Assembly: GCF_034059295.1 (NCBI RefSeq)
Contig: NZ_CP139141.1
Coordinates: 598,501 to 662,500 of the forward strand
Direction: 5' to 3'
DNA length: 64,000 bases
Source of the DNA: Pseudomonas sp. HR96
GTDB taxonomy: Bacteria; Pseudomonadota; Gammaproteobacteria; Pseudomonadales; Pseudomonadaceae
Part shown: piece after piece, positions 1 to 64,000 of the stretch
Numbering within the stretch: the stretch's first letter is position 1
How the letters are laid out: each line of letters opens with the position of its first letter
Notes under the pieces: generated by a model
Told to the model about the DNA's origin: nothing
The model's database searches: none
What the model saw: the letters and a program-made list of their open reading frames with translations, nothing else
Translations under genes and position numbers: made by a program

Positions 1-1964
1 AGGCGCTGGTAGAACGGCGCCTGGAGCAGCTGGGCCAGCAGGCGCCAGGCGGCCTCGTCGGCCAGATCGGCCGCAGGTGCCGGGCAGAACAGCAGCAGGG
101 CATGCTCGCTGGAAGGGGTTGGTACCTGCACCTGGCGCCATTGCGCCCAAGACGCCAGTGCCCGGGTCGCACTGGCGTCTGCGCGGCCCGGCAGTGCCTG
201 CAAGGCGGCGGCCAGCGCGGGTCGCTCGGCCTCGGCCAGGCCCAGCACCAGGCCGTCCCAGCGAGCGCCGGCCCAGGCGCTCGCCAGTGCTGCGGGTCCG
301 TCCTCGGACCGGCTGGCGCGGGCGCCGGAATCGACGTGCTCGGCGAGCAGCGCCAGCAATTGGCGAATGGGCACCAACACCGGCGGCGTACTGCCGGCCT
401 GCCAGGCGCTGGCCGGCGGTTGCCGCAGGGTGGTCACCGCGCTGGCGACCACGCTGGGCAGGGCCGCAGCTGCACCGCCGCACTCCAGGGTCCAGTCGCG
501 GCCATGGCAGTGCAGCCGCAGCTTCACCCCGGCCTGTTCGGCTTCGGCCTGCACACCGGCGAGGGCGCGTTGCAAGGTCGCGGTCACCTCCTCGGGGGCG
601 CGGGCCGCCAGACGCCAGCGCAGGCGCAGGCCGGCCAGCGGCCCCGGCGGACCGGCCTGCCAGGCCAGCGCCGACGGCCACGGCGGCACATGCCCGGGGC
701 TGCGTGTGCCGCGCAGAAAACGGTTGCGCGGTGGCAGGCGCCAGCTGCTGTTTAGCGGCTGGTCGGGCGCGGCGGCGACGGGATGCAGCAGGGCTTCCGG
801 GCGCAGTTGCGCGAGCAGTTCGCGCAAGGCCGGCAGGCCGTCGGCAGGGCCATCGTGCGCGTCGGGTTCGATCAGGCCGCGAGCCAGCTCCAGGGCTCCG
901 GCCACCTGCCGGCGCCGCTCGCGCAGCAGCGCAGACTCTTCTCGCAGCGTCGGCCAGTCGTCGTGGGCGGCGAAGGCTTGCAGCCAGTCGAAGACGCGCG
1001 CGGCGATCGCGCCTTCATCCTCGGCGCGGGTACCGCCCAGGGCGATGCTGAGCAGCAGCTGATCGGCGAAACGGTAGTGGGTCTTGAGTTGCAGCGACTG
1101 CGCCCAGCCGCGCTGACGCAGCTCGGCCAGCAGCCCGCCGTCGTGGCCGCTGGCGACCCAAGTGGCGAGAAACTCCAGTGCCCAGCCCATGCCTCGCGGC
1201 GATGCCTGGCAGGCGAACAGCAGATCCAGGCGGCTGGCGTCGGGGCGCGGCGCCCCGGCTTGGCGCAGCTCGCCGCGCAGGGGTGGCGCCGGCGCCTGCA
1301 CTTGGCCGGGGCCTGGCGGCAGGGCCGTGGTGGCCCGTTCGGCCAGGGCCTGCAAGTGCGCCAGCGGCTGCGGCCCGACCAGGCACAGGCTCATCTGCCC
1401 GGTCTGGTAGTGGCCCTGGTAGAACTCGCGCAGGGCCTGCTGGAACGCCGCGCTCGGCACCCGCAGGCTGTAGCGGTTGCCGGCGTGGAAGGCGCGCAAC
1501 GGGTGGGCCGGATTCAGCGGCTGGATCAGCCAGAGGTCGTGGCGCGCCTGGGCGTCGCGGCTCCAGGCGATGAACTCGGCGTGCAGCACCTCACGTTCGC
1601 GCAGCTGCTCGGCGGCGCCCAGGCGCGGGTGCGCGAGCATGTCGCAGAGCCGCTCAAGGCCGGCGGCGAAGGAGGCCGGGGGCAGCTCGAAGAAGAAGTC
1701 GGTGCAGCGCTCGCGGGTGCTGGCGTTGAGCTGGCCGCCGTTGCGCTGAACGAACGGCATCAGTGCTTCGTCGCCCGAGAATCGTTGCCCGCCGAGGAAA
1801 AAAAGGTGCTCGAGAAAGTGCGCCAGACCCGGCCAGGCGGCGGGTACATCGTGGCTGCCGGCATGCACCCGGAGAAAGGCGGCGGCTTGCTTGAGATGGG
1901 GGACGTGGTGCAGTTGCACCGGGAGGCCGTTGGCGAGAGTCAGCGAATGTTGCTGAGGGGGCAT
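1..1964 (-). CDS. pqqF: PqqF, M16-family zinc protease of PQQ biosynthesis (partial, 3' end outside window)
   Basis: The frame opens at an ATG at 1964 and stays open to the window edge, giving about 654 codons; the C-terminus lies outside. The protein starts MPPQQHSLTLANGLPV and carries the inverted zinc motif HFLEH at residues 49-53, diagnostic of M16 (insulinase/pitrilysin) peptidases. PqqF is thought to process the PqqA precursor peptide in pyrroloquinoline quinone synthesis. In pseudomonads it leads pqqFABCDE, which would lie to the left of this window. The start codon has only a weak ribosome binding site. The upstream neighbour is a sugar transferase in the same direction, so pqqF has only about 107 bp for its own promoter. 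Another M16 peptidase is formally possible, but the davBA neighbourhood supports PqqF. Confidence 0.85.
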   Translation of the reverse strand, partial: MPPQQHSLTLANGLPVQLHHVPHLKQAAAFLRVHAGSHDVPAAWPGLAHFLEHLFFLGGQRFSGDEALMPFVQRNGGQLNASTRERCTDFFFELPPASFAAGLERLCDMLAHPRLGAAEQLREREVLHAEFIAWSRDAQARHDLWLIQPLNPAHPLRAFHAGNRYSLRVPSAAFQQALREFYQGHYQTGQMSLCLVGPQPLAHLQALAERATTALPPGPGQVQAPAPPLRGELRQAGAPRPDASRLDLLFACQASPRGMGWALEFLATWVASGHDGGLLAELRQRGWAQSLQLKTHYRFADQLLLSIALGGTRAEDEGAIAARVFDWLQAFAAHDDWPTLREESALLRERRRQVAGALELARGLIEPDAHDGPADGLPALRELLAQLRPEALLHPVAAAPDQPLNSSWRLPPRNRFLRGTRSPGHVPPWPSALAWQAGPPGPLAGLRLRWRLAARAPEEVTATLQRALAGVQAEAEQAGVKLRLHCHGRDWTLECGGAAAALPSVVASAVTTLRQPPASAWQAGSTPPVLVPIRQLLALLAEHVDSGARASRSEDGPAALASAWAGARWDGLVLGLAEAERPALAAALQALPGRADASATRALASWAQWRQVQVPTPSSEHALLLFCPAPAADLADEAAWRLLAQLLQAPFYQR

Positions 1965-2022
1965 GAGCTTGCGTCGCCAGTGAGAAGTGTCGAAACCGGC
2001 CTGCGGCCTGTCGGGGCGTTGT

Positions 2023-2047
2023 CCCTCCCACATTGGACGTGGGAGGG
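2023..2047 (-). terminator. Terminator-like hairpin after the sugar transferase gene
   Basis: A perfect 9-bp inverted repeat (CCCTCCCAC / GTGGGAGGG) with a 7-nt loop lies about 25 bp past the stop of the transferase and before pqqF. It has no clear U-tract, so it could be a weak terminator, a processing site or a REP-like remnant. Confidence 0.4.
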
Positions 2048-2071
2048 GCAAGCGGTTTCGACGATTCTAGA

Positions 2072-3481
2072 TCAGTACGCGTTCTTGTTCACAAAGCCTT
2101 TGAACAGGGTCAGGAAAATGATCTTGATGTCCATCCACACCGACCAGTGCTCGATGTACTCGAGGTCGAACTCGATGCGTTTCTGCATCTTGTCCAGGGT
2201 GTCGGTTTCGCCGCGCCAGCCGTTGACCTGAGCCCAGCCGGTGATGCCTGGCTTGACCTTGTGGCGCAGCATGTAACCGTTCACCTGGGTGCGATACTGC
2301 TCGTTGTGAGCCACCGCGTGCGGGCGCGGGCCGACGATGGACATGTCGCCCTTGAGCACGTTGAAGAACTGCGGCAGCTCGTCCAGCGAGGTCTTGCGCA
2401 GGATCGCGCCCAGCGGGGTGATGCGCGAGTCGCCGCGGCTGGCCTGGGTCACGGTGGCGCCGTTTTCCTGCACGCTCATGCTGCGGAATTTCCACACCAT
2501 GATCGGCCGGCCGTCGAGGCCATAGCGCGTCTGGCGGAACAGCACCGGGCCCTTGGAGGTGAACTTGATCGCTGCGGCGATGACCAGCAGCGGGATGGCG
2601 ATGATGGCCAGGATCATGCTCGACACCACGATGTCTTCCAGGCGCTTGATCAACGCGCTGGAGCCGTCCATGGGGCTGTCGACCAGGCTGATGCTGGTCA
2701 GGCCGTTGATGGTTTCGGCGCGAGCGTGCAGCAGGTCGAACATGAACACGTCAGGAATCAGGTACACCGACACCGTGGTGTCGCTCAGGCCGCGAACCAG
2801 TTCGAGAATGGCCGGCTCATGGCTCATCGACAGGGTGATGTAGACCTTGTCCAGGCGCCCGGCACGGGCATCGACCACCAGGCGGGCGAGACCGCCGATC
2901 ACCGGCACGCGCGACTCGAGGTCCGACTGGTCCATCGGCTGTGGGTGATCGTCGTAGAAGCCCATCAGGTGCAGGCCCATCCACGGGGCTTCGGAAATCG
3001 ACTGCGCCAGGCGCTCGCCGACTTGACCGGTGCCGACGATGGCCACGTTGCGGGTGTTGAAGCCGCGCCGACGCATGGTCTGCAGCACGCTGCGAAACAC
3101 CACGCGGTACAGGCACAGCACCACCAGCACGGAGACGAACCAGGTGAGTTTCTCCTGGTTGGGCGGGGTGTTGGGGTGCAGCAGCAGGTAATCGACCAGC
3201 ATCACCACGACGAAGGTCACGGCCCAGTAGTTGAACACCCGCAGCAGTTCGCGCTGTACGCGCTCGCCCCGCCAGGAGTGATACATCTTGTTGTACTCGG
3301 CCAGCCAGTGAAAGATCACCACGGCCAGCACCACCAGGGTGGCGGTGTCGCTGCCCAGGGTGCCGCCCAGCCAGTTGGCCCACCAGCTGCAAAGGACGAT
3401 GACGGCCATGTCGAGCAGGCGGTGCGCGACCGCCAGCACGGAATGGTGGGCGTTTAAAATACCCTTTGGTTTTGTGGACAT
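2072..3481 (-). CDS. Undecaprenyl-phosphate sugar-1-phosphate transferase (WcaJ/WbaP type)
   Basis: This is a 469-residue polyprenyl glycosylphosphotransferase. The N-terminal half has several membrane segments and a CoA-binding-like region around residues 145-260 (VAIVGTGQVGERLA). The C-terminal catalytic domain has the family hallmarks WKFRSM, SLDELPQFFNVLKGDMS and VGPRPH, and ends in GITGWAQVNGWRGET. The family moves a sugar-1-phosphate, usually glucose or galactose, from UDP-sugar to undecaprenyl phosphate at the inner membrane, the first step of exopolysaccharide assembly. The length is normal for WcaJ. The ATG at 3481 is preceded by GGGAG. It is the last gene of a four-gene exopolysaccharide module. 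No other glycosyltransferase, flippase or polymerase is nearby, so the rest of the pathway must be elsewhere or missing. The donor sugar cannot be told from sequence. Confidence 0.9.
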   Translation of the reverse strand: MSTKPKGILNAHHSVLAVAHRLLDMAVIVLCSWWANWLGGTLGSDTATLVVLAVVIFHWLAEYNKMYHSWRGERVQRELLRVFNYWAVTFVVVMLVDYLLLHPNTPPNQEKLTWFVSVLVVLCLYRVVFRSVLQTMRRRGFNTRNVAIVGTGQVGERLAQSISEAPWMGLHLMGFYDDHPQPMDQSDLESRVPVIGGLARLVVDARAGRLDKVYITLSMSHEPAILELVRGLSDTTVSVYLIPDVFMFDLLHARAETINGLTSISLVDSPMDGSSALIKRLEDIVVSSMILAIIAIPLLVIAAAIKFTSKGPVLFRQTRYGLDGRPIMVWKFRSMSVQENGATVTQASRGDSRITPLGAILRKTSLDELPQFFNVLKGDMSIVGPRPHAVAHNEQYRTQVNGYMLRHKVKPGITGWAQVNGWRGETDTLDKMQKRIEFDLEYIEHWSVWMDIKIIFLTLFKGFVNKNAY

Positions 3482-3623
3482 GGCATCTCCCTGCGGCCTG
3501 AGGCTCAGCGAAAAAGTGAGAAAGTACGAAAATCCTTTACGATTTGTTGCGGATCGCGCGTTCGGCTGACGCTAGGACCACAGAAACCCCTGGAACGATC
3601 CCTAGGAGTGGCAGAAAGCTATT

Positions 3624-3641
3624 AAATATCTCTAGATATTT
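3624..3641. promoter_or_regulatory. AT-rich palindrome upstream of the sugar transferase
   Basis: A perfect 7-bp inverted repeat AAATATC-TCTA-GATATTT lies in an unusually AT-rich patch of the 247-bp gap between the antiterminator gene and the transferase. It could be an operator or a promoter region giving the transferase its own transcript. No clear -35/-10 pair was found. Confidence 0.3.
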
Positions 3642-3691
3642 CTACGCCATGTGTATTTCACTGAGGTTGCCCTGAAGACGTTATCGCCCGA

Positions 3692-3718
3692 CGAACAACC
3701 GGCTTGAGCGGTTGTTCG
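3692..3718 (-). terminator. Terminator-like hairpin after the RfaH-like gene
   Basis: A perfect 10-bp stem (CGAACAACCG / CGGTTGTTCG) with a 7-nt loop begins about 10 nt after the stop of the RfaH-like gene. It lacks a U-tract. It is one of three strong hairpins at gene ends in this module. Confidence 0.45.
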
Positions 3719-3728
3719 GGCTGCGGCC

Positions 3729-4247
3729 TCAGAATGCGGCGAGTTGCGGCAGGCGCGACAAGGCGCTGCGCGGCATGACCACCCGCTGCTCGCGCTGCAA
3801 CAGGTTGAGCAGGATGACGGCACGCTCTTCACCGTCCTCGCAGAGGAAGATCGCCTGCACTTCGCTGTCGCCGGTGCGCACCAGCACGTGCTCGCCCTGG
3901 ACGAACCGCAGGTCGGGAGGCGCCGGTTGCGCCAGGCGCTGGCGGATCTGTTCGATCAGGGCGTCCTGCACCGGGCATGGCTGGCCGCCGAATGCCACGA
4001 CACGGCACACGCCGCGGGTCGAGCGGATCGGGTACCAGCTGTGTTCCTCGTCCATGCGAATGAACAGGTAGCCGGGAAACAACTCCTCCTCGTGCAGCCG
4101 TCGGTTCCTGCCTGCATCCAGGGGCGCCGAGCGCAACGGGCGGAAGCATTCGAACTGCTGGCGCTCGAGATGCTCCTGCGCGCGGGCTTCCTGGCGCGGC
4201 TTGGTCTGGATCAAATACCAATTGGCGTTACTGGCGAAGTCGTTCAT
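3729..4247 (-). CDS. RfaH-like transcription antitermination factor
   Basis: This 172-residue protein belongs to the NusG/RfaH family. The N-terminal NGN domain reads WYLIQTKPRQEARAQEHLER and continues to ELFPGYLFIRMD and STRGVCRVV. A C-terminal KOW-type domain has QAIFLCEDGEERAVILLNL, which matches E. coli RfaH (QAIF..PDGE.R..LLLNL) better than NusG. RfaH is recruited by an ops element in the non-template strand of paused RNA polymerase and suppresses Rho-dependent and intrinsic termination in long polysaccharide operons. A perfect ops core lies in the leader of this same module (6701-6711), so local autocontrol is likely. The ATG at 4247 is chosen because NGN proteins start just before the WY motif; a TTG two codons upstream is possible. 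The ribosome binding site is weak. Confidence 0.88.
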   Translation of the reverse strand: MNDFASNANWYLIQTKPRQEARAQEHLERQQFECFRPLRSAPLDAGRNRRLHEEELFPGYLFIRMDEEHSWYPIRSTRGVCRVVAFGGQPCPVQDALIEQIRQRLAQPAPPDLRFVQGEHVLVRTGDSEVQAIFLCEDGEERAVILLNLLQREQRVVMPRSALSRLPQLAAF

Positions 4248-4297
4248 GGGCAAGTCTCGACGTGAGTAGTTGGCACGCTGATCAACGGCACGGCGCT

Positions 4298-4322
4298 GTC
4301 AGGCGCGCTTGCGCGGCCTGAC
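4298..4322 (-). terminator. Terminator-like hairpin between the kinase-like gene and the RfaH-like gene
   Basis: The stem GTCAGGC/GCCTGAC continues into GCGC/GCGC with one bulged G and a two-base loop. It sits in the 156-bp gap downstream of the kinase-like gene. No U-tract is visible, so its activity is uncertain. Confidence 0.4.
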
Positions 4323-4403
4323 GGGGTGGAGCGGTAAAACCGCATCGATGCGGATCTGACGATCATGGCTGTGGTCCTTCAAGCCTCTTTCATGGCCGGT
4401 ACT

Positions 4404-6083
4404 TCACTTGCGTTGCGGTGTGGCCGAATAACCGTAGGTGTCGGCGACGTGGGCGGTGCGCGCAACCTGCTGCAGCACTTCGCCGTTGAACACCGCGCCA
4501 CGTACCGGCACGCCTTCATGGGCCAGGCGCTGGCGACAGGCGTCGATTTCGCTCAACGAATACTTGTTCATGCGCGCCACCAGCAGCACGCTGCCGACCT
4601 GACGCCCGAGCAGCCTGGCGTCCGGGCCGACGCTCAGTGCCGGGGCATCGATGAGGATCACGTCATAGTGAGGCGCCCAGCTGTGCAGCAGGCCCTCGAT
4701 GGAGCCGGCCGAGAACAGCGCGGCGGAGTTGGCGGTCTTGCGGCCGCGGGCGACCAGGTCCAGGCCGGCGATGCCGGTGTAGTGCACCAGGTCGCGGGCG
4801 TCGGCGCGGGCGGCCAGCACGTCGGACAGGCCGCAGGTCGGCTTGACCATCAGCTCTTCGTGCAGGCGCCCGCTGCGCAGGTTGGCGTCGACCAGCAGCA
4901 CGCGCTGGCCGCCCTGGGCCAGCACCACCGCCAAGTTGCTGGTGATGAACGAGGTACCCGCGTCCGGGGTCATGCCGCACAGCAGCACGGCCTTGTCGGG
5001 GGCGCCCAGCAGGGTCATGTACAGGCTGGTGCGCAGGCTGCGCAGGGCTTCGACGGCGAGGTCGTCCCGCGCCACCTGGCACAGCAGCGGGCTGCGCGCA
5101 CCCAGGCGTTTCTGGCGCTGCGACCAGGGCAGCGAGGCCAGCACCGGCAGGCCGATGCCTTCGATGGCATCCGGACCCTTCGCGCTGACCGCAAGGACCT
5201 TGTAGCGGATGACCACCGCCAGACTCAGCAACAGGCCGAACAGCGCGCACAGGCCGATGATCAGATCGCTGCGCGGGTAGGCGGGGTGATAGGTGTCGGT
5301 GGTGGCGCTGTCGATGACCTTGGCGCCGCCGGCGTCCAGGCGGCTGATGCCGTCGAGCACGCGGGTGGCCACGTCTGGCCGGGTGTCCTGCAGCGCTACA
5401 TAGATCAGCCCGGAACCCGGTGGCCCCTTGCTCACCTGCATGCGCTCGATGTATTCCAGTGCGTAGCTTTGCGGACGTTTGCGCGCGGTGTACAGCAGCG
5501 TGCCCGGGCGCGCCACCAGTTTGCGGATCAGAATGGTGACGTCATTGGCCTGGGCGATCTGGCCGACCTGACCGGCCAGCAGCAGCACTCGCTGCGGGGC
5601 ATAGAGGGTGTAATGGCCGTTGTCGCCGGCCACCAGGGTCAGGGTTTGCCCCATCAGGCCGATCGGCACGTCCAGCTGCTGGATGTCCAGCACCTCACCG
5701 CCCCAGCCATAGGTGGCCATGCCCAGCAGCGGCGCGGCCAGGGGCTGCGCCGGGGTTGGTTGGAAATGGCGGGCGAAGAAGTTGCCGATCAGCGTCAGGT
5801 GCGCCACGGTGTAGTCGACGTCAAGGTTCTGCGCCTGCAGCACCTTGCCCACGGCATCGGGCGATTGCATCAGGGCGATCTGCGCGGCGACCTGGCCGGC
5901 GAGGCTGTTGCCGGGGGTCTGCGTAACCTGCACCAGTGCACGGGCTTCATAGATGGGTTGCGCCAGCTGCGTGTAACCCCAGCCCAACGCGGCGAACACG
6001 CCCGTGCCGAGGATCACCAGAAACTTGTTCGCCAGTACCACGCGCACGCCGTGCATCAGCTGGGCCAGAGTCGGGCGGTTCAT
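4404..6083 (-). CDS. Wzz/BY-kinase-like polysaccharide co-polymerase with degenerate kinase motifs
   Basis: The 559-residue protein has the layout of a fused Wzc-type co-polymerase: a transmembrane segment near residues 17-38, a periplasmic Wzz-like region, a second transmembrane segment near 275-297, and a cytoplasmic P-loop domain from about 365. Family members control chain length and export of exopolysaccharide, and cycle between phosphorylated and unphosphorylated states. Here Walker A reads GMTPDAGTSF (370-379), with Thr377 (ACC) where the catalytic Lys should be. Walker A' is DANLR (399-403), with Asn401 in place of the second Asp. Walker B is ILIDAP (476-481) instead of D[ST]P. The C-terminal tail has only two tyrosines (YGY). 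I therefore infer a pseudokinase or ATP-independent co-polymerase. The ATG overlaps the upstream phosphatase stop by 4 bp (ATGA), indicating translational coupling. Confidence 0.85.
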   Translation of the reverse strand: MNRPTLAQLMHGVRVVLANKFLVILGTGVFAALGWGYTQLAQPIYEARALVQVTQTPGNSLAGQVAAQIALMQSPDAVGKVLQAQNLDVDYTVAHLTLIGNFFARHFQPTPAQPLAAPLLGMATYGWGGEVLDIQQLDVPIGLMGQTLTLVAGDNGHYTLYAPQRVLLLAGQVGQIAQANDVTILIRKLVARPGTLLYTARKRPQSYALEYIERMQVSKGPPGSGLIYVALQDTRPDVATRVLDGISRLDAGGAKVIDSATTDTYHPAYPRSDLIIGLCALFGLLLSLAVVIRYKVLAVSAKGPDAIEGIGLPVLASLPWSQRQKRLGARSPLLCQVARDDLAVEALRSLRTSLYMTLLGAPDKAVLLCGMTPDAGTSFITSNLAVVLAQGGQRVLLVDANLRSGRLHEELMVKPTCGLSDVLAARADARDLVHYTGIAGLDLVARGRKTANSAALFSAGSIEGLLHSWAPHYDVILIDAPALSVGPDARLLGRQVGSVLLVARMNKYSLSEIDACRQRLAHEGVPVRGAVFNGEVLQQVARTAHVADTYGYSATPQRK

Positions 6084-6547
6084 GCGTGGGCACTCCGCTG
6101 GCTGGCGAGGGCGCCCAAGTGCGGCAGCCAGTCTTCGACGCAGCGCGAGAGGCTGTTGTAGGTGTCGACGAAGGCGCCTTTGGGGCGGCGGAAGGGGTCG
6201 CCGATTTCCATGTCGTCGCGCCAGTGGCCGATCAAGGCTACCTTGCCGCGGATTTCCGGGGCCAGCTTGATCACGCTGCGCAGATGGTTGTGTTCCATGA
6301 CCAGCACCAGGTCTGCCCAGTGCAGTTGTTGCAGGGTCACCTGGCTGGCGCGATGCTCGTAACCGGTGACCTGGAAATCGTCCAGCACTTCCTGGGCGGT
6401 CGGCTCGATGCCATAGCCCACGCAGGCCTGCAGGCCGCAGGAATCGATATGTACACCTGGCGCCGTGCAGCGCTCGCGCAGCATGGCGACGGCCATCGGG
6501 CTGCGGCAGATGTTGCCGACGCAGACGATCAAGACTCGGCTGAACAT
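6080..6547 (-). CDS. Low-molecular-weight protein tyrosine phosphatase (Wzb type)
   Basis: This is a 155-residue cytoplasmic LMW-PTP. The catalytic P-loop CVGNICRS gives nucleophile Cys9 and Arg15, and the general-acid loop GDPF lies near residue 117. In exopolysaccharide loci these enzymes dephosphorylate the tyrosine-rich tail of the BY-kinase. Here the active site looks intact although the neighbouring kinase is degenerate and has few tail tyrosines, so the real substrate may be another protein. It is the first long gene of the module, and its stop overlaps the next start. A short open frame (6549-6611) ends one base before its ATG. Confidence 0.9.
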   Translation of the reverse strand: MFSRVLIVCVGNICRSPMAVAMLRERCTAPGVHIDSCGLQACVGYGIEPTAQEVLDDFQVTGYEHRASQVTLQQLHWADLVLVMEHNHLRSVIKLAPEIRGKVALIGHWRDDMEIGDPFRRPKGAFVDTYNSLSRCVEDWLPHLGALASQRSAHA

Positions 6548-6548
6548 A

Positions 6549-6611
6549 TCAGCGACGCCCTCGCGCTCGGGCGAACAGGGGCGTCAAGTAGCAATCGAAC
6601 AACTGTGACAT
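6549..6611 (-). CDS. Possible 20-residue leader peptide upstream of the phosphatase gene
   Basis: ATG at 6611 opens a 20-codon frame (MSQLFDCYLTPLFARARGRR) ending in TGA at 6549, one base before the phosphatase ATG. An AGGA lies 9 nt upstream. The tight spacing suggests possible translational coupling, and the frame lies just downstream of ops. In RfaH systems the factor can also help recruit ribosomes, so a coupled small frame is plausible. There is no homology evidence, and it may be chance. Confidence 0.3.
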   Translation of the reverse strand: MSQLFDCYLTPLFARARGRR

Positions 6612-6700
6612 GGCAACAAATCCTGGTATCTAAGGGAACTGCTAGCACTGGCGCGCTGAGTGGCTGTCCTGGCCATGACCGATTCACAAACTGTTGGGCA

Positions 6701-6711
6701 AAGCTACCGCC
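6701..6711 (-). promoter_or_regulatory. ops element (RfaH recruitment site)
   Basis: On the minus strand the sequence is GGCGGTAGCTT, an exact match to the ops core GGCGGTAGNNT. It lies about 150 nt upstream of the first gene of a polysaccharide module that itself encodes an RfaH-like protein, in the correct orientation. An 8-base core can occur by chance, but this position, strand and context make function likely. The wider JUMPStart sequence is not obviously present. Confidence 0.75.
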
Positions 6712-6975
6712 GGTTCCGCTAGGGTGTGCACACAAGTCAGTGCCAACCGTTCGCGGCAGATGGATCATCGCATCACTCCATGACAGCACTGCGCGTTTTG
6801 GCCCAGACCTTTGTCCGGAGAAACGCCAATGAGTTCAGCCAACACACAGCCAAACGCGTCTTGCGCAGGCAAAACGGCAGGCGGGTGATTGGCAGGTCGC
6901 GTTATTGGTCTTTTTATGAGTGCGCGGCAGGGCACGCAGGAGGCACCACTGCACCGATATTCAAGCCGGAATGGA

Positions 6976-7006
6976 GATATATCGGCTCTCACGCTAACGC
7001 TGTCAA
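6976..7006 (-). promoter_or_regulatory. Possible sigma-70 promoter of the exopolysaccharide module
   Basis: A perfect -35 TTGACA (7006-7001) is followed by TATATC (6981-6976) at 19 bp, or by GATATA at 17 bp. AT-rich sequence lies upstream. A start here would place ops about 260 nt into the transcript. The -10 is imperfect. Confidence 0.4.
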
Positions 7007-7249
7007 ATACTTTCGACAGAATAAATCAAATTATGCCAACTGAGTAGTGAATACGCAGTTAACCTATTGATTTGGCTGATAGATGAAAACTTGGCGGATA
7101 AATACGGCTGTTTTTTTGACGCGCAGGAGCGGGCATTGTCCGTCCGGGACATGGCCGGCCCCGAATTCGTTGGGCGGTTCCGCTGTTCGGGAAAGTTCCG
7201 GCCGGCTGATAATAAATTTTCAGCGAGTTCGAGTTGGAAAGTTGTCGTC

Positions 7250-7272
7250 AAAAAACCGGAGGATTAACCGGT
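7250..7272 (-). terminator. Intrinsic terminator downstream of davBA
   Basis: On the minus strand a 5-bp stem ACCGG/CCGGT with an 8-nt loop is followed directly by six T, 53 nt after the davA stop. Confidence 0.5.
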
Positions 7273-7324
7273 CGTCAAGTTTAGTTAGCAAGCTTTCATT
7301 TAATGTCTACTTCCGCGGCCAGGT

Positions 7325-8107
7325 TCAATAGAGCTCCTGGCGGCGATCCAGCAAGTAGTCATTGAAGCGCCTGGCCATGCCCAGCGCGCGCGAGTCGAGT
7401 GTGGCGATCAACAATTGCTCGGCGTCACCCGCCAAGCCCGGCAGGTCACCCAACGGGCCGGCCACGCTGCTCAAGCCGCAGTACTCGATGCCATCTTCCT
7501 GGCCGCAATAGTTGGCATAGGCCACATAGCAGTGGTTTTCAAAGGCGCGGCTGCGCACCGTGACCTCGGCGACGAAGCCGAACGGCAGCATGTTGGCAGT
7601 GGGCACGATAATCGCCTGGGCCCCGGTCAGGGCCAGGCGGCGGCAGTTTTCGGGGAACTCCAGGTCGTAGCAGATCAACACGCCGAGTTTCCAGCCATCG
7701 AGTTCAACTACAGGAAAGTCGTCGCCACCGGCGCTGAACAAGCCGCGGTCCAGTTCGCCGAACAGGTGGGTCTTGCGGTAGTTGAGCCGCGCCTGGCCGT
7801 CACGGTCGAGCAGCTGCGCCGAGTTGTATACCCGGCCATCGGCACCGCGTTCCGGGTAGCCATACAACAAGGCGATGCCATGCTCGCGGGCAATCGCGGC
7901 GGCCTGCTGCATGGATGGGCCATCGGCGGCCTCCGCCAGCTCGGTCACCGCCGCCGCGCCGATGTTGTAGCCGGTCAGAAACATCTCCGGGCACACCAGC
8001 AGCCCGGCGCCGGCGGCGCTGGCCAGGGCGGCCTGTTGCTGCAGCCGGCGCAGGTTGGCAGGCTTGTCCAGCGGCAGGGGTGGGCATTGGTACAGGGCGA
8101 TCTGCAT
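7325..8107 (-). CDS. davA: 5-aminovaleramidase, carbon-nitrogen hydrolase family
   Basis: This 260-residue nitrilase-superfamily amidase has the catalytic triad in its usual contexts: Glu in CPEMFLTGYN, Lys in YRKTHLFGELDR and Cys in GVLICYDLEFPE. DavA hydrolyses 5-aminovaleramide to 5-aminovalerate and ammonia, the second step of the lysine monooxygenase pathway. The start at 8107 (MQIALYQCPP) is chosen because it has GGAGG five bases upstream and matches family N-termini; the frame extends further upstream without support. It lies 20 bp after davB, so the two form an operon. Without the davB neighbour I would only call it a nitrilase-family amidase. Confidence 0.88.
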   Translation of the reverse strand: MQIALYQCPPLPLDKPANLRRLQQQAALASAAGAGLLVCPEMFLTGYNIGAAAVTELAEAADGPSMQQAAAIAREHGIALLYGYPERGADGRVYNSAQLLDRDGQARLNYRKTHLFGELDRGLFSAGGDDFPVVELDGWKLGVLICYDLEFPENCRRLALTGAQAIIVPTANMLPFGFVAEVTVRSRAFENHCYVAYANYCGQEDGIEYCGLSSVAGPLGDLPGLAGDAEQLLIATLDSRALGMARRFNDYLLDRRQELY

Positions 8108-8127
8108 GGCAGCCTCCGTGGGTGGTT

Positions 8128-9810
8128 TCAGTCCGACAGGGCGATCGGGCCGATTTCGTCGAACACGTCCCCGGGTCCGGGGTTGTCCGGGTGGGTGTGG
8201 CCCCCGAAGTGGGTCATGATGCCCCATACCGCGTTGAGCGAGGTCTGCACGGCGCCTTCGACCCAGGCGGGGGTCCAGGACACGTCGTCACCGGCGATGA
8301 AGATGCCGCGTTGCTCGGCGGGCATGTCGGCCTGCATGAAGTGCGCGTACATGCGCTGGTTGTAACGGTAATGGCCGGGCAGGGCGCCCTTGAAGGCGCC
8401 GAGGAAGTGCGGGTCGGCCTCCCAGGAAACCGTGATCGGGTCGCCGATGATGTGGCCGGCGATGTCGACCCGGGGGTAGATCTTCTTCAGCGCGTCGAGG
8501 GCCAGCTTGACACGTTTTTCGACCGGGTGCGGGAGCATCTTCAGGGCGTCGCTCATCCACGAGTAGGACAGGCAGATCACCCCCGGCTGGTCATCGCCGT
8601 GGTCGAACAGATAGGTGCCCCGGGTCAGGCGGTCGGTGAGGGTCATGCTCATCAGGTCGCGGCCGGTCTCGGGGTCCTTGTCTTTCCAGAACGGCCGGTC
8701 GACCATCACGAAGGTCTTGGAAGCCTGCATGTAGCGGGTGCGGTCCAGGGCCATCCACAGCTTTTGCGAGAACAGCGATTCCTCGCACTCGATCTGCGTG
8801 GTCAGCAGCCAGCTCTGGCAAGTGGTCAGCACCGCCGCGTAGTGGCGGGTGTCGCCCCAATTGTCGGTGACCGCCAGGCGGCCGTCCGCCGCCCGGGCGA
8901 TGGCCTTGACCCCGGAGCGCGGGGCGCCATGGTGCAACGAGCTCAGGCTGGTGCCCTGCGGCCAGTGCGCGCATCGCTGCGGCACGTGTCGCCAGATACC
9001 TTGCGGCACCTGCTCGACGCCCCCGACGATGAGGTGCTGGTGGTCGTCGCAGTTGGTCATCACCACGCGAAAGATTTCCAGCATCGAGTTGGGGAAATCC
9101 GAGTCCCAGCCGCCGGTGCCGAAGCCGACCTGGCCAAACACCTCGCGGTGCTGGAACGACAGGCTGGCGAAGGCCTTGGACGTGGCGACGAAGTCATAGA
9201 AGGTACGGTCGTCCCACAGCGGCACCAGGGTGTTCCACAGCTCCTTGAGCCGCGGCACGTCGCGGTCGCGGATGGCCTGCTGGATCTCGCCGAAGCGCGA
9301 GCCGGTCTCCAGGGCGTCTGCCCAGGCATCGGCGACTTCCTGAAACAGCTTTGGCAGGTCACTCAGCCGCTCGGCATAGTGGGTGTCGCCCTCCAGGTCG
9401 ATCACCGTGCTGCCCGATGCCGCCGTCAGTGGGTTGGGAAACGGGCGGGTCTCCAGGCCGAGCTTGTCGACGTAGTGGTAGAACGCCGTCGACGACACTG
9501 GAAAGCGCATGCCGCCCAGCTCGGCGACGATGCCGTTGGTGCCTTCGAAGGTCTGTGAGCGCAAACGCCCGCCCATCTTCGAGGCTTCATAGAGCACCGG
9601 CTTGAGGCCCAGCTTCATCAGTTCATAGGCCGCCACCAGCCCGGCGATGCCGGCCCCGACGATCGCCACCTCCTCGCCATGGCGCTCACTGGGAATGCTG
9701 CCCAGGCCGGCCGGGTGCTCGATCCACTGGTCGAAAGCGAACGGAAAGTCCGGGCCGAACACGGTCACAGGGGCTTTGCCGTCGGCGGGGTGGCGGTTGG
9801 GACTGGTCAT
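8128..9810 (-). CDS. davB: L-lysine 2-monooxygenase (flavin amine oxidase family)
   Basis: This is a 560-residue FAD enzyme. The dinucleotide-binding motif VAIVGAGIAGL is at residues 48-58, followed by LYEASKMGGRLRS and the C-terminal FAD-contact region GIFIAGDDVSWTPAWVEGAVQTSLNAV. Lysine 2-monooxygenase converts L-lysine and oxygen to 5-aminovaleramide, carbon dioxide and water. Tryptophan 2-monooxygenase is a close relative, and older annotations use that name. Pairing with an aminovaleramidase-like gene 20 bp downstream favours the lysine enzyme, and I recall this order as davB-davA in P. putida. An Lrp-type gene lies upstream in the same direction. Confidence 0.88.
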   Translation of the reverse strand: MTSPNRHPADGKAPVTVFGPDFPFAFDQWIEHPAGLGSIPSERHGEEVAIVGAGIAGLVAAYELMKLGLKPVLYEASKMGGRLRSQTFEGTNGIVAELGGMRFPVSSTAFYHYVDKLGLETRPFPNPLTAASGSTVIDLEGDTHYAERLSDLPKLFQEVADAWADALETGSRFGEIQQAIRDRDVPRLKELWNTLVPLWDDRTFYDFVATSKAFASLSFQHREVFGQVGFGTGGWDSDFPNSMLEIFRVVMTNCDDHQHLIVGGVEQVPQGIWRHVPQRCAHWPQGTSLSSLHHGAPRSGVKAIARAADGRLAVTDNWGDTRHYAAVLTTCQSWLLTTQIECEESLFSQKLWMALDRTRYMQASKTFVMVDRPFWKDKDPETGRDLMSMTLTDRLTRGTYLFDHGDDQPGVICLSYSWMSDALKMLPHPVEKRVKLALDALKKIYPRVDIAGHIIGDPITVSWEADPHFLGAFKGALPGHYRYNQRMYAHFMQADMPAEQRGIFIAGDDVSWTPAWVEGAVQTSLNAVWGIMTHFGGHTHPDNPGPGDVFDEIGPIALSD

Positions 9811-9949
9811 GATGGGCCCTTGCTGATCCTGGAGGTCGATGCGCTGGGCATCAGTATAGGAAATCAGTGTAAGGGGCCTGATGGCCGTTAATAAGACGCA
9901 GACTGTCGTCTATCTGGCGCCTGGCTGGTCGTTTTGACCATGGCGGCGA

Positions 9950-10411
9950 TCAGATTGGCTCGCCGCGGTCGATCTTGCTGCTCAGAATGATCGAGGTGGT
10001 GGTCTTCTCCACGCCGTCGACGCTGCCGATCTGGTCGAGCAGCTGGTCGAGCCGTTCCGGCGATTCGCAGCGCAGCCAGGCGACATAATCGAACTCGCCA
10101 CTCACCGCGCACAGCTGCTGCACCTGCGCCATCGCCGCCAGGCGGCGCACCACCTCCTTGCCCGAGCGCGGCTGCACCGTGATGCCGACGTAGGCCTGCA
10201 GCCCACCGTCCACCACGCGCTGGCTCAAGCGCACGCCGTAGCCGGTGATGATCCGCGCCTTCTCCAGCCGCGCCAGCCGCGCCGTGACCGTAGTCCGCGC
10301 AATGCCCAGCTGCCGAGCCAGCATGGCCACGCTTTCCCGCGCATTGAGCTGCAGGGCGCCGATCAGCTGACGGTCGATGGCATCGAGGGATTCGGGGCGG
10401 ATCTCGGGCAT
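9950..10411 (-). CDS. Lrp/AsnC-family transcriptional regulator
   Basis: This is a 153-residue protein with an N-terminal helix-turn-helix (LDAIDRQLIGALQLNARESVAM... LGIARTTVTARLARLE) and a C-terminal RAM/AsnC ligand-binding domain (about residues 65-150). The start at 10411 follows GGAGG and gives the standard family length; the frame runs further upstream without a plausible site. These proteins sense amino acids. Because it sits directly upstream of davBA in the same direction, control of lysine catabolism is a reasonable inference. The 139-bp gap to davB is the likely control region. Confidence 0.88.
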   Translation of the reverse strand: MPEIRPESLDAIDRQLIGALQLNARESVAMLARQLGIARTTVTARLARLEKARIITGYGVRLSQRVVDGGLQAYVGITVQPRSGKEVVRRLAAMAQVQQLCAVSGEFDYVAWLRCESPERLDQLLDQIGSVDGVEKTTTSIILSSKIDRGEPI

Positions 10412-10514
10412 GGGGCCTCCGGCAGATGGACGAAGCCGCAATGATACCGGTAACGGCGGCATGCAGCTCGGCGGCCTGTGGGTGCGTGGCGGCCGCGAGC
10501 TTTTCTCGGGCAAC

Positions 10515-10536
10515 AAAAAACCCGCCGAAGCGGGTT
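10515..10536 (-). terminator. Strong intrinsic terminator
   Basis: Stem AACCCGC/GCGGGTT with a TTCG loop on the minus strand, followed by TTTTTT. It would end transcripts coming from the DUF3077 gene and may work weakly in the plus direction. Confidence 0.75.
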
Positions 10537-10752
10537 CTTTGTGTGCCATCCAACGTCCTGTCGGCAGCGTCCTTGCAATGGCCAGTCATCCCTGACTCTG
10601 ACGCGATCCGTCGCTTCAGCTGATGGGGCTAGATTACTGCTGGGGCGTGAATGGCAATAGAGGAGATTGCAGGCACGGCGTGTAAGACATTCGCTATGGT
10701 TGAGACCAACGTGTCTTGCGGCCTCCACGTTCGTTCCGCAGCTACGCCGCAA

Positions 10753-10782
10753 CCCCTGTAGGAGCGGGCAAAGCCCGCGAAT
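10753..10782. repeat. Pseudomonas REP element
   Basis: The sequence CCCCTGTAGGAGCGGGCAAA followed by GCCCGCGAA is the typical P. putida repetitive extragenic palindrome, with head CTGTAGGAGC and hairpin GCGGGC/GCCCGC. Confidence 0.85.
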
Positions 10783-10805
10783 TTTCCGGATAACCTCAAT
10801 CCCGC

Positions 10806-11081
10806 CTAAGGTGCCGAGGCGACGCCTGACGCCAACAGGTCATCCAGAATCGCCTTGCCCATCTCGCCAACATGAAGCGCCGACCAGCGCATGAGCGGGT
10901 GCGCCTCGCCGTCTGCCATTTCCAGTAGCAGATGATTCATGCAGTCCTGCAATAAAGCCGCATGTTCGAGTGCCGCCAGGGCGGGAATGCCAGGTCGTAT
11001 CTGGAACAGAGGTTGGTTGTCCGGGCCGCAAAGGCCGAAGGTGATGGTGCCGCAGGTGTGCAGGGTTTGGGGGGTGGTCAT
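10806..11081 (-). CDS. DUF3077 family protein
   Basis: A 91-residue soluble protein. The stretch LFQIRPGIPALAALEHAALLQDC resembles the DUF3077 family, small proteins common in Pseudomonas and of unknown function. The ATG at 11081 (MTTPQTLHTCG) has GAGG nine bases upstream; a TTG five codons earlier would also work. It stands alone, with a strong terminator about 270 bp downstream. Confidence 0.7.
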   Translation of the reverse strand: MTTPQTLHTCGTITFGLCGPDNQPLFQIRPGIPALAALEHAALLQDCMNHLLLEMADGEAHPLMRWSALHVGEMGKAILDDLLASGVASAP

Positions 11082-11353
11082 GGTGAAGATCCTCAAGGGG
11101 GATTCATCACACCGCCGATCATTAGTGAAGGCGGCGCGGTTGCGCCGTATCTTTCAGGCCGCCAAGCCTGGGTCACTGAATTTGCAGCGACGGGCGGAGG
11201 TTAGCGTGAATCCCGACTCATCTCAATCCATAGGCCCAAGCAGTCGAATAGGGATGAGCGGAGCTGTTGTGGCATCGCCAAATTGACGATAGCTTCAGAG
11301 ACGTCTACCCCGCTCGGCTTTGGGATAAAGGCAGAGCTGCCGAGGAAATGGAA

Positions 11354-11626
11354 ATGGCATCGATGCAACGCCCTCGCCTGCAGGCTGTGCAAGTACTCCC
11401 AGGCGCCACTCTTGCGCTGACCTTCATCGACGGTCAGAAATTGAAGCTGGACATGAGCCAAGCGCTGCGTCTCTACCCTGGGCTTCAACCCCTGCGCCAG
11501 CCCCACGCTTTTGCAGGGGCTGTTCTAGGAGACGCAGGCTGGACCGTTGACTGGCCTGCGTTTGATATCCAGATAGGTGCAGACACTCTATTGATCGATG
11601 CGCTGCACCAGACCGCAATCGACTAG
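11354..11626 (+). CDS. DUF2442 family protein
   Basis: A 90-residue protein with the DUF2442 pattern: a variable N-terminus, LTFIDGQKLKLDMSQAL, and the closing GWTVDWPAFDIQIGADTLL. Members are often encoded next to a DUF4160 gene and are suspected to be toxin-antitoxin-like, but no DUF4160 frame is visible here, so it is solitary. The ATG at 11354 follows GAGG by 8 nt; ATGs at 11348 and 11363 are alternatives. Its stop overlaps the end of the convergent dehydrogenase gene by 4 bp. Confidence 0.65.
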   Translation: MASMQRPRLQAVQVLPGATLALTFIDGQKLKLDMSQALRLYPGLQPLRQPHAFAGAVLGDAGWTVDWPAFDIQIGADTLLIDALHQTAID

Positions 11627-12459
11627 AAATCCCCATCCGTACCCATCGACAAAGGCGCATTGGCCCGCACCACTTCCAGCCGCTGCTCCAGGGTCGTGGT
11701 CAGGTACTCCACCGCGTCCGACCCCGCCCCGAACTGCGCCGGCTGCCGGGCCATCGATGCCAGCTTGACCACCACCGCCCCCAGCTTCACCGGGTCGCCG
11801 GCCTGATTGCGGTGATACTGACCAAACGCCTGGGCCACCGAGGTCGAGTTCTCGAGATAGTCTTTGATCACCTTGCCGCCATAGCGCACTGAAGTGCTGT
11901 CGAGAAAGTCTGTGCGGAAAAACCCCGGCTCGATCACGCTCACTTGTATGCCGAAACGCTCAACTTCCAGTGCCAGCGAAGCGCTGAATCCCTCCACGGC
12001 AAACTTGGTCGCGCAATACACCGAGCCGCCGGCAAAACCCACGACACCGCCGATGGAAGAAAGATTGAAGATCCGCCCGCTGCGCTGTTGCCGCATGATC
12101 GGCAGCACCTGGCGGGTGACGTTCATCAAACCGTAGACGTTGGTAGCGAACTGAAGCTCGATATCCTCAGGCGCGATTTCCTCGAAGTTGCCCAATTGGC
12201 CATAGCCGGCGTTATTGACCAGCACATCGATGCGGCCGAACGCCGTGACCGCCTCAGCCACTGCCGCCTCGATCTGCTCGGCGCGGGAGACGTCCAGTGC
12301 GACGCAGCGCGCCTGTTCGCCATAGGCCTCGAAGTGTTGAGCAAACTGCCTGACATCGCGCCCGCTGGCGACCACCGAGTCGCCGGCCTCCAACGCGGCC
12401 TTGGCGATTTCCAGACCGATACCCCGGCTTGCGCCGGTGATGAACCATACCTTGCTCAT
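11623..12459 (-). CDS. Short-chain dehydrogenase/reductase
   Basis: A 278-residue classical SDR with a cofactor loop TGASRGIG (residues 8-15), NNAG, an active-site Ser in NLSS and the YCATK catalytic Tyr/Lys pair. It oxidises or reduces an unknown alcohol/carbonyl with NAD(P). The start has AGGAG upstream. Neighbours give no clue to the substrate. The C-terminal part resembles the many poorly characterised SDRs with long tails. Confidence 0.85.
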   Translation of the reverse strand: MSKVWFITGASRGIGLEIAKAALEAGDSVVASGRDVRQFAQHFEAYGEQARCVALDVSRAEQIEAAVAEAVTAFGRIDVLVNNAGYGQLGNFEEIAPEDIELQFATNVYGLMNVTRQVLPIMRQQRSGRIFNLSSIGGVVGFAGGSVYCATKFAVEGFSASLALEVERFGIQVSVIEPGFFRTDFLDSTSVRYGGKVIKDYLENSTSVAQAFGQYHRNQAGDPVKLGAVVVKLASMARQPAQFGAGSDAVEYLTTTLEQRLEVVRANAPLSMGTDGDF

Positions 12460-12573
12460 AGCGCTCTCCTAAATTGGTGCGACCTCAGGCGGTCGCGTTG
12501 GAAGAGCTTATGGGGGTGGGGCAGGAGGGCGGTTGATCAATGCTCCTTGGGGCTTGCCTGATTCGGTTCTTCT

Positions 12574-13842
12574 TTACGAGTTGAGACGAGCCACGTTCTC
12601 ACTTATTTGGCGCGCGATGTCGCCAAGCGTGTGTGCCGAGATTTGTTCGGGGAGCATGTCACGGGCCAGCGCGGAAAACCCTGCGGACACTTCGCAGATT
12701 CTGTCGATCACTTGCGCAACTTGCTGTGAAGACAGTTCTGTCTCTTGTTCCCCAAGGCGGCACAGATCCTTGCGCGTCACTTCCAATGCTTCGCCCATGA
12801 TGTCCATTTGGTGATAGCCGCCTGGCCCGTCGCAATAGGTAACGTCGTAGGCCGGTGCCAGGGTCCACGCACCCGCTTTGTTCATGACGTAGGCGAAATT
12901 CTTTGGGTGATCGTCTCTATTGTTGAAGACGATATTGAATACCGCTCGCTCAAAGGCCACAGCCTGCTGGCGAACATCATTGGTGCATAACCGGGTCGCG
13001 CGCAGGAAATTGGAGTAGTCCAATGATCCAGGATTCTGGAAGTCTGCGCCGGTAAATGCCGCGAGGCTCTGCATAGGCACCCGCAAGCCGTCTTTGCGGT
13101 CGAAGCGTTTCGTCGCGAACGCTGCCTGTCCGTCCGCCAGTCTGAAGTATTGGCAGTCGGGAGTCTGGATGCCGCACCTTCGAAGGCATTCTGCATAGAC
13201 TGTTTCAATCGCGCAGACCTCGGGGTGTTCTTGCCTGGCAGGAAACTTGACCAACCATGCGTCCAGGTCTGGGCGAGCCTGAGTGCTGAACACTCCAGTG
13301 CTGGCATCGCCATAGAGCAAGGCCTTGGGCCTGGCCCCTTGCGGCGAGCCGCCGACCTGCAGGAGTCGCTGCAGAAAGGGCCCGCCCTCGCCATTGAGTA
13401 CTTCGCGAACATCGCTGGCGAGTTGCTGCAGCGCAATGTCATCGTTCGAAATCAATGGATCTTCCGCTACCGGTTCGAACGACATTGCGCCCATCGCGTT
13501 GTTTCCGATATAGGCAAGGCGCTCAAGTGGTCCAATGCGAGCCGGATTCAGGCCGCGTCGCTTGAACAGGCGGTCCATCAACAGCATGCCCCAGCCGTCC
13601 GGAAGCGAGTCGTACACGGGGCCCGGTAGCGCAAGTTGGTGAGCGGGAAAATCCCTGCGCAGGCTTGGCCCTTGGAGCGGCAACGTGTAAGAGCAAAGCT
13701 CCAAGCCTTGAGCTTTGGCTTCGTCGCTGTACTCGAAAGCTATCAACGGCCGCCCATTCAATGCGGTAGTGGTGACCAGTGATCCCCATCGCCAATGCTC
13801 ACCCCAACCATCGTAGTAAACGTCGACTTGTCTAGGCATCAT
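12574..13842 (-). CDS. hipA: HipA-type serine/threonine kinase toxin
   Basis: This is a 422-residue HipA-like protein. It has an N-terminal HipA_N-type region, the conserved LPDGWGMLLMDR stretch, GGSPQGARPKALL, WLVKFP, FATKRFDR and the catalytic/Mg signature FNNRDDHPKNFAYV. HipA kinases phosphorylate translation factors such as glutamyl-tRNA synthetase and cause growth arrest or persistence. The start is the ATG at 13842 (or the adjacent ATG at 13839); it overlaps the end of the HTH antitoxin gene by about 11 bp, the usual hipBA arrangement. In E. coli HipA the DNA-bound complex represses its own promoter; an operator-like repeat precedes the pair here. The target is unknown. Confidence 0.85.
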   Translation of the reverse strand: MMPRQVDVYYDGWGEHWRWGSLVTTTALNGRPLIAFEYSDEAKAQGLELCSYTLPLQGPSLRRDFPAHQLALPGPVYDSLPDGWGMLLMDRLFKRRGLNPARIGPLERLAYIGNNAMGAMSFEPVAEDPLISNDDIALQQLASDVREVLNGEGGPFLQRLLQVGGSPQGARPKALLYGDASTGVFSTQARPDLDAWLVKFPARQEHPEVCAIETVYAECLRRCGIQTPDCQYFRLADGQAAFATKRFDRKDGLRVPMQSLAAFTGADFQNPGSLDYSNFLRATRLCTNDVRQQAVAFERAVFNIVFNNRDDHPKNFAYVMNKAGAWTLAPAYDVTYCDGPGGYHQMDIMGEALEVTRKDLCRLGEQETELSSQQVAQVIDRICEVSAGFSALARDMLPEQISAHTLGDIARQISENVARLNS

Positions 13843-14143
13843 TGCGCTTCCTGATCCGTAGACGTTGCGAGCTGCCTTCATAGCGCAGGATGTCGTCGAG
13901 GCTTTCCAGTCTGGGCTGGAACAATTGTTCCAGATCCTGATGGCGGCCAAGCACCATAGCTACCCTGACCACGCTCTCGAAGGCCACATTGCGACCGGCC
14001 TCCAGATTGGAAACCGTGTTCACGCCCACGCCAGCCCGGGCGGCGACGTCTGCTTGAGTCCTGTGCTGGGCCAGGCGCTCCTTGCGAAGACGCTCGCATA
14101 CCAGCTTGACTATTTCATCGGGACGGCTGAGGTTTAATTCCAT
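13832..14143 (-). CDS. hipB: HipB-like antitoxin, XRE-family regulator
   Basis: A 103-residue protein with a Cro/C1 helix-turn-helix (RKERLAQHRTQADVAARAGV then GVNTVSNLEAG). It is encoded directly upstream of and overlaps hipA. It should bind and neutralise the kinase and repress the operon. The ATG at 14143 is preferred because the candidate -10 box lies at 14183-14188; an upstream GTG at 14182 would leave no leader. The ribosome binding site is weak. Confidence 0.85.
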   Translation of the reverse strand: MELNLSRPDEIVKLVCERLRKERLAQHRTQADVAARAGVGVNTVSNLEAGRNVAFESVVRVAMVLGRHQDLEQLFQPRLESLDDILRYEGSSQRLRIRKRNDA

Positions 14144-14151
14144 GATAATGG

Positions 14152-14188
14152 GGCTTATCCAAGAATTTTCCAGATAAGCCACATTATA
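14152..14188 (-). promoter_or_regulatory. hipBA promoter with operator-like inverted repeat
   Basis: A perfect 8-bp inverted repeat GGCTTATC-N13-GATAAGCC (14152-14180) lies directly downstream of a perfect -10 box TATAAT (14188-14183, minus strand). E. coli HipB sites are TATC-N10-GATA, so this resembles them with a longer spacer. The -35 is poor. Confidence 0.55.
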
Positions 14189-14385
14189 GCTTATTTATGG
14201 GTCAGATCGGCTCGGCTCGGCTCGTCAGGTGCTTGGCTTCAATGCCATGAGCCGTCGCAATCTGAGCTACAGCGGTGCGCGCGCTCCTTGCCATGCGTTG
14301 ATATGCATATGCACACCTCAAAGCTGAGCAGATGGGATTTACGAGGAGGAGGAACACGGCGGGAGGGAGCACTCGGAACGGCCAC

Positions 14386-14411
14386 AAAAAAGCCCAACCA
14401 TGGGGTGGGCT
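14386..14411 (-). terminator. Terminator downstream of tRNA-Ile2
   Basis: Stem AGCCCA/TGGGCT with a 9-nt loop, followed on the minus strand by TTTTT, 16 nt past the tRNA 3' end. Confidence 0.65.
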
Positions 14412-14426
14412 CTTGCGCGGTATTCA

Positions 14427-14503
<77 letters not shown>

Positions 14504-14517
14504 CCAGTGGGCGCGGA

Positions 14518-17500
14518 TTATAACGACGGTTTGCGCAACGTGCCATCCGAAAGATCCGAAAGGGTCAGTCGCAGGAAGGTTGCGGCGAATTCGTCCGGGG
14601 GCAAGGGGGTGCTGATGATGTAGCCCTGCATGTGTTCGCAGCCCTCGGCGGCGAGGAAATCCTGTTGCGCCTGGGTTTCCACGCCTTCGGCGATGACGGT
14701 GAGTTGCATGCTGCGGCCCAGGGCGATGATGGCGCGGACGATGGCGGCGTCGTGGGGGTCGTCGGGCAGGCCGCGGACGAACGACTGGTCGATCTTGAGG
14801 ATGTCCAGCGGCAGGCGCTTGAGGTAGCTGAGCGAGGAGTAGCCGGTGCCGAAGTCGTCGATGGCCAGCTGCACGCCCAGGTGCTTGAGCTGGTGCAGCA
14901 CTTCAAGGGCTTCTTCGGTCTGGCTCATGATGAAGTTTTCGGTGATTTCCAGTTGCAGGCAGCCGGGCTCCAGGTCGTATTGGTACAGCAGGGCGCCGAT
15001 GCGCTTGAGCAGGTTGGGCTGGCGCAGCTGGGCGCCGGCGAGGTTGATCGACAGCGGGCCAAAGGGTCGGTACAGGCGCAGCCAGGTGCGCATTTGCAGG
15101 CAGGCCTGTTCCAGCACCCAGTCGCCGATCTGCAGGATGGTGCCGTTTTCTTCGGCCAGGGCGATGAAGTGCTCGGGCGCCACTTCGCCGAGGGTCGGGT
15201 GGTTCCAGCGGATCAGCGCTTCGGCGCCGACCAGGCCCTGGTTGCTCAGGCTGAATTTGGGCTGGTAGCTGAGGGTCAGTTCGTTGCGTTCAATGGCCCG
15301 GCGCAGTTCGTGCTCCAGCGCCACGCGCCGACTGGCCTGGGCAGTGAGGTCGTGGGTGTAGCTTTCCACCCGGTTGCGGCCCTTCGCCTTGGAGCGGTAC
15401 ATGGCGGCGTCGGCGTTTTTCACCAGGGTGGCGACGTCGGCGCCGTCCTGAGGGTACAGGCTGGTGCCGATGCTGGCGCTGGTGAAGAACTCGTGTTCGC
15501 CAGCCTGGAAGGGCGCGCTGAAGCAGGTCAGCAGCTTGTTGGCGATGTGTTCGGCATCGCTGGCGTGTTGCAGGCCGGGCAGCAGGATGATGAATTCGTC
15601 GCCGCCCAGGCGCGCCACGGTGTCGACATCGCGCACCTGTTCCTTGAGGCGTTGGGCGATGCCCTTCAGCAGCAGGTCGCCGACCGGGTGGCCGAGGCTG
15701 TCGTTGATGTGCTTGAACCGGTCCAGGTCGAGAAACAGCACGGCGCCCTGGTTGCTGCCTGGTCCCGGGTCGTTGAGCGCGGCCTGCAGCCGGCTCTCGA
15801 ACAGCGTGCGGTTGGGCAGGCCGGTCAGCGGGTCGTGGTGGGCCTGGTAGTCGAGGCGCGCCTGGGCGTGCTTGAGGCTGGAGATGTCGGCGAACACGGC
15901 GACGAAGTGGTTGATGACCTGGTCGCGGTCGCGCACCGCGTTGATGGTCAGCCAGCAGGCGTAGACTTCGCCATCCTTGCGCCGGTTGTAGATCTCGCCT
16001 TGCCAGTGCCCGACGGCGGCCAGTTGGTGCCACATGGCGATGAAGAAGGCGCTGTCGTGCTGGCCCGAGGCGAGCAGCCGCGGGGTCTCGCCGAGGGCTT
16101 CGTGTTCGGCGTAGCCGGTGATTTCGCTGAAGGCGCGATTGACCGCGCTGATGCGCTGGTGAGTATCGGTGATCAGCACGCCTTCGGCGGTGCTTTCGAA
16201 GACGGTGGCGGCCAGTTGCAGCTTTTCCTGCATGAGATGGCGTTCGGTAATGTCGCGCGCGACGGTCAGCATGCAGGCTTCGCCGGCAATCGGCAGCGGC
16301 CGCGAGGACACTTCGCACAGGCGGATCTGGCCATCGCGGCGGCGGATCAGGCAGCCGAAGTCGCGCACGAAACCTTCCTGCTGCAGGCGTTCGAGTAGAT
16401 GCAGGCGCTGTTTGACGTCGACCCAGATGCCCAGCTCCAGCGTGGTGCGGTTGAGCAGCGCTTCGCTGGAATAGCCGCTGATGCGGTTGAAGCCTTCGTT
16501 GACCTCCAGCAGCATGCCATCGCTCTGGCGGGTCAGCAGCAGGCCGTCCGGGGAGGAGTGGAAGGCCTTGGCGAACTTCTCCTCGGAGATCTGCAGGCGC
16601 TGTTCGGTCTGCTTGAGCTCGCTGATGTCGCGCACCACCACTACCAGCGCAGGCAGGGTGTCGAGGTCGAAGGGCTCGGCGGAGATCAGCCCGGTAAAGA
16701 CCTCGCCATCGCTGCGCCGCAAATGCATCTCCAGGTTGCGCACCCGGCTCTGCTGGATCAAGCGCAGCAGCTCGGGGCCGCTGCTCGGGTTGCCCCAGAT
16801 GCCCAGTTCGCTCGGGGTGCGGCCGATCACTTGGGCGGCGCCCAGGCCGATCTGCTGCTCGAAGGCTTCGTTGACCTCCAGCAGGCAGCCATCACTCATG
16901 CGGGCCAGCACCAGCATGTCGGGGCATTGGCGAAACACCGAGGCAAACTTCTGCTCCGACTGGCGCAGGGCGTGTTCGGTCTTCTTGGTTTCGCTGATGT
17001 CGATCATCAGGCCGCGCATGATCGGGCGCTGGCCGTGCTTGATCAGGCTGACGATGTCGCGTACCCAGACGCTGCGCCCGTCGGCGCTCATCACCCGGTA
17101 GTCGAGGCTGTGGTTGCGCAGCGCAGCGGTTTCGCTGGCGCAGTAGGCCTGGGCCCACAGGCTGTCGTCGGGGTGCAGGATGCTCTGCCAGAAGCCTGGT
17201 TGCAGCCACTGCGCGATGGGGTAACCCAGCAGGTTCTCGGCATGGGGCGACACGTAGCTATAGGTGTAGTCGGCGGTATGCGCCTCCCAGGCGATGGCCG
17301 AGAGGCTCTCGACCAGGCCGCGGTAGTGATACTCGCTGCTGCGCAGCTCCTGCTCGAGGGACACCCGGCGGCCGTTTTCCGATGTCAGCCGACGGTTGGT
17401 GCGAAAGACGATGGCCAGCAGAACGCTCATCGCGAGAAACCCCGGCAGCCCGTAGACGAGCGCGTCCGTGCCGACCTCGGGCGAGCCTGCGGGCGCGTCC

Positions 17501-17556
17501 GCATGGGCGATTGCGGGCAGCAAGGCAAGGAGCATGATCGCACGCGCAATACCCAT
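14518..17556 (-). CDS. Multi-PAS GGDEF-EAL c-di-GMP protein, RmcA-like
   Basis: A 1012-residue inner-membrane signalling protein. It has a signal-like segment (1-20), a short periplasmic stretch, one membrane helix (about 36-53), four PAS domains (about 75-185, 195-300, 320-430, 445-560), a GGDEF domain with intact GGDEF in RLGGDEFIIL, and an EAL domain with EAL in GAEALIRW, LEITEN, DDFGTGYSSL and AEGVET. Both catalytic centres look complete, so it could make or degrade c-di-GMP, probably in response to redox or flavin signals through the PAS domains. It occupies the RmcA position next to rpoD. P. aeruginosa RmcA (about 1245 residues, from memory) has a periplasmic Venus-flytrap domain that is missing here. 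The ATG at 17556 follows GAGG; an ATG eight codons earlier is less likely. Confidence 0.88.
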   Translation of the reverse strand: MGIARAIMLLALLPAIAHADAPAGSPEVGTDALVYGLPGFLAMSVLLAIVFRTNRRLTSENGRRVSLEQELRSSEYHYRGLVESLSAIAWEAHTADYTYSYVSPHAENLLGYPIAQWLQPGFWQSILHPDDSLWAQAYCASETAALRNHSLDYRVMSADGRSVWVRDIVSLIKHGQRPIMRGLMIDISETKKTEHALRQSEQKFASVFRQCPDMLVLARMSDGCLLEVNEAFEQQIGLGAAQVIGRTPSELGIWGNPSSGPELLRLIQQSRVRNLEMHLRRSDGEVFTGLISAEPFDLDTLPALVVVVRDISELKQTEQRLQISEEKFAKAFHSSPDGLLLTRQSDGMLLEVNEGFNRISGYSSEALLNRTTLELGIWVDVKQRLHLLERLQQEGFVRDFGCLIRRRDGQIRLCEVSSRPLPIAGEACMLTVARDITERHLMQEKLQLAATVFESTAEGVLITDTHQRISAVNRAFSEITGYAEHEALGETPRLLASGQHDSAFFIAMWHQLAAVGHWQGEIYNRRKDGEVYACWLTINAVRDRDQVINHFVAVFADISSLKHAQARLDYQAHHDPLTGLPNRTLFESRLQAALNDPGPGSNQGAVLFLDLDRFKHINDSLGHPVGDLLLKGIAQRLKEQVRDVDTVARLGGDEFIILLPGLQHASDAEHIANKLLTCFSAPFQAGEHEFFTSASIGTSLYPQDGADVATLVKNADAAMYRSKAKGRNRVESYTHDLTAQASRRVALEHELRRAIERNELTLSYQPKFSLSNQGLVGAEALIRWNHPTLGEVAPEHFIALAEENGTILQIGDWVLEQACLQMRTWLRLYRPFGPLSINLAGAQLRQPNLLKRIGALLYQYDLEPGCLQLEITENFIMSQTEEALEVLHQLKHLGVQLAIDDFGTGYSSLSYLKRLPLDILKIDQSFVRGLPDDPHDAAIVRAIIALGRSMQLTVIAEGVETQAQQDFLAAEGCEHMQGYIISTPLPPDEFAATFLRLTLSDLSDGTLRKPSL

Positions 17557-17648
17557 GGTGGCCTCGCAGCTGCGGCGCAAAAGAAACGAGTGTAGTCGGG
17601 CTGGGGCGACGGCGGGAAGGCACCGGTGGCTTTTTGCAACTGAAATGC

Positions 17649-17673
17649 AAAGCCCCGGCAGGGCCGGGGCTTT
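17649..17673 (-). terminator. Terminator of the rpoD transcript
   Basis: A perfect 11-bp stem AAAGCCCCGGC/GCCGGGGCTTT with a 3-nt loop, 20 bp past the rpoD stop. The end of the stem supplies the short T-run. Confidence 0.7.
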
Positions 17674-17693
17674 GGGGTACTGCCGAAGCGGGT

Positions 17694-19544
<1,851 letters not shown>

Positions 19545-19611
19545 AACACCCTATCCACTGAAGGTCTTGGCGGGCAAAAAACAAGCCGGGGATTATACCC
19601 GAGCCAGGACC

Positions 19612-21585
19612 TCACGCGCCAGTTGAGGTCGGGGTTTGTGCAAGAACATTGCGGCTTAGTAGGTCACGCAGCTGGTTTTTCTCTTCTGCGCTCAATTCGC
19701 TTTGACGGGCTTTCCTCAGCAGATGTTCGAGACTGCGCTCGCGTTGGCGAGCGGACAAGCTAGTTATAGTGTCGAAAAACTGTTGTTCAAGGTTATCGGC
19801 ATCTATCAACCATTCTTTCTCGGCCAAAGCGCGCAAAAGGCGCCCTTGGTCGGTTCCATGCCAGCGCGCGATCAATTGCAGCGAGCGCAGCTTGGGGTTC
19901 TTCTGCAGTGCTTCGAGCAACGCCACCAGCAATTGCGCATACACATGTTGTTCATCGGCAAAATGGCTGGCGTCTTCAACTTTTTCTGCCAGTTGCGGAT
20001 GGTGCAGCAGGGTGCGCAGCGCGCTCAGGGTGGGCGGCTCCACGGTAGCAGGCGTGCGCGGTGGCGGGCGCGGTTCGAAATCACGCTTGCCTTTCTTGTC
20101 CCACGGCTTGCCTTCCCATTTCTTTTTCTGACCGCCGGCCTGGTTCGGCTGCCAGGCCGGCTGTTGCGGTTGCCACTCCTGCTGGGGTTGCCAGTCGTGC
20201 GCGGCGTAGTCCGGGCTGTAGTCGGGCACGGCGTCGTAGTCGACCAGCGGGTCGTACGCCGGCGGTGCCTCGCTGGGGGCGTTGTGCACCAGGGTGCTCA
20301 TGGCCTCGCCACTGAGCCCGGTGATTTCGCTCAAGCGGCGACGCATTAGCGCCTTGAGGTTGGCCCCCGGGACCTTTTCGATCAACGGCGCGGCCAGCGT
20401 GGCCATGTGCGCCTTGCCTTCGAGCGAGCGCGGGTCGGCTTCATCGCTCAACTGCTGAAAAAAGTATTCCGCCAGCGGCTGTGCGTGCTGGTTGATGCGG
20501 GCGCGGAACGCGTCGGTGCCTTCGCTGCGCACCAGGGTGTCCGGGTCCTCGCCTTCCGGCAGGAACAGAAACCGTGCCTTGCGCCCGTCCTGCAGGTTCG
20601 GCAGCGCCGCCTCCAGGGCGCGCCAGGCGGCCTTGCGGCCAGCCTGGTCGCCGTCGAAGCAGAACAGCACGCTGGGCACCACGCGAAACAGCCGCTTGAG
20701 GTGCTCTTCGCTGGTGGCGGTGCCCAGGGTGGCCACGGCATTGCGCAGGCCCTGCTGAGCCAGCGCAATGACGTCCATGTAGCCTTCGACCACGATGATC
20801 TCGTCGAGGTTGCGGTTGTGCTTGCGCGCCTCGAACAGCCCGTACAGCTCCTGGCCCTTGTGGAAAACCGGCGTTTCCGGGGAGTTCAGGTACTTGGGCT
20901 TGTCGTCGCCCAGGACCCGCCCGCCGAAGGCGATGACCCGGCCGCGGCTGTCGCGGATGGGGAACATCACCCGGTCGCGGAAGCGGTCGTAGCGCTTGCC
21001 GCTCTCGGCGTTCTCGATCAGCAGGCCGGCGTCAATCATGGCCTTTTGTTGCAGAGTATCGCTGCTCAGGTGCTTGAAAAGATTGTCCCAGCCGGGCGGC
21101 GCGAACCCCAGGCCGAAATCCCGGGCGATCTCGCCGGACAGGCCGCGGCCCTTGAGGTAGTCCACCGCAGCCTTGCGGGTAGGGTGGCTCTTGAGCGCCT
21201 GGCGGTAGTACTCGGCAGCGGCGGTGAGCAGCGGGTACAGCGGCGAATCGGTCGGCTGGCGCGGTTTGTGGCCGCCCCGGCTTTCTTCGCGCGGCACTTC
21301 CATGCCGGCGGCCTTGGCCAGTTCCTCGACCGCCTGGGGGAAATCCAGGTTGTCGTGGTCCATGATGAAGCCCAGCGCATTGCCCCCGGCGCCGCAGCCA
21401 AAGCAGTAGTAGAACTGTTTGTCCGGGCTGACGCTGAACGACGGCGTCTTTTCCTTGTGGAACGGGCAGCAGGCGGTGTAATTCTTGCCGGCCTTTTTCA
21501 TCGACAGACGCGAAGTCACCACGTCGACAATGTCGGTGCGGTTGAGCAGGTCGTCGATAAAGCCTTGGGGGATCAGGCCGGCCAT
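19612..21585 (-). CDS. dnaG: DNA primase
   Basis: A 657-residue primase that makes RNA primers at the replication fork. It has the CHC2 zinc finger (Cys40, His43, Cys61, Cys64), a TOPRIM core with VVEGYMDVIAL and FCFDGDQAG, and a C-terminal DnaB-interaction domain. A Gln/Trp/Pro-rich linker (about residues 460-510: repeated WQPQQ) separates core and C-domain and is longer than in E. coli. It lies between rpsU and rpoD. Confidence 0.97.
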   Translation of the reverse strand: MAGLIPQGFIDDLLNRTDIVDVVTSRLSMKKAGKNYTACCPFHKEKTPSFSVSPDKQFYYCFGCGAGGNALGFIMDHDNLDFPQAVEELAKAAGMEVPREESRGGHKPRQPTDSPLYPLLTAAAEYYRQALKSHPTRKAAVDYLKGRGLSGEIARDFGLGFAPPGWDNLFKHLSSDTLQQKAMIDAGLLIENAESGKRYDRFRDRVMFPIRDSRGRVIAFGGRVLGDDKPKYLNSPETPVFHKGQELYGLFEARKHNRNLDEIIVVEGYMDVIALAQQGLRNAVATLGTATSEEHLKRLFRVVPSVLFCFDGDQAGRKAAWRALEAALPNLQDGRKARFLFLPEGEDPDTLVRSEGTDAFRARINQHAQPLAEYFFQQLSDEADPRSLEGKAHMATLAAPLIEKVPGANLKALMRRRLSEITGLSGEAMSTLVHNAPSEAPPAYDPLVDYDAVPDYSPDYAAHDWQPQQEWQPQQPAWQPNQAGGQKKKWEGKPWDKKGKRDFEPRPPPRTPATVEPPTLSALRTLLHHPQLAEKVEDASHFADEQHVYAQLLVALLEALQKNPKLRSLQLIARWHGTDQGRLLRALAEKEWLIDADNLEQQFFDTITSLSARQRERSLEHLLRKARQSELSAEEKNQLRDLLSRNVLAQTPTSTGA

Positions 21586-21805
21586 GGCGGTCTCTTCTCA
21601 AGCATGAGCTGGGCAGAGTGTATCGGAAACGGCGTTACGCTCGATCAACCGAAGCGGTATCGAAGCGAGATCAAGGCCTGGAAAATGGGTGTGCTCGTCG
21701 GCAGCCGGTAAAGGCTCGTCAGGATAACGTGCACAATCTGGCGATGGAGCCAGCTCTGACGTGTAAGGCGATGCTGCTTGAAGCATGTTGCAATAACTGC
21801 CGACA

Positions 21806-21824
21806 GCCCGGTTTGTGGCCGGGC
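21806..21824 (-). terminator. Hairpin between rpsU and dnaG
   Basis: Stem GCCCGG/CCGGGC with a 7-nt loop, about 30 bp after rpsU, without a T-run. The rpsU-dnaG gap in this operon is classically a partial terminator or RNA processing site that sets the high S21 to primase ratio. Confidence 0.45.
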
Positions 21825-21855
21825 GAGGCAATCACGAGCGACGGTCGGCTGTAGA

Positions 21856-22071
21856 TTAGTACAGACGGACGGCGCGGCGCTGTTCGCGCTGTACTTTCTT
21901 GGCGTGACGTTTGACAGCAGCTGCTGCCTTGCGCTTACGCTCGGAAGTCGGTTTTTCGTAAAATTCGCGGCTACGAACTTCAGCCAGTACACCGGCTTTT
22001 TCGCAGGAGCGCTTGAAACGACGCAGAGCTACGTCGAAGGGTTCGTTCTCTTTAACTTTGACGGCTGGCAT
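21856..22071 (-). CDS. rpsU: 30S ribosomal protein S21
   Basis: 71 residues, strongly basic, starting [21 protein letters not shown]; the standard S21 sequence and length. It is the first gene of the macromolecular synthesis operon, divergent from tsaD. Confidence 0.98.
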
Positions 22072-22145
22072 CCAGAGCTACCTTCATTCATTACCGGGGT
22101 CAACGTACCTGGGGGCAAAAACATGCGCTCAAGGACGTCGGTTTT

Positions 22146-22170
22146 TAAGGGTTGCGGATGTTAACCCTTA
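22146..22170. promoter_or_regulatory. Inverted repeat in the rpsU-tsaD divergent region
   Basis: Perfect 8-bp repeat TAAGGGTT/AACCCTTA with a 9-nt spacer, about 75 bp upstream of rpsU and 100 bp upstream of tsaD. It could be an operator or a leader-RNA hairpin; nothing identifies the factor. Confidence 0.35.
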
Positions 22171-22271
22171 GCTGCGCGGAATGCAAAGCCTCTGATCGAA
22201 AAGGGCTAGGCGGTACCCGCAGCGGCGACTATGATGCGCGCCTTCGAACAGCCCCTACAAGGCCAGAGCCC

Positions 22272-23297
22272 ATGCTAGTACTGGGATTGGAAACATCCTG
22301 CGACGAAACAGGTGTCGCATTATATGACAGCGAGCGCGGCCTGCTGGCCGACGCCCTGTTCAGCCAGATCGACCTGCACCGGGCCTACGGTGGTGTGGTC
22401 CCCGAGCTGGCTTCGCGCGACCACGTCAAGCGCATGCTGCCGCTGATCCGCCAGGTACTGGCCGAGGCTGACTGCGTGCCCACCGAGATCGACGCCATCG
22501 CCTACACCGCCGGGCCCGGCCTGGTCGGCGCGTTGCTGGTAGGGGCGTCGTGCGCCCAGGCGCTGGCGTTTGCCTGGGGCATTCCGGCGCTGGGGGTGCA
22601 TCACATGGAAGGCCACCTGCTGGCGCCGATGCTCGAAGCGCAGCCCCCCGAGTTTCCGTTCGTCGCCCTGCTGGTTTCCGGCGGCCACACCCAGCTGGTG
22701 CGGGTCGATGGCATCGGCCGCTACGAGTTGCTCGGCGAGACCCTGGACGATGCGGCAGGCGAGGCGTTCGACAAGACCGCGAAAATGATGGGCCTCAACT
22801 ATCCAGGCGGGCCGGAGATCGCCCGGCTGGCGGCTCAGGGCGTGGCGGGGCGCTTCACCTTCCCGCGGCCGATGACCGACCGACCTGGCCTGGAATTCAG
22901 CTTCAGCGGCTTGAAGACCTCGGCGCTCAACACCTGGCAGCACTGCCGCAATGCTGGGGACGACGGCGAACAGACCCGCAGCGACATTGCTCTGGCCTTC
23001 CAACAGGCGGTGGTAGAGACTCTGACCATCAAGTGCAAGCGTGCCCTCAAGCAGGCTGAGCTCAAGCGCCTGGTGATCGCTGGTGGGGTAAGTGCCAACA
23101 AGGCCCTGCGCGAGTCCCTGGAAGACATGCTCGGTGGGCTGGGCGGAGAAGTGTTCTACGCGCGGCCGCAGTTCTGCACCGACAACGGCGCGATGATCGC
23201 TTATGCCGGTTGCCAGCGTCTGCAGGCAGGCCAGCATGAAAGTCTGGCGATTTCGGTGCAGGCGCGCTGGCCGATGGAGCAGTTGGCGGCGATCTGA
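22272..23297 (+). CDS. tsaD: tRNA N6-adenosine threonylcarbamoyltransferase TsaD
   Basis: A 341-residue ASKHA-fold protein. It starts [16 protein letters not shown] and has the metal-binding HHMEGH motif near residue 112, VSGGHTQL and [10 protein letters not shown]. With TsaB, TsaE and TsaC product it forms t6A37 in ANN-decoding tRNAs. The ATG at 22272 gives the family's length and N-terminus; the open frame upstream is not used. It was formerly named Gcp. Confidence 0.97.
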
Positions 23298-23313
23298 CTG
23301 CGCTTCAGGACGC

Positions 23314-23883
23314 CTAGAAATGCCGCTCGCGGCCGGCCAACAGGTCACGCAGGTTGCCGCGATGGCGCCAGACGATCAGGCCGGTGAGCACGCAGATCGG
23401 CAGCAAGGCCTCGGGTTCACGCCAGGCCAGCAGGGGCAGGGTCAGCGGCGTGGCAATCAACGCCGCGAGGGAGCTGGTGCGGGTCAGGTAGAAGGTCAGC
23501 CCCCAGGCCAGCGCTGCCAGCAGGGCGGCGGGCGGGTAAAGGGCCAGCAGCATGCCAGCCGCGGTCGCCACGCCTTTGCCACCTTTGAACCGGAAGTACA
23601 GCGGGTAGAGGTGGCCGATCACCGCACACAGGCCCACCCAGGCCTGATCCTGCAGGCCGAGGTCCAGCCAGCGGGCGATCAGCACCGGCAGCAGGCCCTT
23701 GCACAGATCGCCGAGCAAGGTGAGGATGGCAAGCTTTTTACCGGCCAGGCGCAGCATATTGGTCGCGCCGGCGTTGCCCGAGCCGCTCAGGCGTGGGTCG
23801 GGGAGGCCGGTCAGGCGGCTCAGGACGATGGCGAAGGACACCGAGCCGAGCAGGTAGGCGAGTAACGCCAGCAACCAAAACAT
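23314..23883 (-). CDS. plsY: Glycerol-3-phosphate acyltransferase PlsY
   Basis: A 189-residue integral membrane protein with multiple helices and the PlsY motifs [34 protein letters not shown] and a C-terminal cytoplasmic tail. It transfers acyl from acyl-phosphate to glycerol-3-phosphate in phospholipid synthesis. Convergent with tsaD (16 bp) and divergent from folB. Confidence 0.96.
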
Positions 23884-23956
23884 GCGTACTATTCCGGGCA
23901 GGGACGCCCGATTCTAACGGCGCGGGGCGCCCTTGTCGTGCAGCGGAGTGAAGTGT

Positions 23957-24310
23957 TTGGATACCGTCTTTATTGAAGGCCTGCAGGTCGATACCGTGAT
24001 CGGCGCCTATGACTGGGAGCGGGGCATCGTTCAGTGCCTGCGCCTGGACCTGCATTTCGCCTGGGACAACCGCCCGGCTGCGGCCGGCGACGACCTCGCG
24101 TTGGCGCTTGACTACGCCAAAGTGTCGGCACGCGTCGAGGCGTTCGCCCGGGCTTCGAAATTCGAACTGGTGGAAACCTTCGCCGAGCGTCTGGCTGCGG
24201 TGCTGATGAGCGAGTTCGGCATTCCCTGGTTGCGCCTGAAGCTGACCAAGCCCGGCGCCGTTCCGGCCGCTACGGGTGTTGGCGTGGAGATCGAGCGCGG
24301 ATGTCGCTGA
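23957..24310 (+). CDS. folB: Dihydroneopterin aldolase
   Basis: A 117-residue FolB that makes 6-hydroxymethyl-dihydropterin for folate synthesis. Conserved features include IEGLQVDTVIGAYDWERG, LDYAKVS and the ETFAERLA stretch with the substrate-binding Glu. The probable start is TTG at 23957 with GGAG eight bases upstream, matching the N-terminus of homologues; a TTG eight codons earlier is less likely. The stop overlaps folK by 10 bp. Confidence 0.93.
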   Translation: MDTVFIEGLQVDTVIGAYDWERGIVQCLRLDLHFAWDNRPAAAGDDLALALDYAKVSARVEAFARASKFELVETFAERLAAVLMSEFGIPWLRLKLTKPGAVPAATGVGVEIERGCR

Positions 24311-24822
24311 CCAAGGTTTTGCTCGGCCTGGGCAGCAATGTCGACCGAGAGACCCATCTATGCGCCGGGCTCGAGGCCCTCGATGCTTTTCTGCACGACC
24401 TGCAGTGCTCGCCGGTGTTCGAGAGCCAGCCGGTGGGCATCAAGAGCGGGCCGTTCTTCAACCTGGTGGTCTCGGCCCAGACCGACCTGCCGCTGGTGGA
24501 GCTGGACCGCCGGCTGAAGTTCATCGAGGCCGACAACGGCCGCTACGCGCCGCAGCGGCGCGGCCTGCCGCTGGACATCGACGTGCTGACCTACGGTGAG
24601 CTGGTGGGCAATTTCGACGGCCTGGTCTTGCCGCGCGCCGAGATCCTCAGGAATGCCTTCGTGTTGTGGCCGCTGTCGCTGATTGCTCCCGACGATATGC
24701 ACCACGGCGAGGGCAAGCGCTTTGCGACCTTGTGGCAGGAGGCGCAGATCGATCAGGTGCTGGCGCCGGTGCGTTTCGAGTGGCGCGGGCGGGATTTGAC
24801 GCAATCTCTGATCCGTCTTTAA
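24301..24822 (+). CDS. folK: 2-amino-4-hydroxy-6-hydroxymethyldihydropteridine pyrophosphokinase
   Basis: A 173-residue HPPK that uses ATP to pyrophosphorylate the FolB product. Visible motifs are LLGLGSNV at the N-terminus, GPFFNLVV, and RRGLPLDIDVLTYG, a variant of the usual PRTLDLDLLLY signature that keeps two Asp for Mg. The variant signature suggests a divergent paralogue; many pseudomonads carry a second folK elsewhere near panB. It overlaps folB by 10 bp. Confidence 0.88.
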   Translation: MSLTKVLLGLGSNVDRETHLCAGLEALDAFLHDLQCSPVFESQPVGIKSGPFFNLVVSAQTDLPLVELDRRLKFIEADNGRYAPQRRGLPLDIDVLTYGELVGNFDGLVLPRAEILRNAFVLWPLSLIAPDDMHHGEGKRFATLWQEAQIDQVLAPVRFEWRGRDLTQSLIRL

Positions 24823-24827
24823 AGGCT

Positions 24828-26057
24828 TTATCGCGCAGCCGAGGCCTTGTACTCGCTGAGCACCTTGAGCCGCTCGCGCTTCAACGCTTCGCCCAGCTCC
24901 GGGCCCCTGAAGCCCTGCTCCAGCAGCGGCTGGACTGCGACTTCGCGAGCCGCCTGGGCGGCGCCACGCAGGTAGTCCGCCTGCGGATAAGCGCGGTCCT
25001 CCAGCCCGAGCCGTCCTCGAGCGTCCATTTCGCAACAGACCACGAACTCTTCGAACCGCTGCGGGCGACGATAGACGTCAAAACTCTGCAGCAGCTCCAG
25101 CAGGGTCGAGGGCTTGAGCTCCAGGGCGCGATGGCCGTGGGTATGGTACTGCCCCACCAGCAGAGCCAATTCGGCGCAATCCTTGGGCACCTTGTAGCGC
25201 TGGTTCACCGCTGCGATCAGTTTGAGCCCGCGGTGCTCGTGGGCAATGTGCCGCGGCCACTCGCTGGCGGGCGTGGTGCCCTTGCCCAGGTCATGCAGCA
25301 GGCAGGCCCAACGTACGGTCAGCGGTTGGGCGAAACGGGCCGCCTGTTGCAGCACGCTGAGGGTGTGCACGCCGCTGTCGATTTCCGGATGGTGGGCGGC
25401 GGGCTGTGGCACCCCGAACAGCGCATCCACCTCGGGCAGAAGCTGCTGCAGGGCGCCGCAGTCGCGTAGCACCTGGATAAACACCTGGGGTTGCGGCTCC
25501 AGCAGCGCGCGGGAAATTTCCTTCCAGCTGCGTTCCGGGGTCAGCGCCTGCAACTCGCCAGATTCGCTCAAATGGCGCATCAGCGCCAAGGTCTCATCCG
25601 CCACCCTGAAGCCGAGGCTGGCGTAGCGTGCGGCAAACCGCGCGACCCGCAGGACGCGCAGGGGATCTTCGGCGAATGCCGGTGATACGTGACGCAAGAT
25701 GCGTGCTGCAAGGTCTTGCTGGCCGTTGTAGGGGTCGGTCAGGTTGCCTTGGTCGTCCTCGGCCATGGCGTTGATCGTCAGGTCGCGGCGGATCAGATCC
25801 TGCTCCAGCGTGACGTCAGGGCTGGCGTGGAAGACGAAACCCCCGTAGCCGCGGCCGCTCTTGCGCTCGGTGCGCGCCAGGGCATATTCCTCCTGGCTGT
25901 GCGGATGGAGGAACACCGGAAAGTCCATGCCCACCGGGCGATAGCCGAGCTCGGTCATCTGTTCGGCAGTGGCGCCGGTCACGACCCAGTCGATGTCGCT
26001 GACCGGCAAGCCCAGGAGACGATCGCGAACCGCGCCGCCGACTTTGTAGATGTGCAT
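24828..26057 (-). CDS. cca: Multifunctional CCA-adding tRNA nucleotidyltransferase
   Basis: A 409-residue class II nucleotidyltransferase with VGGAVRD (6-12), the metal pair Asp21/Asp23 in SDIDWVV, the KSGRGYGGF region, DLTINAM, and an HD phosphohydrolase domain ([12 protein letters not shown]) in the C-terminal half. It builds and repairs tRNA 3'-CCA ends. The ATG at 26057 has GGAGG upstream. It converges on folK with a 5-bp gap. Confidence 0.96.
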
Positions 26058-26132
26058 GAAAAAACCTCCGTTGGCCGCACAGGATAACCTGTTGTGCGCG
26101 GCCCGCAGAGGTTTGCTCGGGTGCAACGGATG

Positions 26133-27695
26133 TCAGAGGTGGACCACCGCCAGATCGAGACGGCCGTAATCACCGTCACCATGCTCGTTGCGGGGCGGCA
26201 CGTGGTGGGTCTTCATCACCTGCTCGCCCTGCAGAGTCTCCAGGTGAATGTCGAACCCCCACAACCGATGCAGGTGCTTGAGCACTTCCTCGGTGGACTC
26301 GCCCAGTGGCTTGCGGTCGTGCTGCTGGTGGCGCAGGGTCAGCGAACGATCGCCGCGGCGGTCGATGCTCCAGATCTGCACATTGGGCTCGCGGTTGCCC
26401 AGGTTGTACTGCGCCGCCAGCGTCTCGCGGATGATCCGGTAGCCCGGTTCGTCGTGGATGGCGGGTACGGTGAGGTCTTCACGCTGGTCGTCGTCGAGAA
26501 TGCTGAACAGCTTGAGGTCGCGAATCACCTTGGGCGACAGATACTGCAGGATGAAGCTCTCGTCCTTGAAGCTGCTCATGGCGAACTTGACGGTCGACAG
26601 CCAATCGCTGCCGGCGATGTCCGGGAACCACTTGCGGTCCTCTTCGGTGGGGGCTTCGCACATGCGGCGAATGTCACGGTACATGGCAAAGCCCAGCGCA
26701 TAGGGGTTGATACCGCTGTAGTAGGGGCTGTCGAAGCCCGGCTGGTAGACCACGCTGGTGTGCGACTGCAGAAATTCCATCATGAAGCCGTCGGTAACCA
26801 GCCCCTCGTCATACAAATCGTTCATCAAGGTGTAGTGCCAGAAGGTCGCCCAGCCTTCGTTCATGACCTGGGTCTGGCGCTGCGGATAGAAGTACTGCGC
26901 AATCTTGCGCACGATACGCACCACTTCGCGTTGCCACGGCTCAAGCAGCGGCGCGTGCTTCTCGATGAAGTAGAGGATGTTTTCCTGAGGCTCGGAAGGG
27001 AAGCGGGCGTTGTCCTTCTCGCTGTACTTGTCGGCGCTTTTCGGGATGGTGCGCCACAGATCGTTGATCTGGCGCTGCATGTGCTCTTCGCGGTCCTTCT
27101 GCCGGCGCCGCTCTTCTTCGGCGGAGATGGGGTAAGGTCGTTTGTAGCGGTCCACGCCGTAGTTCATCAGGGCGTGGCAGGAGTCGAGCAGGTCTTCCAC
27201 TGCATCGATGCCGTGGCGCTCCTCGCACTGCATGATGTATTGCTTGGCAAACACCAGGTAGTCGATGATCGAGCTGGCGTCGGTCCAGGTGCGGAACAGA
27301 TAGTTGCCCTTGAAGAAGCTGTTGTGCCCATAGCAGGCATGAGCCACCACCAGCGCCTGCATGCAGATGGTGTTTTCTTCCATCAGGTAGGCGATGCAGG
27401 GGTCGGAGTTGATCACGATCTCGTAGGCCAGGCCCATCTGGCCGCGGCTGTAGGACTTTTCCGTGCTGAGGAAGTGCTTGCCGTAGGACCAGTGGTGATA
27501 GCCCAACGGCATGCCCACCGAGGCATAGGCGTCCATCATCTGTTCGGCGGTGATGACTTCGATCTGGTTGGGGTAGGTGTCCAGCGCATAGCGCTCGGCG
27601 ATACGAGCGATTTCTCGGTCGTAGGCCTGGATCAGCTCGAACGTCCATTCCGAGCCGGTGGATAACGGTTGGCGCTTCTGCTCTCTAGCGGTCAT
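26133..27695 (-). CDS. SpoVR family protein
   Basis: A 520-residue protein matching the SpoVR/YcgB family, with conserved [34 protein letters not shown] and [20 protein letters not shown]. The biochemical role is unknown; in Bacillus SpoVR is a cortex protein. In Gram-negatives it is co-encoded with the YeaH and PrkA proteins and linked to stress or starvation. Its ATG overlaps the yeaH stop by 4 bp, so the two are coupled. Confidence 0.94.
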
Positions 27696-28966
27696 GACAC
27701 TAACCTGCGCTGGAAGAGTTCACGGAAGACCGGGTAGATATCCCCGGCCGATACCAGTTGCTGCTGGGCGAAGGTGTCGGCGAAGGATTCACCGATACGC
27801 TCGTATTCGAACCATAGAGCCTGATGCTCGCGTGGGGTGATTTCCACGTAAGTGTAGTACTGCACGAACGGCATGATCTGCTTGACCAGGATCTCGCGGC
27901 AGATCGGCGAATCGTCGTTCCAGTTGTCGCCATCGGAAGCCTGGGCCGCGTAGATGTTCCACTCGCTGGTGGGGTAGCGTGCGGCCATGATTTCCTGCAT
28001 CAGCTTCAGCGCGCTGGAGACGATGGTGCCGCCGGTTTCGCGCGAATAAAAGAACTCCTCCTCGTCCACTTCACGGGCACTGGTGTGATGGCGGATGAAC
28101 ACTACTTCGATCTTGTCGTAGTTACGCTTGAGAAACAGGTACAGCAGGATGAAGAAGCGCTTGGCGATGTCCTTGGTGGCCTGGGTCATGGAGCCGGAGA
28201 CGTCCATCAGGCAGAACATCACCGCCTTGGAGCTGGGGTTGGGATGCTTGACCAGCAGGTTGTACTTGAGGTCGAAGGTGTCGAGGAAGGGCACACGGTG
28301 GATGCGCGCACTGAGTTTTTCGATCTCGGCCTCTACCAGCTGGATGTCACCGAAGTTGTCCGGCTCTTCACGTTTGAGCCGCTCCAGCTCCAGCTTGGCT
28401 TCCTTGAGCCGGGCACGGCTGCTGCCGGACAGGGCGATACGTCGGGCATGGGCCGAACGCAAGGTCCTCACGATGTTGATGCGCGAAGGGTTGCCTTCGT
28501 TGCTGATGCCGGCGCGCACGGTCTTGAAGGTGTCGGTGCCGGTCAGGTTACGCTTGACCAGGTTTGGCAGCTCGAGGTCGTCGAACATGAACTCGAGGAA
28601 CTCCTCCTGGGTGATCTGGAACACGAACTCATCCATGCCCTCGCCGGAATTGCCGGCTTTGCCCGGCCCCTTCCCACCCCCGCCGCCACCTTGCGGCCGG
28701 GCGATGTGTTCGCCTGCGGTGAATTCCTTGTTGCCGGGGTGCACGACGGTCTGCTTTCCGCCGCGCCCGTGGTGCAGCACCGGTTCGTCGATGTCGCGGC
28801 CGGGGATGCTGATCTGCTCGCCATGCTCCATGTCGGTGATGGAGCGGCGGCTGACCGCCTCCTCGACGGCTTTCTTGATGTGGTCGCGGTAACGTCGCAG
28901 AAAGCGCTGACGGTTTACCGTGCTCTTGTTCTTGCCATTCAGGCGTCGGTCAATCACGTAACTCAT
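27692..28966 (-). CDS. yeaH: YeaH/YhbH family protein (DUF444)
   Basis: A 424-residue DUF444 protein. It has a Gly-rich stretch near residues 93-105, and a von Willebrand-A-like C-terminal half with the metal-site sequence [16 protein letters not shown]. It is genetically tied to PrkA and SpoVR and is thought to act as a partner of the PrkA kinase in stress signalling. The function is not established. It overlaps the spoVR-like gene downstream and lies 153 bp after prkA with a terminator between. Confidence 0.93.
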
Positions 28967-28997
28967 TCGGGGGCCCTCCGGGCAGCTTCAAGCCTTT

Positions 28998-29104
28998 AGC
29001 TGCAAGCTCCTGGTCAAACGCTGCTCGCCGTCAGACATCAGCAAAACGCCAGGCCGGCATGAAGTCGAGCCTGGCGCGCTTGCCCTTGCCTGCAGCTTGC
29101 AGCT
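28998..29104. repeat. 11-bp inverted repeats flanking the prkA-yeaH terminator
   Basis: AGCTGCAAGCT (28998-29008) and AGCTTGCAGCT (29094-29104) are exact reverse complements enclosing the terminator at 29043-29076. AGCTTGCAGC-type repeats are scattered in Pseudomonas genomes, so this may be a dispersed repeat unit. Confidence 0.45.
29043..29076 (-). terminator. Intrinsic terminator between prkA and yeaH
   Basis: A perfect 8-bp stem CGCCAGGC/GCCTGGCG followed by TTTT on the minus strand, but with a 14-nt loop. It would make prkA partly independent of yeaH-spoVR. Confidence 0.55.
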
Positions 29105-29119
29105 GGACGCTAGGAGCTG

Positions 29120-31042
29120 CTACTGGGATTTACGGACCCTCAGGTACCACTCCGACAACAACCTGACCTGCTTGTCGGTGTAACCGCGCTCAACCATACG
29201 GCTGACGAAGTCATTGTGCTTTTGCTGATCTTCCTTACTGGCCTTGGCGTTGAAGCTGATGACCGGCAGCAGGTCTTCGGTGTTGGAGAACATCTTCTTC
29301 TCGATCACCACCCGCAGCTTCTCGTAGCTCAGCCAGGTCGGATTCTTGCCGTTGTTGTTGGCACGGGCGCGCAGCACGAAGTTGACGATCTCGTTGCGGA
29401 AATCCTTCGGATTGCTGATGCCGGCCGGTTTCTCGATTTTTTCCAGTTCTTCGTTAAGGGCCACGCGGTTGAGGATTTCGCCCGTTTCGGGGTCGCGGTA
29501 TTCCTGGTCTTGAATCCAGAAGTCGGCGTACAGCACATACCGATCGAAGATGTTCTGCCCATACTCGCTGTAGGATTCCAGGTAGGCGGTCTGGATCTCC
29601 TTGCCGATGAATTCGATGTAGCGCGGTGCCAGGTACTCCTTGAGATAGCGCAGATAGCGTTCGCGGACTTCTGCCGGGAACTGCTCTTGTTCGATCTGCT
29701 GTTCCAGTACATACAGCAGGTGGACCGGGTTGGCGGCGATCTCGTGCGGGTCGAAGTTGAATACCTTGGACAGGATCTTGAAGGCAAAGCGCGTCGACAG
29801 GCCGTTCATGCCCTCGTCCACGCCCGCGCTGTCGCGGTATTCGAGGATCGACTTGGCCTTGGGGTCGGTGTCCTTGAGGTTTTCACCGTCGTACACGCGC
29901 ATCTTCGAGTAGATGTTGGAGTTGTCCGGTTCCTTGAGCCGCGACAGTACGGTGAATTGCGCGAGCATTTTCAGGGTGTCAGGCGCGCAGTGCGCCTTGG
30001 ACAGCGAGCTGTTGAACAGCAGCTTGTCGTAGATCTTGATTTCATCGCTGACGCGCAGGCAGTACGGCACCTTGACGATGTAGATCCGGTCGATGAAGGC
30101 TTCGTTGTTCTTGTTGTTGCGAAAGCTGTGCCACTCCGATTCGTTGGAGTGGGCCAGCAGTATGCCGTTGAACGGGATGGCGCCCAGGCCCTCGGTGCTG
30201 TTGTAGTTGCCTTCCTGAGTGGCGGTGAGCAGCGGGTGCAGCACTTTGATGGGCGCCTTGAACATCTCGACGAATTCCATCATGCCTTGGTTGGCCCGGC
30301 ACAGTGCGCCTGAGTAGCTGTAGGCGTCTGCGTCGTTCTGGGAATATTCCTCGAGTTTGCGGATGTCGACCTTGCCTACCAGCGCCGAGATGTCCTGGTT
30401 GTTCTCGTCGCCGGGTTCGGTCTTGGCCACGCCGATCTGGTTGAGGATGGAAGGATAGAGTTTGACTACGCGGAACTGGCTGATGTCGCCCCCGAACTCG
30501 GCCAGCCGCTTGGTCGCCCAAGGCGACATGATGGTGTTGAGATAACGTCGGGGAATGCCGAAGTCTTCCTCGAGAATCGCCCCGTCTTCGGTGGCGTTGA
30601 AAAGCCCCAGAGGCGACTCGAACACCGGCGAGCCCTTGATGGCGTAGAACGGTATTTTTTCGATCAGTTGCTTGAGCTTCTCGGCCAGCGAGGATTTGCC
30701 GCCGCCCACCGGGCCAAGCAGGTAAAGGATCTGTTTCTTCTCTTCGAGGCCCTGGGCCGCGTGGCGGAAGTACGAGACGATCTGGTCGATGCAGTCTTCC
30801 ATGCCATGGAAGTCCTCGAACGCCGGATAGCGACGGATCACCTTGTTGGAAAAGATGCGCGACAGCCTGGAGTTGGTCGACGTGTCGAGCAACTCGGGCT
30901 CGCCGATCGCCATCAGAATGCGTTCGGCAGCCGAAGCGTAGGTGCTTCGGTCCTTTTTGCAGAGTTCCAGATACTCCTGCAGCGACAGCTCTTCCTGGCG
31001 TGTGGATTCGAAGCGTTGCTGGAAGTGGCTAAAAATACTCAT
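29120..31042 (-). CDS. prkA: PrkA/YeaG serine protein kinase
   Basis: A 640-residue protein with an AAA+-like N-terminal domain (Walker A LGPVGGGKSSLAEKL, residues about 108-122) and the C-terminal PrkA domain related to eukaryotic-type kinases. E. coli YeaG is a serine kinase active under nitrogen or carbon stress. Gene order prkA-yeaH-spoVR is the conserved module. The ATG at 31042 has a GAGG upstream. The 293 bp before it hold its promoter, not resolved here. Confidence 0.95.
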   Translation of the reverse strand: MSIFSHFQQRFESTRQEELSLQEYLELCKKDRSTYASAAERILMAIGEPELLDTSTNSRLSRIFSNKVIRRYPAFEDFHGMEDCIDQIVSYFRHAAQGLEEKKQILYLLGPVGGGKSSLAEKLKQLIEKIPFYAIKGSPVFESPLGLFNATEDGAILEEDFGIPRRYLNTIMSPWATKRLAEFGGDISQFRVVKLYPSILNQIGVAKTEPGDENNQDISALVGKVDIRKLEEYSQNDADAYSYSGALCRANQGMMEFVEMFKAPIKVLHPLLTATQEGNYNSTEGLGAIPFNGILLAHSNESEWHSFRNNKNNEAFIDRIYIVKVPYCLRVSDEIKIYDKLLFNSSLSKAHCAPDTLKMLAQFTVLSRLKEPDNSNIYSKMRVYDGENLKDTDPKAKSILEYRDSAGVDEGMNGLSTRFAFKILSKVFNFDPHEIAANPVHLLYVLEQQIEQEQFPAEVRERYLRYLKEYLAPRYIEFIGKEIQTAYLESYSEYGQNIFDRYVLYADFWIQDQEYRDPETGEILNRVALNEELEKIEKPAGISNPKDFRNEIVNFVLRARANNNGKNPTWLSYEKLRVVIEKKMFSNTEDLLPVISFNAKASKEDQQKHNDFVSRMVERGYTDKQVRLLSEWYLRVRKSQ

Positions 31043-31335
31043 GACGTCACCTCGCTCGATACGTGGAGCCGGCGCCGGATCACTCAGTTGATGCTGGCAG
31101 TGACCGAGGAACCGGCCGCTGTATACCCCCCAAACACCTTGTAAACCTTACCGATGACCCGCCCGCCGGTGTACCGGCTCTCCCCTGATTTGGATGGCCT
31201 GAGCTTAAGAGTAGTTCGGAATCGGAGACTTCAAGGTGTAAAGCGAAATTAGTTATGCTGCGCAAACCTCTGTCCGTGGCCCCAGCCCGCGAATCCAGCG
31301 GGATGGACGCCATGAAAAAAATTCTCGCGAAATGT

Positions 31336-31659
31336 TTACTCGGCCTGGGCGATTTCGGCCGGATAGGTGCTGCGCCACAGCTCGAAGCCACCGTCGAGGC
31401 TGTAGACCTCGGCAAAGCCCTGGCTGACCAGATAGGCCGCAGCGCTCTGGCTGGAGTTGCCGTGATAGCAGACCACGACCAGCGGCTTGTCGAGGTCGGC
31501 ATTGGCGATGAAGTCGTGCAGCGAATGGTTGTCCAGGTGATGCGCGCCGGCGATATGGCTGCTGGCGAAGGTTTGCGGATCGCGCACGTCGACCACCACC
31601 GCACCCTGTTCGCGCAGGGCCTGGGCTTGGGCGGGAGGGATGCGTTTGAATTCGGTCAT
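31336..31659 (-). CDS. glpE: Thiosulfate sulfurtransferase GlpE (single-domain rhodanese)
   Basis: A 107-residue rhodanese with catalytic Cys64 in the loop CYHGNSS and the characteristic VVVDVRDP. It transfers sulfane sulfur from thiosulfate to cyanide or thiol acceptors. The size and loop match GlpE. It follows apaH with a 43-bp gap. Confidence 0.93.
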
Positions 31660-31702
31660 GGACCGCTCCTTTTATACGGTTTATACGGGCTGAGCTGCCA
31701 TT

Positions 31703-32614
31703 CTAGCCCTGACTGGGCGGGGCGGCTAATGGCTGGGCAGCCGATTTCGTCGGCTCGACGGCAGGGCTGGGGGCCGCCGGCTGTACCCGCGCAAAGCCCT
31801 GTTCGGAGCAGGCGCAGCCGTAGCGCTGGCCGGTGTCGACGTTCATCAGGGTCATGGCGTTGCCCCACACGCAGCCGGTGTCCAGGGCAAAGATGCCCGG
31901 CTCGTTGCAGCGCCCTTCAAGCGCCGCCCAGTGGCCGAAGATGATCCGCGTGTCGCGGGTCTTGCGCTCCTTGTAACTGAACCAGGGAGCGTAGCCAGGC
32001 GCGGCTGAATCGGCGCCTTCCTTGCCCTTGAGGTCGAGCTTACCGTCGCGGCTGCAGAAGCGCATGCGGGTGAAATAGTTGGTGATGGTGCGCAGGCGCG
32101 CGATGCCGCGCAGGTCCTTGTCCCATTTGTTCGGCTCGTTGCCGTACATGCCGTCGAGGAAACCCGGGTAGATGGTGTCGTCGCGCAATGCCGCCTCGAC
32201 CTCGCCGGCGTAGCGCAGTGCCTTGCGAACGCTCCACTGCGGCGGGATGCCAGCATGGACCAGCGCGGTGTCACGCAATTCGTCGTAGTGCATCAGCTTC
32301 TGCTGGCGCAGCCAGCCGAGCAGTTGCGGGGCGTCGGGCGCGTCCAGTATCTCGCGCAGGGTGTCGCCTTTTTTCAGGCGCTCGGGCTTGGCGGCGGCGG
32401 CCAGCAGGTGCAGATCATGGTTGCCCAGTACGCAGGTCAGCGAGTCGCGCATGGCGTAGAGGTAGCGCAGGGTCTGCAGCGACTGCGGGCCGCGGTTGAC
32501 CAGGTCGCCGACCAGCCAGAGGTGATCGTGCTCGGGGTTGAATGCCACTTGCGCGAGCAGGGATTGCAGGGGGTCCAGGCACCCTTGCAGATCACCGACG
32601 GCGTAAAGGGTCAT
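31703..32614 (-). CDS. apaH: Diadenosine tetraphosphatase (symmetrical)
   Basis: A 303-residue calcineurin-like phosphoesterase starting [16 protein letters not shown] with the metal motifs [13 protein letters not shown] and GNHD. It hydrolyses Ap4A to two ADP. The ATG at 32614 shares one base with the apaG stop (TGATG). The C-terminus carries a roughly 25-residue Pro/Ala-rich tail. Confidence 0.96.
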
Positions 32615-32994
32615 CAGTGCAAGGCCCCGGGCACCGCCAGGCGAAAGGGCGCGATGACGGCGTTGAAGCGCTGGCCATCCTCGGCCAGCATCTCGTAGCT
32701 GCCCTGCATGTTGCCGACCTTGGTGGTCATCACGGTGCCGCTGCTGTACGTGTGGCTCTCGCCCGCCGCGATCAGCGGCTGCTGGCCGACCACGCCCGCG
32801 CCGCGCACTTCCTCGACCTTGCCGTCGCCGTCGGTGATGACCCAGTGCCGCGAGAGCAGACGCGCCGGCACCTGGCCGTTGTTCTGTACGGTGACGGTGT
32901 AGGCAAAGGCAAAGCGTTGCTGCTCCGGTTGCGACTGTTCGGCGAGGAAGCGGGTGACGACGCTGACGTCGATCTGATAACGGGGATCGGACAT
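32614..32994 (-). CDS. apaG: ApaG protein
   Basis: 126 residues with the ApaG fold sequence [37 protein letters not shown] and GTMQGSY-like [10 protein letters not shown]. ApaG proteins are small beta-sandwich proteins linked to Co2+ resistance and Mg2+ efflux in enterics, with no defined activity. Coupled to apaH by a one-base overlap. Confidence 0.95.
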
Positions 32995-33102
32995 GCAATG
33001 AGCCTTTCATTCCAAATGCAAAATAGAACCGGCTGGTGTGCCGATTGGATCAGTCTAGGACATGAGACAGCAAAGGTCGGGAATGATGCGCAGGGCATTC
33101 AG

Positions 33103-33132
33103 GCCTCATCGCGTCCGGCGTCGCGATGAGGC
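33103..33132 (-). terminator. Hairpin after ksgA
   Basis: Perfect 11-bp stem GCCTCATCGCG/CGCGATGAGGC with an 8-nt loop just past the ksgA stop and before apaG. No T-run; could be an attenuating terminator inside the superoperon. Confidence 0.5.
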
Positions 33133-33139
33133 TGATGGA

Positions 33140-33934
33140 TTACTGCAGGGCCAGCTGATCGGCCAGGCGCACGAATGCGGCCAGATCCAGCTGTTCCGGG
33201 CGCAGTCCGCCGTCCACGCCAGCCGCCTTGATGGCCTCGTTGGGCAGCAGCGCCTTGAGCGTGTTGCGCAACGTCTTGCGGCGCTGGTTGAATGCTTCGC
33301 GCACCACCCGCTCGAGCAGCCGGTGATCCTTGGCCGGGTGGGGCAGGACCTCATGGGGTACCAGGCGGACAATGGCCGAGTCGACCTTGGGTGGCGGGTT
33401 GAACGCCCCGGGCCCAACATTGAACAGGTGTTCGACGCGGCAGTGGTATTGCACCATGATCGACAGCCGGCCCCAATCACCGCCGCCCGGACCGGCAGCG
33501 AGGCGCTCGACCACTTCCTTTTGCAGCATGAAGTGCATGTCGCGGATCAGCGACGCGTTCTGCAGCAGATGGAAGATCAACGGCGTGGAGATGTTGTACG
33601 GCAGGTTGCCAACCACCCGCAGGCTCGCTGGCGCTGCGTTCAGGCTGTTGAAGTCGAACTTCAGGGCGTCGCCCTGGTGCAGGCTGAAGTTGTCGCGGCC
33701 GCCGAACTGGCGGTTGAGGATTGGCACCAGGTCCTTGTCCAGTTCCACCACGTCCAGCTGCGCGCCGCTGTCGAGCAGGCCTTCGGTCAGGGCACCCTGA
33801 CCTGGGCCGATCTCCAGCACACGGTCGCCGGGGCGGGCGTGGATGGCACGCAGGATGCGATCGATCACGCCGGCATCGTGCAGGAAGTTCTGGCCGAAGC
33901 GCTTGCGCGCCCGGTGTTGGTATTGCTCACTCAT
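33140..33934 (-). CDS. rsmA: 16S rRNA dimethyladenosine transferase
   Basis: A 264-residue SAM methyltransferase (KsgA). It has [15 protein letters not shown], the SAM motif [15 protein letters not shown] and the catalytic [10 protein letters not shown]. It dimethylates A1518 and A1519 of 16S rRNA in late 30S assembly. Its ATG overlaps the pdxA stop by 4 bp. Confidence 0.97.
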
Positions 33935-34920
33935 GAATGGGTCTCGGCCATCTGGTAGGCGGTGTGCAGCGCGACCTGCAGGCTGCCGGTGTCGATCCGG
34001 CCGCTGCCGGCCAGGTCCAGGGCGGTGCCGTGGTCAACCGACGTGCGGATGATCGGCAGGCCCAGGGTGATGTTCACCGCAGCGCCGAAGCCCTTGTACT
34101 TGAGTACGGGCAGGCCCTGGTCATGGTACATCGCCAGCACTGCGTCGCAATGCTCCAGATATTTGGGGGTGAAAAGGGTGTCGGCCGGCAGCGGTCCGCG
34201 CAGGTCGATGCCTTCGCTGCGCAGCCGGTCAAGGGCGGGTTCGATGATGTCCAGTTCTTCGCGGCCCAGGTGGCCGCTTTCGCCGGCATGGGGGTTGAGC
34301 CCGCAGACCAGGATGCGCGGGTTGGCCAGGCCGAACTTGCCGCGCAGGTCGTTGTGCAGGATGCGCGTCACGCGTTCCAGGCGCTCTGCGGTGATGGCGT
34401 CGGCCACTTCGCGCAGCGGCAGGTGAGTGGTCACCAACGCCACCCGCAGGTCGCCCGTGGCCAGCATCATCACCACCTGCTCGGTATGGGTCAGCTCGGC
34501 GAGAAACTCGGTATGCCCGGAAAACGCGATGCCACCGTCGTTGATCACGCCCTTGTGCACCGGGGCGGTGATCATGCCGGCGAAATGCCCGCTCAGGCAG
34601 CCTTCGCCGGCACGGGTCAGGGTCTGCAGGACGAAGTCGGCGTTGCGTTTGTCCAGCTGCCCAGGCACCACGGGCGCGCCGAGCGGCGTGTCCCACACAT
34701 ACAGCGCGCCAGCCTTGGCCGGCGTATCGGGCAGGGCGTCGAGGCTGACCGTGATCAGTTCGACGGCCACGCCCAGCTGCGTGGCCCGCTCGGCGAGCAG
34801 GTCACGGTTGCTGATGGCAATGAGAGGGTACGGCTGGGCTTGCGCGGCGAGCAGCAGGCACAGGTCTGGACCTATGCCCGCCGGCTCGCCGGGCGTCAAC
34901 GCGAAACGGCGAGGGGTCAC
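33931..34920 (-). CDS. pdxA: 4-hydroxythreonine-4-phosphate dehydrogenase
   Basis: A 329-residue enzyme of pyridoxal phosphate synthesis. It has [13 protein letters not shown], the metal-binding His in [11 protein letters not shown] and [14 protein letters not shown] and [12 protein letters not shown]. The start is GTG at 34920, overlapping the surA stop (GTGA). Order lptD-surA-pdxA-ksgA-apaG-apaH is the conserved gammaproteobacterial superoperon. Confidence 0.96.
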
Positions 34921-36239
34921 TGCGCAGCCTGGTCGGCGCCAGGCAGCTTGATTTCAACGTAGGCTTCGTCGCGAATCTGACGCAGCCAGCTTTGCAGCTC
35001 TTCGTCGTACTTGCGGTTACGCAGCACGTTCATCGCCTGTTGCTCGCGCGCCTGTTCGGTGTTGTCGGTGGCGCGGCGGCCCAACACTTCCAGGATATGC
35101 CAGCCGAACTGGCTGCGGAACGGCTTGGAAACGGTGTTGACCGGGGTCTCGTTCATGACCTGGCGGAACTCCGGTACCAGCGAGTTGGGGTCGACCCAAT
35201 TGAGGTCGCCACCATTGAGCGCCGAACCCGGGTCTTCGGAGAAGCTTTTCGCCAGTTCGCCGAAGTCCTCGCCATTCTTGATGCGGTCGTACAGACGGTC
35301 GGCCAGGCGATGGGTTTCCTCGTCGCTGCGGATTTCGGTCGGCTTGATCAGGATGTGACGCACGTGTACTTCATCCTTGGTCTGGGTCTCGCCACCGCGT
35401 TTCTCCAGGACCTTGAGGATGATGAAGCCACCCGGGGTACGGATAGGCTGAGTCACGTCGCCGGCGCTCAAGGTGCCGAGCAGCTTGTCGAATGGCGGTG
35501 GCAGTTGCGCCGCCTTGCGCCAGCCCATGTCGCCGCCTTCCAGCGCGTTGTCGCTGGAGGACTTGGCGATGGCCATCTGGCCGAAATCGGCGCCACGCTT
35601 GAGCTGGTCGTAGATATCCTGGGACTGTTTGGCTGCGGCCTGGATGGCCTCGGAATTGGCGTTCTCCGGGGTTGGCGTGAGGATGTTGGCCAGGTGGAAC
35701 TCTTCGGAGATCTGCATCTTGCCAAGGTCCGAGGCGAGGAAGTTCTTCACTTCCTGCTCCGAGACCTGGATGCGCTCGCCGACACGACGCTGGCGCACGC
35801 GGCTGATGATCATTTCCCGGCGAACCTGGTCACGCGCGGCGTCATACGACAGGCCGTCGTGGGCCAGGGCCGCACGGAACTGATCCAGGCTCATGCCATT
35901 GCGCTGGGCAATGGTGCCCATCGCCTGGTTGAGATCCTCGTCGGTGATTCGGATCCCCGAGCGATCGCCGATCTGCAGTTGCAGGTTTTCCACGATCAGG
36001 CGCTCGAGCACCTGTTGTTGCAGGACGTCGGCCGGTGGCACTTCGGCGCCACGCTTGGCGATCGTCTGCTGGACCTCGCGAACCCGCTGGTCCAGCTGGC
36101 TTTGCATGACCACATCGTTATCGACGATGGCGACGACCCGATCCAGGGGACGAACCTCGGCGTGCGCCGCGGAACCCAGTAACAACGCGCCCAGCATCAG
36201 CGGGCGCAGACGATCAATAAGCTTGGTCTTCACGTTCAC
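34917..36239 (-). CDS. surA: Periplasmic peptidyl-prolyl isomerase and chaperone SurA
   Basis: About 440 residues. It has a signal peptide ending [11 protein letters not shown], an N-terminal chaperone domain, and two parvulin domains (about residues 185-285 and 295-395, with HVRHILIKP in the second). It guides outer-membrane proteins such as LptD. The start is GTG at 36239 ([10 protein letters not shown]) with AAGG upstream, or GTG at 36233; both overlap the end of lptD by 20-26 bp, so translation is coupled. Confidence 0.94.
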
Positions 36240-39009
36240 GATAACCTTGAATGCCTTTGTCGAGGAAGCTATCAACCTTGGTGCCGACGATGCCACCCAG
36301 GCCTTTGAGCACGATCTGCAGGAATACGCCGCGGTCGCCTTTTTCGTTCTGCGGCAATGTCTGGCTGACTTCGTCGTAATCAACCCAGTAGCGGCTGATC
36401 AGGCGCATCTTCCAGCAGCAGTTGTCGTACTCGAAACCACCGAAGGCTTCCAGGGTACGGTTGCGGTTGTAGTCGTATTCCCAACGGCTGATGGCGTTCC
36501 ATTGCGGGACGATCGGCCAGATGACCGAGAAGTCATGCTGTTGGATCTTGTAGTAGTCCTTGATGTAGCCCGGTTGACCTGGCGTGCCATAGTCGCCGCC
36601 GCCTACTGCCCACTTGCCAGTGGAAGCGTCGTAGTGGATCAGGTCGTTACGGTAGCGGTAACCGAAGTTGACCACCTTGTTCGGATCGTTCTCCGGCTGG
36701 TAGTGGAACATGGCCGCGCCCGAGCGGGTCGAGGCGGTGTCCGGGTCCCAGTTGAAGTTGCCGGTGAAGCGCCAATCGTGGTTGAAGCGGTATTCGTATT
36801 CCTGGGCAATCGGCGAGTAGTTGGTCTGTGCGTCCTTGCGGGTATCGAAGTCGATGCCCGGCAGCTGCACTTTCCGGTCGCTGAAGTAGATGGCCTGGCC
36901 GATGCTGTAGCGCTGGCGTTCGAAGCCATTGTCCTGGATCCAGCGGCTGGTCACACCCAGCGACAGCTTGTTCTCGTCGCCGATGCGATCAGTGCCCGAG
37001 AAACGACTGTCACGGAACAGTGAGGCGTAGTTGAAGGTGTACTCACTGGTGTCGAAGATCGGAATGTCATTCTGGTTGCGATACGGCACATACAGGTAGT
37101 AGGCCCGCGGCTCGAGGGTCTGACGGTAGTCGGTACCGAACCAGTTGGTGTTGCGGTCGAAGTACAGGCCGCTGTCCACGCTGGCGACTGGAATCGAGCG
37201 ATCCTGAGAGCTGTTGAATTCCTGACCATAACCCGGAACGGTCAGGTTGGTAGCACTGGCCAGGTTCGCTTTGCCCGTGGAATCGAGGTCCAGGTCGTAT
37301 TTGGTGTACACATACTTCAGCGTTGGCCGCACGTAACCATAAGAGGCTTGCAGTGGCAAGCTCATGGAAGGCGCCAGTGTCAGGCGGTCGCCGTTCGCGC
37401 GAGCAAGACCAAACACGTTCTGGTCCAGGCGCGCAGACACATCGCCGTCCTGATCCGTGTAGGTACCGCTTTGCAGGTCACGCTCGAAGCGCACCGCTTC
37501 AGTGTGGTAATCGAACGCCAGGCCGTATGGGTGATAAGGCAGCGCGCCGTCGAGGGTGAGCTGCGGCAGCCTATTGTACGGAGTGGTGTCCGCTACGGTC
37601 GCCAGTTGATAGGCTTGCAGGTTGACACTGGCTACATAGTGGTCACCACGGTAGCTGACCGAACCTTGTTGATTCACGTAATCGGTCTTGCCAATCCCCG
37701 ACTCGTTGGTCGACAGGTCCTGGAAGTAGTAGGGGTCACTGATGTCGGTGTAATCGACCTTGGTCGTGATCCGATCGCTCAGCCCGCCTCTATGTTCCCA
37801 GTGCAGCATGTAGCGCTGATCTTTGGCGTCGGTCTGGCCGCTGCGATCGTCGTCCTGGTCATTCAGGTATGCAGCACCCAGCTGCCCTTCGCTCGAAGGC
37901 GTCAGGTAGCGGAATTCGCCTTCCACCATCATGCCGCGCTTGGCCATGTAGCGTGGATACAGCGTGGCGTCGTAATTCGGTGCCAGGTTGAAGTAGTACG
38001 GCGTCATCAGTGTGAAGCCGGTGTCGCTGCCGGTGCCGAAGCTCGGCGGCAGGAAGCCGGACTGCCGACGACTGTCGATCGGGAAATAGATGTACGGCGT
38101 GTACAGGACCGGAATGTCCTTGACCCGCAGGGTGGCGTTGGTCGCGGTACCGAAGCCGGTCGCCGGGTTCAGGGTGATGTTGTTACCCTTGATCTGCCAG
38201 GCGTTGCTGTTCGGTTCGCAGCTGGTGTAGGTGCCGTCCTTCAAGCGGATGATCGAGTTCTCGGCCCGCTTGGCGTACAGCGCGCTGCCGCGAATGCCCT
38301 GCTTGTGCAGCACGTACTCGGCGTTGTCGACCTGGGCTTCGCCAGTGTCCATCTGCACGTCGGCGTGGTCGCCGACGATCAGCGCGCCGTTGTCGCGCAG
38401 CTTGACGTTGCCGTCCAGCTCGCCGCGGTTCTGCGCCTGGTGCAGGTTGGCCTCGTCGGCCTCGATCTGCATGCTGCCCTGGCGCATGACCACGTCACCA
38501 GCCAGCGTGGCGACCTGCTCTTCCTGCTGGTAGCGCGAGGCCTTGGCACCGATGAAGGTCGGGGCGTCTTTCTTCGACGTAGTGTCGTTCATGCCCGGAC
38601 GCAGCGGCTCGATGTAGGCACCGGCGCAGTATGGCCCGGTCTCGGCGAGCTGAGCGGGGGTCAGCTTGTCGCGGGGTACCCAGTCCAGGTGGCTGAAATC
38701 CGTGCTGCGCGACTTCAGGCCGCGGCCCTTGGCCGCTGTCACCGGAACCGGCTTGGCATCCGTACCGCTCGCAGCCACGCCGCCGTCGGCCGCGCTGGCT
38801 GGCGCGGCAGGGTCGGCGTGCATGGGGCGCGGCGGCAGGTTCGCGCCATCGGCCTTGGGCTTGCAATCCCAGGCTCCCGTAGCGGAAACAGAACAGTCAT
38901 ACTGCTCGGCGGCGTACACCATAGGTGCGGCCAGAGGTTGCATGGCCAGCAAACCGCCTGTGACCAGCAATGGAAATTTTTTACGAAACGCGGGGGATTT
39001 CAATGCCAT
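36214..39009 (-). CDS. lptD: LPS-assembly outer-membrane protein LptD
   Basis: A 931-residue protein with a signal peptide (cleavage near MVYA|AEQY), a periplasmic OstA/LptA-like jellyroll (about 150-300) and a large C-terminal beta-barrel rich in Tyr/Asp strands. Cys pairs near residues 39/49 and in the DNCCWKM segment close to the C-terminus fit the disulfide pattern of LptD. With LptE it inserts lipopolysaccharide in the outer leaflet. The Pro/Ala-rich spacer of residues about 55-100 is typical of Pseudomonas. Confidence 0.97.
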
Positions 39010-39138
39010 CTTATTAGTCCGGGCTTCCTGCGTGCCATCTGCCCGCGGGGGGGCCGCACGCCTCTCGATGGTCTGAAAAAGATTCCGGATAATAAAGCAT
39101 GACCCGCTTGACGGCTAGCGCCGTCGGAGACCCTTGCA

Positions 39139-40832
<1,694 letters not shown>

Positions 40833-40833
40833 G

Positions 40834-41601
40834 ATGCTGTGGCCGGGGACGGTGGTCGGCGCAGTATCCGGATATCTGATCGCCAGCATCCCGGGCGCCA
40901 TGCTGGGCGCCTTGCTCGGCCAGGCGCTGGATCGCCAGTTGCGGCTCAAGAGCTGGCAGGACCTGCGCCAACGCTTTAAGGGGCAGGCCGGCCTGCGCAA
41001 CGACGAGCTGCTGTTCATCATGCTCGGCCGCCTGGCCAAGGCCGATGGCGCGGTGCAGCCGGCGCATATCCAGCAGGCGCGTCAGGAGATGCACGATCTG
41101 GGCATGGAGGCGCCGGCGCAACGCCGCGCCATTGCTTCTTTCAATCGCGGCAAGAGCGGCCAGGACAACCTGCGCATCGACCTGGAACGCCTTGGCCTGC
41201 AGCCCCATGCCGCCGAGGGCGTGCTGCGGGCATGCTGGCGCATGGCTTGGGCTGACGGTCGTGCCGGGCAGGGCGAGTGCGAGTCGATCGTCCTATGGGG
41301 CAGTTGGCTGGGCTGGTCGGTGGCCCGAGTCCAGGCCTTGTCGATGGAATATCAACCGCGCCAGCGGCCGCCCGCCAGCCGTGAAAGCAGCTACGAGCAG
41401 GCCCTGCGCCTGCTGGGCGTGGGCGCCAACAGCGAGCCGGCGCAGATCAAGCGCGCCTACCGCCGCCTGCTCAGCCGCCACCACCCGGACAAACTGGCCG
41501 GCAGCGGGGCGACCCAGACGCAGCTGCGCGAGGCCACCGAGCGCACCCGGGATCTGCACAACGCCTATGCGACGATTCGCGAGCAGCGCGGGTTTCGCTG
41601 A
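40834..41601 (+). CDS. djlA: DjlA-type membrane J-domain co-chaperone
   Basis: 255 residues: an N-terminal Gly-rich membrane segment (VVGAVSGYLIASIPGAMLGALLG), a TerB-like domain (about 50-160) and a C-terminal J-domain with HPD in LLSRHHPDKL. DjlA stimulates DnaK and influences envelope signalling. It begins one base after the murU stop and is probably co-transcribed with amgK-murU. Confidence 0.93.
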   Translation: MLWPGTVVGAVSGYLIASIPGAMLGALLGQALDRQLRLKSWQDLRQRFKGQAGLRNDELLFIMLGRLAKADGAVQPAHIQQARQEMHDLGMEAPAQRRAIASFNRGKSGQDNLRIDLERLGLQPHAAEGVLRACWRMAWADGRAGQGECESIVLWGSWLGWSVARVQALSMEYQPRQRPPASRESSYEQALRLLGVGANSEPAQIKRAYRRLLSRHHPDKLAGSGATQTQLREATERTRDLHNAYATIREQRGFR

Positions 41602-41618
41602 GAGGCTTGCCAAATGGG

Positions 41619-41680
41619 GGAGGGCGTAACGGCCCCGAGAGGTTGCACGGCCGGACACAAACTCGGGAAAACGCCCCTCC
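41619..41680. terminator. Long imperfect inverted repeat between convergent djlA and DUF3530 genes
   Basis: GGAGGGCGT pairs with ACGCCCCTCC (one bulge) and CCCGAG with CTCGGG, forming an extended hairpin in the 91-bp gap. It could act as a bidirectional terminator; no strong T-run on either side. Confidence 0.35.
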
Positions 41681-41692
41681 TGCACAAGGCTT

Positions 41693-42655
41693 TCATTGGG
41701 CGGCCGGGCTCAACCAGCCTCGCACCCGCTTGGCCAGCTGCTCTTCATCGGCGCCGTTGTCGCCGAGGATCGGGGTCAGGCCGATCTGCCGATACGCCGC
41801 GTCCTTGAGCCGCTTGCTGGCTTGCAGGCGTTGCTCGGCGGCGTTGCGTGCGAGGTCGCGATCGGTGTAGTAGATGTCGGCAGTCGGCACCTTCACCCCA
41901 GGCATTAGCTGCACCAGGGTGTTGACCGCGTCGGCCGGGGTGCGCACGGCGACCATCACCAGTTTCTGTACATGTGGCCCCTGCCGCTCGTTGAGGTAGC
42001 GCGCGGCCCAGTAGGCGCCGGTGCCATGGCCGATCAGGGCGATGCTGCGGGCACCCTGCTGCTGGGCGAATGCCAGGCCGGCGTCGATGCGGGCGAAGAT
42101 GCGCTCGGCATCAGCCTTGGATTCGTCCTGGGCGGCGTCGTTGGCGGGGGCCTTGTAGCCGTTTTCGGCGCCTGGCGCGGTGGCTTTCTCGACCCCGGCG
42201 CCAGCGTCCGGTGGCGACGACTTGTTGTCCGAAGATACCGGCGCCGCTGGCTCGGTGGCGGCCCGTGCAACCGGCGCGTCGACACTCAGGTCCGGCAGGG
42301 TCAGGCTCAGCGTCGCCCAGTGCGCATCCGGCAACTTGCGTCGCAGCGGGCCGACGGCTTGCGGCCAGTCGGCGGTTTCACCCGCGCCGGGGACGATCAC
42401 CGCAGTGCCCTGCGCTTCGCCGCTGTTGGCCGGTTTCCACAAGGCCAGGAAGGTATCGCTGCCGGCTTGCAACTGCTGTTGTTCATCGGCGGGCAGCTGA
42501 CGCTCCAGCGCCAGGGTGTCCTCCTGGCTGCGCTCGAGCAAGGGCGCGCGCGGTGTGGCCGCCGGCGCGGGGTCGGCCGCCAGCACGGGCAGGGCACAGG
42601 GCAGTAGCAGTGACAGGGCAAACGCTGGTAGCGTCGCGCGGTGCATGAAAGGCAT
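41693..42655 (-). CDS. DUF3530 family exported protein, alpha/beta-hydrolase-like
   Basis: 320 residues with a clear signal peptide (cleavage near LPVLA|ADP). The mature part looks like a degenerate alpha/beta hydrolase: TAVIVPGAGETADWP, and IALIGHGTGAYWAARY in place of a GxSxG nucleophile elbow, with Gly-Thr where Ser is expected. A low-complexity Ala/Pro/Ser linker occupies about residues 135-180. The family is called DUF3530 and its function is unknown. AGGA lies 7 nt before the ATG at 42655. Confidence 0.85.
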   Translation of the reverse strand: MPFMHRATLPAFALSLLLPCALPVLAADPAPAATPRAPLLERSQEDTLALERQLPADEQQQLQAGSDTFLALWKPANSGEAQGTAVIVPGAGETADWPQAVGPLRRKLPDAHWATLSLTLPDLSVDAPVARAATEPAAPVSSDNKSSPPDAGAGVEKATAPGAENGYKAPANDAAQDESKADAERIFARIDAGLAFAQQQGARSIALIGHGTGAYWAARYLNERQGPHVQKLVMVAVRTPADAVNTLVQLMPGVKVPTADIYYTDRDLARNAAEQRLQASKRLKDAAYRQIGLTPILGDNGADEEQLAKRVRGWLSPAAQ

Positions 42656-42758
42656 TGGCAGTTCCTGGCCGAATCGATTACCGGCAGACTAATAGCATTT
42701 ACCCGAAACAGCCAAGCTCGCCTGGCTGCGGCCTGCGTCGAGTCAAGAGTAGCCACCT

Positions 42759-44780
42759 GTGTTCATGAGCCTGTTGCGCCCCTTTCCGTTGCTGGCCCTG
42801 ATCTGCCAGGGTCTGCTCATGAGCCTGGCCGTGAGCCTGACCGCCTGGGCCTCACCACCCGCCGAGCCCGCCGTGAGCCTGGACAGCGCCCAGCGCCAAT
42901 GGCTCGATCAGCACCCAGGCCTGCGTGTGGGCATCGTGCTGCAAGCGCCCTATGCGCAGTTCGACCGCCGCCTGCAGCAGTTGTCGGGCGCCAATATCGA
43001 TCTGATGAACCGCCTGGCGACCCTGCTCGGGGTGCAATGGCAATGGCGCACCTACACCGACCTCGATGCGTTGCAGGAGGCCCTGCGCGAGGGCGCCATC
43101 GACCTGGCGCCGGGCCTGCTGCAAACCCCGGCCAGTCTGCGCCAGTGGGTGTTCAGCGACCCCTATCTGCGGGTTGCCCAGCTGCTGGTGGGGCCGCGCC
43201 ATGGCGCTGTGGCCGTGGACCTGGAAAAACTCGACGCCAGCGCGCGCATCGCCGTGCGCATGCCTTCGGCGGTGGCCGATTACCTGCAGCGCACCTACCC
43301 GCGCCTGGAGCTGCAACCAGTGGCGCAGGAGCGCCTGGGCCTGCAGGCGCTGGTCGGCGGGCAGGCGCACTTCGCCGTGGTGGACGAAGCGCAGTTGGGC
43401 CGCCTGGGCCGTGAGCCGGAGTTCGCCGAGCTGGCGGTGGTGGCCGATGTCGGTTTCTCGCAGTTGCTGCGCGTCGGCTCGCGGCGCGACTGGCCGATGC
43501 TTGCGGTCATCCTCCAGCGGGGCGTGCACGGCCTTGGCGCCGGCGAGCTGGACCAGTTGCGGGCGCACTGGCTGCTGCCGCAGTATCCGCGCCTGAGCGA
43601 GTCCCCGGGGTTCTGGCAGAACCTGTTCCTGTTGCTGCTGGTGCTGCTGTTGTCGAGCCTGGCCATTGTGGTCTGGCAACGCCGCCAGTTGCGCTGGACC
43701 GCGCGGGCGCTGCTGACGGCGCGCGAGCGCCTGGCCGAGCGCGAGGTGGCCGAAGAGGCGCTGCGTCTGACCCAGTTCTCCATTGAGCAGAGCACCGTGG
43801 GCATCCTCTGGGTCAACTGGGACAGCCATGTGCGCTACGCCAACCCGGCCGCCGAGCAGATCCTCGGCTACCCGCGCCGCGCTCTGCTGGACCGTCCCCT
43901 GAGTGATGTCGAACCCGGCCTGGACATGCAGGGCTGGATGAACCTGTGGAAAAACGCGCGCTCCCGCGAGCAGGTTGCGCAGAGTTACGAGAGCCAGTGT
44001 GTGCGCGCCGATGGCAGCCTGCTGCCGGTCGACCTGTCGCTGAGTTTCCTGCGCGCGCGCGACGCTGAATACCTGGTGGTCTACCTCAGCGACATCAGCG
44101 AGCGGCGGCGCACGGTCGCCGCGCTGCGCCAGAGCGAGGCGCAGCTGCGCGAGCTGTCGGCGCACCTGGAGACGGTGCGCGAAGAAGAGAAGGCGCGCAT
44201 CGCCCGCGAGGTGCACGACGAGCTGGGGCAGATGCTCACCGTGCTCAAGCTGGAAACCTCCATGTGCGAACTGGCGCATGCGCATCTCGACCCGGGCCTG
44301 CAGGAGCGCCTCAACAGCATGAAGCGCCTGATTGCGCAGCTGTTTCAGTTGGTGCGCGATGTCGCCACGGCGTTGCGCCCACCGATTCTGGATGCCGGCA
44401 TCGGCTCGGCTATCGAATGGCAGGCACGCCGGTTCGAGGCGCGCACGCAGATCCCGTGCCTGGTGCGGGTACCCGAGCACCTTCCGGAGCTCGGCGATGC
44501 CAAGTCCACGGGACTGTTCCGCGTGCTGCAGGAGGCGTTGACCAATGCCATGCGCCACGCCCAGGCGCATACTGTGCAGATCACTCTGACCCTCGAGGGG
44601 ACAAGCTTGTGCCTGGTGATCAGCGACGATGGCTGCGGTTTCCAGGTCGCTGGCCAGCGGCCGCCGTCGTTCGGCCTGGTGGGGATGCGCGAGCGGGTGC
44701 TGATGCTGGGCGGCAGCCTGGAGCTGGACAGCGAGCCGGGCGAGGGCACCAGCGTCACGGTGCGGGTGCCACTGGAATGA
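42759..44780 (+). CDS. Membrane sensor histidine kinase with solute-binding-like periplasmic domain
   Basis: A 673-residue NarX/DegS-class kinase. Order: signal segment (1-32), periplasmic SBP_bac_3-like domain (about 45-275: LRVGIVLQAPYAQFDRRL, GALDLAPGLL-type motif), membrane helix (about 292-312), PAS domain (about 345-450), HisKA_3 domain with phospho-acceptor His in AREVHDELGQ, and an HATPase domain ending VISDDGCGF...FGLVGMRERVLMLGG. It should phosphorylate the LuxR-type regulator encoded 22 bp downstream. The periplasmic fold suggests direct sensing of a small amine or amino acid. The start is GTG at 42759 or ATG at 42765; ribosome binding sites are weak for both. Confidence 0.9.
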   Translation: MFMSLLRPFPLLALICQGLLMSLAVSLTAWASPPAEPAVSLDSAQRQWLDQHPGLRVGIVLQAPYAQFDRRLQQLSGANIDLMNRLATLLGVQWQWRTYTDLDALQEALREGAIDLAPGLLQTPASLRQWVFSDPYLRVAQLLVGPRHGAVAVDLEKLDASARIAVRMPSAVADYLQRTYPRLELQPVAQERLGLQALVGGQAHFAVVDEAQLGRLGREPEFAELAVVADVGFSQLLRVGSRRDWPMLAVILQRGVHGLGAGELDQLRAHWLLPQYPRLSESPGFWQNLFLLLLVLLLSSLAIVVWQRRQLRWTARALLTARERLAEREVAEEALRLTQFSIEQSTVGILWVNWDSHVRYANPAAEQILGYPRRALLDRPLSDVEPGLDMQGWMNLWKNARSREQVAQSYESQCVRADGSLLPVDLSLSFLRARDAEYLVVYLSDISERRRTVAALRQSEAQLRELSAHLETVREEEKARIAREVHDELGQMLTVLKLETSMCELAHAHLDPGLQERLNSMKRLIAQLFQLVRDVATALRPPILDAGIGSAIEWQARRFEARTQIPCLVRVPEHLPELGDAKSTGLFRVLQEALTNAMRHAQAHTVQITLTLEGTSLCLVISDDGCGFQVAGQRPPSFGLVGMRERVLMLGGSLELDSEPGEGTSVTVRVPLE

Positions 44781-44802
44781 AATTATTGCGCGGAGCAAGG
44801 CT

Positions 44803-45432
44803 GTGATTCGGGTATTGGTAGCAGAAGACCACACCATCGTTCGCGAAGGTATCAAGCAGTTGATCGGCATGGCGCCGGACCTGGTCGTGGTGGGCGAGGC
44901 CAGCCATGGCGAGCAGTTGCTCGAGACCTTGCGCCAGGTCACCTGCGACGTCGTTTTGCTGGACATCTCCATGCCCGGGGTCAACGGCCTGGAGGCGATC
45001 CCGCGGATCCGCGCGTTGAGCCAGCCGCCGGCCATCCTTGTGCTGTCGATGCACGACGAGGCCCAGATGGCGGCCCGCGCCCTGAAAATCGGTGCGGCGG
45101 GCTATGCCACCAAGGACAGCGACCCGGCCCTGCTGCTTACGGCCATCCGCCGGGTCGCCGCCGGCAGCCGCTACATCGACCCGGACCTGGCCGACCGGAT
45201 GATCTTCGAAGTCGGCCTGACCGAATCGCGGCCGTTGCACTCGCTGCTCTCCGAGCGCGAATTCTCGGTGTTCGAGCGCCTGGCCCAAGGGGCCAACGTC
45301 AACGACATCGCCCTGCAGCTGGCGCTTAGCAACAAGACCATCAGCACCCACAAGGCGCGGCTGATGCAGAAACTCAACGTGACCTCGCTGGCCGAACTGG
45401 TGAAGTATGCGATGGAGCATCGGCTGATCTGA
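44803..45432 (+). CDS. NarL/FixJ (LuxR)-family response regulator
   Basis: 209 residues: receiver domain with acidic pocket AEDH, phospho-acceptor Asp54 in VVLLDISMPG, conserved Ser/Thr and Lys109-type TKDS, and a C-terminal LuxR helix-turn-helix (LAQGANVNDIALQLALSNKTISTHKARL). The start is GTG with GGAG upstream. It is partnered with the preceding kinase. A perfect palindrome upstream of the following ABC operon (45607-45622) is a candidate target. Confidence 0.93.
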   Translation: MIRVLVAEDHTIVREGIKQLIGMAPDLVVVGEASHGEQLLETLRQVTCDVVLLDISMPGVNGLEAIPRIRALSQPPAILVLSMHDEAQMAARALKIGAAGYATKDSDPALLLTAIRRVAAGSRYIDPDLADRMIFEVGLTESRPLHSLLSEREFSVFERLAQGANVNDIALQLALSNKTISTHKARLMQKLNVTSLAELVKYAMEHRLI

Positions 45433-45606
45433 AAGCGACGCGGGCGCTGCTGTTTGCGCCTTGGCGGTTGATCGCTTGTTCCAAAAACGACAGGGCAGAA
45501 GCTTCCCTGCACGACCGATCTTGTCCGGGAATTGCGCCAGGCCGGCTCCCTTGCCATCTGGGCCCCGCAGGGAGACGCCTGCCACATGCCCATCCGCGCC
45601 ATCCTT

Positions 45607-45622
45607 GTAGGGCAATCCCTAC
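45607..45622. promoter_or_regulatory. Palindrome upstream of the ABC transporter operon
   Basis: Perfect 6-bp inverted repeat GTAGGG-CAAT-CCCTAC, 87 bp before the ATPase start and within the 276-bp gap after the response regulator. Size and symmetry fit a dimeric LuxR-type regulator, but this is inference. I see nothing else in this gap. Confidence 0.4.
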
Positions 45623-45708
45623 GGCAAAGTCTCCGCTGCCCCGATGTGCGCCGCCGGCGCGCTTGACTACGCTGCACGCACTGCAAGTCATCAAGCAAAG
45701 GTGTGGGT

Positions 45709-46830
45709 ATGGGCGAGGTCGATTCAGGCGCGGTGGCGAGTGACGTGCTGGTCAGTTTCCGCGGCGTGCAAAAGAGTTACGACGGTGAGCAGCTGATCGT
45801 CAAGGACCTCAATCTGGATATTCGCAAGGGCGAGTTCCTGACACTGCTCGGCCCTTCCGGGTCGGGCAAGACCACCAGCCTGATGATGCTGGCCGGCTTC
45901 GAAACACCCACCGCCGGCGAGATCCTGCTGGCCGGTCGTTCGATCAATCATGTGCCGCCACACAAGCGCGATATCGGCATGGTGTTCCAGAACTACGCGC
46001 TGTTTCCGCACATGACCGTGGCCGAGAACCTGGCGTTCCCGTTGTCGGTGCGCAAGCTGAGCAAGGCCGACATCAGCGAGCGGGTCAAGCGGGTGCTGGG
46101 CATGGTCCAGCTCGACGCCTTCGCCCAACGCTACCCGGCGCAGCTGTCCGGCGGCCAGCAACAGCGCGTGGCTCTGGCTCGCGCGCTGGTGTTCGAGCCG
46201 CAGCTGGTGTTGATGGACGAACCGCTGGGCGCGCTGGACAAGCAACTGCGTGAACATATGCAGATGGAGATCAAGCACCTGCACCAGCGCCTCGGCGTCA
46301 CCGTGGTGTACGTGACCCACGACCAGGGCGAGGCGTTGACCATGTCCGACCGCGTGGCAGTCTTCCACCAGGGCGAGATCCAGCAGATCGACGCGCCACG
46401 GGCGCTCTACGAGGCGCCGAAGAACACCTTCGTGGCCAACTTCATCGGCGAGAACAACCGGCTGGCGGGCACCCTGGCAAGCCGCGACGGCGAGCGCTGC
46501 GTGATCACCCTGGCGCGCGGCGAGCAGGTCCAGGCGCTGGCGGTAAACGTTGGCCAGCCCGGCTCGCCGGTAACCTTGTCGATACGGCCCGAGCGCGTGC
46601 GCCTCAATGGCTTGAGCGACGACTGCGTCAATCGCTTCTCCGGGCGCGTCGCCGAATTCGTCTACCTGGGCGACCACGTGCGGGTGCGCCTGGAAGTGTG
46701 CGGCACGACCGATTTTCATGTGAAACAACCCATTGCCGAGCTCGACCCCGAGCTCGCCGTGGGCGATGTGGTACCGCTGGGCTGGCAGGTGGAGCACGCC
46801 CGCGCGCTCGACCCGCTGCTGAGCAACTGA
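45709..46830 (+). CDS. ABC transporter ATPase, polyamine-type (PotA family)
   Basis: 373 residues with Walker A GPSGSGKTT, Q-loop FQNYALFPHMT, signature LSGGQQQR, Walker B LVLMDEP and a C-terminal TOBE-like domain. It energises import by the two permeases downstream. The ATG at 45709 has AAAGG upstream; a GTG two codons before is an alternative. It is first in an ATPase, binding protein, permease, permease operon. The substrate is probably a polyamine or related amine. Confidence 0.93.
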   Translation: MGEVDSGAVASDVLVSFRGVQKSYDGEQLIVKDLNLDIRKGEFLTLLGPSGSGKTTSLMMLAGFETPTAGEILLAGRSINHVPPHKRDIGMVFQNYALFPHMTVAENLAFPLSVRKLSKADISERVKRVLGMVQLDAFAQRYPAQLSGGQQQRVALARALVFEPQLVLMDEPLGALDKQLREHMQMEIKHLHQRLGVTVVYVTHDQGEALTMSDRVAVFHQGEIQQIDAPRALYEAPKNTFVANFIGENNRLAGTLASRDGERCVITLARGEQVQALAVNVGQPGSPVTLSIRPERVRLNGLSDDCVNRFSGRVAEFVYLGDHVRVRLEVCGTTDFHVKQPIAELDPELAVGDVVPLGWQVEHARALDPLLSN

Positions 46831-46940
46831 TGCAGCACCCGTAACGCACCCTCGGCAAGCACAACAAGAACAGGCCCGACCCGATCGCGCCACGCCTTAC
46901 CTCTATGCCTCACCAACTTGCACTGTGGAGAGAAGAATCA

Positions 46941-47978
46941 ATGCTCAAGCACCTCAAATTCACCGCCCTGACCCTGGGCATGCTGGCAGCGGCCCAGGCG
47001 ATGGCCGCCGGCCCTGACCTCACCGTGGTGTCGTTTGGCGGCGCCAACAAGGCCGCCCAGGTCAAGGCGTTCTACGAGCCTTGGGAGCAGGCCGGCAATG
47101 GCAAGATCGTGGCGGGCGAGTACAACGGCGAAATGGCCAAGGTCAAGGCCATGGTCGACACCAAAAGCGTGACCTGGGACCTGGTCGAGGTCGAGTCGCC
47201 CGAGCTTTCGCGCGGCTGCGATGAAGACATGTTCGAGCCGATCGATCCGAAAATCTTCGGCAATCCTGGCGACTACGTCAAAGGCTCGATCCAGAGCTGC
47301 GGCGTCGGCTTCTTCGTCTGGTCCACGGTGCTGGCCTACAACGCCGACAAGCTCAAGACCGCGCCAACCAGCTGGGCGGATTTCTGGGACACCAAGAAAT
47401 TCCCCGGCAAGCGTGGCCTGCGCAAGGGTGCCAAGTACACCCTGGAATTCGCCTTGATGGCCGACGGCGTCGCACCCAAGGACGTCTACAAGGTGCTGGC
47501 GGGCAAGGATGGTCAGGACCGCGCGTTCAAGAAGCTCGACGAGCTCAAGCCCAGCATCCAGTGGTGGGAGGCCGGCGCCCAGCCGCCGCAGTACCTGGCC
47601 TCCGGTGACGTGGTCATGAGCTCGGCCTATAACGGCCGGATCGCCGCCGTGCAGAAAGAGAGCAACCTGAAGGTGGTGTGGAACGGCGGCATCTACGACT
47701 TCGATGCCTGGGCCATCCCCAAGGGTGCGAAGAACGCCGAAGCGGCGAAGAAGTTCATGGCCTACTCGGTCACCCCGGCCCAGCAGAAGATCTTCTCCGA
47801 GAACATCGCCTACGGCCCGGCCAACACCCAGGCAGTACCGTTGCTGGACAAAGGCATCCTCAAGGATATGCCGACCACCCCGGAAAACATTGCCGACCAG
47901 GTGCAGATCGACGTGAGCTTCTGGGCCGACAACGGCGAGCAGCTGGAGCAACGCTTCAACGCCTGGGCCGCCAAGTAA
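46941..47978 (+). CDS. Periplasmic binding protein of the polyamine-type ABC transporter
   Basis: 345 residues with a signal peptide (cleavage after AQAMA) and a PotD/PotF-like fold: LTVVSFGGANKAAQVKAFYEPWE, WDLVEVESPEL, SWADFWDTKKFPGKRGLR, VVWNGGIYDFDAWAIPKGAKN. The family binds putrescine, spermidine or similar compounds. The exact ligand cannot be read from sequence; a GABA/aminovalerate role is possible given lysine catabolism in this genus. GGAGAGAAG precedes the ATG. Confidence 0.92.
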   Translation: MLKHLKFTALTLGMLAAAQAMAAGPDLTVVSFGGANKAAQVKAFYEPWEQAGNGKIVAGEYNGEMAKVKAMVDTKSVTWDLVEVESPELSRGCDEDMFEPIDPKIFGNPGDYVKGSIQSCGVGFFVWSTVLAYNADKLKTAPTSWADFWDTKKFPGKRGLRKGAKYTLEFALMADGVAPKDVYKVLAGKDGQDRAFKKLDELKPSIQWWEAGAQPPQYLASGDVVMSSAYNGRIAAVQKESNLKVVWNGGIYDFDAWAIPKGAKNAEAAKKFMAYSVTPAQQKIFSENIAYGPANTQAVPLLDKGILKDMPTTPENIADQVQIDVSFWADNGEQLEQRFNAWAAK

Positions 47979-48081
47979 GGCCTGAAGCAAGGGCCAGCTG
48001 CAAGCGGGCCTGCCTGAACGCCGCGCGACCTGCGAGGGCCGCGCGGCCACTGATTTGTTGCACAGGGTTTAGGAGTTTGCG

Positions 48082-49329
48082 ATGGCCCTCACCGTACCGC
48101 TGGCCGAAGTCACCGGACCCAGCCTGAAACAGCGTCTGGCCCGTGCCGAGCGGGTCAACCGCTGGAAGGCCCAGGCCTTGATCGCGCCGCTGGTGATTTT
48201 CCTCCTGCTGGTGTTTCTGGTGCCCATCGTGGCGCTGTTGTACAAGAGTGTCGGCAACCCCGAAGTGGTCGGCGCCATGCCTCGCACCGTCGCCGCGATC
48301 GCCCACTGGGACGGCCGCGGCCTGCCTGACGAGCCGGTTTATCAAGCCCTCGCCGAAGACCTCGGCGAGGCGCGCAGGAATCAGCAATTGGGCGACTTGT
48401 CCAAGCGCCTGAACATGGAGTTGGCCGGCTACCGCAGCCTGCTGACCAAGACCGCCCGCGCGCTGCCGTTCGCCGACGCGCCGGCAAGCTGGAAAGATGC
48501 CCTGCAGAACCTCGACGAGCGCTGGGGCGACCCTGCCTACTGGCAGGCCATCCGCCGCAACGGCGGCAGCCTGACGCCGTACTACCTGTTGGCGGCCGTC
48601 GACCACCGCGTCGACGATTCCGGCCAGGTGGCACCGGCCACGCCGGACCAGGCCATCTACCTGGACATCTTCGCCCGTACCTTCTGGATGGGCCTGGTCA
48701 TTACCGTGATCTGCCTGCTGCTGGCCTATCCGCTGGCATACCTGCTGGCCAACCTGCCGGCGCGGCGCAGCAACCTGCTGATGATCATGGTGCTGCTGCC
48801 GTTCTGGACCTCGATTCTGGTGCGCGTGGCCGCCTGGATCGTGCTGCTGCAGTCCGGTGGCCTGATCAACAGCGCGCTGCTGGCCATGGGCATCATCGAC
48901 AAGCCGCTGGAACTGGTGTTCAACCGCACCGGGGTGTACATCTCCATGGTGCACATCCTGCTGCCGTTCATGATTCTGCCGATCTACAGCGTCATGAAGG
49001 GCATCTCGCCGACCTATATGCGCGCGGCGATTTCCCTGGGCTGCCATCCGTTCGCCAGTTTCTGGCGGGTGTATTTCCCGCAGACCTATGCCGGTGTCGG
49101 CGCTGGCTGCCTCCTGGTGTTCATCCTGGCCATCGGCTACTACATCACCCCGGCGCTGCTGGGCAGCCCGAACGACCAGATGGTCAGCTACTTCGTGGCC
49201 TTCTACACCAACGTCAGCATCAACTGGGGCATGGCCACTGCGCTCGGCGGCCTGTTGCTGCTGGCCACCGTGCTGCTTTACCTGATCTACAGCTGGCTGG
49301 TCGGCGCCAGCCGCCTGCGCCTGAGCTGA
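48082..49329 (+). CDS. ABC transporter permease, PotB-like, with enlarged periplasmic loop
   Basis: 415 residues, longer than usual for PotB (about 280). TM1 (about 32-54) is followed by a hydrophilic stretch of about 140 residues before TM2 (about 199-218). The remainder holds the inner-membrane core with the EAA-type coupling motif MRAAISLGCHPFASFWRVYFPQT. The extra domain should lie in the periplasm. The gene is 104 bp after the binding protein and 11 bp before the second permease. Confidence 0.92.
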   Translation: MALTVPLAEVTGPSLKQRLARAERVNRWKAQALIAPLVIFLLLVFLVPIVALLYKSVGNPEVVGAMPRTVAAIAHWDGRGLPDEPVYQALAEDLGEARRNQQLGDLSKRLNMELAGYRSLLTKTARALPFADAPASWKDALQNLDERWGDPAYWQAIRRNGGSLTPYYLLAAVDHRVDDSGQVAPATPDQAIYLDIFARTFWMGLVITVICLLLAYPLAYLLANLPARRSNLLMIMVLLPFWTSILVRVAAWIVLLQSGGLINSALLAMGIIDKPLELVFNRTGVYISMVHILLPFMILPIYSVMKGISPTYMRAAISLGCHPFASFWRVYFPQTYAGVGAGCLLVFILAIGYYITPALLGSPNDQMVSYFVAFYTNVSINWGMATALGGLLLLATVLLYLIYSWLVGASRLRLS

Positions 49330-49340
49330 GGAGCGTCGCC

Positions 49341-50165
49341 ATGTCCAATACCCCATTCATGTCGCCGGTCGAGCGGCTCTGGTACTACAGCCTGCGCATC
49401 CTGTGCGGCCTGGTGCTGCTGTTCCTGATCCTGCCGGTGCTGGTGATCGTGCCGTTGTCGTTCAACGCCGGCAGCTTCCTGGTGTACCCGTTGCAGGGCT
49501 TTTCGCTGCACTGGTACCAGGACTTCTTCGCCTCGGACGAATGGATGCGCGCGCTGCGCAACAGCATCATCGTCGCGCCGGCCGCCACCGCGCTGGCCAT
49601 GGTCTTCGGCACCCTGGCCTCGATCGGCCTGACCCGCGGCAACTTCCCCGGCAAGAGCCTGGTCATGGCCCTGGTGATTTCGCCGATGGTGGTGCCGGTG
49701 GTCATCGTCGGTGTGGCCAGCTACCTGTTCTTCGCGCCGCTGGGGCTGGGCAACAGCTTTGCCTCGTTGATCCTGGTACACGCGGTGCTCGGCGTACCGT
49801 TCGTCATCATCACCGTGTCGGCGACCTTGCAGGGCTTCAACCACAACCTGGTGCGCGCCGCTGCCAGCCTCGGCGCATCGCCACTGAAGGCATTCCTGCG
49901 GGTGACCCTGCCGCTGATCGCGCCCGGGGTGATCAGCGGGGCGCTGTTCGCCTTCGCCACCTCCTTCGACGAGGTGGTGGTAACGCTGTTTCTCGCCGGT
50001 CCCGAGCAGGCGACCCTGCCACGGCAGATGTTCAGCGGTATTCGCGAGAACCTCAGCCCGACCATCGCGGCCGCGGCGACCTTGCTGATCGCCTTCTCGG
50101 TGGTGCTGTTGCTGACCCTGGAGTGGCTGCGCGGGCGCGGCGAGAAGCTGCGCACGGCGGCCTGA
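49341..50165 (+). CDS. ABC transporter permease, PotC-like
   Basis: 274 residues with six predicted helices and coupling motif VRAAASLGASPLKAFLRVTLPLI. It forms the channel with the preceding permease. GGAG precedes the ATG. It is the last gene of the transporter operon. Confidence 0.93.
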   Translation: MSNTPFMSPVERLWYYSLRILCGLVLLFLILPVLVIVPLSFNAGSFLVYPLQGFSLHWYQDFFASDEWMRALRNSIIVAPAATALAMVFGTLASIGLTRGNFPGKSLVMALVISPMVVPVVIVGVASYLFFAPLGLGNSFASLILVHAVLGVPFVIITVSATLQGFNHNLVRAAASLGASPLKAFLRVTLPLIAPGVISGALFAFATSFDEVVVTLFLAGPEQATLPRQMFSGIRENLSPTIAAAATLLIAFSVVLLLTLEWLRGRGEKLRTAA

Positions 50166-50253
50166 ACAGCGCTTGGGGGCAGGGCGGGGGCGCGGCGGGT
50201 GGCGCGGGTGATGTACAATGCGCGCCACTGTGATATCAGCCAACAGGTGCGCC

Positions 50254-50928
50254 ATGCTGCCCTTCGTCATTGCCCCGTCCATTCTTTCTGCGGATTTCGC
50301 CCGTCTGGGCGAGGAAGTGGACAATGTCCTCGCCGCCGGCGCCGACATGATCCACTTCGATGTGATGGACAACCACTACGTGCCCAATCTGACCATCGGC
50401 CCGATGGTCTGCGCGGCGCTGCGCAAGTACGGCGTCACCGCGCCGATCGACGTGCATCTGATGGTCAGCCCGGTGGACCGCATCATCGGCGACTTCATCG
50501 AGGCCGGCGCAACCTCCATCACCTTCCACCCGGAAGCGACCCAGCACATTGATCGCTCGCTGCAGCTGGTGCGCGAAGGCGGCTGCAAGTCGGGCCTGGT
50601 GTTCAACCCGGCCACGCCGCTGAACCTGCTGGAATACGTCATGGACAAGGTCGACATGATCCTGCTCATGAGCGTCAACCCCGGCTTCGGCGGGCAGAAA
50701 TTCATCCCTGGTACATTGAACAAGCTGCGCGAAGCGCGCGCGCTGATCGACGCCAGCGGTCATGAAATTCGCCTGGAGATCGACGGTGGGGTCAACGTCA
50801 AGAACATTCGCGAGATTGCCGCGGCGGGCGCCGATACCTTCGTCGCCGGCTCGGCCATCTTCAACACACCCGACTACCGTGAAGTGATTGCCCAGATGCG
50901 CGCGGAACTGGCCCTCGCCCGCGCATGA
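50254..50928 (+). CDS. rpe: Ribulose-phosphate 3-epimerase
   Basis: A 224-residue TIM-barrel enzyme interconverting ribulose-5-phosphate and xylulose-5-phosphate. Motifs: [50 protein letters not shown] and EIDGGVN. The ATG at 50254 fits the family; the longer upstream frame does not. The stop overlaps gph by 4 bp. Confidence 0.97.
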
Positions 50929-51743
50929 GTGCCTTCGCCCAGCTGTTTGCCGGCAACTACCCGAAACTGGTGATGTTCGACCTCGACGGCACCCTCGTCG
51001 ACTCGGTGCCGGACCTCGCCGCCGCGGTCAACCGCGCGCTGGCGCAGATGGGCCGCGAACCGGCAGCGCTCGAGTCGGTGCGCCAGTGGGTCGGCAACGG
51101 CGCACGGGTGCTGGTGCGCCGTGCCCTGGCCGGTGGGCTGGAGCACACTGAGGTGAGCGAGGCCGACACCGAACAGGCGCTGGCGCTGTTCATGGAGGCC
51201 TATGCCGACAGCCACGAGCTGACGGTGGTCTACCCCGGCGTGGCGCAGACTCTGAAGTGGCTGCACAAGCGCAAGGTGCCCATGGCGCTGATCACCAACA
51301 AGCCCGAACGCTTCGTTGCGCCCTTGCTCGACGGACTGGGTCTGGGTCGTTACTTCAAATGGATCGTTGGCGGCGACACCCTGCCACAGCAGAAGCCCGA
51401 CCCGGCGGCGCTGTTCTTCGTCATGAAAATGGCCAATGTGCCGGCGCATCAGGCGCTGTTTGTCGGCGACTCGCGCTCCGACGTGCAGGCCGCCAAGGCC
51501 GCCAATGTCCCTTGCGTGGCCATGAGTTATGGCTACAACCACGGTCGCCCGATCGCCGACGAGTCGCCGGCGCTGGTCATCGACGACCTGCGCCAGCTGA
51601 TCCCCGGTTGCGCCGATTCATCCGCTGAGATAACGTTGGCGGACGATTCAACCCCCTGCCGTAGAGATTCCATCGTGGTGGTCACCCGCAAACTCTGGAT
51701 GAAAGTCATCAAGGCCCTGGCCCGCTGGCGTTGGCGCGCCTGA
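50925..51743 (+). CDS. gph: Phosphoglycolate phosphatase
   Basis: A 272-residue HAD phosphatase with nucleophile motif [32 protein letters not shown] and [12 protein letters not shown]. It removes phosphoglycolate formed in DNA repair. The catalytic fold ends near residue 225. The last 45 or so residues form a tail that contains, in the same frame, the Trp-rich segment [14 protein letters not shown]. This tail looks like a trp leader peptide, so the gene end probably doubles as the trpE attenuator. Confidence 0.95.
51699..51743 (+). CDS. Possible trp leader peptide nested in the end of gph
   Basis: An in-frame ATG at 51699 begins [14 protein letters not shown] and stops at the gph TGA. Two Trp codons are separated by one codon, and a further Trp codon lies just before the ATG. 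I infer that ribosomes stalling here when charged tRNA-Trp is low control trpE. No clear ribosome binding site precedes the ATG, so gph translation itself may serve as the leader reading. Confidence 0.5.
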   Translation: MKVIKALARWRWRA

Positions 51744-51752
51744 CTGTCATCC

Positions 51753-51766
51753 GCCGGCCTGCCGGC
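51753..51766 (+). terminator. Candidate trp attenuator hairpin
   Basis: Stem GCCGG/CCGGC with a 4-nt loop, 9 nt after the leader stop, followed by TCGTTTG. The stem is short and the T-run imperfect, so this is tentative. Confidence 0.4.
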
Positions 51767-51791
51767 TCGTTTGCCTACCCGACCGTTTGCT

Positions 51792-51806
51792 CCTCATGCC
51801 ACGAGG
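51792..51806 (+). promoter_or_regulatory. Possible Shine-Dalgarno-masking hairpin before trpE
   Basis: CCTC (51792-51795) can pair with the trpE Shine-Dalgarno GAGG (51803-51806) across a 7-nt loop. Only four pairs, so weak. Confidence 0.25.
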
Positions 51807-51812
51807 CTGATC

Positions 51813-53300
51813 ATGATCCGCGAAGAATTCCTGCGCTTGGCCGCTGCCGGCTACAACCGCATCCCGCTTGCCCGCGAAACCCTGGCTGACTTCGACACGC
51901 CGCTGTCGATCTACCTGAAACTGGCCGACCAGCCCAACTCCTATCTGCTGGAGTCGGTGCAGGGCGGCGAGAAGTGGGGGCGTTACTCGATCATCGGCCT
52001 GCCGTGCCGCACCGTGCTACGGGTGTACGACCACCACGTCAGCATCAGCCATGATGGCGTCGAGATCGAAAGCCATGACGTCGAAGACCCATTGGCCTTC
52101 GTCGAAACCTTCAAGGCTCGCTATAACGTGCCGACCATCCCCGGCCTGCCGCGCTTCAACGGTGGCCTGGTGGGGTATTTCGGCTACGACTGCGTGCGCT
52201 ATGTGGAAAAGCGCCTGGGCAAATGCCCAAATCCGGACCCGATCGGCGTGCCGGACATCCTGCTGATGGTCTCCGATGCCGTGGTGGTGTTCGACAACCT
52301 GGCCGGCAAGATGCACGCGATCGTGCTCGCCGACCCGGCCCAGGCCGATGCCTATGCCGACGGCCAGGCCCGTCTTGAAGCGCTGATGGAAAAACTCCGT
52401 CAGCCGATCACCCCGCGTCGCGGTCTGGACCTCGACCGGCCGCCCGCCGCCGAGCCGGCGTTTCGCTCCAGCTTCACCCAGGATGACTACGAGCGCGCCG
52501 TGGGCGTGATCAAGGAATACATCCTCAGCGGCGACATCATGCAGGTGGTGCCCTCGCAGCGCATGTCCATCGACTTCAAGGCCGCGCCCATCGACCTGTA
52601 CCGGGCGCTGCGCTGCTTCAACCCAACGCCCTACATGTACTTCTTCAACTTCGGCGACTTCCACGTGGTGGGCAGCTCGCCGGAAGTGCTGGTGCGGGTC
52701 GAGGACAACCTGATCACCGTTCGCCCGATCGCCGGCACTCGTCCGCGCGGGGCCACCGAAGAGGCCGACCACGCGCTGGAAGTCGACCTGCTGTCGGACG
52801 ACAAGGAGATCGCCGAGCACTTGATGCTGATCGACCTGGGGCGCAACGACACCGGTCGCGTCTCGGAAATCGGCTCGGTGAAGCTGACCGAGAAGATGGT
52901 CATCGAGCGCTACTCGAATGTCATGCACATCGTTTCCAACGTCACCGGGCAGTTGAAAGAGGGGCTGACGGCCATGGACGCCCTGCGCGCCATCCTGCCG
53001 GCCGGCACCTTGTCCGGTGCGCCGAAGATTCGCGCCATGGAGATCATCGACGAGCTCGAGCCGGTCAAGCGTGGCGTCTACGGCGGCGCGGTGGGCTACC
53101 TGGCCTGGAACGGCAACATGGACACGGCGATCGCGATCCGTACCGCCGTGATCAAGGACGGCGAACTGCACGTGCAGGCCGGCGGTGGCATCGTCGCCGA
53201 TTCGGTGCCGGCCCTGGAGTGGGAAGAAACCCTGAACAAGCGCCGCGCGATGTTCCGCGCCGTGGCGCTGACCGAACAAACTCCCGACTTCGACGCCTGA
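51813..53300 (+). CDS. trpE: Anthranilate synthase component I
   Basis: A 495-residue chorismate-utilising enzyme. It has the N-terminal Trp-binding [18 protein letters not shown] region, and the C-terminal catalytic core with [55 protein letters not shown] and AGGGIVADS. With TrpG it turns chorismate and glutamine into anthranilate. The ATG at 51813 has GAGG upstream. The trpG ATG follows after only 10 bp. Confidence 0.97.
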
Positions 53301-53310
53301 GGCCCTGACC

Positions 53311-53916
53311 ATGTTGCTCATGATCGACAATTATGACTCGTTCACTTACAACGTCGTGCAATACCTGGGTGAGCTGGGCGCCGACGTCAAGGTCATTCGC
53401 AATGACGAACTGACCCTCGCCGAGATCGAAGCGCTGGCGCCGGAACGCATCGTCGTTTCGCCCGGGCCGTGTACGCCCACCGAAGCCGGTGTGTCACTGG
53501 ACGTGATCAAGCATTTCGCTGGCAAGCTGCCGATTCTGGGCGTGTGCCTGGGCCACCAGTCCATCGGCCAGGCTTTTGGCGGCGACGTCGTGCGCGCTCG
53601 CCAGGTGATGCACGGCAAGACCAGCCCGGTGACCCACCATGACCAGGGCGTGTTCGAAGGCCTCAACCACCCCCTGACCGTTACCCGCTACCACTCGCTG
53701 GTGGTCAAGCGCGAAACCCTGCCGGACTGCCTGGAGGCGACCGCCTGGACCGAGCACGCCGACGGCTCGGTCGACGAGATCATGGGGCTGCGGCACAAGA
53801 CCCTGAACATCGAGGGCGTGCAGTTTCACCCCGAGTCGATCCTCACCGAACAGGGCCACGAGCTGCTGGCCAACTTCCTCAAGCAGACCGGCGGCAGCCG
53901 CCCCATCAAGGATTGA
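53311..53916 (+). CDS. trpG: Anthranilate synthase component II, glutamine amidotransferase
   Basis: 201 residues; class I amidotransferase with oxyanion strand SPGPCTP, nucleophile Cys in GVCLGHQ and the His/Glu of VQFHPESI. It supplies ammonia to TrpE. Its Shine-Dalgarno GAGG overlaps the trpE stop region, so trpE and trpG are probably one operon here. Confidence 0.96.
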
Positions 53917-53918
53917 GC

Positions 53919-54968
53919 ATGGACATCAAGAACGCTCTGGGGCGTATCGTCGATCAGTTGGACCTGACGGTCGATGAAATGCGTGACGTGATGCGCCAGA
54001 TCATGACCGGGCAATGCAGCGAGGCGCAGATCGGCGCCTTCATGATGGGCATGCGCATGAAAAGCGAGAGCATCGACGAGATCGTCGGCGCCGTCTCTGT
54101 GATGCGCGAACTAGCCAGCAAGGTCGAACTCAAGACCCTGGACAACGTGGTCGACATCGTCGGCACCGGCGGTGACGGCGCGAATATCTTCAACGTTTCC
54201 ACCGCTTCGGCTTTTGTCATTGCCGCGGCCGGGGGCACCGTGGCCAAGCATGGCAACCGCGCGGTGTCCGGCAAGAGTGGCAGTGCCGACCTGCTCGAGG
54301 AGGCGGGGGTCTTCCTAAACCTCACGCCTGTGCAGGTGGCGCGCTGCATCGATAGCGTCGGCATCGGCTTCATGTTTGCCCAGTCCCACCACAGCGCCAT
54401 GAAATACGCGGCAGGCCCGCGCCGCGACCTGGGCCTGCGCACCTTGTTCAACATGCTCGGCCCGCTTACGAATCCGGCCGGCGTCCGCCATCAGGTGGTC
54501 GGCGTGTTCAATCAGGCGCTGTGCCGGCCGCTGGCCGAAGTGCTCGGGCGGCTGGGCAGCAAGCATGTGCTGGTGGTGCATTCCAAGGACGGCCTGGATG
54601 AGTTCAGCCTGGCCGCACCGACCTTCGTCGCCGAGCTGAAAAATGGCGAAATAACCGAGTACTGGGTCGAGCCCGAAGACTTGGGTATAAAGAGCCAGAC
54701 CTTGCACGGCCTGGCCGTCGACGGCGCCGCCGCCTCCCTGGCTCTGATCCGCGATGCACTGGGCAAGCGCAAGACTGAAAATGGCCAAAAGGCCGCCGAG
54801 ATGATCATGCTGAATGCGGGCGCCGCACTGTACGCGGCCGATCTGGCCAGCAGCCTCAGGGAAGGCGTGGCCCTGGCCCATGATGCGCTGCACACGGGCC
54901 TGGCCCGGGAAAAACTCGACGAGCTGGGTGCCTTTACGGCGGTATTCAAGGTGGAGAACACGCAATGA
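53919..54968 (+). CDS. trpD: Anthranilate phosphoribosyltransferase
   Basis: 349 residues with the PRPP motif [29 protein letters not shown] and [16 protein letters not shown] [10 protein letters not shown]. It joins anthranilate to PRPP. The ATG at 53919 is two bases after the trpG stop; a TTG at 53913 is unlikely. The stop overlaps trpC by 4 bp. Confidence 0.97.
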
Positions 54969-55810
54969 CCGAGTTCAAGGTGCCGACCGTGCTGGAGAAC
55001 ATTCTCGCGCGCAAGGCTGAGGAAGTGGCCGAGCGCAAGGCCCGGGTCAGTCTGGCCGAGCTGCAGGCCCAGGTCAGCGGCGCCTCGCCGTTGCGGGGTT
55101 TTGCCAAGGCGTTGATGGCCCAGGTGGCGAAGAAGCAGCCGGCGGTGATTGCCGAAATCAAGAAGGCCTCGCCCAGCAAGGGTGTCATCCGCGAGCACTT
55201 CGTGCCGGCGGACATCGCCCGCAGCTACGAAAAGGGCGGGGCGACCTGCCTGTCGGTGCTCACCGACGTCGACTATTTCCAGGGTGCCGACAGTTACCTG
55301 CAACAGGCCCGTGAAGCCTGCAAACTGCCGGTGATCCGCAAGGATTTCATGATCGATCCCTACCAGATCGTCGAATCGCGGGTGCTCGGTGCCGACTGCA
55401 TCCTGCTGATCGTCGCCGCGCTGGATGGCGCTCGCCTGGCCGAGCTGGCTGCAGTGGCCAAGGACGTCGGCCTCGACGTTCTGGTCGAAGTGCATAACGG
55501 CGACGAGCTCGACCGCGCGTTGAAAACCCTCGACAGCCCGCTGCTGGGGGTCAACAACCGTAACCTGCACACCTTCGAAGTCAGCCTGGAAAACACCCTC
55601 GACCTGCTGCCGCGCATTCCGCGCGACAAGCTGGTGATTACCGAGAGCGGCATCCTCAACCGTGCCGACGTCGAGCTGATGGAAGTCAGCGACGTGTATT
55701 CCTTCCTGGTCGGCGAGGCGTTCATGCGCGCCGAGAGCCCGGGTTCGGAACTGCAACGGCTGTTTTTCCCCGAGCGGGTCTCGCAGAAGATCGTTCCGGG
55801 GCTGGACTGA
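54965..55810 (+). CDS. trpC: Indole-3-glycerol phosphate synthase
   Basis: A 281-residue TIM-barrel with the catalytic set [43 protein letters not shown] and TESGI. A stand-alone TrpC without fused TrpF. Last gene of trpEGDC. Confidence 0.97.
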
Positions 55811-55815
55811 TTCAC

Positions 55816-56511
55816 GTGCTGCAGCGCCTGAGCGTCGAGGCCGGCTTGCGTGCCGAGCAGGAGCTGCTCGCGGACGTGTGTGCAGGCCGGCGTGGCAACG
55901 CCTTGCTGTTGTGGCAGCCGACCGATCGGGCCCTGGTGATGCCGCGGCGGATGAGCCGGCTCGAGCACTTCGAGTCGGCCTGCCGCAGCGTCGAAGCCTC
56001 CGGTTGGCCGGTGCTGCTGCGCGAGACGGGTGGCGAGCCGGTACCGCAATCGCCGGCCACGCTGAACATTGCCCTGGTCTATGTGGCGCCGCGCAGCGAA
56101 GGCGACTTGAACCGCATCGAAACTGCCTACCAGCGGCTGTGCCAGCCCCTGTGCGATGTACTGCAGCGCTGGGGTGGCGCCGCTTCGCTGGGCGAGATCG
56201 ACGGCGCTTTCTGCGACGGTCGATACAACGTCAACCTCAATGGCCGCAAATGGGTCGGTACGGCGCAGCGCTGGCGCCAGGGCCTCGGCGGCTCGCGGCC
56301 GGTGGTACTGGTTCATGGTGCCGCGCTGCTGGATGACGAGCGCGAGGCGATGGTTGCGGCGGTCAATCTGTTCAACGAACGATGCGCGCTGGTGCAGCGT
56401 TGCCGGGCGAGCAGTCATGTCGCCTTGCACGAGGTGTTCCCTCACGCGCCGCTGCTCGAGTCGTTGCAACTGCAGTTCGCCCAGATGCTGGCGCAGGTCG
56501 ACAAAGACTAG
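55816..56511 (+). CDS. Lipoate-protein ligase A-like protein
   Basis: 231 residues resembling the biotin/lipoate A/B ligase fold. The segment YNVNLNGRKWVGTAQRWRQG matches the ligase lysine motif (R-K-I-x-G-x-A-Q), and the C-terminal half is short compared with LplA. The start is GTG at 55816, 5 bp after trpC. The substrate is unknown; it may transfer octanoyl or lipoyl groups or be a paralogue with another role. Possibly co-transcribed with the trp genes. Confidence 0.75.
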   Translation: MLQRLSVEAGLRAEQELLADVCAGRRGNALLLWQPTDRALVMPRRMSRLEHFESACRSVEASGWPVLLRETGGEPVPQSPATLNIALVYVAPRSEGDLNRIETAYQRLCQPLCDVLQRWGGAASLGEIDGAFCDGRYNVNLNGRKWVGTAQRWRQGLGGSRPVVLVHGAALLDDEREAMVAAVNLFNERCALVQRCRASSHVALHEVFPHAPLLESLQLQFAQMLAQVDKD

Positions 56512-56518
56512 GTGCCCC

Positions 56519-57157
56519 CTAGCGGGTGCCGAACACCACCATGGTCTTGCCCTTTACATGCACCAGTCGCTGGTCCTCGAGGTCCTTGAGCACACGCCCG
56601 ACCATTTCCCGCGAGCAACCGACAATGCGGCCGATCTCCTGGCGGGTGATCTTGATCTGCATGCCGTCCGGGTGAGTCATGGCGTCGGGCTGCTTGCACA
56701 GCTCGAGCAGGCAACGGGCTACGCGGCCGGTCACGTCAAAGAAAGCCAGGTCGCCCACCTTGCGCGTGGTATTGCGCAGCCGCTGGGCCATCTGGCTGCC
56801 CAGGGCGTAGAGGATTTCCGGTTCCTGTTCGGCGAGTTCGCGGAATTTGCCGTAGCTGATTTCCGCCACTTCGCATTCGGTCTTGGCGCGCACCCAGGCG
56901 CTGCGCTGATGATCGTCACCGGCAGGCTCGAACAGGCCCAGCTCGCCGAAGAAATCTCCGGGGTTGAGGTAGGCGATGATCATCTCGCGGCCGTCATCGT
57001 CCTCAATGATGATGGTCACCGAGCCTTTGAGGATGAAGGACAGCGTCTGCGAGTGATCCCCGGCGCAGATGATGGTGCTCTTGGCGAGGTAGGTCTTGCG
57101 CTGGCAGTGAACCAGCAGCCGTTCGATATTTTTTATCTTCGGTCGAGGAGCGGCCAT
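56519..57157 (-). CDS. vfr: Vfr/CRP-type cAMP-responsive regulator
   Basis: 212 residues, close to E. coli Crp: cyclic-nucleotide pocket [10 protein letters not shown] and [17 protein letters not shown], and a C-terminal winged helix with [25 protein letters not shown]. In P. aeruginosa Vfr controls virulence and quorum sensing; in P. putida the orthologue acts with very low cAMP. It converges on the ligase-like gene with a 7-bp gap. Confidence 0.95.
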
Positions 57158-57231
57158 GCTGTGACTTCCAAGGGCTGCGCAGCGTTCGGCGTTCTATTGA
57201 CGCCATGGGTTTGGCGCAGCTTATCAGAGAG

Positions 57232-57247
57232 TGTGAACTGTATCTCT
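57232..57247. promoter_or_regulatory. Possible CRP/Vfr half-site in the vfr-osmC region
   Basis: TGTGA followed after 6 bp by TCTCT; the first half-site is perfect, the second matches 3 of 5. It lies 75 bp upstream of vfr and 115 bp upstream of osmC. Autoregulation is plausible but unproven. Confidence 0.3.
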
Positions 57248-57361
57248 TTATTTCAGCGCCCACTCGTCACCCTAGCTCAAACCCGCCAAGTCGGCCTGTC
57301 GGAAGTCCTGTGCTAAGCTGGCCGCCATTTTTCAATTTGTTGCAAGCAACGGGAGTCCGGG

Positions 57362-57784
57362 ATGAAAGCGCGTATTCAATGGGCCGGTGAATCGATGTTT
57401 CTCGGTGAGTCAGGCAGCGGCCACGTCGTAGTGATGGACGGCCCTCCCGAGAGCGGCGGGCGCAACCTCGGTGTGCGGCCCATGGAGATGGTGCTGATCG
57501 GGCTGGGTGGCTGCAGCAACTACGACGTGGTGAGCATTCTGAAGAAGGCGCGTCAGCCCATCGAAAGCTGCGAGGCGTTTCTTGAGGCCGAGCGTGCCAA
57601 CGAAGACCCGAAGGTATTCACCAAGATCCACCTGCACTTCGTGGTCAAGGGGCGCGGCTTGAAGGAAGCTCAGGTGAAGCGGGCGATCGAGCTGTCGGCG
57701 GAAAAGTACTGCTCGGCCTCGATCATGCTTGGTGCAGCAGGCGTGGAAATCACCCACGACTACGAGATCATCGAGTTGGGCTAA
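57362..57784 (+). CDS. OsmC family protein
   Basis: 140 residues with the two redox cysteines of the family, Cys51 in GLGGCSNYDV and Cys117 in KYCSASIML. It resembles the YhfA branch, often found next to crp, rather than the peroxidatic Ohr. Probably reduces hydroperoxides or handles reactive sulfur species. GGGAG precedes the ATG; divergent from vfr. Confidence 0.9.
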   Translation: MKARIQWAGESMFLGESGSGHVVVMDGPPESGGRNLGVRPMEMVLIGLGGCSNYDVVSILKKARQPIESCEAFLEAERANEDPKVFTKIHLHFVVKGRGLKEAQVKRAIELSAEKYCSASIMLGAAGVEITHDYEIIELG

Positions 57785-57799
57785 GTTGCCCGCTTCAGC

Positions 57800-57829
57800 A
57801 AAAAGGCCATCCTGCGATGGCCTTTTTTT
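57800..57829. terminator. Bidirectional terminator between osmC-like gene and coq7
   Basis: Stem AAAAAGGCCAT/ATGGCCTTTTT with a short loop, flanked by A and T runs, serving both convergent genes. Confidence 0.85.
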
Positions 57830-57832
57830 CGT

Positions 57833-58480
57833 TCAGAGCCGATAGGTGCTCTTGGTCATGACCTTGGCCAGCAGGCTCATGCCGAATTTCACCGGCGCCG
57901 GAAAACGGTAGCCGCCAGCGTCCAGGGCCGATTCGGCGTGCTGCTGCTCGTCGGTGCGCATCTGCTCGAGAATGGCCCGGGACTTTTCATCGTCCACTGG
58001 CAAGGTCACCAGGTGCTCGTCCAGGTGCTTGCACACCTGGTGTTCGGTGGCCGCAACGAAACCCAGGCTGACCCGGTCGCTGACCAGGCCGGCAACTGCG
58101 CCGATGCCGAACGACATACCGTAGAACAGCGGGTTGAGCACGCTGGTGTGGCTGCCGAGCTGGCGAATGCGTTGGTCGCACCAGGCCAGGTGGTCGACTT
58201 CCTCTTCAGCGGCATGCTCCATGGCCTTGCGCACTTGAGGCAGCTTGGCGGTCAGCGCCTGGCCTTGATACAGCGCCTGGGCGCAGACTTCACCGGTGTG
58301 GTTGATGCGCATCAGGCCTGCGGCGTGGCGGCTGTCCTCTTCGCTGAGCTTGGTCTCGGCCCGCACCAGGGCTGGCGATGGACGCGACGGCGCGCCGCTG
58401 AACGGCAGCAGCGTGCGCATGGCCGTGTCGGCCTGCAGGAGCAGTCGATCGATGGGTGAATAATGACGTTGGGTGGCCAC
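57833..58480 (-). CDS. coq7: 3-demethoxyubiquinol 3-hydroxylase Coq7
   Basis: 215 residues, a di-iron hydroxylase of ubiquinone synthesis. Iron-ligand segments are [40 protein letters not shown] and [10 protein letters not shown]. The start is GTG at 58480 ([14 protein letters not shown]) with GGAGG five bases upstream; it gives the length known for P. putida, whereas the ATG four codons upstream overlaps the Shine-Dalgarno. Confidence 0.95.
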
Positions 58481-58522
58481 AGGCACCTCCATTCGGGGTT
58501 TTATGACGGAATGCAGCGGCGC

Positions 58523-58861
58523 TCAGCCCGGTGGCCAGTGCATCTGGCGCTGACCCAGAACATGCATATGGATGTGGTAAACCGTCTGGCCGCCCAATTC
58601 ATTGCAGTTCATGACCACGCGGAAGCCTTCTTCACAGCCCAACTCCAGCGCCAGCCGCTGCGCGGTCAGCAGCAAATGCCCGGCCAGCGACTTGTCGTCT
58701 TCGGTGAGGTCGTTGAGCGTGCGCACCGGCTTCTTCGGGATCACCAGGAAATGCACGGGTGCCTGGGGGGCGATGTCATGGAAGGCCAGGACCTGGTCAT
58801 CCTCGTAAATGATCTTGGCCGGGATCTCCCGGTTGATGATCTTGGTAAACAGAGTATCCAC
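58523..58861 (-). CDS. HIT family nucleotide-binding protein
   Basis: 112 residues of the histidine-triad superfamily, HINT/HinT branch, with catalytic triad HIHMH at 96-100 and the N-terminal [21 protein letters not shown]. Hydrolyses purine nucleoside phosphoramidates. The start is GTG at 58861 with GGAG eight bases before. Confidence 0.93.
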
Positions 58862-58926
58862 TACCGTTTCTCCAGGGTGATAGATGGGCTGAGTGTAACA
58901 GGCTCGCGGGTCAGCCTGGGCCCGGC

Positions 58927-59709
58927 TCACTGCGGCAGGCGCGGGCGGTAGCGCTTGTTGATCATCCCGGCGACCTTGCGGGCCAGCCAGCGCGAGGCGA
59001 ATCGGCAGCCGCGAGCGAGCCAGCGATTGCCCTGGCCGGGAATGATGACAGCACGGTTGCGCGCCAGCGCCCGTACCGTGTAAAGCGCCACTTGCTCCGG
59101 GCTCAGGCAGCGGCGGCCGTCACGCAGGCGCTCGACCCACCGCAGAGGCGAAGTCACCGGCCCCGGGCAGAGTACCGATACCCTGATCCCGGTCTGCTTC
59201 AGCTCCTCGCGCAAGGCTTCGGAAAAGTGCAGCACGTAGGCCTTGCTGGCCGCATAAGTGGCCATCCAGGGGCCTGGTTGAAAGGCCGCCAGCGAAGCGA
59301 CATTGAGGATCTGCCCGCCGCCGTGCACCGCCATGCGGTTGCCCAGGGCGTGGCACAGCCGGGTCAGGGCCAGAACGTTGAGTTCGATTAGATCCTGCTC
59401 ATCGGCCCATTCCTGGGCCAGAAAATGTCCGTAGGAGCGAACCCCCGCGCAGTTGACCAGCAGGTCTATGCGCCGGTCGCTTTCTTCCAGCTCCAGCAGA
59501 AACCCGGAAAGGCGCAACGGCTCGCCCAGGTCGCAGGCGCGAAACAGCACCTCGACGCCAAAGCGTTGGGTCAGTTCGCCAGCCACTGCCTCCAGTGGAT
59601 CACGGTGGCGTGCGACCAGCAATAAATGACGACCCCGGCGCGCCAGGGCCTCGGCCATTGCCAGGCCAAGGCCGCTGGATGCGCCGGTGATCAATGCGTA
59701 ACTCGGCAT
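58927..59709 (-). CDS. Short-chain dehydrogenase/reductase
   Basis: 260 residues with cofactor loop TGASSGLG (8-15), NCAG in place of NNAG, active Ser in NVASLA and YAASK. A basic C-terminal tail ([21 protein letters not shown]) may bind membranes. Substrate unknown; similar proteins are annotated as acyl-lipid or keto reductases. Confidence 0.87.
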
Positions 59710-59771
59710 GCTCCTCTCCGTGCCTTCGATGCCGGCAGTTTACATGGATGATGCGCCGGGCTCAGCCCGCA

Positions 59772-60197
59772 TCAGAACGGTTTGACCACGACCAGGATCA
59801 CCACGGCGATCAGGATCAATACCGGTATCTCGTTGAACCAACGGTAGAATTTGTGGCTGCGAGTGTTTTCTGCGCGGGCGAATCGTTTGAGTTGCGCGCC
59901 GCACACGTGGTGGTAGCCGATCAACAGAAACACCAGCGCCAGCTTGGCGTGCAACCAGCCTTGGCTCATCCAGCCGGGCGACAGCACGATCAGCCAGATC
60001 CCGAACACCAGCGAGGCGATCATCGAGGGCAGCATGATGCCGCGGTAGAGTTTGCGCTCCATCACGCAGAAGCGTTCACGGCTGGCGGTGTCTTCGCTGC
60101 TGGCGTGGTAGACGAACAGACGCGGCAGGTAGAACAGCCCGGCAAACCAGCAGACGACGCTGACAATATGCAGAGCCTTGATCCATAGATAGAGCAT
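59772..60197 (-). CDS. hemJ: HemJ, protoporphyrinogen IX oxidase
   Basis: 141 residues, four predicted membrane helices, starting MLYLWIKALHIVSVVCWFAGLFYLPRLF; conserved His10 and the later KLALVFLL-IGYHH segment fit HemJ. It converts protoporphyrinogen IX to protoporphyrin IX in heme synthesis. The ATG at 60197 is preferred; the frame extends upstream without support. Divergent from erpA. Confidence 0.88.
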   Translation of the reverse strand: MLYLWIKALHIVSVVCWFAGLFYLPRLFVYHASSEDTASRERFCVMERKLYRGIMLPSMIASLVFGIWLIVLSPGWMSQGWLHAKLALVFLLIGYHHVCGAQLKRFARAENTRSHKFYRWFNEIPVLILIAVVILVVVKPF

Positions 60198-60326
60198 TCG
60201 ACGACTTCCCAGGTTCACGGTACGCCGATAGTAGAGGCTTCCCTCCCGAGCGTCACGCAGGCATGTGCAACAGCGGGTGGCGTTGCTCAGGTGTGACGTC
60301 CCACCTTGCCGCACACTTGCTGCACA

Positions 60327-60360
60327 ATAGTTGACCAATTTCGTAGGGGAAGAGGATAAT
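60327..60360 (+). promoter_or_regulatory. erpA promoter with IscR-like site
   Basis: TTGACC (60331-60336) and GATAAT (60355-60360) are spaced 18 bp, a good sigma-70 promoter. The sequence ATAGTTGACCAATTT (60327-60341) followed by GGGGAA resembles type 1 IscR sites that cover the -35 of iscR in enterics. erpA encodes an Fe-S carrier, a known IscR-type target. Start about 40 nt before the ATG. Confidence 0.5.
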
Positions 60361-60407
60361 GCTCGCCATCAGGCAACATGACGGCCAAGCGCCGGGAGAT
60401 TACCAGC

Positions 60408-60758
60408 ATGACTGTTGAATCCTTCACCCCTATGGCTTTGCAATTCACCCAGGGTGCGGCGCACAAGGTGAAGAACCTGGTCGACGAAGAGGGCAATGAG
60501 CGCCTCAAGTTGCGGGTGTTCGTCACCGGCGGCGGCTGCTCGGGCTTCCAGTACGGATTTACCTTCGATGAAGACGTCGCCGACGACGACACCATCGTCG
60601 AACGCGAGGGTGTCAGTCTGGTGGTCGATCCTATGAGCTTCCAGTACCTGGCCGGTGCGGAGGTCGACTACCAGGAAGGTCTGGAAGGTTCGCGGTTCGT
60701 GATCAACAACCCGAACGCCTCGACCACCTGCGGTTGTGGTCAATCGTTCTCGATCTGA
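60408..60758 (+). CDS. erpA: Iron-sulfur cluster insertion protein ErpA
   Basis: 116-residue A-type Fe-S carrier with the three conserved cysteines Cys44 (GGGCSGF), Cys108 and Cys110 (CGCG). It delivers clusters to targets such as isoprenoid enzymes. The ATG at 60408 has GGGAG upstream. Confidence 0.96.
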
Positions 60759-60766
60759 CTGCGTCC

Positions 60767-60810
60767 CACACAGCAAAACGCCGCGCCTCTGCGCGGCGTT
60801 TTGCTGTGTG
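60767..60810. terminator. Bidirectional terminator between erpA and anmK
   Basis: A perfect 20-bp stem (60767-60786 with 60791-60810) with a 4-nt loop, containing AAAA and TTTT runs symmetrically; ends both convergent transcripts. Confidence 0.85.
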
Positions 60811-60819
60811 GTGCCCGGC

Positions 60820-61914
<1,095 letters not shown>

Positions 61915-63333
61915 TTAGCGCTTGCTCGCAAGTTGCGTCGACTTTTCCTTCTCCATGCGCGCCATCAACGGCTGGCTTTGTTGCAGGAAGCGCGACTTTT
62001 CATTTTTGGCGATGGGGTCGGCCATGGGCAGCTTCTGCCCCAGCGGGTCGACGTGTACGCCGTTGACCTGGAATTCGTAGTGCAGGTGTGGCCCGGTGGA
62101 CAGGCCGGTGGTACCAATATAGCCGATCACCTGGCCCTGCTTGACGCTGCTGCCGGTGTGAATGCCCTTGGCGAAACCCTGCATGTGCCCGTAGAGCGTG
62201 CGATAGGTCTTGCCATGCTGAATGATCACGGTGTTGCCGTAGCCGCCATTACGCCCGGCCAGCATCACCTTGCCGTCACCGGTAGCCTTGATTGGCGTGC
62301 CCCGTGGAGCGGCGTAGTCGACGCCCTTGTGGGCGCGGATCTTGTTGAGGATCGGGTGCTTGCGCTCCAGTGAGAAGCGCGAGCTGATGCGTGCGTAGTC
62401 CACCGGGGTGCGGATGAACGCCTTGCGCAGGCTGTTGCCTTCGGCGCTGTAGTAGGTGCTGTTGCCCTGGCGGTTGGTGTAGCGCACGGCCGTGTAGGTC
62501 TTGCCGCGGCTGGTGAAGCGGGCCGAAAGGATGCTGCCGGTGCCGATGACCTTGCCGTTGAGCACTCGCTGCTCGTAGATCACGTCGAATTCGTCGCCGG
62601 GGTGGATGTCCTGGGCGAAATCGACGTCGTACCCGAACACGCTGGTCAGGTCCATGGTCTGTGCGTGGCTGAGCCCGGCGCGCTGGGCAGCGAGGGACAG
62701 CGAGCTGGTGATGACGCCGTGGGCGTAGGCCTCGCGCACTACGGGCTTGAGGGTTTCGCGGGTGAACACGTAGCCGCTGGCCGACTTGTTCAGGCGGATG
62801 GTTTCCAGGTCGCTGACCTTGCTGTGCAGGCTCTGCAATTCGCCGGCGTCGCTGACCTCGAACTCGAGGATCTGGCCATGTTGCAACTGCGAGAAACGCT
62901 TGGCCTGGCGGTCGCTGGCAAGCACGTCGTGGACGATGCCAGGGGCCAGGCCGACCTTGGCAAACAGGGTCGATAGGGTATCGCCGCGGGTGACCTTGAC
63001 CTCGCGATGGCCGGGGCCCTTTGGGGCCGGCTCCGGTGTGGGCGGCGTGACGGTTTGCGCGGCGTTGGCGGTTTCGTCCTGGCCATTGTCGATCTGCGCG
63101 AAGGGCGATGGCGCGGGGTCTTCGACGCTGCTGTCGACCGGGTTCTCGTCTTTTTCTTCTTTCAGGCGGTCGCTGGGGGTCTGCACGTCGAGGTTGTTGG
63201 AGGTGCGCTTGGCTTCTACTTCGCTGGAGGGAAATACCAGCAGCGCCAGGCTAAGGAGGGCTGCGATGCCGCTGGCCGCCAATAGGTGGCTCTTCGGATA
63301 AAGCGGCGGCGCTTTAGTCGGTTCGGTGGTCAT
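61915..63333 (-). CDS. M23-family murein endopeptidase with LysM-like/OapA-type domain
   Basis: 472 residues: a membrane anchor (about 15-35), an acidic Pro-rich linker (45-115), a LysM-like region starting EVKVTRGDTLSTLFAKVG, a Csd3-type middle domain and a LytM zinc domain with HKGVDYAAPRGTPI and HLHYEFQVNG. It should cut peptidoglycan cross-links during growth, like MepM. Starts at the ATG at 63333; the ribosome binding site is weak. Forms an operon with anmK. Confidence 0.92.
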   Translation of the reverse strand: MTTEPTKAPPLYPKSHLLAASGIAALLSLALLVFPSSEVEAKRTSNNLDVQTPSDRLKEEKDENPVDSSVEDPAPSPFAQIDNGQDETANAAQTVTPPTPEPAPKGPGHREVKVTRGDTLSTLFAKVGLAPGIVHDVLASDRQAKRFSQLQHGQILEFEVSDAGELQSLHSKVSDLETIRLNKSASGYVFTRETLKPVVREAYAHGVITSSLSLAAQRAGLSHAQTMDLTSVFGYDVDFAQDIHPGDEFDVIYEQRVLNGKVIGTGSILSARFTSRGKTYTAVRYTNRQGNSTYYSAEGNSLRKAFIRTPVDYARISSRFSLERKHPILNKIRAHKGVDYAAPRGTPIKATGDGKVMLAGRNGGYGNTVIIQHGKTYRTLYGHMQGFAKGIHTGSSVKQGQVIGYIGTTGLSTGPHLHYEFQVNGVHVDPLGQKLPMADPIAKNEKSRFLQQSQPLMARMEKEKSTQLASKR

Positions 63334-63569
63334 AGGTGATTTTTGGCTTTGGAATAGATGAAAAGGAAAAGATGAATGACATGATGAAGATGAAATAACT
63401 GTATAAAATATAACCAAATCCTCCGCGAGGCAAGCGTCCAGACGCCGCCTGCCCCATTGCAGGTCACATCCGCGGAGCCGGCGTGGCGCAGTGGTCGCCG
63501 GAACTTGTATTTGCCGGGTGATCTTGTATGGTTGAGCCCCTTTGAATCTGAGCCTGTGGGTCCCTTTAT

Positions 63570-64000
63570 ATGAAGTCGGTTGAAGAGCAGCTGGCGCTGA
63601 TCAAGCGCGGTGCCGAAGAGGTGTTGGTCGAGTCGGAGCTGGTCGAAAAGCTCAAGCGTGGGCAGCCCCTGCGCATCAAGGCTGGTTTCGACCCCACCGC
63701 GCCCGATCTGCACCTGGGGCACACGGTGCTGATCAACAAGTTACGCCAGTTTCAGGAGCTGGGTCATCAGGTGATCTTCCTGATTGGCGACTTCACCGGG
63801 ATGATCGGCGATCCAAGTGGCAAGAGCGCCACGCGTCCACCGCTGACCCGCGAGCAGGTGCTGGCCAATGCCGAGACCTACAAGGCACAGGTGTTCAAGA
63901 TTCTCGATCCGGCCAAAACCGAGGTGGCATTCAACTCCACCTGGATGGATCAGTTCAGTCCCGCCGACTTCATCCGCCTGGCGTCGCAGTACACGGTGGC
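63570..64000 (+). CDS. tyrS: Tyrosyl-tRNA synthetase (partial, 3' end outside window)
   Basis: 143 codons are present. [20 protein letters not shown] leads to the class I motif HLGH (HIGH) in [16 protein letters not shown] and to [20 protein letters not shown]. This N-terminus matches the TyrZ-like branch common in Pseudomonas. The gap to the divergent peptidase (236 bp) has no other feature I can name. Confidence 0.95.

Follow-up and report, generated by a model that had tools for sequence, protein, structure and literature searches.

The question raised by this locus is whether a four-gene unit that has an ops element in its leader and an rfaH gene within it controls its own expression, and what such a unit could still serve. 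We think it rather probable that it is a reduced module under ops/RfaH control, the resident RfaH of which would act on its own operon in cis and most probably on distant loci in trans. The window is the whole stretch of DNA that was analysed (64,000 nucleotides), and the features used are listed below in the order of transcription, with their basis in brackets.

6693..6711, minus strand: ops element, with the core GGCGGTAGCTT at 6701-6711 and extended to GGCGGTAGCTTTGCCCAAC (motif, L013 alignment, full-operon leaders)
6548..6720, minus strand: leader from ops to the first gene, presumed transcribed (L013 alignment, conserved blocks)
6549..6611, minus strand: 20-codon ORF just upstream of the phosphatase start (short matches; also open in L013, with 22 codons)
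6080..6547, minus strand: low molecular weight protein tyrosine phosphatase (PTP), Wzb-like (PF01451)
4404..6083, minus strand: Wzc-like co-polymerase, 559 aa (profile matches, alignment)
3729..4247, minus strand: RfaH antiterminator, 172 aa (TIGR01955, PDB RfaH, kept residues)
3690..3725, minus strand: hairpin directly 3' of the rfaH stop, without a T run (fold of 3660-3740)
3658..3709, minus strand: 3'-end remnant of a deleted group-1 glycosyltransferase (GT1), intact in L013 (blastn against L013)
2072..3481, minus strand: WcaJ-type undecaprenyl-phosphate glucose phosphotransferase (TIGR03023, PF02397)

Profile matches agree with what an earlier note had said of the four genes (in gene order PF01451; PF23607/PF02706; PF02357; PF13727/PF02397). 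WcaJ passes both of its cut-offs (TIGR03023, 570 bits against 410.75; PF02397, 234 against 27). The Wzc-like protein departs from a Wzc tyrosine autokinase in three respects, as judged by alignment and profiles: the Walker-A lysine is replaced (GTS for GKS), the GNVR region scores 20.1 against a PF13807 cut-off of 27.7, and the tyrosine tail is shortened, with two tyrosines. About 165 residues are also gone ahead of the kinase part. Neither this loss nor that of the lysine had been remarked on in the earlier note, and the same holds for the absence of most sugar-making genes of the operon.

That absence bears on the description of the module as self-contained, which had to be given up: it lacks the genes to make a polysaccharide alone. 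Comparison with relatives shows the unit to be a deletion derivative of an exopolysaccharide operon of 16-17 genes, since iaaM and nitrilase adjoin the full operon in four loci (L014-L017) as they do the module, the kept genes are collinear with the full operon, and a GT1 tail lies between rfaH and wcaJ. The window matches L013 (Pseudomonas sp. dw_358) over 270 columns, which include this tail as well as the leader of wcaJ (blastn, E 3e-37). Flippase, exporter and later glycosyltransferases of the parent operon are missing. The 20-codon ORF probably marks a deletion junction: on short matches, its beginning would come from the first gene, now lost, and its end from a GT2 gene that has also gone. 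Among the 29 best loci of the genus, all have the gene order wzc-(wbqC)-rfaH-gt2-gt1. Homologous full-operon leaders were examined in 27 cases, seven from loci of the first set (L013 apart) and 20 from the 29 loci of the genus; ops was found in 26 (7/7 and 19/20, respectively). An rfaH gene in the operon together with ops in the leader is thus usual among near relatives. Two ops sites were present in 21 of these leaders, the distal one continuing with CTTTG or CATTG in 17 and the proximal one with CGTG in 17.

The ops core claimed by the earlier note is present as GGCGGTAGCTT upstream of the four-gene unit, and it is the sole match to GGCGGTAGNNT in the window, where 0.34 are expected by chance. 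Taken alone the motif is weak, because GGCGGTAGNNT is no commoner genome-wide than its reversed control (43 matches against 64). The 19-mer GGCGGTAGCTTTGCCCAAC has one genome match at 0 mismatches, and three at up to 3 mismatches against two for the reversed control. What makes the site a credible ops element is its context and its extended sequence, and nothing else discriminates. The window and L013 share the block GCGGTAGCTTTGCCCAACA without a difference, the preceding base, which is the first base of ops, being changed in L013; upstream of it the two leaders have strongly diverged, and about 100 nt downstream also hold conserved blocks. The same or similar extended sites occur in the full-operon leaders. 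The earlier note had named equally placed ops matches without polysaccharide genes as a refutation. Of the six genome matches of GGCGGTAGCTT, two stand in same-strand leaders, both of polysaccharide genes. Of the 43 matches to the looser GGCGGTAGNNT, seven have a same-strand gene at most 400 nt downstream; it is a polysaccharide gene for two of them and a gene of another kind for five (one of the five falling inside a small ORF missed by the gene caller). The sequence GGCGGTAGCGTTGCC at C1:501228 is identical to the ops of some relatives and was set aside, as it sits within a small lipoprotein-like ORF. A second, proximal ops is lacking in the leader, the window having no other GGCGGTAGNNT. 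Scans for sigma-70 promoters and terminators returned nothing in the leader or in the rfaH-wcaJ gap, and no sigma-70-like promoter upstream of ops. The hairpin behind rfaH is likewise absent from the terminator-scan list (fold of 3660-3740: -31.4 kcal/mol, z -2.6). No Rfam family was found within the module at the gathering threshold, and phage records had no match to the region near 1500-9500.

The reading of the third gene as an RfaH-like antiterminator stands, with 168 bits against TIGR01955 (NCBI RfaH cut-off 144.5). The protein stays under the cut-offs of PRK09014 (115.7, cut-off 124), the UpxY model NF033644 (56.3, 100), the LoaP model NF033641 (37.9, 125) and the housekeeping NusG model TIGR00922 (45, 135.7); a better NusG-domain match lies elsewhere in the genome (C1:672486). 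The best start candidate is ATG 4247. Residues described as contacting ops in RfaH (K10, H20, R23, Q24, R73; PMC7593976, PMC5995543) are all kept in the alignment to PDB RfaH, as K16, H26, R29, Q30 and R78. All five are invariant in 46 sequences; an alignment of 100 leaves four of them invariant, with H26 at 90% or above. The autoinhibition residues E48, I93, F130 and R138 are kept as E54, I98, F134 and R142. F134 and R142 are invariant in both alignments, I98 is conserved at 90% or more, and E54 is so in alignment A2 and not in A1, L017 having Q there. As to the alpha-helical, fold-switching C-terminal domain of RfaH, AlphaFold2 predicted a beta domain here, both from 46 sequences (mean pLDDT 70) and from 100 (mean pLDDT 77); four predictors, AlphaFold2 included, are reported to return beta nearly always for variants whose spectra are helical (PMC9247905). 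In a PDB fold search, the best match of the first model was active RfaH on ops-paused polymerase.

Two distant loci carry ops-like sites. The solitary manC gene, at C1:4014350-4015846, has GGCGGTAGCTTTGTC in its leader, 189 nt upstream, kept as GGCGGTAGCATTGYC in the genome of L013. An 11-kb operon at C1:5458193-5469047 has TGCGGTAGCCATGCC 261 nt upstream, and the aligned place in the genome of L013 reads TGCGGTAGCTATG. The pattern GCGGTAGCNNTG, drawn up after the third site was seen, has 40 genome matches (92 for the control, hence no enrichment); five precede a same-strand gene, and three of the five are those of the module, manC and the 11-kb operon. This operon encodes an acyltransferase, a barrel-like protein, Wza, a full Wzc, a GT1, Gmd, an epimerase, an unlabelled membrane-type protein and a GT2. 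It has no initiator of the PF02397 family, which is the family that the search covered, and its 458-nt gap gave no significant match to a remnant of such a gene. The only PF02397 gene of the window's genome is wcaJ, and that of L013 also has one, in its module. In P. baltica the single PF02397 gene lies in a cluster akin to the distant operon, whereas the ops operon has none, and no wcaJ, in the 20.5 kb of it that were covered. The initiators are thus complementary, in the module here and in L013, and in the related cluster in P. baltica. A wzx-like gene and a GT2 gene, paired elsewhere in the window's genome, are 62% and 61% identical to genes within the P. baltica cluster.

By analogy with E. 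coli, polymerase would pause at the leader ops, where RfaH would be recruited, NusG and Rho excluded, and polymerase carried through wzb, wzc, rfaH and wcaJ, raising the supply of RfaH itself. The positive feedback proposed earlier would follow from the gene arrangement, since rfaH lies in a unit whose leader has ops, and this arrangement is conserved across the relatives; bistable expression, which the earlier note also raised, would be a possible outcome. Probably the control reaches manC and the 11-kb operon too. The module itself would no longer make a sugar of its own; its WcaJ, phosphatase and RfaH would serve a pathway whose genes lie at four separate loci (the module; manC with ops; the 11-kb operon with an ops variant; the wzx-like and GT2 pair without ops), RfaH coupling both initiation and GDP-mannose supply to this pathway. 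We infer that RfaH binds and acts in trans, that the distant operon draws on WcaJ, and that feedback occurs. A point against this reading is that the distant operon encodes its own full Wzc, so that the Wzc of the module may be dispensable.

The main competitor is a purely cis-acting loop, in which RfaH governs its own reduced operon only and the manC and distant sites are chance or relics. We regard it as unlikely. Several observations favour it and also count against the preferred reading: loose ops patterns are unenriched genome-wide; of 12 other genomes whose manC orthologue is more than 74% identical, nine have no GCGGTAG in the 500 nt upstream of manC (in five of the nine, manC closely follows the end of a PF02397 gene); and the beta-type models fit a class that a 2026 preprint describes as constitutive and cis-acting (PMC13015549). 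Also against the preferred reading are the lack of GGTAG in the leader of about 860 nt of the related P. baltica cluster and in the 308 nt before the wzx-like pair, and the missing promoter before ops. A loop confined to cis is opposed by the manC site, which is conserved in P. baltica and a sister within leaders that differ greatly, by the 15-mer TGCGGTAGCCATGCC, which is the second ops in two full-operon leaders of other genomes (L195, L196), and by the retention of every ops-contact residue.

Somewhat less probable again is that wcaJ alone functions, driven by its own promoter within the 248-nt gap, and that RfaH and the genes upstream are incidental. The hairpin in that gap agrees with this, as does the conservation of wcaJ, far above that of its neighbours in the module; RfaH, PTP and ops are conserved as well, however, and the gap holds no sigma-70-like promoter in a scan weak enough to find none before ops either. 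Least probable of the three is a decaying remnant of an exopolysaccharide operon under loss, its open frames without present role. Glycosyltransferases, flippase and exporter have indeed gone, Wzc is damaged as described, and the dN/dS values of Wzc (0.30) and RfaH (0.19) exceed that of WcaJ (0.07; PTP 0.13; window against L013, NG86). Yet all values are well below 1 at dS 0.35-0.90, with four frames open in two lineages, and by these rates the four genes show purifying selection. Among 120 matches listed, five other Wzc proteins of 556-558 aa all lack the Walker-A lysine, at identities down to 52%, so that the short form recurs; the conserved ops block and wcaJ, the sole PF02397 gene and 96% conserved, likewise speak against decay. 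The low dS of wcaJ was not retained as a result, appearing with NG86 alone (YN00: 1.48 for wcaJ, 2.00 for rfaH).

The statement that classical rfaH is unlinked is right for E. coli, but resident NusG paralogues have been published (PMC7593976, PMC5532660). They include UpxY, TaA and Shewanella cluster CL7 (PMC7593976), and P. stutzeri EPS273-M, which was proposed as activator of its own locus (PMC5532660); the module is a variant among them. With E. coli RfaH/ops it shares a passed family cut-off, the ops core with the contact residues, and ops in leaders of surface-polysaccharide units; it differs in having rfaH inside a target operon, a C-terminal domain that is beta by prediction, and relatives that mostly have doubled leader ops. 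Like Bacteroides UpxY, TaA and LoaP, the NusG paralogue lies in or beside the operon served (PMC7593976, PMC7819879), but it is under both the UpxY and LoaP model cut-offs, and the module has an ops element and probable trans targets. For Shewanella CL7 and EPS273-M too the RfaH-type gene lies in a putative exopolysaccharide operon, and the available portions of those reports mention no ops pairs, reduced module or trans targets (PMC7593976, PMC5532660). Wzx/Wzy-type capsule operons have the Wzb, Wzc and WcaJ families in common with the module, whose unit differs in its altered Wzc and in lacking a glycosyltransferase, Wzx, polymerase and Wza. The open-access literature yielded no report of ops in Pseudomonas exopolysaccharide operons or of natural paired ops; the one 'tandem ops' passage describes a template for transcription in vitro that carries ops together with the his pause signal.

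Published schemes have RfaH serving first its own operon, with ops reading, autoinhibition and distant targets coming later (PMC7593976, PMC13015549). Tentatively, and with a little less than even confidence, we suggest that RfaH control has been caught here moving from cis to trans. Through the ops sites at manC and at the unlinked 11-kb operon, the remnant would have become a command module for a scattered pathway, coupling initiation, precursor supply and assembly; operon leader and loop would have been kept and sugar-making genes deleted. The short lysine-less Wzc would have stayed in a role other than that of a kinase, and the parent operons would use their ops sites in pairs. One regulator thus combines residence in an operon and reading of ops with distant targets that are probable, and relatives display the parent form of the module, so the step from cis to trans would be testable across close species. 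A second feature that lends itself to testing is the pairing of ops sites in the parent operons.

An ops element, the site recruiting RfaH, was located by motif search upstream of a four-gene unit (the module) whose genes were confirmed by family searches, bearing out the earlier note's observation of ops before an rfaH-bearing unit. The module and two distant loci are as follows.

Window 6701-6711, minus strand: ops, GGCGGTAGCTT
Window 6080-6547, minus strand: LMW-PTP gene
Window 4404-6083, minus strand: Wzc-like gene
Window 3729-4247, minus strand: rfaH
Window 2072-3481, minus strand: wcaJ
C1:4014350-4015846: solitary manC, 498 aa (PF00483/PF01050)
C1:5458193-5469047: the 11-kb run, a polysaccharide operon with acyltransferase, barrel-like protein (by eye), Wza, full Wzc with GKS, GT1, gmd, epimerase, 426-aa protein and GT2

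The ops precedes the LMW-PTP gene by slightly more than 150 nt, and GGCGGTAGNNT occurs once in the window. The genome-wide search suggested by the earlier note covered the 5.87-Mb host genome (the window being G000:C1:598501-662500). Two of the six matches to GGCGGTAGCTT lie in same-strand leaders, both of polysaccharide genes (module and manC), and these two alone continue with TG to GGCGGTAGCTTTG. The loose motif is not enriched (43 matches against 64 for reversed controls); seven of the 43, the window's own site among them, fall within the 400 nt before a gene on the same strand, in two cases these polysaccharide genes and in five cases others. The comparative evidence for the ops is stronger than these counts.

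In the aligned leaders of the window and L013 (Pseudomonas sp. dw_358, sharing the reduced module), GCGGTAGCTTTGCCCAACA is identical. Other relatives carry a homologous 16-17-gene exopolysaccharide operon with resident rfaH (the full operon). All seven first-set full-operon leaders other than L013 hold an ops, and so do 19 of 20 more from the genus, a count covering 20 of the 29 genus loci; the exception, L213, has none. These 27 loci, which are not independent events as close strains are included (L014/L015; L018-L020), hold two ops in 21 leaders, one in five and none in one. Paired sites are spaced by 56-119 nt, and in the paired leaders (drawn from L194-L212, L016 and L018-L020) the distal ops is of the CTTTG type in 14/21 and the proximal of the CGTG type in 17/21. 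GCGGTAGC has 44 matches on both strands of 20 genus-locus stretches totalling 297,274 bases, 36 of which, by our own tally, are on the right strand and no more than 600 nt ahead of the first gene recognised; in L206, L208 and L210 the first gene was unrecognised and distances were counted from the degT match.

The earlier note called the module self-contained, which does not hold, as the window retains four genes of the full operon. The order there is an unlabelled first gene, DegT aminotransferase, flippase (PF01943), GT2, PTP, Wzc, WbqC and RfaH, followed by GT2, GT1, a membrane-type protein without label (candidate polymerase, from its position alone), a GH39 match that is weak and under the cut-off, GT1, acyltransferase, GT1, WcaJ and Wza; gene content varies between loci. 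The order wzc-(wbqC)-rfaH-gt2-gt1 is found in 29/29 best genus loci after the window's own, from an even draw of 298 genomes of the genus with weaker matches (most 40-50% identity) left out. Genes iaaM and nitrilase adjoin the full operon in L014-L017 as they adjoin the module, and neither is beside the operon in L018-L020. The opposite flank is pqqF in the window and L013, a side falling outside the L014-L017 stretches.

Between rfaH and wcaJ the window keeps the tail of a GT1 that is whole in L013, and a 20-codon ORF before the PTP gene looks like the scar of an upstream deletion. Against L013, dN/dS is 0.13 for PTP, 0.30 for Wzc, 0.19 for RfaH and 0.07 for WcaJ (NG86 dS 0.80, 0.90, 0.87 and 0.35), so the frames are maintained. 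The NG86 dS of wcaJ is below its neighbours' 0.80-1.04, and YN00 gives 1.48; recombination, constraint or method may be the cause, method being considered since YN00 disagrees.

The Wzc proteins of the window and L013 are short of about 165 residues, with GTS standing where GKS is expected. Among 120 listed of 325 protein matches, six including the window's have 556-559 aa, the five others 556-558; all six lack the Walker-A lysine (GTS, GTT or GAS), with identity down to 52% among the matches listed. Lysine-less short proteins recur at that distance, so the short Wzc is a long-standing, retained form rather than recent damage. Kinase activity of the window's Wzc would be unlikely.

The window RfaH scores 168 bits with TIGR01955 (cut-off 144.5) and falls below the UpxY, LoaP and NusG model cut-offs. 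The paralogues that the earlier note proposed looking for do exist, as the genome has two further NusG-domain genes, three in all: a stronger match at C1:672486, and G000:C3:8458-8745 (41.6 bits; locus L011) on a 59-kb contig, perhaps a plasmid's own antiterminator. The ops-contact residues K16, H26, R29, Q30 and R78 are retained, as are the autoinhibition residues E54, I98, F134 and R142. In E. coli, polymerase pauses at ops, whose non-template strand folds into a hairpin in which C3 pairs with G8 and RfaH reads G5 and T6 (PMC5995543); this element is contained in the conserved bases GCGGTAGC.

Two AlphaFold2 runs both gave a beta C-terminal domain. Such predictions are taken as constitutive, cis-acting RfaH in a 2026 preprint (PMC13015549), where tested members of the class lack some ops-contact residues, whereas the window RfaH keeps them. 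PMC9247905 reports that predictors including AlphaFold2 return beta almost exclusively for variants whose spectra are helical, with E. coli RfaH as an exception. The ops-RfaH link is well supported. Since rfaH is downstream of ops, more RfaH should raise the rfaH message; bistability from this feedback would hinge on cooperativity and basal read-through.

Similar sites precede distant genes. GGCGGTAGCTTTGTC is 189 nt upstream of manC, and three other genomes (L013's and those of P. baltica and its sister) have GGCGGTAGCATTGYC before manC. The manC leaders of the window's genome and L013's are alike along their whole length, so weak evidence as a pair; those of P. baltica and its sister are quite different from the window genome's, with the site still present. 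Among 12 other distinct genomes with manC orthologues of >74% identity (G042 and G299, with the same coordinates, counted as one), the site is in those three; GCGGTAG is absent from the 500 nt upstream of manC in nine, and in five of the nine a PF02397 gene ends ~20 nt before manC. TGCGGTAGCCATGCC is 261 nt upstream of the first gene of the 11-kb run, with TGCGGTAGCTATG at the aligned position in L013's genome. The 15-mer of this distant site recurs as the second ops in the leaders of L195 and L196; at that place the similar locus L194 carries GGCGGTAGCTTTGCC. The pattern GCGGTAGCNNTG, composed after the third site was seen and thus no blind test, is not enriched (40 matches genome-wide, 92 for the reversed control): 31 are within called genes, five before a same-strand gene and four otherwise placed. 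Three of the five are the module, manC and 11-kb run, and one is inside a missed small ORF. As far as sequence can tell, manC and the 11-kb run are probable RfaH targets in trans.

Other features of the window lie outside the module. An rsmX small RNA (RF02144, 85.7 bits) is at window 10515-10624, ~4 kb from it; in Pseudomonas, exopolysaccharide is a target of the Rsm system. A target-structure match of C4 antisense RNA (RF03163, 56.1 bits) is at 11151-11204, and a gene pair resembling HipA and an HTH partner, recognised by eye, at 12574-14182. At 7325-9810 an amine oxidase (PF01593) adjoins a carbon-nitrogen hydrolase (PF00795), an arrangement presumably like the indole-acetamide route.

In the genome searches, PF02397 matched a single gene, the module's wcaJ, and PF02563 likewise one, inside the 11-kb run; the one PF01943 match is under the cut-off (26.9 against 28.2 bits). 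The 11-kb run has neither a PF02397 nor a PF01943 gene; its 426-aa protein, with no Pfam match, is a candidate polymerase from its position alone. The PF01943-like gene and an adjacent GT2 at ~C1:2385000 are 62% and 61% identical to P. baltica genes that sit inside the corresponding cluster, beside that genome's single PF02397 gene, and the P. baltica ops operon has no wcaJ within the 20.5 kb examined. Across 10 genomes examined, matches to the Wzc of the 11-kb run (the second cluster) reach 92% in L013's genome, 51% in P. baltica as well as a sister, and only 27-29% in the other seven. Across two lineages of each kind, initiator and second cluster appear complementary, an initiator-less cluster going with an ops module that holds one. 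Resident antiterminators are of an already known kind; in the literature searched, the reduced module, the complementary initiator, the probable trans targets and the paired ops of the parent operons are apparently new.
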